Positions 1 through 37,950 of a stretch of DNA of 37,950 bases are shown here, piece by piece. The first letter of the stretch is position 1; every line of letters begins with the position of its first letter. A model generated the notes under the pieces. The model was given only the letters and a program-made list of their open reading frames with translations. It did not search any database and was not told where the DNA came from. This DNA comes from a virus: IMG/VR virus record IMGVR_UViG_3300032047_000043, positions 1-37,950 of that record; one strand, 5' to 3'. Both the position numbers and the translations under genes were made by a program.

Positions 1-2
1 TA

Positions 3-1757
3 CTATTCGACATAGAGGCTAATGGCCTTGACCCGACACAAATATTCTGCATTGTAGCAATAGATGTAGATACTAAAGATGTTTATAGTTTTGGCTGTCC
101 TGAAGTTGAGGACGGCTATAAGCTTCTCCAATCAGCAGACAAACTTATAGGCCACAATATTATTGGCTATGACATCCCTGCTGTAAAGAAAGTAGCTGGC
201 ATTGACTTGTCAGATAAAAAGATTGTAGATACTTTAGTACTATCACGTTTGTTTAAGCCTACCCGTGAAGGTGGGCATGGCCTAGAGTCTTGGGGCTATC
301 GCCTTGGATTTAAGAAAGGAGACTATGGTCAAAGCGAAGGTGCTTGGGAGGCTTACAATCCTGAGATGCTAGAGTATTGCCGCAACGATGTACTTCTTAA
401 TCTTAAAGTTTACAATTCTCTCAAGTTTGAATCTAAAGGGTTTACTGCTCAGTCAGTTCGACTAGAGCATGATGTTGCTAAGATTGTAAACGATCAACGG
501 GAGAATGGTTTTGTTGTAGACCAACAACTTGCCATGACTCTTATCGCACAGTTCGAGGAGAAACTTGCAGAGATTGTAGCAGAAGTGCAACAAGTATTCA
601 AACCTAAAGTAACAGTTCAATTGTTATCTGCTCAGCTCACTAAGTCTGGCACACTGTCAAAACTGGCAAAAGATCAGGACGGTAAAGGAGTTAGACTTAC
701 TGACGCTGAGTGGTTTCAGTTATCGTTAGCGCCATCAGAGCCAATCGAACGTGAAACTGTAGTTGAGTTTAATCTTGGATCTCGTAAGCAGATAGGTGAG
801 TACCTGATTGAGTTTGGTTGGAAGCCTAAGAAGCATACAGCTACTGGTCAGCCGATAGTTGATGAGGGTACGTTGAGTAAGATCAAGGATATACCAGAGG
901 CTCAGCTCATCGCTGAGTATCTAATGGTACAGAAACGCTTGGCTCAAGTCAATAGCTGGATGAAAGAGATGACAGATGAAGGAAGAGTACATGGATATGT
1001 TAATCCTAATGGTGCTGTAACAGGTCGCATGACCCACTCTCATCCCAACATGGCACAGATACCTAGCTCTCATTCGCCTTACGGCAAGGAGTGTCGTAGC
1101 TGTTGGACTGTTCCAAACAAACATAAATTAGTAGGTATAGATGCAAGCGGTTTAGAATTGCGAATGCTTGCACATTACATGAATGATAAGGAGTATACAA
1201 ATGAAATCCTTAACGGAGACATACACACCTTTAATCAAAAACTTGGTGGGCTTGAATCAAGAAATCAGGCAAAGACTTTCATCTATGCACTCCTATACGG
1301 AGCTGGAGATGCAAAGCTTGGACAGGTGGCTGGCAGAGGTAGAGATCATGGCAAAGGACTTAGAAAATCATTCTTTGATAATCTACCATCATTTAAGTCT
1401 CTTACGTCACGAGTACAACGCCAAGCAAAAGGAGGCTATGTCAAAGGGCTTGACGGACGTAAGCTAACCGTAAGATCAGAACATGCCGCATTGAATACAT
1501 TGTTGCAGGGTGCTGGTGCTATTGTTATGAAGCAAGCGCTGGTGTTTCTTGCAGATGATATTAAAAGAAATAAACTACGAGCTAAGTTTGTAGCCAACGT
1601 ACATGATGAGTGGCAGATTGAATGCCATGAAGAAGATGCTGATGCTGTAGGTAAAGCAGGTGTCAGGGCAATCATGGAAGCTGGAGAATCTTTAGCATTA
1701 AAATGTCCTCTTGATGGCGAGTATCAGGTAGGAGCTAACTGGTCGGAGACACACTAA
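3..1757 (+). CDS. DNA polymerase, T7 gp5-like family A (5' end cut by window edge)
   Basis: Replicative family A DNA polymerase with a 3'-5' proofreading exonuclease. The reading frame is open from nt 3 with no start, so the gene begins outside the window; the TTG at 207 is internal. Exo motif I (FDIEANG) is at nt 6-26, Exo II (GHNIIGYD) near nt 150-175 and Exo III (YCRND) at nt 375-389. The polymerase domain has motif A (GIDASGLELR, Asp codon 1140-1142), the O-helix KTFIYALLYG (nt 1272-1301) and motif C HDE (1602-1610). The residue equivalent to E. coli Pol I Phe762 / T7 Tyr526 is Tyr (nt 1284-1286). Similarity to T7 gp5 as I recall it runs to the C-terminus. In T7 the partner is host thioredoxin; I did not identify a thioredoxin-binding loop here. 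The stop overlaps the next ATG (TAATG). Identification is firm; only the missing N-terminus is open. Confidence 0.97.
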   Translation, partial: LFDIEANGLDPTQIFCIVAIDVDTKDVYSFGCPEVEDGYKLLQSADKLIGHNIIGYDIPAVKKVAGIDLSDKKIVDTLVLSRLFKPTREGGHGLESWGYRLGFKKGDYGQSEGAWEAYNPEMLEYCRNDVLLNLKVYNSLKFESKGFTAQSVRLEHDVAKIVNDQRENGFVVDQQLAMTLIAQFEEKLAEIVAEVQQVFKPKVTVQLLSAQLTKSGTLSKLAKDQDGKGVRLTDAEWFQLSLAPSEPIERETVVEFNLGSRKQIGEYLIEFGWKPKKHTATGQPIVDEGTLSKIKDIPEAQLIAEYLMVQKRLAQVNSWMKEMTDEGRVHGYVNPNGAVTGRMTHSHPNMAQIPSSHSPYGKECRSCWTVPNKHKLVGIDASGLELRMLAHYMNDKEYTNEILNGDIHTFNQKLGGLESRNQAKTFIYALLYGAGDAKLGQVAGRGRDHGKGLRKSFFDNLPSFKSLTSRVQRQAKGGYVKGLDGRKLTVRSEHAALNTLLQGAGAIVMKQALVFLADDIKRNKLRAKFVANVHDEWQIECHEEDADAVGKAGVRAIMEAGESLALKCPLDGEYQVGANWSETH

Positions 1758-2185
1758 TGGAGCAACAGATGCTTATTGATTATCTTCTCAACGAACACTC
1801 CGACCTTGGTTGCGAGGACGGAAAAACTTGCAGTAAATGTAAAAAGTTTTTGCCTCTTGATGCCTTTAACTTTGCGTCTGGTGGAAACTATCTTAGAGCT
1901 GAATGCCGTAGTTGCAATAACAAAATGCAAAAGGTGCGTAAAGCTTTACGAGAAGAACATGGTATGCCACCCGAAGGCTATCACTGCCCTATCTGCAACA
2001 AGAACGCAGAAGAAGTTAAAGGTACAGGCAATACAAGGAATGGATCATGGGTACTAGATCATTGCCACGAGACAGGAAAGTTCAGAGGGTGGCTATGCCA
2101 TAAATGTAACAGAGCATTAGGCGGCTTTGATGACGCTACACAAACTCTTTGGCGAGCTATTAAATACTTAAAGGAGTTAAAGTAA
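1757..2185 (+). CDS. Recombination endonuclease VII-like HNH nuclease
   Basis: 142-aa predicted zinc-dependent nuclease of the T4 endonuclease VII (gp49) type, which cuts branched DNA such as Holliday junctions. The signature LDHCHETGKFRGWLCHKCN (residues 100-118) holds the catalytic-type D101-H102 and N118. C77, C80, C114 and C117 form the structural zinc site. An additional N-terminal CxxC...CxxC set (C25, C28, C50, C53) looks like a second zinc ribbon. The start ATG overlaps the polymerase stop (TAATG) and its own stop overlaps the next gene in the same way, so it is translationally coupled inside the replication operon. Proteins of this fold in phages can also be free-standing homing or nicking enzymes. 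The position next to the polymerase fits either DNA processing or an invading HNH gene that became fixed. Confidence 0.88.
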   Translation: MEQQMLIDYLLNEHSDLGCEDGKTCSKCKKFLPLDAFNFASGGNYLRAECRSCNNKMQKVRKALREEHGMPPEGYHCPICNKNAEEVKGTGNTRNGSWVLDHCHETGKFRGWLCHKCNRALGGFDDATQTLWRAIKYLKELK

Positions 2186-2742
2186 TGTATCTTAAAGATA
2201 ATTTTTTAGACAAAGACTCCCAACTTTTAAAAGACTTGAGACATAAAGAGCTTTGGTTAGATTTAGATGAAGAAAAAACTTATCTGTCAGAATGGTGGGA
2301 CGGTACAGGCGAGCTTGACAATATTTGGAAAAGACTTATTCACAATATCTGGGGGCATTTAGATCCTGAAAGTTACGGTTGCTTTGAGTATTGGGGAAAT
2401 ATATTAAGCCCTGTTGAGACGCTGAACTGGCATCAAGATAAAAATGAATTAGAGTTTGTTTCAACAGGAAAAACTGTATGTGCAAACACAAGTACTGTAT
2501 TCTACGGCTTCCCGCACAAACTTACTGGAGGCTATCTTGAAATAAATCAGCAAGGAAAACAAGATAATTTAATTACAGAAAGAATAGAGCCAGTGTATAA
2601 TAGACTTGTTGTGTTTGATCCATCAAGATGGCATAGAGTTATGCCGATACACAATGGAAAAAGATATGGGTTTCAAGTAAACATTTGGAACACTCCACCA
2701 CTAGAAGCCTTAAACTTAATGGACGGAACAAAGTATGCGTGA
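2185..2742 (+). CDS. 2-oxoglutarate/Fe(II)-dependent oxygenase
   Basis: 185-aa protein with the full iron and cosubstrate set of the 2OG-Fe(II) dioxygenase superfamily (prolyl-hydroxylase-like double-stranded beta-helix). H83-x-D85 lies in WHQDKNE, the distal H150 in SRWHRV, and R160, ten residues after H150, would bind the 2-oxoglutarate carboxylate. The GGYLEI strand (115-120) and YGFQVNIW strand (161-168) fit the jelly-roll core. Such enzymes couple 2OG decarboxylation to hydroxylation of a substrate. They are frequent in marine phages, but their targets (protein, nucleobase or metabolite) are mostly unknown. It sits between two DNA nucleases in the replication operon and overlaps the exonuclease start by 8 nt, so DNA or a replication protein is a reasonable but unproven substrate. 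Confidence 0.88.
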   Translation: MYLKDNFLDKDSQLLKDLRHKELWLDLDEEKTYLSEWWDGTGELDNIWKRLIHNIWGHLDPESYGCFEYWGNILSPVETLNWHQDKNELEFVSTGKTVCANTSTVFYGFPHKLTGGYLEINQQGKQDNLITERIEPVYNRLVVFDPSRWHRVMPIHNGKRYGFQVNIWNTPPLEALNLMDGTKYA

Positions 2743-3592
2743 TTTAACTAAAGTAGTACCAGACATATATTCACATCTTCAAAGTCTTTCAGACGGTGTG
2801 GCCTTACCAGTAACAGAAAAAGATATTGACTTAACTGTTGAGGGGATTCGTGAGGCACTCCTTAGTTGGGCTAAGCCAGAAGAGCGCAACAAAGAATTTA
2901 CTATTCGTATGTCTAACGTAGGCAAGCCATCACGACAGCTTTGGTTTGAGAAGAGAGACGAAAGTGCCAAGCGTGACATTGACGCACCAACACAACTCAA
3001 GTTTCTTTATGGACATCTACTCGAAGAAATAGTTCTTATGCTTGTTCGGATGTCTGGCCATACAGTAACTGACGAACAGAAAGAAGTAGATATTAAAGGC
3101 ATCAAAGGTCACATGGACTGTAAGATAAACGGTGAAGTAGTAGATGTCAAGACAGCTTCAAGGTTTGCGTTCAACAAGTTCCAGAACAACGGCTTAGCAA
3201 ACGATGACCCTTTTGGCTACCTCGGCCAGCTCTCAGCTTACGAGGCGGCTGAAGGCACAAGCAACGGTGGCTTCCTTGTGATGAACAAAGAAAGCGGTGA
3301 GCTGTGTATGCACCTACCTGACCAAGAAGACAAGATGAATATTACTAATAAAATAGATACTCTTATTCCTGCATTAGAGCTAGACACTGCTCCAGACTTA
3401 TGCTATGATACTATTGCTGACGGTATAAAAGGCAACATGAAACTTCCTAAAGGTTGTTCGTGGTGCAAATACAAATACGAATGCCATAAGGATGCTAACG
3501 ATGGTCAAGGACTTAGAACCTTTAAATATTCTAAAGGTCTAGTATACTTAACTAAAGTAGTTGCCGAACCTAAAGTAGAGGAGCTGTTATGA
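2735..3592 (+). CDS. PD-(D/E)XK exonuclease, Cas4/RecB-nuclease-like
   Basis: 285-aa nuclease of the PD-(D/E)XK superfamily. The motifs appear in the expected order: GHLLEE (residues 93-98), GHMD with D128, the metal-binding VVDVKT (D137, K139) and the RecB-type Q165xxxY169 in GQLSAY. C241, C244 and C250, possibly with C223, form the C-terminal cysteine cluster typical of iron-sulfur Cas4/AddB-type nucleases. The likely role is 5'-3' or end-resecting digestion, either recycling host DNA or acting in phage recombination, the niche of T7 gp6 exonuclease. The start is ATG at 2735, inside ATGCGTGA overlapping the oxygenase stop. The stop overlaps the next ATG (ATGA). The family call is firm; polarity and the presence of an Fe-S cluster are inferred. 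Confidence 0.85.
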   Translation: MRDLTKVVPDIYSHLQSLSDGVALPVTEKDIDLTVEGIREALLSWAKPEERNKEFTIRMSNVGKPSRQLWFEKRDESAKRDIDAPTQLKFLYGHLLEEIVLMLVRMSGHTVTDEQKEVDIKGIKGHMDCKINGEVVDVKTASRFAFNKFQNNGLANDDPFGYLGQLSAYEAAEGTSNGGFLVMNKESGELCMHLPDQEDKMNITNKIDTLIPALELDTAPDLCYDTIADGIKGNMKLPKGCSWCKYKYECHKDANDGQGLRTFKYSKGLVYLTKVVAEPKVEELL

Positions 3593-3867
3593 ACGGTAAG
3601 AAATCTAAAAGACTTAGAGCGCAAGCTAATATTATATTAGTTGATTGGCTCAAAAGTTTGGTCAATGAACAAGAGGCTAGTAAAATAACAAAAGAAAATT
3701 GCCTTGAGCTGTTGCCTGACCAAACTTATCTTTATATAAACGAAGCATTTAAAATGCAACCTTATAGTTTACGTTGGACTTTTAAAAAAATAAAACTTTT
3801 CCATAAGAAATTTCCCAATATTAAAATAGAAGATATTGATCACAGGAAAATACAATGGATCTTATAG
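3589..3867 (+). CDS. Small basic protein of unknown function
   Basis: 92-aa lysine- and arginine-rich protein (N-terminus MNGKKSKRLRAQA) with predicted helices and no motif I recognise. It starts in an ATGA overlap with the exonuclease stop and runs 13 nt into the next gene, so it is translated as part of the replication operon. The charge suggests nucleic-acid contact, but nothing in the sequence proves it. Confidence 0.7.
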   Translation: MNGKKSKRLRAQANIILVDWLKSLVNEQEASKITKENCLELLPDQTYLYINEAFKMQPYSLRWTFKKIKLFHKKFPNIKIEDIDHRKIQWIL

Positions 3868-4046
3868 ACAAAGCTCAACTAGACTATACCAACTACGAGG
3901 ACTTAGAAACCATGATGATTGCAGTAGGTCTTTGGCTGTTAGGTGACAGAGATAGAAAGTTTGAAGACTTAGATGATATGTTTGCAGCTTCTTTATCTAT
4001 TAGAATAGAAACTAAACTAGCCGAAAGGTATGGAGATATTCATTGA
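3855..4046 (+). CDS. Small acidic protein of unknown function
   Basis: 63-aa protein, acidic and probably helical (MDLIDKAQLDYTNYEDLETM at the start). It overlaps the upstream gene by 13 nt and the downstream TTG start by 4 nt (TTGA). No domain is recognised. Its compact spacing and codon use, which match its neighbours, are the main reasons to call it real. Confidence 0.65.
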   Translation: MDLIDKAQLDYTNYEDLETMMIAVGLWLLGDRDRKFEDLDDMFAASLSIRIETKLAERYGDIH

Positions 4047-4516
4047 AAGTACGAAAAGGTTTTAGAAAAATAAGAGCTAAACGACCTGTCGAAAAGAACG
4101 TGCCGAAAGGTTACGACTCTAACTGGGAATGTATATTACACAATACTATACTAGAAGATTGGAACTTTCATACTAATACAGTTTCTTATGTTGTCGAGCA
4201 TAAGTATGAGCCTGATTTTATACGGGAGATTGACGGCAAAAAGATATTGCTTGAAGCTAAAGGAAGATTCTGGGACTATGCAGAGTATAGTAAATACATC
4301 TGGGTAGCTAAGGTTCTTCCACCCGACACCGAGCTTGTGTTCTTGTTCGCAAATCCCAACGCACCAATGCCTGCCGCTAAGCGTAGAAAAGATGGGACTA
4401 AAAGATCGCATGGCGAATGGGCTACAGCAAACGATTTTAAATGGTTCAGCGAAGATTCTATTCCTGATTCTTGGATTAACCCACTAAAGAGAGAGACTTT
4501 TGACGATGAAACTTAA
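4043..4516 (+). CDS. Endonuclease I, Holliday-junction resolvase (T7 gp3-like)
   Basis: 157-aa structure-specific nuclease that resolves four-way junctions and, in T7, also breaks down host DNA. The catalytic set of T7 endonuclease I is present: E29 (T7 E20), D58 in HKYEPDF (T7 D55), E71 and K73 in LEAKG (T7 E65, K67). The C-terminal HGEWATANDFKWF...IPDSWI matches the end of the T7 protein as I recall it. The start is TTG at 4043, inside a TTGA overlap with the upstream stop. GGAG at 4032-4035 lies 7 nt before it, and no in-frame ATG occurs before the catalytic core. It shares the operon with an endonuclease VII-like protein, so two junction-cutting families coexist. Confidence 0.92.
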   Translation: MKVRKGFRKIRAKRPVEKNVPKGYDSNWECILHNTILEDWNFHTNTVSYVVEHKYEPDFIREIDGKKILLEAKGRFWDYAEYSKYIWVAKVLPPDTELVFLFANPNAPMPAAKRRKDGTKRSHGEWATANDFKWFSEDSIPDSWINPLKRETFDDET

Positions 4517-4535
4517 CACTTACGATGGAGATAAT

Positions 4536-4820
4536 ATGTCAAGTATAGACGATGCTAGTCCTGCTGATTGGGACAAAGCATCTAAAGCAATTAGAGATGC
4601 CGTTGATCATCCTCCACATTACAATGCTGGAGAAATAGAAACTATCGACTACATTATAGATGTACTTGGCAGACAAGGAGCTATTGACTACTGTCATGGT
4701 AACATTCTTAAATACACAGGCAGTAGACTTTTTGAAAAGCACAAGCCAGTTGAGGATGCTCGAAAGGCTATCTGGTATTTGAATAAACTTATAGAACTAA
4801 ACGAGAAGGGATATGGATAG
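4536..4820 (+). CDS. DUF3310 protein, T7 gp1.7-like
   Basis: 94-aa protein of the DUF3310 family. The conserved block runs from DHPPHYNAGEIETIDYI through GNILKYTGS to a C-terminal EDARKAIWYLNKLIE. T7 gp1.7, the characterised relative, is a nucleotide kinase acting on dTMP/dGMP, so a role in nucleotide metabolism beside the ribonucleotide reductase fits. I chose ATG at 4536 because GGAG (4527-4530) sits 5 nt upstream. In-frame ATG 4506 and TTG 4500 would add 10 or 12 residues that overlap the endonuclease I gene and lie outside the conserved domain. The 3' end overlaps the next small gene by 8 nt. Confidence 0.85.
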   Translation: MSSIDDASPADWDKASKAIRDAVDHPPHYNAGEIETIDYIIDVLGRQGAIDYCHGNILKYTGSRLFEKHKPVEDARKAIWYLNKLIELNEKGYG

Positions 4821-4956
4821 AAAAGACGAAAGACGAGATAGATTTGATAGGAAAAAAAAATACAACAAAGTTCAGACATCTACAAAACTTAAAAGTGTTA
4901 GACGCAAAGAAAACAAAAACATTAAATCACAAATAGAAAAGGAAATATTAGAATGA
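4813..4956 (+). CDS. 47-aa highly basic protein
   Basis: Short gene from ATG 4813 to TGA 4956. It overlaps the DUF3310 stop by 8 nt and the ribonucleotide reductase ATG by 4 nt (ATGA). GAAGGG lies just upstream. About half the residues are Lys, Arg, Asp or Glu (MDRKDERRDRFDRKKKYNK at the start), so it looks like a charged, helical or disordered protein. It fills exactly the gap between two coupled genes, which is the main evidence that it is translated. No family is recognised. Confidence 0.65.
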   Translation: MDRKDERRDRFDRKKKYNKVQTSTKLKSVRRKENKNIKSQIEKEILE

Positions 4957-6863
4957 TGGATAGTTATCAGCAGTACATACACAAATCACGTTATGCTCGC
5001 TGGCGTGAAGAGGATAATAGGCGAGAGACTTGGGAAGAAACAGTACAAAGATATGTAGATTTTTGGAAAGGTCGTGAGCAAATAGACGACAAGACAGCAG
5101 ATATGCTGTACGATGCTATCTATAACTTAGAAGTAATGCCTTCAATGCGTTGCCTCATGACAGCAGGCGAAGCCCTTGACCGAGACAACATGGCAGGATT
5201 CAATTGTTCTTATGTAGCAGTAGATCACATCAGAGTTTTTGATGAGATCTTATATGTTCTTATGTGCGGCACAGGGGTAGGCTTCTCTGTCGAACGTCAA
5301 TCAGTAAACAAATTGCCAGAAGTGGCGGAGGAATTTCATGAAACAGATACTACAGTCGTTGTACAAGACTCTAAAATCGGTTGGGCTAAAGCTTACCGTG
5401 AGCTGGTTAGCCTTTTGTATTCGGGTCAAGTACCTACTTGGGATGTTAGCCGCCTCCGTAAAAAAGGCGACAGGCTTAAAACTTTCGGAGGGCGAAGTAG
5501 TGGCCCTGATCCTTTGGTTAGTTTGTTTCACTTCACTGTTAATACTTTTAGGGGTGCTGCTGGTCGGAAACTCACCAGCCTAGAATGCCATGATATTGTA
5601 TGCAAGATTGCAGAAATTGTGGTGGTGGGTGGTGTCCGTAGGAGTGCGCTTATTAGTTTGTCTAACCTTAGCGATGATCGGATGCGTCATGCTAAGTCTG
5701 GTAATTGGTGGGAGACTGATACACAAAGGGCGCTCGCTAATAACAGTGCTGTGTATACAGACAGGCCAGACTTTGAAACCTTCTTGGAGGAGTGGGTTGC
5801 GCTTTATAAATCTAAAGCTGGCGAGCGTGGTATCTTCTCTCGGACTGCGGCAAAGAAACAATCGGAGCGACACGGACGCAGAGATGTAGATCATGCGTTT
5901 GGTACGAATCCATGCTCGGAAATAATCTTGAGGTCTGCACAAGTGTGTAATTTATCCGAGATAGTTATTCGTAGTACTGACACCTTTGATGATTTAAATC
6001 GCAAAGTCGAGATTGCTACTATACTTGGTACACTTCAAGCTTCTCTTACTGACTTCAGATATGTACGATCTATCTGGAAAAAGAACACAGCAGAAGAAGC
6101 CTTACTTGGAGTAAGCATGACAGGCATCATGGATCATGCTGTTATGTCGGGCGCTCAAAAGAAAGGTACTTGGTTCGAGCATCCTAACATGTCAAGTCTT
6201 CCTGACGTACTTGAAAAGCTCAAAGCTACAGCAGTAAAGACTAATAAGAAGTGGGCTGAAAAGCTTGGTATTAATCAGTCAACTGCCATTACAGCAGTCA
6301 AGCCTAGTGGTACTGTGTCTCAGTTAGTAGATAGTGCTTCAGGCATTCATGCTAGGTTCTCTGATCAGTACATTCGCACAGTGCGTAGTGACGGCAAAGA
6401 TCCTATCTCAGCTTTCTTAGTAGACGCTGGAGTGCCTTGGGAAAAGGATGTTATGAACGAAGACAACTATGTATTCTCCTTTCCAATCAAAGCTCCTGCT
6501 GGATCTACAAGCGTAGATGAGTTGAATGTTCAACAGCAGTTAGACTTGTGGGAGATCTACCAGAATCATTGGTGCGAGCATAAGCCTAGTGTAACTATAT
6601 ACTACTCAGACGAAGAGTTCTTGGCGGCTGGACAGTGGTTATGGGAACGGTTAGATAGTTGCTCAGGTATTAGTTTCTTGCCTCGTACAGATCATGTGTA
6701 TCAGCAAGCACCGTATACAGCAATCACTAAAGAAGAATACAAGGAAGCTTTATCTAAGATGCCTAAGACTATTGATTGGGACGAGCTTGGAAAGTTTGAA
6801 ACGGAAGATACAACAACAGGAACGCAGGAGTTAGCTTGCGTAGCGGGGCAGTGTGAGATATGA
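4953..6863 (+). CDS. nrdJ: Adenosylcobalamin-dependent ribonucleotide reductase (class II, monomeric)
   Basis: 636-aa enzyme that reduces ribonucleotides to deoxyribonucleotides for phage DNA synthesis, using B12 to make the thiyl radical. Key residues line up with the Lactobacillus leichmannii enzyme (RTPR): N319, C321 and E323 in GTNPCSEI (radical cysteine loop), redox cysteines C85 (FNCSYV) and C332 (QVCNLSE), and a C-terminal reducing pair C629/C634 (CVAGQCEI). The KPSGTVSQL phosphate-binding-type loop is present. It is about 100 residues shorter than RTPR, and I see no N-terminal ATP cone. There is no NrdB-like radical subunit gene in the window, as expected for class II. The start ATG 4953 overlaps the upstream stop; ATG 4956 is an equivalent alternative. 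The stop overlaps the next gene (ATGA). Dependence on host or scavenged B12 is inferred from class. Confidence 0.95.
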   Translation: MMDSYQQYIHKSRYARWREEDNRRETWEETVQRYVDFWKGREQIDDKTADMLYDAIYNLEVMPSMRCLMTAGEALDRDNMAGFNCSYVAVDHIRVFDEILYVLMCGTGVGFSVERQSVNKLPEVAEEFHETDTTVVVQDSKIGWAKAYRELVSLLYSGQVPTWDVSRLRKKGDRLKTFGGRSSGPDPLVSLFHFTVNTFRGAAGRKLTSLECHDIVCKIAEIVVVGGVRRSALISLSNLSDDRMRHAKSGNWWETDTQRALANNSAVYTDRPDFETFLEEWVALYKSKAGERGIFSRTAAKKQSERHGRRDVDHAFGTNPCSEIILRSAQVCNLSEIVIRSTDTFDDLNRKVEIATILGTLQASLTDFRYVRSIWKKNTAEEALLGVSMTGIMDHAVMSGAQKKGTWFEHPNMSSLPDVLEKLKATAVKTNKKWAEKLGINQSTAITAVKPSGTVSQLVDSASGIHARFSDQYIRTVRSDGKDPISAFLVDAGVPWEKDVMNEDNYVFSFPIKAPAGSTSVDELNVQQQLDLWEIYQNHWCEHKPSVTIYYSDEEFLAAGQWLWERLDSCSGISFLPRTDHVYQQAPYTAITKEEYKEALSKMPKTIDWDELGKFETEDTTTGTQELACVAGQCEI

Positions 6864-7015
6864 CTAAGACAAAGAAAAGAAAAATTAAAACTTGGATAAA
6901 AGACAACAGAGATACCTTTGAAATGTTTGCATGGTTCTGGGGTGCAAACACTTTAATGGCTACGTTTCTTATTATTGTATATAAGTCTATGCTTCAAAGC
7001 TGTGTGCTTATATGA
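6860..7015 (+). CDS. 51-aa single-span membrane protein
   Basis: Small gene from ATG 6860 to TGA 7015, overlapping the reductase stop (ATGA) and the next ATG (ATGA). It has a basic N-terminus (MTKTKKRKIKTWIK) followed by a hydrophobic segment at about residues 22-42 (FAWFWGANTLMATFLIIVY). The positive-inside rule predicts a cytoplasmic N-terminus. It could be an accessory membrane protein; it is too far from the lysis genes to call it a holin. Coupling on both sides supports translation. No family is recognised. Confidence 0.65.
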   Translation: MTKTKKRKIKTWIKDNRDTFEMFAWFWGANTLMATFLIIVYKSMLQSCVLI

Positions 7016-7233
7016 AGGAGGGAAACTTAATAGGCTTTAAAGTAGTAGTAAACTCTTCAGGTATTGTTATGACAGAAATGTCAGGAGTACCTGAAGAGGA
7101 TCTGCACAAAGTATTTAAAGGCGATGACCTTCAACTGATGCGTAAGCTTTTAAAACTTTGCTCTGAAAAGCTAGAGCCTCTTCATTCTTATTTAGAACTA
7201 GAACTAGAAGCTCTTAATCATCCTACCACTTAG
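7012..7233 (+). CDS. Small protein of unknown function, last gene of the + strand operon
   Basis: 73-aa protein with a beta-like N-terminal half (IGFKVVVNSSGIVMTEM) and a helical, leucine-rich C-terminal half. Translation from ATG 7012 is coupled to the upstream stop (ATGA). A strong Shine-Dalgarno-like AAGGAGG lies inside the first codons (7015-7021), with no ATG, GTG or TTG at a useful distance after it; only an in-frame ATA at 7030 is well spaced. The 3' end overlaps the convergent - strand gene by 11 nt. Confidence 0.65.
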   Translation: MKEGNLIGFKVVVNSSGIVMTEMSGVPEEDLHKVFKGDDLQLMRKLLKLCSEKLEPLHSYLELELEALNHPTT

Positions 7234-7510
7234 TTTTGTGCGACCAGTAACGAGCCGATAATTTACTGGGGCTAGAGTCTTGTGCATTGTGACGAGCGTA
7301 GTAAGACTTCTTACGAGCTTTGTCCTTTGCACTTGAAGGGTTCTTGCCAGCTCCTGTTACGCCTTGCTGTCCAAAGCGTATAGTCTTTATCTTATCACCT
7401 TGCTTTGCTACAACAACGTGAGATTTAGTTTTGTGTGAAGGGGTTCTTTTAGGTTTGTTGAACCCTGATACGCCTGCTCTTGCTAAGCGTGGATCTTTTT
7501 TCTTAGCCAT
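7223..7510 (-). CDS. Lysine-rich conserved phage protein (95 aa)
   Basis: 95-aa basic protein of a recurrent marine-phage type, which I recognise by pattern but cannot name. Conserved-looking blocks are DPRLARAGVSGFNKPKRTP, KSHVVVAKQGDKIKTIRFGQ and a C-terminal SARYWSHKTKW. The charge suggests nucleic-acid or capsid binding. The start ATG overlaps the upstream stop (TAATG), so it is coupled to the DUF5872-like gene. It is the last gene of the long - strand block and converges on the + strand operon with an 11-nt overlap. Confidence 0.8.
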   Translation of the reverse strand: MAKKKDPRLARAGVSGFNKPKRTPSHKTKSHVVVAKQGDKIKTIRFGQQGVTGAGKNPSSAKDKARKKSYYARHNAQDSSPSKLSARYWSHKTKW

Positions 7511-7767
7511 TACTTACGATGCCTCCTAGTTTTTCTTGCAATTGCTTTAGGTTGTTTGCTGTGTTGTTTACCAGCCTTAGTGTCTTTGCGCTTCTTAGCT
7601 GACGTTGCGGCATACTCTTTAGAGCTTAGAGCCTGTCTAGCTTTTTTAGGTAAGTAACGCTCGCCTGTAGCCTTAGCGCCTTGAGTACTTGGCTTGCCAG
7701 ATTTAGTTCCCCAATCTTCTTTAGTCCATTTTTTTAAAGACTTCTGAGACTTCTTTAACCCAGCCAT
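7510..7767 (-). CDS. DUF5872-like lysine-rich protein
   Basis: 85-aa basic protein matching the small phage family I recall as DUF5872: KKWTKEDWGTKSGKPSTQG, then GERYLPKKARQALSSKEYA, then KRKDTKAGKQHSKQP. The function is unknown. The density of Lys/Arg and the TKSGKPS-type motifs suggest binding to DNA or RNA. It is coupled by TAATG overlaps on both sides to other small basic genes. Confidence 0.78.
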   Translation of the reverse strand: MAGLKKSQKSLKKWTKEDWGTKSGKPSTQGAKATGERYLPKKARQALSSKEYAATSAKKRKDTKAGKQHSKQPKAIARKTRRHRK

Positions 7768-7910
7768 TATTTGTGAACCTTTTGAACTGCAAAGTTTGCT
7801 TCAAGAGAAGCTCCTTTATGCTTAACAAACTTACCTTTATGTTTCATAAGCTTCATGCTTCCATCTTCTTGCTTCATCCAATGAAAACCTGCTGGTGCTT
7901 TAACCTTCAT
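7767..7910 (-). CDS. 47-aa basic phage protein
   Basis: Short gene from ATG (7908-7910) to TAA (7767-7769), reading MKVKAPAGFHWMKQEDGSMK at the start and ending NFAVQKVHK. The APAGFHWMK...KHKGASLEANF pattern recurs in small proteins of marine phages. Its ATG overlaps the upstream 84-aa gene (ATGA-type), and its stop overlaps the DUF5872-like start (TAATG). This exact fit and the marked lysine content match its neighbours. Function unknown. Confidence 0.75.
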   Translation of the reverse strand: MKVKAPAGFHWMKQEDGSMKLMKHKGKFVKHKGASLEANFAVQKVHK

Positions 7911-8161
7911 GACTTATAACCTCCGCCTTTAGCTTTATATTCTTTAGCAAGCATCTGAGCTTTTCGTGCAGACCATTGGCCTGAACTGCCGCCTTTATTA
8001 CCAGCCTTTATTTTGTTAAATAAATTCTTACGCATAGTAGGCTTAGTATAATTACCAGCTTTGTTTACTGTTGAACCTGCGTTTTTTCTAACCCTAGTAG
8101 TCGGCTTCTTTTTAGGCGGCCTTCCTACTTTAGAGCCATAAGTTCCTTTACCTTGTGGCAT
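7907..8161 (-). CDS. 84-aa lysine/glycine-rich phage protein
   Basis: Basic protein starting MPQGKGTYGSKVGRPPKKK, which contains an AT-hook-like core (GRPPKKK, residues 13-19), and ending WSARKAQMLAKEYKAKGGGY. The same start and end motifs recur in marine phage genomes, from memory. AT-hook cores bind the minor groove of AT-rich DNA, so binding to this AT-rich phage genome is a plausible inference. It follows the coiled-coil membrane protein by 10 nt and overlaps the 47-aa gene by 4 nt. Confidence 0.78.
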   Translation of the reverse strand: MPQGKGTYGSKVGRPPKKKPTTRVRKNAGSTVNKAGNYTKPTMRKNLFNKIKAGNKGGSSGQWSARKAQMLAKEYKAKGGGYKS

Positions 8162-8171
8162 AAATTTTCTC

Positions 8172-8555
8172 CTACAACAATGGATTGCTTGGTTTACTAT
8201 TTATTTTCTCGACTCGACCTTCAAGACTTTTAAGCTCTTCACCCAACCCTTTAACTTCTGTTTCAAGCACTCGTATATCTGCTTTAATTTTGCTTGTGTT
8301 CGGGACAACAATCCCTTTAATTTTTTCGGCATTGCTTTCAATTTGTCCCCGAAGTTCTTGAATTTCTGTACCAATGTGTCCAATATCATTGTCTTCTATC
8401 CTCGTTTCTAGTTTAGTTAATCGGGCTTCCAGATGAGTAGCATCTGTAGAAGCTTCCAGTGTAGATACTTTTTCAGTTAATGTGCCATAGCCAACTGCCG
8501 CACCGCCTATTGAACTTGCTATGCCTATCCATAAGGCTACGTCTTGCGCTTTCAT
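8172..8555 (-). CDS. Membrane-anchored coiled-coil protein
   Basis: 127-aa protein with one N-terminal membrane span (about residues 6-26, VALWIGIASSIGGAAVGYG). A long heptad-patterned helix follows (about 30-118, including VSTLEAS, LTKLETRIE, VLETEVKGLGEELKSLEGRVEKI). The layout is that of a signal-anchored coiled-coil protein. The closest functional idea is a spanin-like or holin-accessory role near the lysis genes, but no lipoprotein partner or proline-rich tail is seen. It is coupled to the upstream gene by an ATGA overlap. Confidence 0.7.
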   Translation of the reverse strand: MKAQDVALWIGIASSIGGAAVGYGTLTEKVSTLEASTDATHLEARLTKLETRIEDNDIGHIGTEIQELRGQIESNAEKIKGIVVPNTSKIKADIRVLETEVKGLGEELKSLEGRVEKINSKPSNPLL

Positions 8556-9373
8556 GGTTGTTCTCCTATTGGTTGTGGTCTAGTTACCATCTCTGGGTAT
8601 ATTGGGTTGTTTGCATACATATTATACATAGCACTTTCGACACCTACGCTACTCTCCATCCACTGAAGGTTAAGCTGTGTGGGCATCAAGGCATCTATAG
8701 AGACTGAAGTGTTGGTAAAGAAGTCCATGATAGTGTTAGTGTTCATAAATGAAGCAGCTATGGTGTCTATGACGAATGAGTCTTGAGCATACCCTTCAAT
8801 CATGTTCTTGGTCATACTCGCCTCAAGCATACCATCAATGCTGGTGTTGAACTGCTGACGACTAGACTCTTTAATAGCCCGTAAATCATTCTCAGTTGCA
8901 TAAGCCTCTGCATTAATCTTAGTCTGCTGGTCACCATCAACAATCATCTCAGCTATACTTGTAACAGCCGCTATCTCGCTCGCTGCTTCTATCAGGTTCT
9001 CTTTCTCCTCCTCATAAGTACCCTGCTCTACGTCAATCATATCGTTTAGTAGAACGGCTGTGAGAGCCTCTGGTGTACTGTTTGCTAAACCATCAGCATA
9101 GGCTTGGTTGAATATGTCCATCTGTTCTGCGGTAAGCTCGTAGCTAGTTCCATCATCGTTGTTGTAGATAATAGTGTTACCATCAAGCATAGACTGAGTA
9201 GTCCATTGGATGTATTCCTGCATCTCACTGTTTATCACAGTCCTTATCATTGACGTACTTTCGCTTAAATGGGTCATATCGAAGTCGTTTTCCCCCGCAC
9301 TTGTCAGACTTGATAACGACAGGGCGATCAGGGACGTACTCAGGGTTTTGGCTATAGTATTCAAGGGCTTCAT
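8552..9373 (-). CDS. Secreted protein of unknown function (signal peptide)
   Basis: 273-aa protein with a Sec-type signal peptide: hydrophobic STSLIALSLSSLTSA ending at about residue 26, before GENDFD. The mature part is acidic and helical, with few cysteines. ATG 9373 has AAGGA 10 nt upstream (9384-9388). An alternative TTG at 9364 has AGGAG (9374-9378) 9 nt upstream; either way the signal peptide is kept. The start lies 149 nt inside the 3' end of the upstream secreted protein in a different frame, so the signal peptide is encoded entirely within that gene. It could be a lysis accessory, a periplasmic exclusion factor or a virion component. The family is unknown. Confidence 0.7.
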   Translation of the reverse strand: MKPLNTIAKTLSTSLIALSLSSLTSAGENDFDMTHLSESTSMIRTVINSEMQEYIQWTTQSMLDGNTIIYNNDDGTSYELTAEQMDIFNQAYADGLANSTPEALTAVLLNDMIDVEQGTYEEEKENLIEAASEIAAVTSIAEMIVDGDQQTKINAEAYATENDLRAIKESSRQQFNTSIDGMLEASMTKNMIEGYAQDSFVIDTIAASFMNTNTIMDFFTNTSVSIDALMPTQLNLQWMESSVGVESAMYNMYANNPIYPEMVTRPQPIGEQP

Positions 9374-9797
9374 CTCCTATTTTTCCTTTAATGGGACAGG
9401 GCGTTTGTGCATTTCTCATAGCCCACCATACTCGATTGTCCTGACAAAGAACACTCGTGGCAGCTACTTTTAAACCTAATAGTGAAAGCTGACGACTTAA
9501 TTTTAATCGCTCACAGTTCTCATCAACCTTCATCTTAGACGTACTGATCCCTATCTGTAGGGTCTGAACGCCTGATCCTGACGTAACAATACAAGTATCT
9601 GCTTGATATGTCGGGGTTGCTGGAGCTACCGCTGTAGTCACAGGCATACCTTCTTGATTCACTGTAGTTTCTGTTGTAGTTGTTATAGTTTCTGCTTGTT
9701 GATTAGTTCCAAAGTCCCCTACAGTTGCTTCGCTTCCGCTACTGTGCGTGTACGGACTTATAAGAATTAAAATTACTAATGCTATTAGTCTTTTCAT
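9225..9797 (-). CDS. Cysteine-containing secreted protein
   Basis: 190-aa protein with a clear Sec signal peptide (MKRLIALVILILISPYTHSS). A Thr-rich linker (about residues 33-65) leads to a domain with six cysteines, which suggests disulfides in the periplasm or virion. The CQDNRVWWAMRNAQTPCP segment followed by GKIGDEA is a pattern I have seen in unnamed marine phage proteins. No lipobox is present, so it is not an outer-membrane lipoprotein. It overlaps the 104-aa gene upstream by 59 nt and the next secreted protein by 149 nt. Its place beside holin and endolysin hints at a lysis or envelope role, but no function can be assigned. Confidence 0.75.
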   Translation of the reverse strand: MKRLIALVILILISPYTHSSGSEATVGDFGTNQQAETITTTTETTVNQEGMPVTTAVAPATPTYQADTCIVTSGSGVQTLQIGISTSKMKVDENCERLKLSRQLSLLGLKVAATSVLCQDNRVWWAMRNAQTPCPIKGKIGDEALEYYSQNPEYVPDRPVVIKSDKCGGKRLRYDPFKRKYVNDKDCDKQ

Positions 9798-10053
9798 TTA
9801 CTACCAACTCTTCTATTTTCATTACCCAAGTTTTAGGAATAGTTACAAAAGCTCCACCTTCTTCTAGTTCTTCAGCTACTATCCTAGATCTCATTACTAT
9901 TACTTTATCATCGCTGTTATATATTAACCAACCAACCTCTTGACATATAGCACATTCGTGCTTTAAAATATCTTCAATGTCTGTCCAAGCTCCATCGGAA
10001 TCTTGGGCATCTTCCCAAGTTAATCTAACCATAGGAATATTTTCCATATCCAT
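9739..10053 (-). CDS. Conserved phage protein of unknown function (104 aa)
   Basis: 104-aa acidic protein with a compact core: AWTDIEDILKHECAICQEVG, then WLIYNSDDKVIVMRSRI, then FVTIPKTWVMKIEEL. The pattern suggests a small beta-rich fold and recurs in phages, from memory, without a known role. The start ATG 10053 has an AGGA within the last codons of the holin gene, 6 nt upstream, so translation is coupled to the holin. Its 3' end overlaps the secreted protein start by 59 nt. Confidence 0.75.
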   Translation of the reverse strand: MDMENIPMVRLTWEDAQDSDGAWTDIEDILKHECAICQEVGWLIYNSDDKVIVMRSRIVAEELEEGGAFVTIPKTWVMKIEELVVNEKTNSISNFNSYKSVHAQ

Positions 10054-10056
10054 ATA

Positions 10057-10434
10057 TTATTTCCTCATATTCATTAAACTTTTAGCGCCTCTTATTCCAA
10101 AGCTACTTGAGATAGCTATAAATAAAAGATACTGATACCATTCTGGCAAATCATTTAAAGCCGCAAAAGCTAAAGTAACTCTTTCAATTACAGCAACGTC
10201 ATTGGCCGCTATTGCATAGCCAATCATAAAGATAGGCACAGAAAGCACAATAGTCCAGAACTCATCCTTCCAAGAATTAGCAGACGCATCAGCCATCTTA
10301 GATTCCCAATCAGCGTTGTTTTCTATAACAGCTAGTTTAGCTTTGTGCTTAGCCTGCTTTTCTTCTTTCTTGTTATTTAAATGCGAGCCTACTAAGTTTG
10401 CAACTGGAGCAATCAGTGATGTAAAATTAAACAT
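10057..10434 (-). CDS. Holin, GTA-holin-like
   Basis: 125-aa membrane protein resembling the three-helix GTA-type holin family. An N-terminal stretch (FTSLIAPVANLVGSHL) is followed by a charged, Lys-rich region, the marker WKDEFWTIVLSVPIFMIGYA (spanning about residues 55-74), and a C-terminal span YQYLLFIAISSSFGIRG (about 100-116). Holins open the inner membrane to release endolysin at a set time. It starts directly after the endolysin stop (TAATATG), so the order endolysin-holin forms a lysis cassette. The exact family name is from memory; the lysis role rests on topology and location. Confidence 0.78.
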   Translation of the reverse strand: MFNFTSLIAPVANLVGSHLNNKKEEKQAKHKAKLAVIENNADWESKMADASANSWKDEFWTIVLSVPIFMIGYAIAANDVAVIERVTLAFAALNDLPEWYQYLLFIAISSSFGIRGAKSLMNMRK

Positions 10435-10435
10435 A

Positions 10436-10786
10436 TTAGTAACACCATATCACAGGAGTAGTTTCTCTAATGTCTACATGAACAAATGACTTAGCTACTC
10501 CTATCCCATTAAAGCCTAACTTCAAAGCTTCTTCAATTATTGTTCTTCGCTGACCACCGCCAGAGACTTTGATGTCTGCGGCAATGCCTTGAGCATGAGT
10601 GCCTGCTTTAGACTTGCGCTTTTCAATGCTATGATTAGGACTACGATAGCCAGAAGTAACAGTGAACGAAAACCCACACGCCTCCCTAAGCTCGTCAAGC
10701 CTGTGTATAAACTCTTCACTTATATTATTTTCTCCTGTCTCTTGACAATTAAACTCATCTATGCTAAAATATTTAAACTTAGGCAT
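10436..10786 (-). CDS. Endolysin, M15-type peptidase (L,D-/D-carboxypeptidase fold)
   Basis: 116-aa peptidoglycan peptidase of the M15_3 type. SGYRS (residues 45-49), the zinc ligands H64 and D71 in THAQGIAADI, and H103-x-D105 in FVHVDIR match the H...D...HxD zinc site. It would cut peptide stems of peptidoglycan at lysis. There is no signal peptide, so it relies on the holin. I chose ATG at 10786 because GAAGGAGG (10795-10802) lies 8 nt upstream; a TTG one codon earlier is not needed. The start overlaps the giant protein stop by 8 nt, so the ribosome-binding site is inside that gene. Confidence 0.92.
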   Translation of the reverse strand: MPKFKYFSIDEFNCQETGENNISEEFIHRLDELREACGFSFTVTSGYRSPNHSIEKRKSKAGTHAQGIAADIKVSGGGQRRTIIEEALKLGFNGIGVAKSFVHVDIRETTPVIWCY

Positions 10787-13700
10787 CAATCAAACCTCCT
10801 TCATAAAACATCCGCAACCCTTGCCGCACAGCGTTTTCCATCTCTGGCGTTATATCCATAACATACATAGGCTCAGTTGCTAATACTTCATTGCCGTCTA
10901 TAGCAACGCCAACTTCTTCTACATTTACTTTTGAATTGTATTTACTACCAAGCTTCTTGAACTGCTTTAAGAACTTAGTATCATACTTTTCACCTAAGCC
11001 TGTTTGTTGATTCCCCATTTCATCTGAGTATCTTGCAGCTTGAGACTTGCCTGTAGTTAAAGCAATGCGTTTGTTTCCATGTTCAACAGCTTCAATAAGA
11101 GCTTTGCTTAGAGTTAATCGAGGCCAGCTATTTTTAAACGGGGCATCAGCAACAGCATCATTCGTTTCAAAAGTAGAATCATAAAGTGAATATTTTTTGT
11201 AAATATCTCGTACTTTTGCGCTTGTTTCTTCTCCCAACTCTTTTATAAAGTCTACGTTTAACTCAGCAATTTTTGAGTTAAGCATCCGAATAAGTCTATT
11301 AGATCGTTTATCACTTATTGCTTTGTTTAATCTTTGTTCAAGATTTAATTCTTTAATTTTATTTTCCATAAATTTATCAGAAAATATTTTAATTTCTTTT
11401 GCAGGTACGCCTTCTTCTAATAAATTGTTTATTATAGAACTACCATAATCAGAAAATTCTTCAGCTTGTTCATCTAATTCTTCAAGATCATCGTAGTATT
11501 TTTTTACTTCTTTTAAATAACCATCGTAAAATTTCATTGATTCTGTCATAAAGATTTTTTCTTTTTCTTCTTTATTATAAGGAAGGGGCTTATCTATTTT
11601 AGTATACCCGTGCTTGCCGCCTTGTTTATGATAATCAGATTGTATCTCTTCTATTAACATAGTTGTCTTATCAAAATTGTCGCCACTTAAACCGTCAGTA
11701 ACCCTAATATGCGCTATAATATTATCAATTGACTCGTTAGTGTACTCAAGAACAGCACCAAAATGCTCATGTTCTGCATGAGAAATATTATCTAACATAG
11801 GGTTGCCTGTGTTTTTTGGAGTACGCAGTGCAATAACTCTGTAATTAGAAGGCTCATAGCCAGCTTTAGCAGCTAATGTATAATCTGAAAACTCAGCCGC
11901 AAAGGTATACTTGCCCTTTGACTTTTCGCCTATGTCTTTTTTAGCTACTCTAGCCATCTTATTTAAATACATTTTTCTTAACGGCTCAACATATTTACCG
12001 TCATCAAAACCTATTTCGCCTGAGTTAATTTTTCTTAACACCTCTGGAGATAAAACGCTTTGAATAAACTCTGTATCAAAAGCATACAAACCATGATCAT
12101 CAACAGCTTCGTTAAAAGAAAGCTCATCAAAGCCTTGCTCTTCTAGCGTCAATCCTTTTTTACCTCTAAGAGTATTTAACTCAATTTTATTATTAGAAAC
12201 AATTTGTTGAACTTCTTCTTTTGTTGTACTAGGCAAACCTTTTAGTTCTTTCTGTACGCCTGTAAAAACCAATTCTTCATCAGTTACTCTGCCCTTGTCG
12301 CCTTTTTTTAAATCTTGCAGAAACGAATTGCCCGTACCTTTTTCACGAGTGAGATTCAATGATGCCTTTTCTAAAGGGCTATAAAAACCTTCTGCCATAC
12401 GAGGAGCTAATTTTGCAGCAATCTTGCCGCCTATGTTTACTTTAGATCTGTCGTTGTCTTGAAGCTCATCTAACTCTCCTACATATATTTTGCTCTTATA
12501 GTCGTTAGTAGGTATTTTAATTTTACCCATAAGAGTTCTAAGTTTAGTGTAGTTGTCAGGCAGTGCTGTAGATATGCGCTCACCTATGTTATTAAAGTTA
12601 TAAACATCTGTGACATATACTTTACCATCCTCAACAGCAAGTTGAGCGCCACCTACTGAAAAAGCCGCTTCTTCTGTAGGCGTAATGTCGCCTCGAATCA
12701 TTCTAGCTTGCAGATTGTCTCGCTCTCTTTGCTCTGGATAAGCAACTTGACCCCTAACATTAGACTCTTGTAGATTATAATCACCGTAGTCAATATTAAA
12801 TTTACCTTTGCTTAAAGCATTCTTTGCCGCAAAACGCAACGCTTCAATTACACTCGGGTTGTAATCTGCTTCTGTCTTGTCTTTTTGAAACGGATTAAAG
12901 AAGTCTGCAAAGTTCTTAACTACTTGATTATTTGCCGCTTGTCGTATGCTTGCAATAAAACTTTTTTCTTCAGGCTCTTTATTTTTAGGTACTAATCTTT
13001 CTTTAAGGTTTCTTAAAGCTCTTAAAGTATCTGACGATATGCCTGAATCTTGCCGAAGTTTACGAAGTCTATTAAGCGCTTTTCCTGCCTTATTATTTCT
13101 TCCTTGTTTTTCACGCATTGAAGCAAGAGAGCTAACTACTTTATTTTCTTCAAATGCTTTTTCTTTAGGCAATACAATCTTTTGATCTACATAGATTAAA
13201 TTAGCATCTTTAATATCATTAAGGCCCATTATAGCTTCTATTGTTGTGTCAGCATTTTTAGCTATAGATGTTAAAGTGTCTCCAGCCTCAACTGTATATG
13301 AAGCTTGACCTCCTTCACTATAGCCTCGTCTTGCTTTACTTTCAGATGGAGTCATAAACACAGCTTTTCGGTCTGCTATTAATTTATCAATAACCTGCTC
13401 TGCTTGTTTAAAATCTCTAGCTTGTATTTGAGAGCCTAGTTTATTGTTATGAATATCCATTTTGCCGCCAACATGATCAAGAGTTACAAACTCTCTAGCG
13501 TTTGCTGCAAACAAAGCAGCTTTAGGATATTTAGCATTTTTAGTTATAAAACCAAGGGCTAAGTGAGCTGCCGCATCTCCGATTCCGTCATAGCTTTCGC
13601 TCTTTGGAAACCTATCTCGTTGGCTTCTAGCCCACGACAAAGCTTCGTCAGGAATACCAAGCTTCCTAGCTATAACTGATCCACCTTCAGAGTACATATC

Positions 13701-16700
13701 TCTAGGATCATTTAAATCAAACTTAGCAGCGCTTACGTTTTTAAACTGCTGTGGGTCAAAAGCAATATATGAATAAAACTCTTCGCCTTGAAACGGTGGC
13801 TCTACTTGATTCTTGTATTTAATACCATCAAAACCTAAACCTTTTAAAAAGCTTTGAAAATCTTTTGTTAGTCTTGCATGATCAAGAAGCATTGCAATTT
13901 CGTTTTGAACCTTGTTTGTTCCTTTACTGTTTGCATCTTCTGAAGCTTCAAGAATAAATTTAGATTCAAGGGCAACAGCTCTAAAAGACATTTCATCTAT
14001 TAGATCTATTTCAATACTACTAAGTTCTCTGCCAAGCTCCTCTTCTAGTGCGTTTTCTACTAAGTCATAGTCTTTAGTTAAAAGATTGTCTACGCTCCAA
14101 GATCCCATGTCTGAATTTATAAACAAAGGATTTTTAATATTTAAATAACCCTTTAGTATAGTTACAGGAGGAACATTTTCTTCAAAGCCTTGATTAGTTA
14201 AGTTTTTGTTTTTTTCTACCTCTTCTTTAAACATATCAAACATTTCTTTTTTACTTACTTTTTGCCTGCCTGTTGCGGCTAATGCAAAATTATCTACAGC
14301 ACTATCAAAATTAATTTCTTTTAAAGCTTGATAGTTTGCTTGGCCTTGATTGCCGTAATGGACTCCCATTTCTCTTGGGAAAGCATATGCAATATCATAG
14401 TTATGATTATTAAAACTAGACACGCCTCTAAATACTGGGACTGTAACTTCTGAGTCAGCAATAAATTCGTCCTTAGAAATATTTAAATTTTTATTGATCG
14501 CAACCGCAGCATCACTGCCTCTATCTATTGGAGTTATTTCCGCAGTTTCTTTTATAAACTCAGCCATCTCATCATTTGCATCAGCTTTAACCATTAAATT
14601 AGCTATGTGCTGCTTAGCTGCTTTTTCTGCCCCTTCTTTAGTTAAAGTGTCAGAATACATTTTGTTAATATGTTTACTTACAAACTTAGTAAGAGGCTCA
14701 ATCAACTCTTCTTCTTCTCCTAGATCTAAATCTTTAAACTCAGGACGAAGCAGGTTATCTTTTTTAACTTTTAAATTTTCAAGGGACGCATTAATTGCTC
14801 CAAACATTTCGTAGTTTGGATCTATTTCTTCTGCAAGCTCTGTGAGCAGTTCATTAGACGACACATTTCCTTCAAGAACTGACTTAGTTACAACGTCTAC
14901 ATATTCGTCAAAATCGTATTCGTCAGTAAACATGCTTTGTAAACTTAAAGTATCAAAGTCGTCTGTAGTAACTGGTGCGTCCTGTATTCCTTTAAGGTTT
15001 CCTCCAAGCGTAACAGTTTCATTAATGTCTTCTGCTACATTATTAATAGCTTTAGAATTAAACAAGCCTTCTGTATGCACATTTATTTCTTCAGCCAGTT
15101 TAGAAGATAGTTTTTGCGCTACCTTACCGCCTATATTAAAACCAAAACGCTGAGTTCTTCCTTCATCAAGCTCGTCCATAAAGGCTGTACCAGCTTCTAC
15201 GTTGTAAGGTACGCCTGTTACTTTATTCATTCTTTCATCAGGCTCTGAAGCTGCTCTAGCTATTTCAACTTCGCCACCTTTAGAAAACATTTCTTTGCCT
15301 ACGTTATATTCAAAGTCAGGAACGTACTTGTCAGAAATACCTTTATCAATACTCTTTAAAGTCTTACGGTACTTACGCATTGCGTCCTGACCAAAAAGAG
15401 TTGTGCCTAATCCAACAAGAGGAACTTTGTTTCCAAGCACTTCGGCAGGTCTGCCTCTAGCTATGTCTAACATTTCTCCAGCAAAAGGGCCAAATGGCAT
15501 TGTAAGATAGCCAGCAGGGTTTTGACCGTAAAGAGCTTCCTTTTTAGATCTTGAAAAAGTATCTAAAAATAATCCATTACCGCCCCAACGTGCAATAGCT
15601 CTTAGGTTTTTTTCTGATTCATCTATGTGCCAAGCTTCGCTTTCGCCACGAGAACGCACCCAGTTCATAAACCTAGCTGCCGCAGTCATTGACAAAGCAG
15701 CTCCCATTACTTTAGCACCGTTTCGTTTAGGATCTTTCATTACAGACTTTGCAGCCCCTTTAAGAACAGTATTTGTAAAAGCTGCTGGATAACCTAAGAG
15801 TTGAAATAAAATAGTAGTCTTAGGATTAGAGTAAAGAGTTGGTTTTAAATTAGACATTGCTGTAGGCTGTAAGATTACTCCATCTACGTATCGTGATGCG
15901 CCTCGTGTAAATTCTTTATAGTAATCATCAGATTTTTTTGCTCCGCTATTAATCCAATTTACTCCAGCTTTATAGTCTATGCCTAGTTCATTTAACTCAC
16001 CAATCATTGAATCTATTTTGCCTGTCCTAGCTTTAGATCCGTGAGCAGCTATAGCTTTTAAATTATCTTCAATTAAATTTTTACCTGTAGCATATGAAGA
16101 TATTTGAACAAACTTTGTCCATTGATCTAGTAAATTTAAACGGAAAAACTTATTGCTTACTTCTTGCATTCCTTCATGTATTAAATCATCGCCTGCAAGA
16201 CGATTGCCTATTTGACCTACAGACTGATCCATTGCCTTGCCAAAAGACTGCAACTCTCGCCATACTTCGTTAGTTGTTAAACCGTGTCTATTTTTAAGTT
16301 CTGAGTGTAGGTCATTTGTAATAGTTTTATAAGCTACTTCGGAGGCTTCTTTAAAACCTTTAGCAGTATTTAACACTCCTCCTTTACCAAGATTAATAAG
16401 TATCTCAGTTACACTGCCTACTGTAGCTAATGGAAGCATTGCTAGACGAGTAGCTAACTGATACCCGTCTACTCCTGTTTGTAACGAGTTGCCAAAACGC
16501 TCTACGTTTTCTCCAGTAGTAAGTCTATAAAGATTTACTATTCTTGCTCTATCTGCTGGACTTAAAGTTCTTCCAGCTTTCTGCATTTCAGCTACTATAG
16601 GATTTAACCACTGTGCTTTAAACTCGTCTTCGTTTCTAGCTTTAAATACTTTTACTTTAGCTAAAGACTTACCAGCTTGGAAGTTATAAGTTTCAATAAC

Positions 16701-18482
16701 GCTTATTAAATCGTCTTCTAAAAATTCTGTAAACTTAGCTTCGTTTTTTATATCTGTAAATTTACGTTTAGAAGAAAAGAAATGTCCTGCTGTGCCACCA
16801 TCTAATTGATTTTTAATATCTAGCATTTCGTCTACGATTCTTTGTGCCTCTATTAAACTATCAGCTTCGCCTTCTTCAACTAACAAACGCTCGAACTCAT
16901 CTCTGTTGTTTTTAATAGCTTTACCGTTCCACATACGAGGAATGTAGTTTTCTACTCTTTCAGCTATTACGCCTGCTTCATGCAACTCTTCGCCTATTTG
17001 CTTAAACATGTTCTGTATGTTTTTAGCTGCTGTATTTATAGTCATGTCTGGAGACATTTGACCACGAATAGCTCTATTTAACGCACCACTAACGCTGTCT
17101 TCAATTGAGCCGTTTACAGAATCTAAACCAACAGGAGCTAAAGCTTCTCTATACCTTTCTCTAAAAATACCAGTATATCTTCGAGCTACTTCAGCAAAGT
17201 CCATGCCCACTACTTCGTCTTGTTTTTGGGTAGCTTTTATGCCAAAGTCAAAAGACAAACGCTGTCTTAAAGTTTCAGCAGTCTTTGAGTAAGGTACGTA
17301 GCTTGTAAGAATACCTGAAGATTTGCCACCAAACATTGTGCCAACTAGCTCTGTAGAAATTTTCCACAGATTAAAAGCTATGTTATTTTTTATAACTTCT
17401 CCAGTTGCACCAGACTTTAATTCGCCTAGTACAACTTCGTCTAGTTGATCTCGTGTAGCTTGACCGCCACCAACATCAGCTACAAAGTCGTCTAAGATTT
17501 CATCAAAGTCTCCTAACTCTATATCATCAAGATCTACTTCTCTTGCAAATCTGTTGCCTGCCAGAAGTCTATCTACTTCATCAATTACCGTACTGCCAGA
17601 AGAAGGAATCCACTCTCCTTCTATTCCTTCGTCAAAAAGTTCTAAGCCTTTAGATTGAGACAAAGGAACACTATTGTCATCAGTTGCTCGCTCTGCTCGT
17701 CTTGTTGCCGCCTTGCTAATTACTTTAGACAAGCCCCAGTTAATTCCTCCGCCTAGAACAGTACCAAGACCAGTAGACAAAACATTTTGACCATAGCTAA
17801 ACTCATCTTGATTATCTAAGTTCATGTTTAAATTTTGAGCGCTTATGTCAGCAGCACTGCTAAACGTACCGCCATAAGCCGCACCAAACTTAAATGGGTT
17901 ATTACTAGCTGCTGTAGCTCCTTTCTGTAAAGCGCTATGAAGAGCTTTCCTGACCGTTGCATTTGCAGCAGTAGGAGCAGTTCCGCCTGAATAAATAGCA
18001 GCAGCAATCATTGGTATAGTTTCAAAGTTAGCTATAAGATCTATGCCATAGTCTTTTACAAAACCTGCCCACTCATCAAAACCTTGAATGTCTGCGCCTT
18101 CCCATTTTTCTCGAAGTCTGTTATATGCTTCTTTAATTTCTGGAGTTGCGTCTTTCATGTCCATAGCTCTGTTTGCAAGCGTAGAAATTCTAAACTCGTC
18201 TCTCATAGCTTCAGAAGGTCTGTCATTAAACATGCTTGCAGGATCAAGCAGACCACTCATAAAAGTTCGGTTGCTTCCAAAGTAATCTGTTACAGTTTCA
18301 AAGTCTTTAAGAACTTCAGGATCTTGATCAAAAGCAGTAACGTCTCTTGGTTGTTTTAATAACCGTTGAATATTGTTTGCTTCTTCTTGTGTTCGTATTA
18401 AAGTATCTTCAGGAGTAATTTCTCCTCCTGCTCCTCTTTGAGCATATAAATCTAATGTTCTTTGAGCTAAAGAATCAACCAT
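10779..18482 (-). CDS. Giant multidomain virion/ejection protein of the phage polyvalent type (~2567 aa)
   Basis: Largest gene in the window. Numbering is from ATG 18482, chosen because GGAG lies 9 nt before it; ATG 18497 has no ribosome site. Parts in order: Ala/Gly-rich hydrophobic segments at ~140-250; an ejection-type region at ~780-1060 (LNLLDQWTKFVQ, LLGYPAAFTNTVLKGAAKS), resembling large-polyvalent-associated modules; an ADP-ribosyltransferase-like segment at ~1350-1590 (FRGV with R1352, GYLNIKNPLF, GLGFDGIKY, YIAFDPQQFK); an MDIHNN module at ~1615-1690; LysM at 1729-1773 (YTVEAGDTLTSIA, nt 13164-13298); a C-terminal module with IIAHIRV, LIEEIQSDYHKQGGKHGY (~2275) and ALTTGKSQAARYS (~2473). 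Joints such as MFSKGG, MYSEGG, GYSEGG and MFYEGG recur. It probably enters the host with DNA and breaches or modifies host targets. The polyvalent call is good; enzymatic activity is inferred. Confidence 0.85.
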   Translation of the reverse strand: MVDSLAQRTLDLYAQRGAGGEITPEDTLIRTQEEANNIQRLLKQPRDVTAFDQDPEVLKDFETVTDYFGSNRTFMSGLLDPASMFNDRPSEAMRDEFRISTLANRAMDMKDATPEIKEAYNRLREKWEGADIQGFDEWAGFVKDYGIDLIANFETIPMIAAAIYSGGTAPTAANATVRKALHSALQKGATAASNNPFKFGAAYGGTFSSAADISAQNLNMNLDNQDEFSYGQNVLSTGLGTVLGGGINWGLSKVISKAATRRAERATDDNSVPLSQSKGLELFDEGIEGEWIPSSGSTVIDEVDRLLAGNRFAREVDLDDIELGDFDEILDDFVADVGGGQATRDQLDEVVLGELKSGATGEVIKNNIAFNLWKISTELVGTMFGGKSSGILTSYVPYSKTAETLRQRLSFDFGIKATQKQDEVVGMDFAEVARRYTGIFRERYREALAPVGLDSVNGSIEDSVSGALNRAIRGQMSPDMTINTAAKNIQNMFKQIGEELHEAGVIAERVENYIPRMWNGKAIKNNRDEFERLLVEEGEADSLIEAQRIVDEMLDIKNQLDGGTAGHFFSSKRKFTDIKNEAKFTEFLEDDLISVIETYNFQAGKSLAKVKVFKARNEDEFKAQWLNPIVAEMQKAGRTLSPADRARIVNLYRLTTGENVERFGNSLQTGVDGYQLATRLAMLPLATVGSVTEILINLGKGGVLNTAKGFKEASEVAYKTITNDLHSELKNRHGLTTNEVWRELQSFGKAMDQSVGQIGNRLAGDDLIHEGMQEVSNKFFRLNLLDQWTKFVQISSYATGKNLIEDNLKAIAAHGSKARTGKIDSMIGELNELGIDYKAGVNWINSGAKKSDDYYKEFTRGASRYVDGVILQPTAMSNLKPTLYSNPKTTILFQLLGYPAAFTNTVLKGAAKSVMKDPKRNGAKVMGAALSMTAAARFMNWVRSRGESEAWHIDESEKNLRAIARWGGNGLFLDTFSRSKKEALYGQNPAGYLTMPFGPFAGEMLDIARGRPAEVLGNKVPLVGLGTTLFGQDAMRKYRKTLKSIDKGISDKYVPDFEYNVGKEMFSKGGEVEIARAASEPDERMNKVTGVPYNVEAGTAFMDELDEGRTQRFGFNIGGKVAQKLSSKLAEEINVHTEGLFNSKAINNVAEDINETVTLGGNLKGIQDAPVTTDDFDTLSLQSMFTDEYDFDEYVDVVTKSVLEGNVSSNELLTELAEEIDPNYEMFGAINASLENLKVKKDNLLRPEFKDLDLGEEEELIEPLTKFVSKHINKMYSDTLTKEGAEKAAKQHIANLMVKADANDEMAEFIKETAEITPIDRGSDAAVAINKNLNISKDEFIADSEVTVPVFRGVSSFNNHNYDIAYAFPREMGVHYGNQGQANYQALKEINFDSAVDNFALAATGRQKVSKKEMFDMFKEEVEKNKNLTNQGFEENVPPVTILKGYLNIKNPLFINSDMGSWSVDNLLTKDYDLVENALEEELGRELSSIEIDLIDEMSFRAVALESKFILEASEDANSKGTNKVQNEIAMLLDHARLTKDFQSFLKGLGFDGIKYKNQVEPPFQGEEFYSYIAFDPQQFKNVSAAKFDLNDPRDMYSEGGSVIARKLGIPDEALSWARSQRDRFPKSESYDGIGDAAAHLALGFITKNAKYPKAALFAANAREFVTLDHVGGKMDIHNNKLGSQIQARDFKQAEQVIDKLIADRKAVFMTPSESKARRGYSEGGQASYTVEAGDTLTSIAKNADTTIEAIMGLNDIKDANLIYVDQKIVLPKEKAFEENKVVSSLASMREKQGRNNKAGKALNRLRKLRQDSGISSDTLRALRNLKERLVPKNKEPEEKSFIASIRQAANNQVVKNFADFFNPFQKDKTEADYNPSVIEALRFAAKNALSKGKFNIDYGDYNLQESNVRGQVAYPEQRERDNLQARMIRGDITPTEEAAFSVGGAQLAVEDGKVYVTDVYNFNNIGERISTALPDNYTKLRTLMGKIKIPTNDYKSKIYVGELDELQDNDRSKVNIGGKIAAKLAPRMAEGFYSPLEKASLNLTREKGTGNSFLQDLKKGDKGRVTDEELVFTGVQKELKGLPSTTKEEVQQIVSNNKIELNTLRGKKGLTLEEQGFDELSFNEAVDDHGLYAFDTEFIQSVLSPEVLRKINSGEIGFDDGKYVEPLRKMYLNKMARVAKKDIGEKSKGKYTFAAEFSDYTLAAKAGYEPSNYRVIALRTPKNTGNPMLDNISHAEHEHFGAVLEYTNESIDNIIAHIRVTDGLSGDNFDKTTMLIEEIQSDYHKQGGKHGYTKIDKPLPYNKEEKEKIFMTESMKFYDGYLKEVKKYYDDLEELDEQAEEFSDYGSSIINNLLEEGVPAKEIKIFSDKFMENKIKELNLEQRLNKAISDKRSNRLIRMLNSKIAELNVDFIKELGEETSAKVRDIYKKYSLYDSTFETNDAVADAPFKNSWPRLTLSKALIEAVEHGNKRIALTTGKSQAARYSDEMGNQQTGLGEKYDTKFLKQFKKLGSKYNSKVNVEEVGVAIDGNEVLATEPMYVMDITPEMENAVRQGLRMFYEGGLIDA
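10795..10802 (-). promoter_or_regulatory. Ribosome-binding site of the endolysin gene inside the giant gene
   Basis: GAAGGAGG on the - strand, 8 nt before the endolysin ATG (10786). The same bases encode the Glu-Gly-Gly of the giant protein's C-terminal YEGGLIDA. It fixes the endolysin start at 10786 rather than the adjacent TTG. Confidence 0.75.
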
Positions 18483-20472
18483 TGAATTTTTCTCCATAAA
18501 TATTAGATAAGAAAGCGTCTTTGTCTTCGCTTCTTCTATAAAGCAACTGATCAGTAGGACTTAGTTCTCTGATAGCTTTAGCTTTTAATAATTTATTACC
18601 AATCCAATCATAAGCTTTTTGATGAACAAGCTCTCTGTTTCTACGTTTATTTAAATAAACATCGCCACCAGTTGCTCTAATTAATGTTTGTTGCTGTTCT
18701 GGAGTTGCTTTAATAGCAGCTTGGTAATCTCTACTTGCTCCAAAATGTTTCTGGAACCAATGTTTAGCTTCGTCTTGAGAGTACTGAACTACTTCATCAA
18801 CCGAGCCTTTTTCTGAAGTACTTGCAGATTCTTCAGCTTGATTAATTTGATTAACTCGCTCTCCTTTAAATTGTTCTACTATTTCTGCATACATAGGCAA
18901 ACCTCTAAATCTAGCCTGACCTAAGAAACCTCCTTTGCCTCCGTCTTCTACGTCACCAATAAAAGCAGCTACTTGTTTTAGGGACATTCTTTTTGGTGAC
19001 TCACTAAGTAACGAAGTCATAAGGCCATCGTTTGCTCCTTCTGACGAGTCATTTACTCGAACACCCTCAGCCCATTTTCCGCTTTGATCTATATCATAAA
19101 CTGCTGCGGCTGCAAGCTGACTGTTCCATTTTAAATCAGGCATCAAGCTCATGCTCATGTCTATTTCATCTCTTGAACCAAGAAAACCACCTTGCTCTCC
19201 AATAAACTCATAGTTTAAAGTGTGCATTTTAACAGCTATTTGCATTGCTGCTAGGCTGCCTACGTTATAAGTATTTTGAAGTTTCTTAGCTGTCTTAGTA
19301 ATAGGCCAAAACATTCTGCGTTCAACAAATTCTGTACGTTCTTTTTTTACTGTTGGATCTGAAGCATCTCCTATTAAAGCATTCATAGCTCTTCCCCAAG
19401 CTTCTCTTTCGCTATCGTTTTGGTTTATAAATTGATTAATTTGAGGCTGTATAGCTCTAACTTTATTTAACTCTACTACTGCCGCTTCTTTTAAAACGTC
19501 AACGCTTTCACCATTCTGACTTGTAAAAGGTTTGCCTGTGCCTACTTCAACCCAACCAACAGAAACGCCATTAATTGTTTTTTCTTGAATAGATACTTGT
19601 CTTTGTTCTCCATAGTCATTTATTGTATAAATATTAGTAGGCTTACCTAGCGTTGGAGTAGCTTTAGATATGTTAATTCCTGCGTCTTTAAGGTCTTGAA
19701 GAAGATCATGGGTAGCAAGAATATTATTTTTTGACTGTCGATAAACATTATAAAAAGCTTCTTTACTACTTCTTTCAGCCGCAGTAACTGTGCCATCGCC
19801 ATCAAAATCTAATTCGTCATCTACAATATCTAACATGCCCATTGATCTTGCTGTTTGATAACCAATGTCTTCGCCTTTACTAAACAAACCAGCAGCTTTT
19901 TGTTTCAAAGCGCCTAGCATAGTTGTAGGCTGAAGATCAGCTATTTCTTTTTTATATTCTGCAAAGTTTACGTCTCCTGCAACTAGCCTATCGTAAACAC
20001 CTCTTTGTTTTTCATGAGCATCGTAGAGCGAAGTACCATACTTCATAGCTAAAGCTGCCGTAGCGGCTTGCTTTTCAGCTTCATTATATCCTACGCCATA
20101 CTCAGTATTAATTAATTTCTGCACTGTAGGCAAAGCTTGCTCAGCAAAGTAATCTTGAGAAGTGCCACCATAAGTTTTTATTTGCGCTTCTGTATTTGCA
20201 TAGTCTTGAGCAAAAGCATTAGCATTTTTAATGCTTGCTGTTTTTGCAAGTTGATCTTCAGTAGTTAAGAAATCTTTTGTTTTGTTAGCTACAATGTTAT
20301 TACCTATATCAACTAAAAAACCAACGCCATAATTAAGCAGTTTAGCTTGACGCTCTTTTCGTTTCGCAGTTCTTTCAGCATCTCTTTGATCTTTTTTATA
20401 TTGCTCATACTGTTGATCTTTGCGTTCACGAACATTAGCTAATAACGACTGACCTACATCTTGAATAGACAT
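18475..20472 (-). CDS. Putative internal/ejection virion protein with an EF-hand loop (665 aa)
   Basis: 665-aa protein with a charged, coiled-coil N-terminus (about residues 10-45, RERKDQQYEQYKKDQRDAER). A short hydrophobic stretch (YGVGFLVDIGNNIV) follows, then a helical body. Residues 222-233 (DFDGDGTVTAAE) form a canonical EF-hand Ca2+ loop with ligands at positions 1, 3, 5 and 12 and Gly at 6. It is placed between other large virion genes and ends overlapping the giant gene ATG by 8 nt (ATGGTTGA). In T7-like phages this position holds internal core proteins that are ejected into the cell, so a similar role is inferred. No named family is recognised. AAGGA upstream supports ATG 20472. Confidence 0.7.
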   Translation of the reverse strand: MSIQDVGQSLLANVRERKDQQYEQYKKDQRDAERTAKRKERQAKLLNYGVGFLVDIGNNIVANKTKDFLTTEDQLAKTASIKNANAFAQDYANTEAQIKTYGGTSQDYFAEQALPTVQKLINTEYGVGYNEAEKQAATAALAMKYGTSLYDAHEKQRGVYDRLVAGDVNFAEYKKEIADLQPTTMLGALKQKAAGLFSKGEDIGYQTARSMGMLDIVDDELDFDGDGTVTAAERSSKEAFYNVYRQSKNNILATHDLLQDLKDAGINISKATPTLGKPTNIYTINDYGEQRQVSIQEKTINGVSVGWVEVGTGKPFTSQNGESVDVLKEAAVVELNKVRAIQPQINQFINQNDSEREAWGRAMNALIGDASDPTVKKERTEFVERRMFWPITKTAKKLQNTYNVGSLAAMQIAVKMHTLNYEFIGEQGGFLGSRDEIDMSMSLMPDLKWNSQLAAAAVYDIDQSGKWAEGVRVNDSSEGANDGLMTSLLSESPKRMSLKQVAAFIGDVEDGGKGGFLGQARFRGLPMYAEIVEQFKGERVNQINQAEESASTSEKGSVDEVVQYSQDEAKHWFQKHFGASRDYQAAIKATPEQQQTLIRATGGDVYLNKRRNRELVHQKAYDWIGNKLLKAKAIRELSPTDQLLYRRSEDKDAFLSNIYGEKFNG

Positions 20473-20486
20473 ATTATATATTTCCT

Positions 20487-21173
20487 TTATTCTGGTTTAG
20501 ACATTAAACTTTCTTGAGGCTCTGCTGGCCGTTCCGCTTCAGGCATAGGCTCATCAGATGTGCTTGGGCGTTCTTCTCCAGAAGCGCCTGTGTTCATTTC
20601 ATCTACTTCAAAACCTGAACGCTTTGGAATAGATTCTAAATCTGCTTGCATCTTTGCAGACAAAATACCTTCTGGTACTCGACTAGACTCTGCGCTACGT
20701 CTAAGATCTGCAAGTTGCTCCTCTTCAATAGCAACTCCCATCATTTCTTCTTCAGCTTCTTCATCGTCTTGTTCGCCTTCATAGATAACTAAAGGTATTC
20801 CTTGACGTTCTGCAAGGGCAATAAGCATATAAGAAACAGGCTCTAACAAAAGTAACATCATGTCAGGATTCCATTTACCGTCTCTTACGCCTACAAACAA
20901 CATGCCTTTAGCTAAACTAAGCACAGGAACTTCAGAGCCTAAAAGCTGCATAGCTTTTGTGTATTTTTCAGGTTGTATTAATGTAGACCACACATATTCT
21001 AAAGCAGGTTTGAGAGCCGTAAAAAACGGAGGCTTTTCGTCAGGCCGAGGACTTGCTGGATCTGTTAATAAAGACTGTCCAGCAATAGGCCCATCTATCA
21101 TTGCTTGCTTTGAATAAGTCTCGTAATCTAATTCTTCTTGTGCTTGTTCTTTTTTAACTTCTTCATCAACCAT
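20487..21173 (-). CDS. Putative virion protein, acidic C-terminus (228 aa)
   Basis: 228-aa protein with a predicted folded, partly hydrophobic middle (PALEYVWSTLIQPEKYTKAM, PDMMLLLLEPVSYMLIALAE) and a long acidic, Pro/Ser-rich tail that is likely disordered (EEAEEEMM, PMPEAERPAEPQE). I chose ATG 21173, which begins 5 nt after the upstream stop; the longer reading from TTG 21188 would overlap that gene. Its place among the ejection-protein genes suggests a virion or assembly role. The acidic tail could keep the basic neighbour (484 aa) soluble; this is speculative. No family recognised. Confidence 0.65.
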   Translation of the reverse strand: MVDEEVKKEQAQEELDYETYSKQAMIDGPIAGQSLLTDPASPRPDEKPPFFTALKPALEYVWSTLIQPEKYTKAMQLLGSEVPVLSLAKGMLFVGVRDGKWNPDMMLLLLEPVSYMLIALAERQGIPLVIYEGEQDDEEAEEEMMGVAIEEEQLADLRRSAESSRVPEGILSAKMQADLESIPKRSGFEVDEMNTGASGEERPSTSDEPMPEAERPAEPQESLMSKPE

Positions 21174-21178
21174 TATTA

Positions 21179-22633
21179 TTAACCCCAACTACTTGCATTA
21201 AATTGAGAGCCTTGCCCTACTCTGTTTATATAAGAACTCCAACCAGTGTCTAATTGATAGGCTGTGTTTCCGTATTGTTGTCCACTATAAGCAAGAGACT
21301 CGTATTGATTAGTTGTGTCGGCATAGCCTGCACCTGTTTGCCCCAGAGTTGCTGTAGTGAATTCAGGTATGTAAGTTCTATAAACATTACTTACGCTGTT
21401 ATCAACAGGAGTCCTAAAGCCTTCTCCATGTTCAGCAACTAAAGCCATTTCTTGCGCTCGTGTTGTTCCATAAACTTGAACCGCTTTACCTATTGCATCT
21501 CCACCTAACTCAACGCCTTTATCAATTACAGCTTCAGGATCTGTAATAAAGTCAATGCCCTCACTAATCTTTTCACCTATAGCAGCTTTAGAGTCTTTAT
21601 ATAGATTACTAGCTCCTGTTTTAAATTTGTCTAATAAACTCGGAGTTTCTACTGGAACTTTATTAAAGATTGCGTTTGGATCTACTACGCTCATTTCAGT
21701 AGAAAAAGCTCCATCTATAGGTGCTTTTGTAAAAGGATCATATACTGTGCTTTGATTTACTGCCGCAGACATGCTGCCTTCAGTTGGCACTTGAGCTAGT
21801 AATGAATCAGGATTAACAACTTGTTCATTTAACAATTCTACTGTACCGTCAGGCATTACATTTGTTAATCCTCCATCTACAGCAGTTTTATTAAATTCTA
21901 TGATTTGTTGGTCTGTCATTCCTATAGAAGAGTCTACTGTAGGAATAGTATCTCCATAAACTTGAGTAGCGTCTGGTGCTGTTGCGCCTTTAACAAAGTC
22001 TGCTTTGCTTTCTACTACTTGAATATTAGAAGCCTTTAAAGCAGCTTCAGCATTTATTTTTTCCATCCCGCCAAGAAGTTTTTTCTGATAAGCGTCTTCA
22101 CCTAAAGTTAAATTCTGAAATCGACTAACGTCTTTATTAGTAAAACTTCGACTAAAAGCACTGTCGCCTGAACCAAAGAAGTTTTCTGCGCCTCCAGTAT
22201 TAAAACCCATTTTCTTTCCAAGTGTCTTACCAAAGTTTCCAAGCGTGTCCATTACACCTTTTGTAACATTGCTAAATACATTACCAACCGTACTTATTGC
22301 TGTATGTGCAAACTTAGCTAAATGTCCAACCCCTTGAACAATAAAATTACTTGCGCCTATTGCAGCTTGACTAAAGGCTGAAAGACCTTTCATTAAAGCT
22401 CCGCCAATTCCAGGAAGTATAAACATCATAGCTATTTGACCTACAACACCTATCTTGCCCATGAACTTTCCAAAAGATACAAAAGCTTTTTTAATCTTGC
22501 CGCCTACCCAACGCACAGCTTTGTCTAAGCCTGTAGCTTTGGCTACTTTTTTAATTACTTTGCCAACGCTTTTTAGACGTTTCTTTACAGACTTTTTAAA
22601 TTTTTTAAATTTAACTTTAAGTTTTAATCCCAT
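21179..22633 (-). CDS. Putative internal virion/membrane-active protein (484 aa)
   Basis: 484-aa protein with an extremely basic N-terminus (residues 1-50, MGLKLKVKFKKFKKSVKKRL at the start). An Ala/Gly-rich hydrophobic region follows (about 60-115, GQIAMMFILPGIGGALMKGL), then a polar C-terminal part ending in Tyr/Gln/Gly-rich repeats. Cationic amphipathic plus hydrophobic segments are typical of phage proteins that insert into or cross the host membrane during DNA ejection, the job of T7 gp14 in the inner-core set. AGGAG precedes ATG 22633 at good spacing. No sequence family is recognised, so the role is from composition and gene order. Confidence 0.68.
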   Translation of the reverse strand: MGLKLKVKFKKFKKSVKKRLKSVGKVIKKVAKATGLDKAVRWVGGKIKKAFVSFGKFMGKIGVVGQIAMMFILPGIGGALMKGLSAFSQAAIGASNFIVQGVGHLAKFAHTAISTVGNVFSNVTKGVMDTLGNFGKTLGKKMGFNTGGAENFFGSGDSAFSRSFTNKDVSRFQNLTLGEDAYQKKLLGGMEKINAEAALKASNIQVVESKADFVKGATAPDATQVYGDTIPTVDSSIGMTDQQIIEFNKTAVDGGLTNVMPDGTVELLNEQVVNPDSLLAQVPTEGSMSAAVNQSTVYDPFTKAPIDGAFSTEMSVVDPNAIFNKVPVETPSLLDKFKTGASNLYKDSKAAIGEKISEGIDFITDPEAVIDKGVELGGDAIGKAVQVYGTTRAQEMALVAEHGEGFRTPVDNSVSNVYRTYIPEFTTATLGQTGAGYADTTNQYESLAYSGQQYGNTAYQLDTGWSSYINRVGQGSQFNASSWG

Positions 22634-22646
22634 TTCTTTCTCCTAA

Positions 22647-24926
22647 TTAACTAAACAGGGTATCAATAAAATCAGCAGATGCCTTTTGATTTTTTGTTGT
22701 TGTAGCATTTGATTTAGCTCCCATAGCTGCTTCGTTGCCTATTGCAGTTGCGTACAGTTGAGCTATGCGTTGTTGTTCATTCTCGTAGTTTTGTCGTATA
22801 TAAGCCATGTTGTCTCTTATCTGTAACCATACTTGAGCCTGATCAAGAGCTGTTAAATTATATTCGTTTTGAACATTTTGCTGATTTGCAGAATTAAAAG
22901 CTGCGGTAGCGGCAGTGTTTGTATTCCTACGCCAAGCTATATCCGATTGCTGCACTGCTTGAGCATTAGTAGCATTAAATGTTTCACGTTGAAGTATATT
23001 AGACTCATAAAACTTTTGAGCGTCTTGTTGTAAATTTGCATTAAATTGATCTGCTTGTAATTTATTGCCTGCATCTATTGCATTCATTTTATTTATTTCG
23101 GCTGTATTAAACTGCTTCATTGCGTTATCTTGAGTAGCATTAAACTGATTAATGTTGTTTTTCATTGAAGCCATAAACTGATCTGTCTGCTGTTGGCTTG
23201 AAGCATTAAATTGCAAGGCAGCATTTTGAGCCGATTGATTTGCAAGCATAGTTTGTTGCCTTAACTCTCGACCTTGAATAAAAGCTTGTTGTTGATTTTG
23301 AAGATTAGTTATCTTCATTTGTTGTTCAAAGTCTTTTTCTTGCTTTCTAAATTGAACAGCAGCATCTAATTTCTGAGATGCTCGTGCTTGCAAGGCTTTA
23401 GCATTGTCTTGTGCTATAGGCATTGCGCTTTGAATAATAGCACTAAACAAAGCGTCTCGGCCTACAGTAGAAGCAGACATGCCTCTTGCAGCCATCATAG
23501 CATTTACTTTATCTACTGCTGGCTTTGCCCAAAGTGGAGTCTTGCCTTCTTCCATGCCTGCAAGCAAGCCGTCTAGTTGCGTAGACATAAGAGCTTCTTC
23601 TGGAAGGTCTGCTATATTTGCACGACTTTCAATGTCTGTGCCTTCCATTTTATCTAAAGCGCCTACAGGATCGTTTGCAATAGCGTCACTTAATTCACTG
23701 TCTACGCCATTTTCGTTTGCTAACTTAGAGCCTGCCTGAGCAGTAGTTTGTTTTTTAGTAACATCTATTGCATCTAAAACAGAAGCGGCAGTACCTTGCG
23801 GGACTTCTCCTAAAAGATTCTTTTTAAAATCTCTTATGTGTTGGTCTTGAGCTATTGCAAGTTTTCTACTCTCTTCTGCTAATGGGGCTTGAATGGCTTC
23901 CATTTCTTTTATAGCTTGTTTAAATTCAGAAGACTCAGGATCTACACCAGTGCTAACTAAATTATTAAGTTTCTTTGCAGCATCTTTGTAAGAGGGACTG
24001 TTTTGAAGTTCAGTGGCAAGCTTATTAAATCGTTGTACTTCAGGACTGTTTTGAAACTCGCCAGCCGCTTGGTTTCTTTCAGCAGGAGTCATTTGACCCA
24101 CTAAGTCTACTGCCATTACTGCTTGATATTGACCTGCTTTTAAAGGATCGCCCATACTTGCTGCTTGACTTGCTTTAAGTGCTGCCGCAGGCGATAAGTT
24201 TTCAGCCGTTACATTTTGCGCCCACAGCTCTGTGCTTTTAGGAGTCTCGCTTATTTGTTGAATGTCGTCTTCAGCAGTTACAAAAGGAGCAGACGCTTCA
24301 TCATCTTTTGAAATATCCGCAGCAAGACCTGTCTTCGCATCAGTTACCGTAGCTTTGTCTGCTTGCTTTTCAGTATGAATATCTACTGGAGCATACTTTG
24401 TATCATAGCCTAGCTTACGATCCTTTTGTCCTTTTTTTACTTCCTCTTCAGTTTTTAAAAGATTTTTATCTTCTTTGCCTGCTACATGCTCTTGATTACT
24501 TACTACGCCATCATTATTAAGATCATAACCCTTATTGACTAACCACTCATTATCTTTTTTCTGTCGTGCTAAAGCACTGTCTGTGCCTTGAAGAGCTATG
24601 TCGCCTTCTTCTAAGTTTCTATGTTCTTTTGAAGTAATGCCGTCTTTTCCTTCCCTTACATCAACGCCAGCAGCATTTGTTCTGTCCATGTTGTATTTTG
24701 TATCTTTTGTTCTTCCAAGAGCTGCCCTTGCTTTATTTTTTTCTGCTTCAGAAATCTCACCATCATTGTCAAAATCTGCATCGCTTTCTAAATATTCAAG
24801 TTCTTTGTCTACATGCGCTCTTTCCTTTGGATTATGAGGACTCCAAGTCCCATCCTCAAGTTTATTATGGCCGCCTCCATGAAACTTAGACCTTTTATTT
24901 TTTAAAGCATTTAAATATTTACTCAT
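22647..24926 (-). CDS. Putative virion protein with EF-hand loops and a Q/N-rich coiled-coil tail (759 aa)
   Basis: 759-aa protein. The N-terminal 150 residues carry two canonical EF-hand loops, residues 51-62 (DFDNDGEISEAE) and 135-146 (DLNNDGVVSNQE), with a degenerate loop between them near 89-101. The C-terminal third is a Gln/Asn-rich helical array with repeated QFNA or QFNAT steps (ALQFNASSQQ, NQFNATQDN, KQFNTAEI, DQFNANLQQ), likely a long coiled coil. QFNA-type tails occur in marine podovirus internal proteins, from memory. It leads the group of four likely ejection proteins. Ca2+ binding would be natural in seawater and could control folding or uncoating, but that is inference. Confidence 0.72.
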   Translation of the reverse strand: MSKYLNALKNKRSKFHGGGHNKLEDGTWSPHNPKERAHVDKELEYLESDADFDNDGEISEAEKNKARAALGRTKDTKYNMDRTNAAGVDVREGKDGITSKEHRNLEEGDIALQGTDSALARQKKDNEWLVNKGYDLNNDGVVSNQEHVAGKEDKNLLKTEEEVKKGQKDRKLGYDTKYAPVDIHTEKQADKATVTDAKTGLAADISKDDEASAPFVTAEDDIQQISETPKSTELWAQNVTAENLSPAAALKASQAASMGDPLKAGQYQAVMAVDLVGQMTPAERNQAAGEFQNSPEVQRFNKLATELQNSPSYKDAAKKLNNLVSTGVDPESSEFKQAIKEMEAIQAPLAEESRKLAIAQDQHIRDFKKNLLGEVPQGTAASVLDAIDVTKKQTTAQAGSKLANENGVDSELSDAIANDPVGALDKMEGTDIESRANIADLPEEALMSTQLDGLLAGMEEGKTPLWAKPAVDKVNAMMAARGMSASTVGRDALFSAIIQSAMPIAQDNAKALQARASQKLDAAVQFRKQEKDFEQQMKITNLQNQQQAFIQGRELRQQTMLANQSAQNAALQFNASSQQQTDQFMASMKNNINQFNATQDNAMKQFNTAEINKMNAIDAGNKLQADQFNANLQQDAQKFYESNILQRETFNATNAQAVQQSDIAWRRNTNTAATAAFNSANQQNVQNEYNLTALDQAQVWLQIRDNMAYIRQNYENEQQRIAQLYATAIGNEAAMGAKSNATTTKNQKASADFIDTLFS

Positions 24927-24947
24927 TAGTTTAGTTCCTTTATTCTT

Positions 24948-25133
24948 TTAAACTATTTTAAATAAGATTGCAACGATGCCTGTTAGCAGTATTGCATTAA
25001 AACCGTAGATCCTAGTCTCAAGGCGTGTCATCTTTGCTCCACCGCTTTTAAGCTGTTCTTCAACATTCTTCCAACGTATAGCGCACTCCGCTTCGTGTTT
25101 TTCTATTCGAGCTAACAGGTCTTTGATTGTCAT
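24948..25133 (-). CDS. 61-aa tail-anchored coiled-coil protein
   Basis: Small protein with an N-terminal amphipathic helix (DLLARIEKHEAECAIRWKNVE) and a C-terminal membrane span (about residues 42-59, YGFNAILLTGIVAILFKI). The layout resembles XhlA/BhlA-type accessory lysis proteins and similar small phage membrane proteins, but its location is next to the tail genes rather than the holin. It could be a second lysis factor or a virion protein. No firm family call. Confidence 0.68.
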   Translation of the reverse strand: MTIKDLLARIEKHEAECAIRWKNVEEQLKSGGAKMTRLETRIYGFNAILLTGIVAILFKIV

Positions 25134-25149
25134 AGTTTTATATGTACCT

Positions 25150-25674
25150 TTAGTTAATTATTTTTAAAGTTACAAGAGTTAAGTCGGGGAACTCATCGTC
25201 TTCATATCCTTTTGGATATTCGTCTTCAGCTCTGAACTGAAATAGCTCTGGCTGATGACATTCATTCTTTGTAAACTCTACAACTTCTGTAGCTGTTTTA
25301 ACTAAACAAGCTCTTAATTCTTTAAAACCAAGAGACTTCCAAAAAGAATGAGTATCTATAAACAAATCATTTCCGTAGCTATCTCCTATTAAATCATCTC
25401 TAAACACAGCATTTGTAAACTTTAAAGTAGTTCCAGTTCCTAAGCCTTTAATATAGCCTACAACTTCGTTGTCTGACTGCTTAGCAATTTGAACAAGAAC
25501 AGAACCTTCTATATTTTCATTAAAATTAATTTTCATTAATTCTATTTTTTTCTCGTCTGTATCAAAGCTTGTTCCTGCAAAGCCCATATTAAGATCTATT
25601 TTTGTTTTGTTTTGTTGATAGATACTTTCAAAAAGAGTATCGTCAACTTTGTCTATTAAGGTACAATTATACAT
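25150..25674 (-). CDS. Protein of unknown function, weak GNAT-like signature (174 aa)
   Basis: 174-aa protein. The stretch GNDLFIDTHSFWKSLGFKEL resembles the late part of GNAT acetyltransferases, where FWKSLGFK-like motifs occur, and the central NEVVGYIKGLG could be a beta strand of that fold. The acetyl-CoA pyrophosphate loop (Q/RxxGxG/A) is not clearly present, so activity is doubtful. It lies between the fibre-associated gene and the ejection genes. GAGG is 6 nt before ATG 25674, and the upstream stop is adjacent (TAATATG). It may be a fibre-associated or chaperone protein. Confidence 0.6.
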   Translation of the reverse strand: MYNCTLIDKVDDTLFESIYQQNKTKIDLNMGFAGTSFDTDEKKIELMKINFNENIEGSVLVQIAKQSDNEVVGYIKGLGTGTTLKFTNAVFRDDLIGDSYGNDLFIDTHSFWKSLGFKELRACLVKTATEVVEFTKNECHQPELFQFRAEDEYPKGYEDDEFPDLTLVTLKIIN

Positions 25675-25675
25675 A

Positions 25676-26113
25676 TTAAACCTCGTACCAAGTTATTGAG
25701 CTAATAGCTCCTGCTGTTGTGCCAAATGAAACAGAATATCCAAAATTCCATCCCCAAGTTATTGTATCTCCAGAAACAGTACAAGTAGTAGCGTTTGCTG
25801 AATCTAATATAGTTCCAACAGTCCCAAACTGCGGAAGAACTTCAATTTTTTCAAAAATTGTAAGCTTCTCATCTGCGGTTGGATTAGTTCCGTCTAGTCT
25901 TTTTAATGCTAACAAGCTTGTTGAAAAACTTGTAGAATTTAAACTTTCTACCTGATAAGGCACTCCGCTAAGACAAACAAAATTATCGTTAATTGAACCC
26001 ATGCTTGTAGATCTTATAAATCCATAAGCACTTACAAATTTATCAATAAATACGCCTACGGTCACTACGCTCTTAGGTTGTGCTTCTGCAATAACTCCTG
26101 TAGTTCCTACCAT
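25676..26113 (-). CDS. Small beta-rich protein, probably fibre-associated (145 aa)
   Basis: 145-aa protein rich in Thr, Ser, Gly and Val with alternating hydrophobic residues, so likely beta structure (SVVTVGVFIDKFVSAYGFI; TCTVSGDTITWGWNFGYSVS). It begins 9 nt after the tail fibre stop. Position and composition suggest a fibre tip, baseplate-like or fibre chaperone protein. No family is recognised. Confidence 0.65.
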   Translation of the reverse strand: MVGTTGVIAEAQPKSVVTVGVFIDKFVSAYGFIRSTSMGSINDNFVCLSGVPYQVESLNSTSFSTSLLALKRLDGTNPTADEKLTIFEKIEVLPQFGTVGTILDSANATTCTVSGDTITWGWNFGYSVSFGTTAGAISSITWYEV

Positions 26114-26122
26114 CTTTAACCT

Positions 26123-29100
26123 TTAGATTCCAGAACCAACAACTACAATTTTATTAGCTTCTTGAACAATAAACTCAGCCACACCGCCTTTTAATAAAGT
26201 TATAGACGTAGTTGCTGAGCTTGTTTGGCCTGCTACTAATTCAAAAAACTCAGAGTTTGTTGTTCGATTAATAGTCAAAGAACCAGTTCCGTTATTCATA
26301 ATAGTCCATGTTTTTCCTGCGTCACCAGCACCAACATCAGGCATTGTATAAGTTACTGCTGCGCCTGTGTGTATGATCCGTTTGCCAATAAGAGCTGTCA
26401 TTGCTGTAGCATCTTTAGTTGCGCTTTCAACCGCTACAGTTAAACTAGATGTTAAAGAAGAAGCAGTTACAGTGCCTGTGAATGTAGGAGAAGAAAACAT
26501 TGTAGCTTTACTTTCATTATCAACATTGCCTAAACCAACATCTGCTTTAGCTAAGCTTAAAGCTGTTTTAACTTCGCTTGCACTAAGACCCTCTACGTCA
26601 GTGCCGTTGATGCGTAAGAAATCATCGTCAGCTACGCCTGATCCATATACAGCTACGTCATTGTCAGCTATTCCAGATGCAGACGCTGTTATTTTGCCTG
26701 TTACATTTATATTTGTAGCAAAATCAGTAGAGCCTACTTTCATAGACACTGTTTCGTTATTAGCTGTGGAGGTAGCTTCGCTTTGTGGAAAAAAGTCTAT
26801 CTGGCCAGAGTATGTGTCGGCTGAAGCATCTACAGCAGTAGCTGATACTTGGATTTTACCGTAAGTTACATTAGTTGCATTGTTGTCACCATCGGGTGCT
26901 TGGAAAATTATGTTACCTAATTTCTCCCCAGCAGTGGGTGCTGTCGACCTATCTTTTACAAACACAACATCAGGAGCTGCGCTTATACTTGAGGTAGTAG
27001 TAGCAACAACTAAATTATTAGCTAATTCACCACTTGAAAACGTAGCAGTACCAGCAGTTACAGCGCCTGTTACGTCTAAACCATCTTTTGTGAAGTTATG
27101 CTCGCTATAAGCTCCAGCAACACCAAAAGCAGCACCAGTACCAGCCGCACAGAAAATATCAAACGAACCTAGTTCTTGCCCGTCTCTATGGTCACTAGCC
27201 TTTGCCCTTAGTTTTACATAATCAAAATCATCATCATTTGTATTTTTACTTTTGTATGTTACTTCGCCAATGCGATGAAAATTATCTCCGCTTACATTGG
27301 GTATGACTGCTCTTTGAAATTGTAAATCAGGGCCGTTAGCATTAGTTGTACTATTTGTTTTTATATTTAAAGCAGTACCAACACCAGTGCTGTTTACGTT
27401 TAGGGCATTTGCTCCTACATTGAAAGTACCTGCACCAGCTACAGTAAGACCAGATCCGTCTATAGTCGCAATGTCTGTTGCAGCACTGTTGGCTGTTCTC
27501 GGCCTAATGACAATTTTACCTGCCTCTGTAGAGTCATCCTGAGACTCAACTATTTCTGCAACAATATTGCCATAGTTAGTGTGGTTGCCTGCACTGTCTT
27601 TGCCGTAGAAATGCAGACCGCCTAACTTATCACCGTCAGCACCGTTGCCTGTGTTATTGTTAAACAAAACAATGTCGGGGTTGTCGCTGCCTGAAGTTCC
27701 AGAATTTTCAACAATTAACTGACCGCCATCGCTAGTGCCTTTTATCGTAACAGCACCTTCAACAACTAAAGCATGATCAGTGTCTCCAATGCCTCCAGCA
27801 GTAGTGTCGCCTTTGATTGTTAGTTTTTGATTTGCTAAAGTTAATAAGTCTATGTCAGCATTTACGCCAATTGTAGCAGGATCGGTTCTGGCAGTCGTGC
27901 CGCTACCAGTAGCATCGCCATCGCCACCAACAATGATACCGCTTACGCTAGGCTCTAGTCTTATGTTTTTAGCGTTGTCGTTTATAAAACCATAGTGCAT
28001 TCGAGTAACTGTGCCTTGAGTAGTGCTACCGTCTAGTGTAATGCCCATGTAAGAAGCATGATCAACGTAATCATCACCAGCTACGACATCGTTGTAGTCT
28101 CCAGAGCCTTGACCATCGTCAGGAGTTTCTACCTTGCCTCTTAACTGCAACTTGCCCGAGCTTATATTTAAATCACCATTGCCTAACTGCGATATGTTTG
28201 CGTTTAAGTATTCTGTGCCTGCTGATCCAAACGAGCTATCTGCGTTATGATTATAGTTAGCTTGTATAACAAAAGCAGGGTTTCGCAGTCCTAATCCTTC
28301 ACCTTGTTCATGCTCGTGTTGCTCTGAGTCAAAGATAATCCTTGAGTTGTTTTGCAGTGAGCCTCCTTTAGTATTTACAGTTCCGTCTGCGTCATAGTCA
28401 CCATCGACTTTCATTCGCAAGTCGCCCTGTTTCATAATGATGCCTTTAGCGCCAAGTCCTTCTGCTACACTTGTAACTAAAGGTGGATCAATCGTGACTG
28501 TGCCAGTGATGGCTGCATTGCCGTCAATGTCTAAGCTGTCGCCTTTGACTTCGCCTGTTACGTCTACACCAGTGTCAGTAGTTTGTAGTTTAGTGTTTGC
28601 ACCTTCGTGCTGAAGCAAAACAGACGAGCCGTTTGTTTCTGTCTTTAATACCAAGTGGCCTGTTTTTGATGATACATAACTTATGTTATCATTAAGGTGC
28701 GCTACTCGCAAGTCGTAGTCCTGAGCATTTGTTTTTTTAAGGTCAATGAATACATCGTCATTGCCACCTAATTCAATCGAGCAGTCTTGCTCGTGGTTAG
28801 AATCAGTTTGAGTATTGTGTATTCTTAAACCATAACCTAAACCGCCAATGTTGCCAGAGGATGCCGTAGCTCCAGAGTGTTGGGGATCTGCGCCATCGTA
28901 AGCGTTGTGAAGAGTAAGTTGTTTAGGCTGACCATCAACTGTCATTATAAAAAAGCTTTTGCCGTCTAATAATGAAATGTTTGTATTGTCAACATATAAA
29001 AGCATATTGTCTGAAAAGCCGTGATCAAGATCAGTTGTTACTAGGCAGGCTGTTCCAGCAGACGTATTAGTAATAGTATCTATTGTCCGTGAGTTCTTAA

Positions 29101-30070
29101 TTGGGACAGTGTATGCGCCTTCTAAGTTTAAACCCTGCTCGCTGTGAACAAAACGACTTCCACTTAATCCGCCAACCCTGCTATACATAGGGCCGTTAAT
29201 TTCTACTGGCTGATTTTCATTGGTGTTTCGCTGACCAAAACTAATTAATTCTGATCTAAACAAAGCAATGTTTTTGTTTGCTCCGCCTTTTATGCCTTGG
29301 ATCATAAACTTAGCATCTTCACTGCCAGCAGTCGCATCGGCTATTGACGTTAATAGTTTAATGTAATCAGTATCAGCACCGCCTCCATCTTCGCCTTTAA
29401 ATATAATTTGTCCTAAGTTATCGTTGACTTGAGGATTTGCACCGCTTGTTTTTCTTTGGAGCGTTAAGGTTGGGTTAGCGTTTGCGTTGCTGTCTGAGTC
29501 TTCATGATAGACAGTCAAGTCTCCGTCTACTGTCGTTGCGCCTGTTAGCGTTGATGTGCCTGTAACGGCAACGCCTGTATTGTTTACAACAAATCTAGTA
29601 GTGTCGTTTGTTTTCATTGTAATTACGTCAGAGCCTGAGAAGGTTATAGAGGTGTTTGGATCGTCATCGCCTGTAATACTATCAAGGGCAATACTGCCTA
29701 CATTTGTAAAGTTAGATTCTCCAAAATCAGCAGTGCCTGTTACTTCAAGATTGCCTGAAACTCTTACAGTATCTCCAAATATAAACTTGTCTGCGCTTTG
29801 ATCCCAAGTAAGAACACCGTCATTGCCGCTTCCGCCTTCAAACGTAATAACTACGTCATTTGTATCGACAGCACCAAATGTCAAAGGGTTTGAACGCAGC
29901 GTAGTTATAATGCCGCCTTCGCCAGCAGTGCCGTCATGTGTGTGGCCTGTAGTAGCATTAAAGGCATTTACTATTGCTGTAAATTCTTCTCTAAATAAAG
30001 TATGCTGTATTATGCCTCCAGCTACTAAACCTGAGTCAGTGGATGACGTTATTTGTGAATATCCTGCCAT
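26123..30070 (-). CDS. Tail fibre / receptor-binding protein (1315 aa)
   Basis: Large, Gly/Thr/Asn/Asp-rich adhesin. The N-terminus has the attachment-type segment REEFTAIVNAFNATTGHTHDG found at the start of many phage fibres. The body repeats short strands such as VTGT, ITGT and VTGA (NLEVTGTADF, TSTLTGATTVDGDLTV, AAITGTVTI, VTGKITAS), a layout of trimeric beta fibres. Near residue 1175 is ADVGLGNVDNESKATMFSSP, the LGNVDN-type motif common near fibre C-termini. A final beta domain follows (about 1230-1315). It would bind the host surface. The order differs from T7, where the fibre gene follows the internal core genes. AAGGAG upstream supports ATG 30070. Confidence 0.88.
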   Translation of the reverse strand: MAGYSQITSSTDSGLVAGGIIQHTLFREEFTAIVNAFNATTGHTHDGTAGEGGIITTLRSNPLTFGAVDTNDVVITFEGGSGNDGVLTWDQSADKFIFGDTVRVSGNLEVTGTADFGESNFTNVGSIALDSITGDDDPNTSITFSGSDVITMKTNDTTRFVVNNTGVAVTGTSTLTGATTVDGDLTVYHEDSDSNANANPTLTLQRKTSGANPQVNDNLGQIIFKGEDGGGADTDYIKLLTSIADATAGSEDAKFMIQGIKGGANKNIALFRSELISFGQRNTNENQPVEINGPMYSRVGGLSGSRFVHSEQGLNLEGAYTVPIKNSRTIDTITNTSAGTACLVTTDLDHGFSDNMLLYVDNTNISLLDGKSFFIMTVDGQPKQLTLHNAYDGADPQHSGATASSGNIGGLGYGLRIHNTQTDSNHEQDCSIELGGNDDVFIDLKKTNAQDYDLRVAHLNDNISYVSSKTGHLVLKTETNGSSVLLQHEGANTKLQTTDTGVDVTGEVKGDSLDIDGNAAITGTVTIDPPLVTSVAEGLGAKGIIMKQGDLRMKVDGDYDADGTVNTKGGSLQNNSRIIFDSEQHEHEQGEGLGLRNPAFVIQANYNHNADSSFGSAGTEYLNANISQLGNGDLNISSGKLQLRGKVETPDDGQGSGDYNDVVAGDDYVDHASYMGITLDGSTTQGTVTRMHYGFINDNAKNIRLEPSVSGIIVGGDGDATGSGTTARTDPATIGVNADIDLLTLANQKLTIKGDTTAGGIGDTDHALVVEGAVTIKGTSDGGQLIVENSGTSGSDNPDIVLFNNNTGNGADGDKLGGLHFYGKDSAGNHTNYGNIVAEIVESQDDSTEAGKIVIRPRTANSAATDIATIDGSGLTVAGAGTFNVGANALNVNSTGVGTALNIKTNSTTNANGPDLQFQRAVIPNVSGDNFHRIGEVTYKSKNTNDDDFDYVKLRAKASDHRDGQELGSFDIFCAAGTGAAFGVAGAYSEHNFTKDGLDVTGAVTAGTATFSSGELANNLVVATTTSSISAAPDVVFVKDRSTAPTAGEKLGNIIFQAPDGDNNATNVTYGKIQVSATAVDASADTYSGQIDFFPQSEATSTANNETVSMKVGSTDFATNINVTGKITASASGIADNDVAVYGSGVADDDFLRINGTDVEGLSASEVKTALSLAKADVGLGNVDNESKATMFSSPTFTGTVTASSLTSSLTVAVESATKDATAMTALIGKRIIHTGAAVTYTMPDVGAGDAGKTWTIMNNGTGSLTINRTTNSEFFELVAGQTSSATTSITLLKGGVAEFIVQEANKIVVVGSGI

Positions 30071-30076
30071 TTTATT

Positions 30077-31795
30077 TTATCTCCTTCCAGACGGATAGTA
30101 ATCCGCATATATGCCGTTAATTGTGTAAGAGTCTTTATTGTCATCGCTAAACAATCTAAAGTTCATTGTATAGCCGCTCCCTTGAACAGACTGCCTTACT
30201 AAAGGATCTGCTGTGCCGCCATAAATATTGCCCGCTACGTTTGGTGCGTTTTCAAAAACAGCTACTCCAAATTCAGCAGGAGCAGGAACCGTGTTCATTA
30301 TTATGTTGTCAGGCTGTGGTATGTGAGCTACTGAGTTGTCATATCGTATACGCAAAGTAGGCTGGACGTTCCCTTCTGGACGCATTGAAATCTTTAAGTA
30401 GTTTAAAGTCTTTCTTGTTCCCGCATCTCCAAAATCTAAGAAAGGTGTCTTATAAGCTGCAAAAATATTTTTTTTCGTGCCTGCATTATAAAAATCATTT
30501 CCAACCTCATGAGTATAAATATAGCCATCTTTGTCGCCATGATAAACTGTCTCTAGTCCAGTGACAGGATCAAACACAGATTCGATAGCAGTGCATTGTA
30601 TGCCTAAAGTCTCTGACCACACAAAGCCTTCGTTTGTAATAGTTCCAATTATTCCTTTACTACCTGACGGATCTTCTCCAGTTTTTTTTGTGTAGAACAA
30701 ACGATACTGCGCTTTTTCTTTTATTACTACGCTTGCAAGTGTTAAAGTATTTAATTTTTTTACAATGTTGTCTCTAACTAAAGTATGTATCTGGCGGCTT
30801 ACAGACCCTAATTCAGTGTCGCCTATTTTTTCTGTGCCTGCAAGAGTTCTTATTCCGTCAGGAGCTAAGAACACTAAGTCACCGCCTACTTCTTGAATAG
30901 TCTGAAAATCAAGGCAACCTATATTTTTTGAAATAGGTTGAACTGTTTGATTAGCCTCATCTCCAAAAGCTGTTACTTTATGTATGCTGCTTTCACAGAA
31001 GATAATAACATCGCCTCTAAACGATTTAAGACCTGTTACTTTATCTTCAACTATAAAAGAGCCACCGTTGCAAACATCTGTATTTTGGAAATTAGGAGCT
31101 GAGTAGTAAACTGTGTTAGGAGAACTAGGATCTCCTGATAATAATAATCTTGTTTGATGCACTTCAGAAAACTGAGGATGTATGTTGTTGTCAGCATCAG
31201 TTCTTGCTCTGCCTACTGGAATTTCAGTGTAGGCATAAGTTCTTGATAAAGAATTTATAGCGTGATTACTGCCTCCTGTTATTTCAACAACTACAGGATC
31301 GTTTACGCCATCGCAAATAACAAGCGATCCGTTGCCAGCTAAAGAGCCTTCAAAGTGTTTAAAATGAATCTTTTCTTGGTTTGTTCTAGGATTTGGATTA
31401 TTTGATAGAAAGTGTGTATGCCCAGAATAACTAATTGTTGACGTAGATGATATTCTGTTTAACGGAACCCACGAAGTGCCAGAATCTGCTCTCGATACAA
31501 AATATAAGTTAGTGCCTGAAGCAGCAACGCCTCCAGCAGCGTAGCCTGTAATGCCTAATATCTTGTCTGTTCTTATAGCATTTGAATCTGTATAATCTAC
31601 TATCCTGCCTTTGTTTGTGCCAGCAGTTAAGCCAATGCCTTCATGACCGTTTATTCTTCTATAACCACCATCAGTATCTATTTCAAAATTAGTTAGCTCT
31701 ACAGCCGTGCCTGCCTCAGCTTGAAGCATAAACTGACTTTTATTAATGTCAAGGCCGCCTTTACAAGCAAAGCCAAACGGTTGCGTTTGCGCCAT
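30077..31795 (-). CDS. Tail nozzle protein (T7 gp12 / P22 gp10-like role)
   Basis: 572-aa beta-rich protein directly after the adaptor gene, the position of the tail tubular protein B/nozzle in T7-type and the stabilisation protein in P22-type phages. Features that fit are ELTNFEIDTDGGYRRINGHE near residues 33-52, LLSGDPSSPNTVYYSAPNF, and LKSFRGDVIIFCESSIHKVT followed by LVFLAPDGIRTLAG, a beta-propeller-like pattern common to these proteins. It would close the short tail and contact the fibres. The start is coupled to the adaptor stop (TAAGATG) without a strong ribosome site. Confidence 0.82.
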   Translation of the reverse strand: MAQTQPFGFACKGGLDINKSQFMLQAEAGTAVELTNFEIDTDGGYRRINGHEGIGLTAGTNKGRIVDYTDSNAIRTDKILGITGYAAGGVAASGTNLYFVSRADSGTSWVPLNRISSTSTISYSGHTHFLSNNPNPRTNQEKIHFKHFEGSLAGNGSLVICDGVNDPVVVEITGGSNHAINSLSRTYAYTEIPVGRARTDADNNIHPQFSEVHQTRLLLSGDPSSPNTVYYSAPNFQNTDVCNGGSFIVEDKVTGLKSFRGDVIIFCESSIHKVTAFGDEANQTVQPISKNIGCLDFQTIQEVGGDLVFLAPDGIRTLAGTEKIGDTELGSVSRQIHTLVRDNIVKKLNTLTLASVVIKEKAQYRLFYTKKTGEDPSGSKGIIGTITNEGFVWSETLGIQCTAIESVFDPVTGLETVYHGDKDGYIYTHEVGNDFYNAGTKKNIFAAYKTPFLDFGDAGTRKTLNYLKISMRPEGNVQPTLRIRYDNSVAHIPQPDNIIMNTVPAPAEFGVAVFENAPNVAGNIYGGTADPLVRQSVQGSGYTMNFRLFSDDNKDSYTINGIYADYYPSGRR

Positions 31796-31796
31796 C

Positions 31797-32567
31797 TTAA
31801 ATAAATCTCACTCTGTCGTCTGTAATGTAAGTAGGCGTAGGTTCTAGTAAATTAGAACGCATTTGATCGTATGACTTTAAATAGTCTTCCAAAGCAAAAG
31901 AAGCTGCTTGAGGATTGTCTTTAAACTGCCAACAGTAGTAACGAGCTTTTGCTAAAACTACGTTAGTATAAGTGTCTGGTACGACAAGAGTATCAGTATA
32001 GTTAGAAAGCTCTGTAGGTTGCGTCCACGCAAAAAACCATACTTTATAAGCTTTATCGGGGATAGGGCTAAGGCCAAACTTCCTAGAGTCTGGACTGCGT
32101 ATAACGTGCGTAGGCTCGCCACCTACCGCTTGGTCTGCATCGTCTGCGTTTTCTGTTTCTCGTCTAAAGCGAGTCCAATCTTCTGTAGTTGCAAAATGCA
32201 GGTTCTTAGAAACGTAGGGAGCTGTTTCTCCGCCTACGCCTACTGTAGTAAGATAAAAATTATCCCAATCAATAGAGCCATAGTCGTCTTGAACCGAGCT
32301 GCTTGATGCTTTGAGTTCGTACCAGCGTGTACCAGCTACAGTGTCTACAGACACGTTACCGTACATAGGGTCTGATGCTCCGCTTTCTGCTACAGCAAGG
32401 AAAGGCCATTGAGGTTCGTCTAATATAATATCTAAATAAGATCTGTTTATGCAGTCTTTTATATGCTGCTGAATGCCTACTGCATTTACAAACGAGCTTG
32501 CAGTCAAGGCTACTTCATTCATTTCACGAAGAATAATATTTGTAAGTTCTAAAAACGTCTTTGCCAT
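31797..32567 (-). CDS. Tail adaptor, tail tubular protein A-like (T7 gp11 role)
   Basis: 256-aa protein with the pattern of podovirus gatekeeper/adaptor proteins. An N-terminal helical part (TFLELTNIILREMNEV, HIKDCINRSYLDIILDEPQWPF) and later RKFGLSPIPDKAYKVWFFAW fit, with a helical C-terminus (LEDYLKSYDQMRSNL). It would dock to the portal and join it to the nozzle. The gene order capsid, adaptor, nozzle agrees with T7. Its ATG directly follows the stop of the 56-aa gene (TAAATG), so the two are coupled. Confidence 0.85.
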   Translation of the reverse strand: MAKTFLELTNIILREMNEVALTASSFVNAVGIQQHIKDCINRSYLDIILDEPQWPFLAVAESGASDPMYGNVSVDTVAGTRWYELKASSSSVQDDYGSIDWDNFYLTTVGVGGETAPYVSKNLHFATTEDWTRFRRETENADDADQAVGGEPTHVIRSPDSRKFGLSPIPDKAYKVWFFAWTQPTELSNYTDTLVVPDTYTNVVLAKARYYCWQFKDNPQAASFALEDYLKSYDQMRSNLLEPTPTYITDDRVRFI

Positions 32568-32738
32568 TTACTTAGCCTCTTTTGTTTTCTTCGTGCTATT
32601 AAAAATTCTGTCGTAATTATCATTATAATTTTGTCTTGCATCTCCGCCATATGAAGAAGCATTTAGCTTTACTACTTTTCTCATTTTTACACTTACTGGT
32701 TTATTAGATGTTCCTAATATATTATGTGGTTTAGACAT
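32568..32738 (-). CDS. 56-aa basic protein between capsid and adaptor
   Basis: Short gene from ATG (32736-32738) to TAA (32568-32570), starting MSKPHNILGTSNKPVSVKMR and ending KKTKEAK. GGAG lies 5 nt upstream, and the stop abuts the adaptor ATG. It has Asn/Tyr-rich residues in the middle (GGDARQNYNDNY) and a Lys-rich end. It could be a minor capsid or head-completion protein; nothing proves this. The well-spaced ribosome site and the exact fit between genes support it as real. Confidence 0.65.
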   Translation of the reverse strand: MSKPHNILGTSNKPVSVKMRKVVKLNASSYGGDARQNYNDNYDRIFNSTKKTKEAK

Positions 32739-32756
32739 TGTTACTCCTTAAAGATT

Positions 32757-32776
32757 GAGGGGCTTTTACACCCCTC
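32757..32776 (-). terminator. Hairpin after the major capsid gene (weak terminator or processing stem)
   Basis: Perfect 6-bp GAGGGG/CCCCTC stem with an 8-nt loop, in the 54-nt gap between the capsid stop and the 56-aa gene. On the - strand it is followed by AATCTTTAAGG, not a solid T-run, so it is at best a leaky terminator. A stem here could reduce read-through so that capsid is made in excess of tail proteins, or protect the capsid mRNA 3' end. Confidence 0.5.
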
Positions 32777-32792
32777 GCACTTAATTTTATTA

Positions 32793-33779
32793 TTAGTCAA
32801 TAGCAATAAAAGCTTTTGCTAATGCTTCTGGTCTTAATACTTTACGACCAAAGACATGTAAGCCTCGACAAATGTCACCAAAGCTAGTAGGATCACGAAG
32901 AACCTCTGTGCTGGTGATTGTTTGAGCAGTTGCTACAGCAGAAATATGACCTGCTAAAATCTGATCAACTACACCTGATTGAGTTTTTGCAGGTAAGTTA
33001 TTAGACTTATACATATCAAAGCCACGCAATTTACCAGAGCTTACTAATCCATTACGGATTGAGCCTTGTCCTGCGTTAAAGTCTACAGACATTAACTTAG
33101 AACCTGACTGACTTAGTTGCTCATAGAATGCAGGAGAAGCTACAAAGTAACGTCCTTCTTCTGGTACATTAGCTTCATCAAGTTTTAATGCTAAGTTAGC
33201 CATTAAATCAAGAGGATCTACAGCATCAGTACCAGTAATATCTACTGGCTTGCTGTTTGTGTTTGCTCCTGCAATAGTGTTTTCATTTGTACCTGCATCA
33301 GCGCCCACAATATGATCTGGGGTAGATGCAGATACGCCTGCAAACATAGCTGCTAAGACATTTGTATCAAACGCATCTTTAAGAGCGTATGCTGCTGAAG
33401 ACGAAGCAACTTCTTTAAAGTTTACGTGAGACATTTTAGTTTCAATGTCATCTACAATAAATTTAAATGCGTTAGCTTGGTCAACAACCATTACAAGTTC
33501 TTCGTCAGTTAAAGGAGTTTCAGTAGTATCAGCATTACGAGTGTAAGCATGAACATTAATAGTTGGTTCTTTGATAATGTTTACAGAATCACCGAACGTA
33601 GAGATTTCGCCTGCGTAGTCAGTGTTTGTAATTGCTTCAACTACCGAAGCTTTACGGAAAAAGTTTTGTACCTTTTTCGAGTAGACTTCTGGTAAGAAGA
33701 AACCGTTGCCTTGACCTGTTCCACCGAGGTCAAAGTTACTTGTGGCAGAACCATTGCTGCCTGTTTGAAATTTAGCCAT
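32793..33779 (-). CDS. Major capsid protein
   Basis: 328-aa coat protein, directly downstream of the scaffold gene. It starts MAKFQTGSNGSATSNFDLGG and has the podovirus capsid pattern FFLPEVYSKKVQNFFRKASV, GDSVNIIKEPTINVHAY, ALKLDEANVPEEGRYFVASP and a C-terminal FGDICRGLHVFGRKVLRPEA, consistent with the HK97 fold of T7/P22-type coats. It would form the icosahedral shell. AAGGA is well placed before ATG 33779. The hairpin downstream (32757-32776) may tune expression relative to tail genes. Identification rests on gene order and pattern; it is firm. Confidence 0.93.
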   Translation of the reverse strand: MAKFQTGSNGSATSNFDLGGTGQGNGFFLPEVYSKKVQNFFRKASVVEAITNTDYAGEISTFGDSVNIIKEPTINVHAYTRNADTTETPLTDEELVMVVDQANAFKFIVDDIETKMSHVNFKEVASSSAAYALKDAFDTNVLAAMFAGVSASTPDHIVGADAGTNENTIAGANTNSKPVDITGTDAVDPLDLMANLALKLDEANVPEEGRYFVASPAFYEQLSQSGSKLMSVDFNAGQGSIRNGLVSSGKLRGFDMYKSNNLPAKTQSGVVDQILAGHISAVATAQTITSTEVLRDPTSFGDICRGLHVFGRKVLRPEALAKAFIAID

Positions 33780-33814
33780 GATAATGTTTCCTTATATAAA
33801 AAGAGTTAAAAGTT

Positions 33815-34669
33815 TTAAGAAACAACTCTTCCTTCCATAATGGCCTGATCTATTTCTTGTTCATACTTGTCATAGTCGGCCATAGAAAGAGAGTTAATTT
33901 CTTTCCGAGTCCAGATCTTTGCTTCTTTAGCGTCTACCGAAGTTGTTCGAGTAGATACCATGTCTGCGGCAGATCCAGAAGATTGCGACTTGGATGCAGT
34001 ACGTCTAGGGCTTTTAGTAGTGATGCCAGCTTCTAGCTTATAAAGATCAATAGCTTTGATTGCAAGCTCTACGTTGTCTGGGTTCTTGTAGATCCAACCT
34101 TGAATTTGCTCTGGTTGAGTCTCTGCCCAAGCATGAAAGTTATCGTCCTGCCTAATTTCATTAAAATCAGGATGGCGATCTTGTAGAGAGGCTTCAGCTT
34201 CTTTACGTGCAATTCCTTGTTCTCGTTGTTGAAGAACACTTAACTGCTGACGCAAAGCTTCTGTTTCTTCTGCGGTACGCATGTGCGCTACAGTTTCTAC
34301 AGTCTCGTACAAGTCAGGGTATTGTTGTCTAAACGCTTCAAGATCTTCTGGGCTTCTAGGCGGAGCGTAGTCAGAGTCCCCTCTACTATTCGCTGCTGCT
34401 GTCAGTTCAGCTTCTTTTTGTTTAAAACTAGCTACCTTTTCATCGTAGTGCTTTTTTAAATCATCGTATCGTTTTTTATAGTTAGTTCTTGTTTTCTTCT
34501 GCGTTTCTTCTTCAGGGGCTTCTTCCGAGGTGGCCTGTTGAGAATCATCAAAGAATAAAGAATCAGCATGTCCTCTATTTGGAGCATCTGGCGTATGCCA
34601 AGACTTATCCTTATTATACGGATTTGCTGTTGGTTCATCTACTTCTTGTTGCTCTACTTGTTCTGTCAT
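33815..34669 (-). CDS. Capsid assembly scaffolding protein
   Basis: 284-aa charged, highly helical protein immediately before the capsid gene. It has an acidic N-terminus (TEQVEQQEVDEPTANPYNKD), a coiled-coil middle (KKRYDDLKKHYDEKVASFKQ; EALRQQLSVLQQREQGIARK), a Ser/Thr/Arg-rich linker (PRRTASKSQSSGSA) and a helical C-terminus (MADYDKYEQEIDQAIMEG) that in such proteins binds the coat. It has no enzyme motif. AAGGAG upstream of ATG 34669 is well spaced. In front of it is the longest non-coding gap of the window, with three repeats. Confidence 0.88.
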   Translation of the reverse strand: MTEQVEQQEVDEPTANPYNKDKSWHTPDAPNRGHADSLFFDDSQQATSEEAPEEETQKKTRTNYKKRYDDLKKHYDEKVASFKQKEAELTAAANSRGDSDYAPPRSPEDLEAFRQQYPDLYETVETVAHMRTAEETEALRQQLSVLQQREQGIARKEAEASLQDRHPDFNEIRQDDNFHAWAETQPEQIQGWIYKNPDNVELAIKAIDLYKLEAGITTKSPRRTASKSQSSGSAADMVSTRTTSVDAKEAKIWTRKEINSLSMADYDKYEQEIDQAIMEGRVVS

Positions 34670-34686
34670 TTTGTCGCTCTCCTTTT

Positions 34687-34806
34687 GGGGCTTTTAGTCT
34701 TTCAAGGTGGCTATGAAGTTAGCTAAACATCATAAGGGCTTGAACTTAAAAGGTGGCCTCTAGGTTTATATGATTGTGTAAGGGGCTGAAATAAAAATCA
34801 GGTAGC
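34687..34806 (-). repeat. Three degenerate tandem repeats upstream of scaffold and capsid genes
   Basis: The 144-nt gap 34670-34813 holds three imperfect copies of a ~24-26-nt element (as read on the + strand GGGGCT, ~12 variable bases, AAGGTGGC[C/T]). They begin near 34687, 34735 and 34782, spaced 46-48 bp. Copy three also contains CTGA-8 nt-TCAG, a small dyad. The gap has no open reading frame of note. It lies between the portal-side genes and scaffold/capsid, so late-promoter, operator or RNA-processing roles for capsid expression are possible. I see no convincing sigma-70 box. Confidence 0.5.
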
Positions 34807-34813
34807 CTTACGG

Positions 34814-36409
34814 TTATGCGCTAGGCATCTGGTTCGCATCAAGCATCATAGTCTTCAACTCTTCACTCATGTCTTCGTCATCCTCAAACATAGTTGAATC
34901 GTCTTCGTCATCTGACACCATGCTACCATACGCATAGCCGTCTCGCATACTTCCTCCATATGCTCGACCTTCTCGACTGTCGAACTCAGCTTCGGCTTGA
35001 TCCATCATCATTTGAAGATTATCTGCGCCTAACTGTTCGACAGCCTTTGCGGTGAAAACAAATTCACCGTCCGATAACCTAGCAGGTATCGAATCTGATG
35101 TGCCAGTACCGATGCCTTCTACAGCACCTGCACCAGAAAATTCTGTTGCTGTGTCCATTACTCGATCAAAAAGCGTAGCAAGCTTAGCGTCTTGCTCAAG
35201 GGCAGATGCTAAGTAGTCTTGATCTATAGGACTCAACGCTTCGTTTAATACAAACTCTTCGTACTTTGCTTCCATTTCACTGTCTGGAAGTTGCGAAGCT
35301 TTTACTGCTTCCATTTCTTCAGGCGGAATATTTGAATAAGTGTCTACAGGCATACCACCTTCGTCAAATCCAAATCTACCGATTGATTTTATAAATTTTT
35401 TGCTGAATTTTTTTCTTCCAAAATTAGAAAAAGCTTGTCCTTGCTCTGGCTTTGCTATTTTTTTAAAACTTCTTTTTACTTTTTTAAAAAGTTTAGTTCC
35501 TTTTAGTTTTTTTAACTGTTTTTTATTTCCAATACTCGGAGTAAACTTATTTCCAAAAATACTTAACCCAAGTAAAGGAGAAGTATTCCTTACTGGCTTT
35601 CTGCGCTTTCCAAAAATACTCATAAGTTTTCCAAAAAAACCACCTCTGCCTTTATTTCTTTCTCTTCGAGCAGCGTTAGGAAACTTTTGAGCTACTACGT
35701 TTCCTAGTTTTGTAGCTACGCCTACTTGAGTTTGGCGAGCAGCATCTCCCTGCAACATTGGATTTCCTGAAAACTGAGCCGTAGCCATTGCTTTTGCTGC
35801 GTCTGCTTGTGCATTAGATACTAATTTTTTTGTGCCTTGTGGTTGTGACTGTTCTTTTATTCTTTCAGCTAAGCGACCAAAGATCCCGCTAAAGCCTCCT
35901 CTTAGCTTTTTCTTCATTTTCTTTTTGCCGCCAACCATTCTACTAATTTTTTTAGTAAAACCGCCAAAGAAAAACTGTTCTCTTTCTTCTGCCATGTCTT
36001 CTTCGATTTCCATCTTAGAAGCTTTGTCTATGCTGTAGACTTTATCTTGGAATTCAAAAACAGGAGAGTCGTCAATAACTGCGTCTACAAAAGCATCTTC
36101 AAAATCTTCTAATTGCTCTTGCTTAGGCGGCTCTGTGTTTTCAGAAAACCAAACTGACGCAAGGACAGGTACGGGTATGTCTAGTTCGTCATCAGCGTCC
36201 ATTTCTGGATCGTCCATTATTTCTTCTGCGCCTTGCATTTCTGGAGTACCACGATCAGGAGTCGAGAGAAGAGTGTCTTCCGCAGGCCCACGATTAATCC
36301 GATTAACGTCTTCTTTAGCTGCTTCTAGCAAAGAGTCTGAACCCTCTACAGCCTTTTGAGCTACAGAACCTACTGCGTACTTGACCTTCATTTCTTCTTC
36401 GTTTGGCAT
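34814..36409 (-). CDS. Virion-associated protein with GTGTSDSIPARLSDGEF motif (531 aa)
   Basis: 531-aa protein in four parts: an acidic N-terminus (about 1-135); a strongly basic middle (about 150-350, with GGKKKMKKKLRGG, FGKRRKPVR, KKLKGTKLFKKVKRSFKK); an FDEGGMP joint near 350; and a C-terminal part with EGIGTGTSDSIPARLSDGEF, VFTAKAVEQLGADNLQMMM and an acidic tail. The GTGTSDSIPA..SDGEFV motif recurs in phage structural and tape-measure-like proteins, from memory. Its place between portal and scaffold suggests a head or DNA-contacting virion protein. AGAGGAC in the end of the upstream gene acts as a ribosome site. The exact role is unknown. Confidence 0.75.
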   Translation of the reverse strand: MPNEEEMKVKYAVGSVAQKAVEGSDSLLEAAKEDVNRINRGPAEDTLLSTPDRGTPEMQGAEEIMDDPEMDADDELDIPVPVLASVWFSENTEPPKQEQLEDFEDAFVDAVIDDSPVFEFQDKVYSIDKASKMEIEEDMAEEREQFFFGGFTKKISRMVGGKKKMKKKLRGGFSGIFGRLAERIKEQSQPQGTKKLVSNAQADAAKAMATAQFSGNPMLQGDAARQTQVGVATKLGNVVAQKFPNAARRERNKGRGGFFGKLMSIFGKRRKPVRNTSPLLGLSIFGNKFTPSIGNKKQLKKLKGTKLFKKVKRSFKKIAKPEQGQAFSNFGRKKFSKKFIKSIGRFGFDEGGMPVDTYSNIPPEEMEAVKASQLPDSEMEAKYEEFVLNEALSPIDQDYLASALEQDAKLATLFDRVMDTATEFSGAGAVEGIGTGTSDSIPARLSDGEFVFTAKAVEQLGADNLQMMMDQAEAEFDSREGRAYGGSMRDGYAYGSMVSDDEDDSTMFEDDEDMSEELKTMMLDANQMPSA

Positions 36410-36414
36410 TTTAT

Positions 36415-36645
36415 TTAGTCCTCTATTCTTTTACGAGCTTCTAAAACTTGCTCTTTTAATGTTAATAAATTATCCAGAGAATTCACTCTCCCCTGCCTGC
36501 GGTACATTTCCTGTTCCGATTGTGCCATCACCAGTGCCTGTAACTCCAGCGTCTTGAGATTGTTCAGGTGTTCCTGCACCGCCTCCCATACCTGCTTGTT
36601 GTTGGTCAGGGCTGCCAGCTTGGCCGCCAGTTGCTTGTCCAGCAT
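36415..36645 (-). CDS. 76-aa helical protein nested in the portal gene's 3' end
   Basis: 76-aa helical protein (MLDKQLAAKLAALTNNKQVW at the start; LYRxQG-like EMYRRQGRVNSLDNLL; KEQVLEARKRI). It resembles the small protein found just after the portal in other marine podoviruses, from memory. The first 176 nt overlap the portal's C-terminal coding in another frame, and the rest runs past the portal stop. AGGAG (36652-36656) is 6 nt before its ATG, inside portal codons. The regular helical pattern against a low-complexity Gly/Gln portal tail argues that this frame is under selection. Possible role: head assembly factor. Confidence 0.75.
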   Translation of the reverse strand: MLDKQLAAKLAALTNNKQVWEAVQEHLNNLKTLELQALVMAQSEQEMYRRQGRVNSLDNLLTLKEQVLEARKRIED

Positions 36646-37950
36646 TTTGCGCTCCTATAATTTGTGCCGCTATCTTAGCTTCTTCTGGATCATTGAGTAT
36701 CTCATCGGGATCAAGATCTAAACTATAAGCAAGCTCACTTACTATTTTAGACATCTTAACAAATGGAGCAATGGCAGGGTTTTGCGCTGTTTGTAAGAAA
36801 GTTGTTAGTCGTTGACTGCGTACTTCTTTTTGCATTAGACTATTTGTACCCATAGCTTTTACTTCAAGGTCGCCTTCTATTTGCAATGGGCCTTCAAAGA
36901 ATTGCATGTTCCATTGAAAATAAGCTTCACCAAGAGGCTTTAACAAAAAATCGTCTAAGTTTTTAACTACTGTTTTAATGTTTAATGACGCTGCACCTAG
37001 CAACATAGACATTCCTGACGCAGTTCGTGTCATGCTTTGTACGCCTGTTTGACCATGACTGTAGCTTGGAATGCCTGTTTGTTCGTCTGCAAGTTGTCGG
37101 AACTTATCAAACATCATCATGTTTTCTTGAGATGTATTAGGAAACTTAATTCCATGTATTGCTTGACCGCCCATACCTGCTTGTCGTCTAAATACTTTAC
37201 CAGCATAGATGTCCATTGACTGCCCGCCTACAAGCGCAGACTCGTCAACATCAAATACAAGAGAGCCGCTAAGCGCAAGGTTGTCAATAGCCATACGTGC
37301 ATGGCCGTTCATGATCTGTTGAGAGTCGTCCATGTTCTCTGCAACGCCAATACCAAAAAAGCTGTACGGATTTTTTTCGTATGTAAAAGCATTGTAAGGT
37401 ATACGATGCGGAGTAAAAGGATTTACAACTGAACGTAAAAGTTTACCATTGCTGATCCAAGCATTTACTTGTACTTCATCTAAATCGTCTATTTCTTTTG
37501 GAAGTTCCATTCCAGCTTCACGACAATACTCTGCGTCTATGATTCCCCAATATTCTAAAACTTCATACTGTCCTGAACCATAATCTTCTGAGCGCCTATC
37601 ATCTTTTAATTCAGATTCGTAATCCTCTTCTTCATAGTTTGGCCCCATCTGCAAACACTCACGAATTTCTCCTTTATTAAAATAAGGCATCCTAGATAGC
37701 GCTCGTAGCTGAGACTTATTCATTTTGTGTCTGTGGCAAACAAACTCGCACTCTTCTATTGTTGTTGCATTAGGGTCTGGGAAAAAATCCCAAATGCTAA
37801 CAAACTCAATACGTGGTACACGCACAGCTACAGGACTATAATTCCTGTCTCCAGTATCTTCGTCAGTATTCCATCGGCCTATTTCTTTATTAAAATTAAA
37901 TGGGCCTTTAATAATGCCTGTGCCAAATAAAGCAGACTCAAAAATTGCAT
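36470..37950 (-). CDS. Portal protein (N-terminal part outside the window)
   Basis: Head-tail connector ring protein through which DNA is packaged and ejected. The frame stays open to the right edge, reading ESALFGTGIIKGPF near the edge, so the GTG at 37825 is internal. Portal-type patterns are FVSIWDFFPDPNA, YEVLEYWGIIDAEYC, PYNAFTYEKNPYSFFGIGVAE, QQIMNGHARMAIDNLALS and RTASGMSMLLGAASLNIKTV. The last ~60 residues are Gly/Gln/Ala-rich and low complexity (GGQAGSPDQQQAGMGGG), encoded where the 76-aa gene overlaps in a second frame. At least 492 residues are visible. Gene order towards scaffold and capsid agrees. Confidence 0.93.
   Translation of the reverse strand, partial: AIFESALFGTGIIKGPFNFNKEIGRWNTDEDTGDRNYSPVAVRVPRIEFVSIWDFFPDPNATTIEECEFVCHRHKMNKSQLRALSRMPYFNKGEIRECLQMGPNYEEEDYESELKDDRRSEDYGSGQYEVLEYWGIIDAEYCREAGMELPKEIDDLDEVQVNAWISNGKLLRSVVNPFTPHRIPYNAFTYEKNPYSFFGIGVAENMDDSQQIMNGHARMAIDNLALSGSLVFDVDESALVGGQSMDIYAGKVFRRQAGMGGQAIHGIKFPNTSQENMMMFDKFRQLADEQTGIPSYSHGQTGVQSMTRTASGMSMLLGAASLNIKTVVKNLDDFLLKPLGEAYFQWNMQFFEGPLQIEGDLEVKAMGTNSLMQKEVRSQRLTTFLQTAQNPAIAPFVKMSKIVSELAYSLDLDPDEILNDPEEAKIAAQIIGAQNAGQATGGQAGSPDQQQAGMGGGAGTPEQSQDAGVTGTGDGTIGTGNVPQAGESEFSG
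36652..36656 (-). promoter_or_regulatory. Internal ribosome-binding site for the nested 76-aa gene
   Basis: AGGAG on the - strand within the portal coding sequence, 6 nt before the ATG at 36645. It is the main evidence that the nested frame is translated independently. Confidence 0.7.

Follow-up and report, generated by a model that had tools for sequence, protein, structure and literature searches.

Genomic setting of the giant gene

The window, by which is meant the whole stretch of DNA that was analysed, is a 37,950-base virus record, in which end repeats were looked for and none were found. On its minus strand, a single uninterrupted open reading frame (ORF) runs from an ATG at 18497 to a stop at 10779 and encodes a protein of 2572 aa; another IMG/VR contig, L001, carries a frame whose product is 100% identical. 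The initial annotation had recognised a single giant frame here, although it gave about 2567 aa and no strand; the sequence motifs that it quoted are all present in the 2572-aa frame, and the modules that they mark are not chance motifs. Within a T7-style virion block this gene comes last among the large ones, sharing its strand with the late portal, capsid and tail genes and lying after them. The block begins, in order, with an SU10-type portal, a 531-aa protein, a scaffold, a coat protein (nearest to that of HTVC115P, 58%) and tail-tube proteins of the T7 type, and continues with a fibre-like protein of 1315 aa and uncharacterised genes (the largest of 759, 484, 233 and 665 aa); an M15-type endolysin directly follows the giant gene. 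On the plus strand lie what we take, by reading of the sequence, to be a T7-like DNA polymerase and nucleases, together with a ribonucleotide reductase whose closest relative is that of cobavirus ICBM2. The layout of the genome is similar to those of HMO-2011 and the cobaviruses, and in the latter, internal virion proteins are annotated beside the lysis genes, as is the position of the 2572-aa gene; the large internal or ejection proteins of T7-like and LUZ24-like podoviruses occupy the same gene position. The source virus is uncultured and has its relatives among marine phages. The features are as follows, with modules A to F delimited by iterated profiles.

10779 to 18497, minus strand: whole gene, 2572 aa (ORF; identical on contig L001)
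15288 to 18497, minus strand: conserved core of putative ejection/internal-virion type, residues 1 to about 1070 (hhalign; 80 IMG/VR loci)
15273 to 15287, minus strand: junction motif FSKGG, residues 1071-1075 (motif search)
15126 to 15140, minus strand: junction motif FNIGG, residues 1120-1124 (motif search)
14574 to 15113, minus strand: module A, putative helical spacer or domain, residues 1129-1308 (34 members)
13698 to 14507, minus strand: module B, ART-PolyVal-like, residues 1331-1600, with candidate catalytic R1357, H1380 and E1566 (family profiles, predicted structure)
13680 to 13694, minus strand: junction motif YSEGG, residues 1602-1606 (motif search)
13335 to 13673, minus strand: module C, DUF6973-like with MDIHNN, residues 1609-1721 (6 members)
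13308 to 13322, minus strand: junction motif YSEGG, residues 1726-1730 (motif search)
13167 to 13298, minus strand: module D, LysM (PF01476), residues 1734-1777 (Pfam E = 2e-12)
12528 to 12947, minus strand: module E, conserved YxDY ... DxY[DN]F, residues 1851-1990 (18 members, alignment)
12426 to 12440, minus strand: junction VNIGG, a variant of the motif, residues 2020-2024 (motif search)
10809 to 12425, minus strand: module F, EEIQSD/TTGxxQ, residues 2025-2563 (23 family members)
10794 to 10808, minus strand: terminal motif FYEGG, residues 2564-2568 (motif search)
10436 to 10789, minus strand: next gene, M15 peptidase-type endolysin, for context (Pfam PF08291, E = 2.2e-10)

The conserved core

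No close relative was found among isolated phages by tblastn, which returned two weak matches only, to residues 473-914. Both became firm in profile comparison by hhalign, one with an ORF of 1222 aa in Pseudoalteromonas phage Slicky01 (99.7%) and the other with a 1055-aa ORF of the Bruynoghevirus (LUZ24-like) Pseudomonas phage 1647 (99.0%), both of which stop near the end of the core and are without the payload tail. These profile matches point to remote homology with podovirus proteins, and the assignment of the core to the ejection type is putative. Homology to the internal proteins of HMO-2011 and the cobaviruses was not found, HTVC115P gp40 gave a weak match only, and a profile of the core returned nothing or noise from PDB sequences. 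A scan with residues 656-929 gathered 80 IMG/VR loci, across which the identity of the core segment is about 42-100%; in bacterial genomes the core was seen on one Maricaulis MAG contig. The complete proteins of this family range from about 1040 to 2657 aa, and the tail that follows the core from a few to about 1570 residues. This core, the exchange of the modules behind it, the split forms of the gene and the junction motif had all been overlooked in the initial annotation.

Modules of the tail

Polyvalent proteins are large late proteins of phages in which numerous unrelated domains are combined, and they have been proposed to be injected (Iyer et al. 2017, PMC5512222). The 2572-aa protein has at least two disparate domains and is encoded with late virion genes, and the proposal that it is a multi-module protein of this type is borne out, since ART-like, DUF6973-like, LysM, E and F modules stand in one frame. 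Module D is certainly a LysM: the match is full length, as had been claimed (profile positions 1-43 of 43; 47.3 bits against a cut-off of 20.9). LysM is found in 20 of 48 tails and a lysozyme in two. The MDIHNN segment, module C, is real and recurs in relatives, and is now described as DUF6973-like (PF22322); in the window protein it lies below the cut-off (E = 0.017, 15.2 bits against 27), in relatives it reaches 1.1e-4, with the homologous module scoring up to 22.2 bits (L062), and in another phage protein bearing module F it rises above the cut-off (1.2e-8).

Module E matched no known family. The stand-alone gp23 of Roseobacter phage SIO1 consists mostly of this module, which also forms part of HTVC115P gp40. 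A colicin M-like identity, an idea taken from its DxY[DN]F motif, was rejected, as there was no profile match to solved colicin M-type chains at E <= 10. The EEIQSD segment stands as a conserved phage module, with 23 family members and 341 confirmed matches in IMG/VR, many of them in stand-alone ~700-aa proteins. It has no Pfam family, nothing was confirmed in bacterial genomes, and no match was found in the PDB, where its profile returned nothing or noise from the sequences. Its conserved polar residues (H2245, H2263, R2265, D2268, E2284, Q2286, D2288 and R2489) make it a probable enzyme. Foldseek gave weak matches only, to spermidine acetyltransferases at E > 1, a weak hint of a GNAT-like fold, which the pattern of module F also brings to mind. 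The tail modules are under purifying selection (dN/dS 0.05-0.37).

A divergent ART-like module

Module B is common to 34 sequences, with identity down to about 25%. The ART-PolyVal family (PF18760) was not called by Pfam in the window protein, and its matches inside module B of relatives (2.4e-5 in L083; 0.004-0.006 in L013 and L048) are all below the Pfam cut-off, the best scoring 25.6 bits (L083) against 31.2. For most of the region AlphaFold gave a confident model. This model matched predicted structures of viral proteins named ART-PolyVal (E = 9e-6 to 2e-2) and no PDB structure; an ART profile returned nothing or noise from PDB sequences. The predicted structure therefore did not refute the ART fold proposed for residues 1330-1600, given its match to viral models (best E = 9e-6), although a PDB match was not found. 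Planktothrix phage Pag-Yong1 encodes a 'large polyvalent protein' with an ART region of similar layout (VFHST ... SHFGT ... IKNP ... DGIVYANRFE ... SWIAFDPSQI), which has His where module B has Arg; hhalign between the two gave 64%, with the last motif alone covered. Taken together, the profile matches of relatives, the motif layout and the predicted-structure matches support module B as a relative of the ART-PolyVal superfamily.

The active site of polyvalent ARTs has been given as H-Y-D (PMC5512222). Module B departs from it, with Arg1357 at the His position in 34/34 sequences and E1566 in the last motif, so that the activity of the module is uncertain. Sixteen residues are invariant in all 34 sequences, namely S1349, R1357, E1376, G1382, G1450, P1457, L1458 and W1467 in the first part and D1557, Y1561, N1563, E1566, S1576, F1580, P1582 and Q1584 in the second, and H1380 is kept in 97%. 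We read module B as a divergent ART clade in which R1357 and E1566 are candidate catalytic residues, with H1380 as a third.

Module exchange and split genes

The window protein and that of L025 have the order core-A-B-C-D-E-F, and most other long members core-A-B-F-D-E; in two (L011 and L048) a pesticin-type lysozyme comes after core-A-B (E = 2e-22 and 3e-23), and some members end right after the core. Single modules have been gained, lost, reordered and exchanged independently whilst the core stays. Thus, L031 and L040 are 64% identical in the core and 33% in module B, yet 97% in module E, and the same disparity between core and E was found for L029 and L031 (63% and 96%), L032 and L071 (60% and 95%) and L038 and L056 (51% and 91%). 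Pairwise identities of core and E are uncorrelated (r = -0.05), whilst those of B (0.71) and F (0.83) mostly track the core. In L030 and L039, whose cores are 84% identical, D and E are present in one of the two only.

A split form, in which the core and the ART-containing modules are two ORFs, was found at ten loci (L181, L182, L183, L186, L209, L226, L239, L242, L243 and L245), some of which are near-duplicates, so that the independent number is lower than ten, and in two of which the core ORF is left-truncated by the contig. The second ORF begins within about 10 bases past the core ORF or overlaps with it at that end (26 bases in L239). In L195, it is module E that forms a separate ORF, behind a fused core-A-B-F-D. 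As fusion is optional, it can be argued that core and payload are separable yet work together.

The junction motif

Among 44,910 tail residues the motif [FYW]xxGG was counted 125 times, and among 48,615 core residues 28 times. Shuffled tails gave a mean of 14 and a maximum of 24, which places the tail count at about nine times chance, and as all matches have F or Y and none W, the motif is written [FY]xxGG. A GG precedes LysM in 20/20 cases and follows module F in 23/23. It is not an intrinsic end of module F, since beyond the family it is absent from the F proteins that do not exceed 1000 aa (0/48), which end in GxPLF or similar; of those above 1000 aa, both classifiable proteins have it (2/2). 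Glycine codon use at the motif is near background, for which reason a DNA-level recombination site was rejected and the constraint is taken to act on the protein, where the motif may act as a hinge, mediate binding or mark a cleavage site. An MPTase domain has been proposed as the processing agent of other polyvalent proteins (Iyer et al., PMC5512222); no MPTase or other processing protease was found by Pfam in the tails of this family. It is conceivable, if rather doubtful, that an ejected polyprotein is processed at these motifs or uses them as ordered hinges, and that its effector chain would be cut or unthreaded there in packaging or ejection, making it a general re-armable delivery protein for marine phages.

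Proposed role and alternatives

On balance we favour, with somewhat better than even confidence, the view that a short-tailed phage of the T7 style makes this as its large internal-virion (ejection) protein, with a packaged and ejected core that carries, as exchangeable payload, domains directed at the cell wall or modifying the host. The N-terminal ~1070 aa would be packaged in the head and would exit with or ahead of the DNA, aiding its passage across the envelope, and the C-terminal ~1500 aa would form the payload. LysM, or lysozyme in some relatives, may engage peptidoglycan, whilst the ART-PolyVal-like domain, and probably module F too, would act on host targets shortly after entry; the modules would sit as beads on short [FY]xxGG linkers, to be swapped singly or to form a gene of their own adjoining that of the core. 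The ejected core is argued for by its homology to podovirus proteins and by the place of the gene at the end of the virion block with an endolysin next, as for the internal virion proteins of cobaviruses. An exchangeable wall- and host-directed payload is consistent with LysM, the pesticin-type lysozyme of relatives and the ART-PolyVal evidence, and with the module mosaic, independent exchange, separate payload ORFs, junction motif and dN/dS. The lytic domain of T7 gp16 is at the N terminus, and the C-terminal position of the wall-related domains here counts against this account, as do the lack of PDB matches for the core, the ART model and F and of a processing protease in the tails, and the departure of the ART active site from the H-Y-D type. 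The module homologies, their exchange, the split genes, the junction motif and purifying selection are observed, and from these and the setting we infer packaging, ejection, the linker role, the targets and all enzyme activities; presence in the virion, ejection and ADP-ribosylation are suggested by gene position and remote homology.

The usual picture treats phage ejection proteins as an unvarying component of the DNA-entry machine. A conserved core with swappable tail modules suggests that related phages re-equip one delivery protein, and domains moving independently in each lineage would make the entry machine of aquatic phages a hot spot for counter-host weapons. Candidate injected effectors could then be found by reading the sequence after the core, and the delivery and separation of polyvalent proteins becomes a testable question. 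A rapidly recombining payload tail would, if true, also explain why internal virion proteins are among the genes of under-recruiting metaviromic islands, the reason for which was called obscure in a 2014 survey (PMC3909814).

With the polyvalent proteins of Iyer et al. (PMC5512222), this protein shares an ART-PolyVal-like domain, a lysozyme in some members and an ART beside other putative modifying domains. It differs in that the payload is set on a conserved, putatively ejection-type core and includes LysM, a word absent from the text of that paper, and the family differs in the Arg for His in the ART, the [FY]xxGG junctions, the MPTase that was not found and a payload that may be a separate ORF. 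The protein otherwise fits the definition of a polyvalent protein, with injection as a putative trait. The N4-like virion RNA polymerases with fused ART (for example that of Roseovarius Plymouth podovirus 1) are likewise giant, carry an ART-PolyVal domain and are proposed to be injected; there, however, the carrier is an RNA polymerase, the ART is canonical and an M90/SprT-like peptidase domain is present, none of which is found in the 2572-aa protein.

Alternatively, the tail could be a wall-penetration or anchoring device that works in the periplasm only, with the ART-like domain structural or an inactive remnant. The frequency of LysM and the two lysozymes would fit such a device, as would the Arg that replaces His at the first ART position, but the invariance of R1357, E1376, N1563 and E1566 under purifying selection is unlike a remnant, and module F, with its many invariant polar residues, lacks relatives among cell-wall domains; we consider it unlikely, whilst giving it real weight. 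That the protein is a tape-measure or tail-structural protein, and not ejected, is suggested by its size and its location among structural genes, and is very unlikely given that the phage has T7-type tubular-tail genes, that PHROG tape-measure matches land on the 531-aa gene and that relatives of the core sit in short-tailed phage genomes.

Since the close relatives are all metagenomic contigs, the mosaic could be an artefact of chimeric assemblies. The exchanged copies of module E in the L029/L031/L040 group differ at synonymous sites, however (dS 0.24-0.32), which makes chimeras unlikely, and with the same architectures seen repeatedly in several metagenomes and the window gene identical on L001, this explanation is less probable still. 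Least probable of all is that the protein is an endolysin, as the PHROG 7348 label has it: the match is very strong (E = 1.4e-284), but Pfam detects no hydrolase domain in the window protein, the M15 endolysin has its own gene directly after it, and the profile also matches proteins that share F alone. The label, a name and not a function, is unsupported, and correcting it removes a misleading annotation; it was traced to a profile that holds the core, the ART-like module and F, merging modules that move independently, and that matches residues 52-1612 of the window protein.

Module exchange around the core

In the protein of locus L079, the same core that opens the 2572-aa protein is followed by an ART-PolyVal-like domain (residues 1148-1200, E = 8.2e-7) with an HGAG motif. 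This domain is of a second kind, distinct from module B of the 2572-aa tail, which indicates that, behind a shared core, one ART has been exchanged for another or a further one has been acquired. Module E is also found outside the core-tail proteins:

L250 25069-25671, gp23 of Roseobacter phage SIO1, module E alone
L166 18857-24538, gp40 of pelagiphage HTVC115P, 1893 aa, module E inside

In SIO1 gp23 it stands without other modules; HTVC115P gp40 shares it with the 2572-aa protein, but its N-terminal part is different and at most weakly related. The sole bacterial-genome contig with the core (36% identity) comes from a Maricaulis MAG (NZMJ01000040.1); it is probably a phage contig, and as a pointer to the host it offers a hint at most.

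Misleading or doubtful family labels

The PHROG 7348 profile spans the entire core-ART-F mosaic, yet is labelled endolysin, and this label passes to unrelated proteins of ~700 aa that have only module F in common, for example:

L096 1612-3765, mislabelled ~700-aa module-F protein
L102 7503-9746, mislabelled ~700-aa module-F protein

A further label concerns a protein of the virion block:

30077-31795, minus, 572-aa tail-tube-like protein

It matches a PHROG labelled 'amidase' from end to end, a name that looks wrong given the gene's position.

Other genes of the window

18475-24926, minus, four adjacent genes of 665, 233, 484 and 759 aa
34814-36409, minus, 531-aa protein in the portal-scaffold interval
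2185-2742, plus, 2OG-Fe(II) oxygenase-like gene

The four adjacent genes had no PHROG matches at E <= 1e-3, those searched against Pfam gave nothing, and the 665-aa gene is without a relative among isolated phages. Several tape-measure PHROGs match the DSIPARLSDGEFVF stretch of the 531-aa protein, which also contains an FDEGG motif resembling the tail junctions of the 2572-aa protein. The oxygenase-like gene lies amidst the replication genes.
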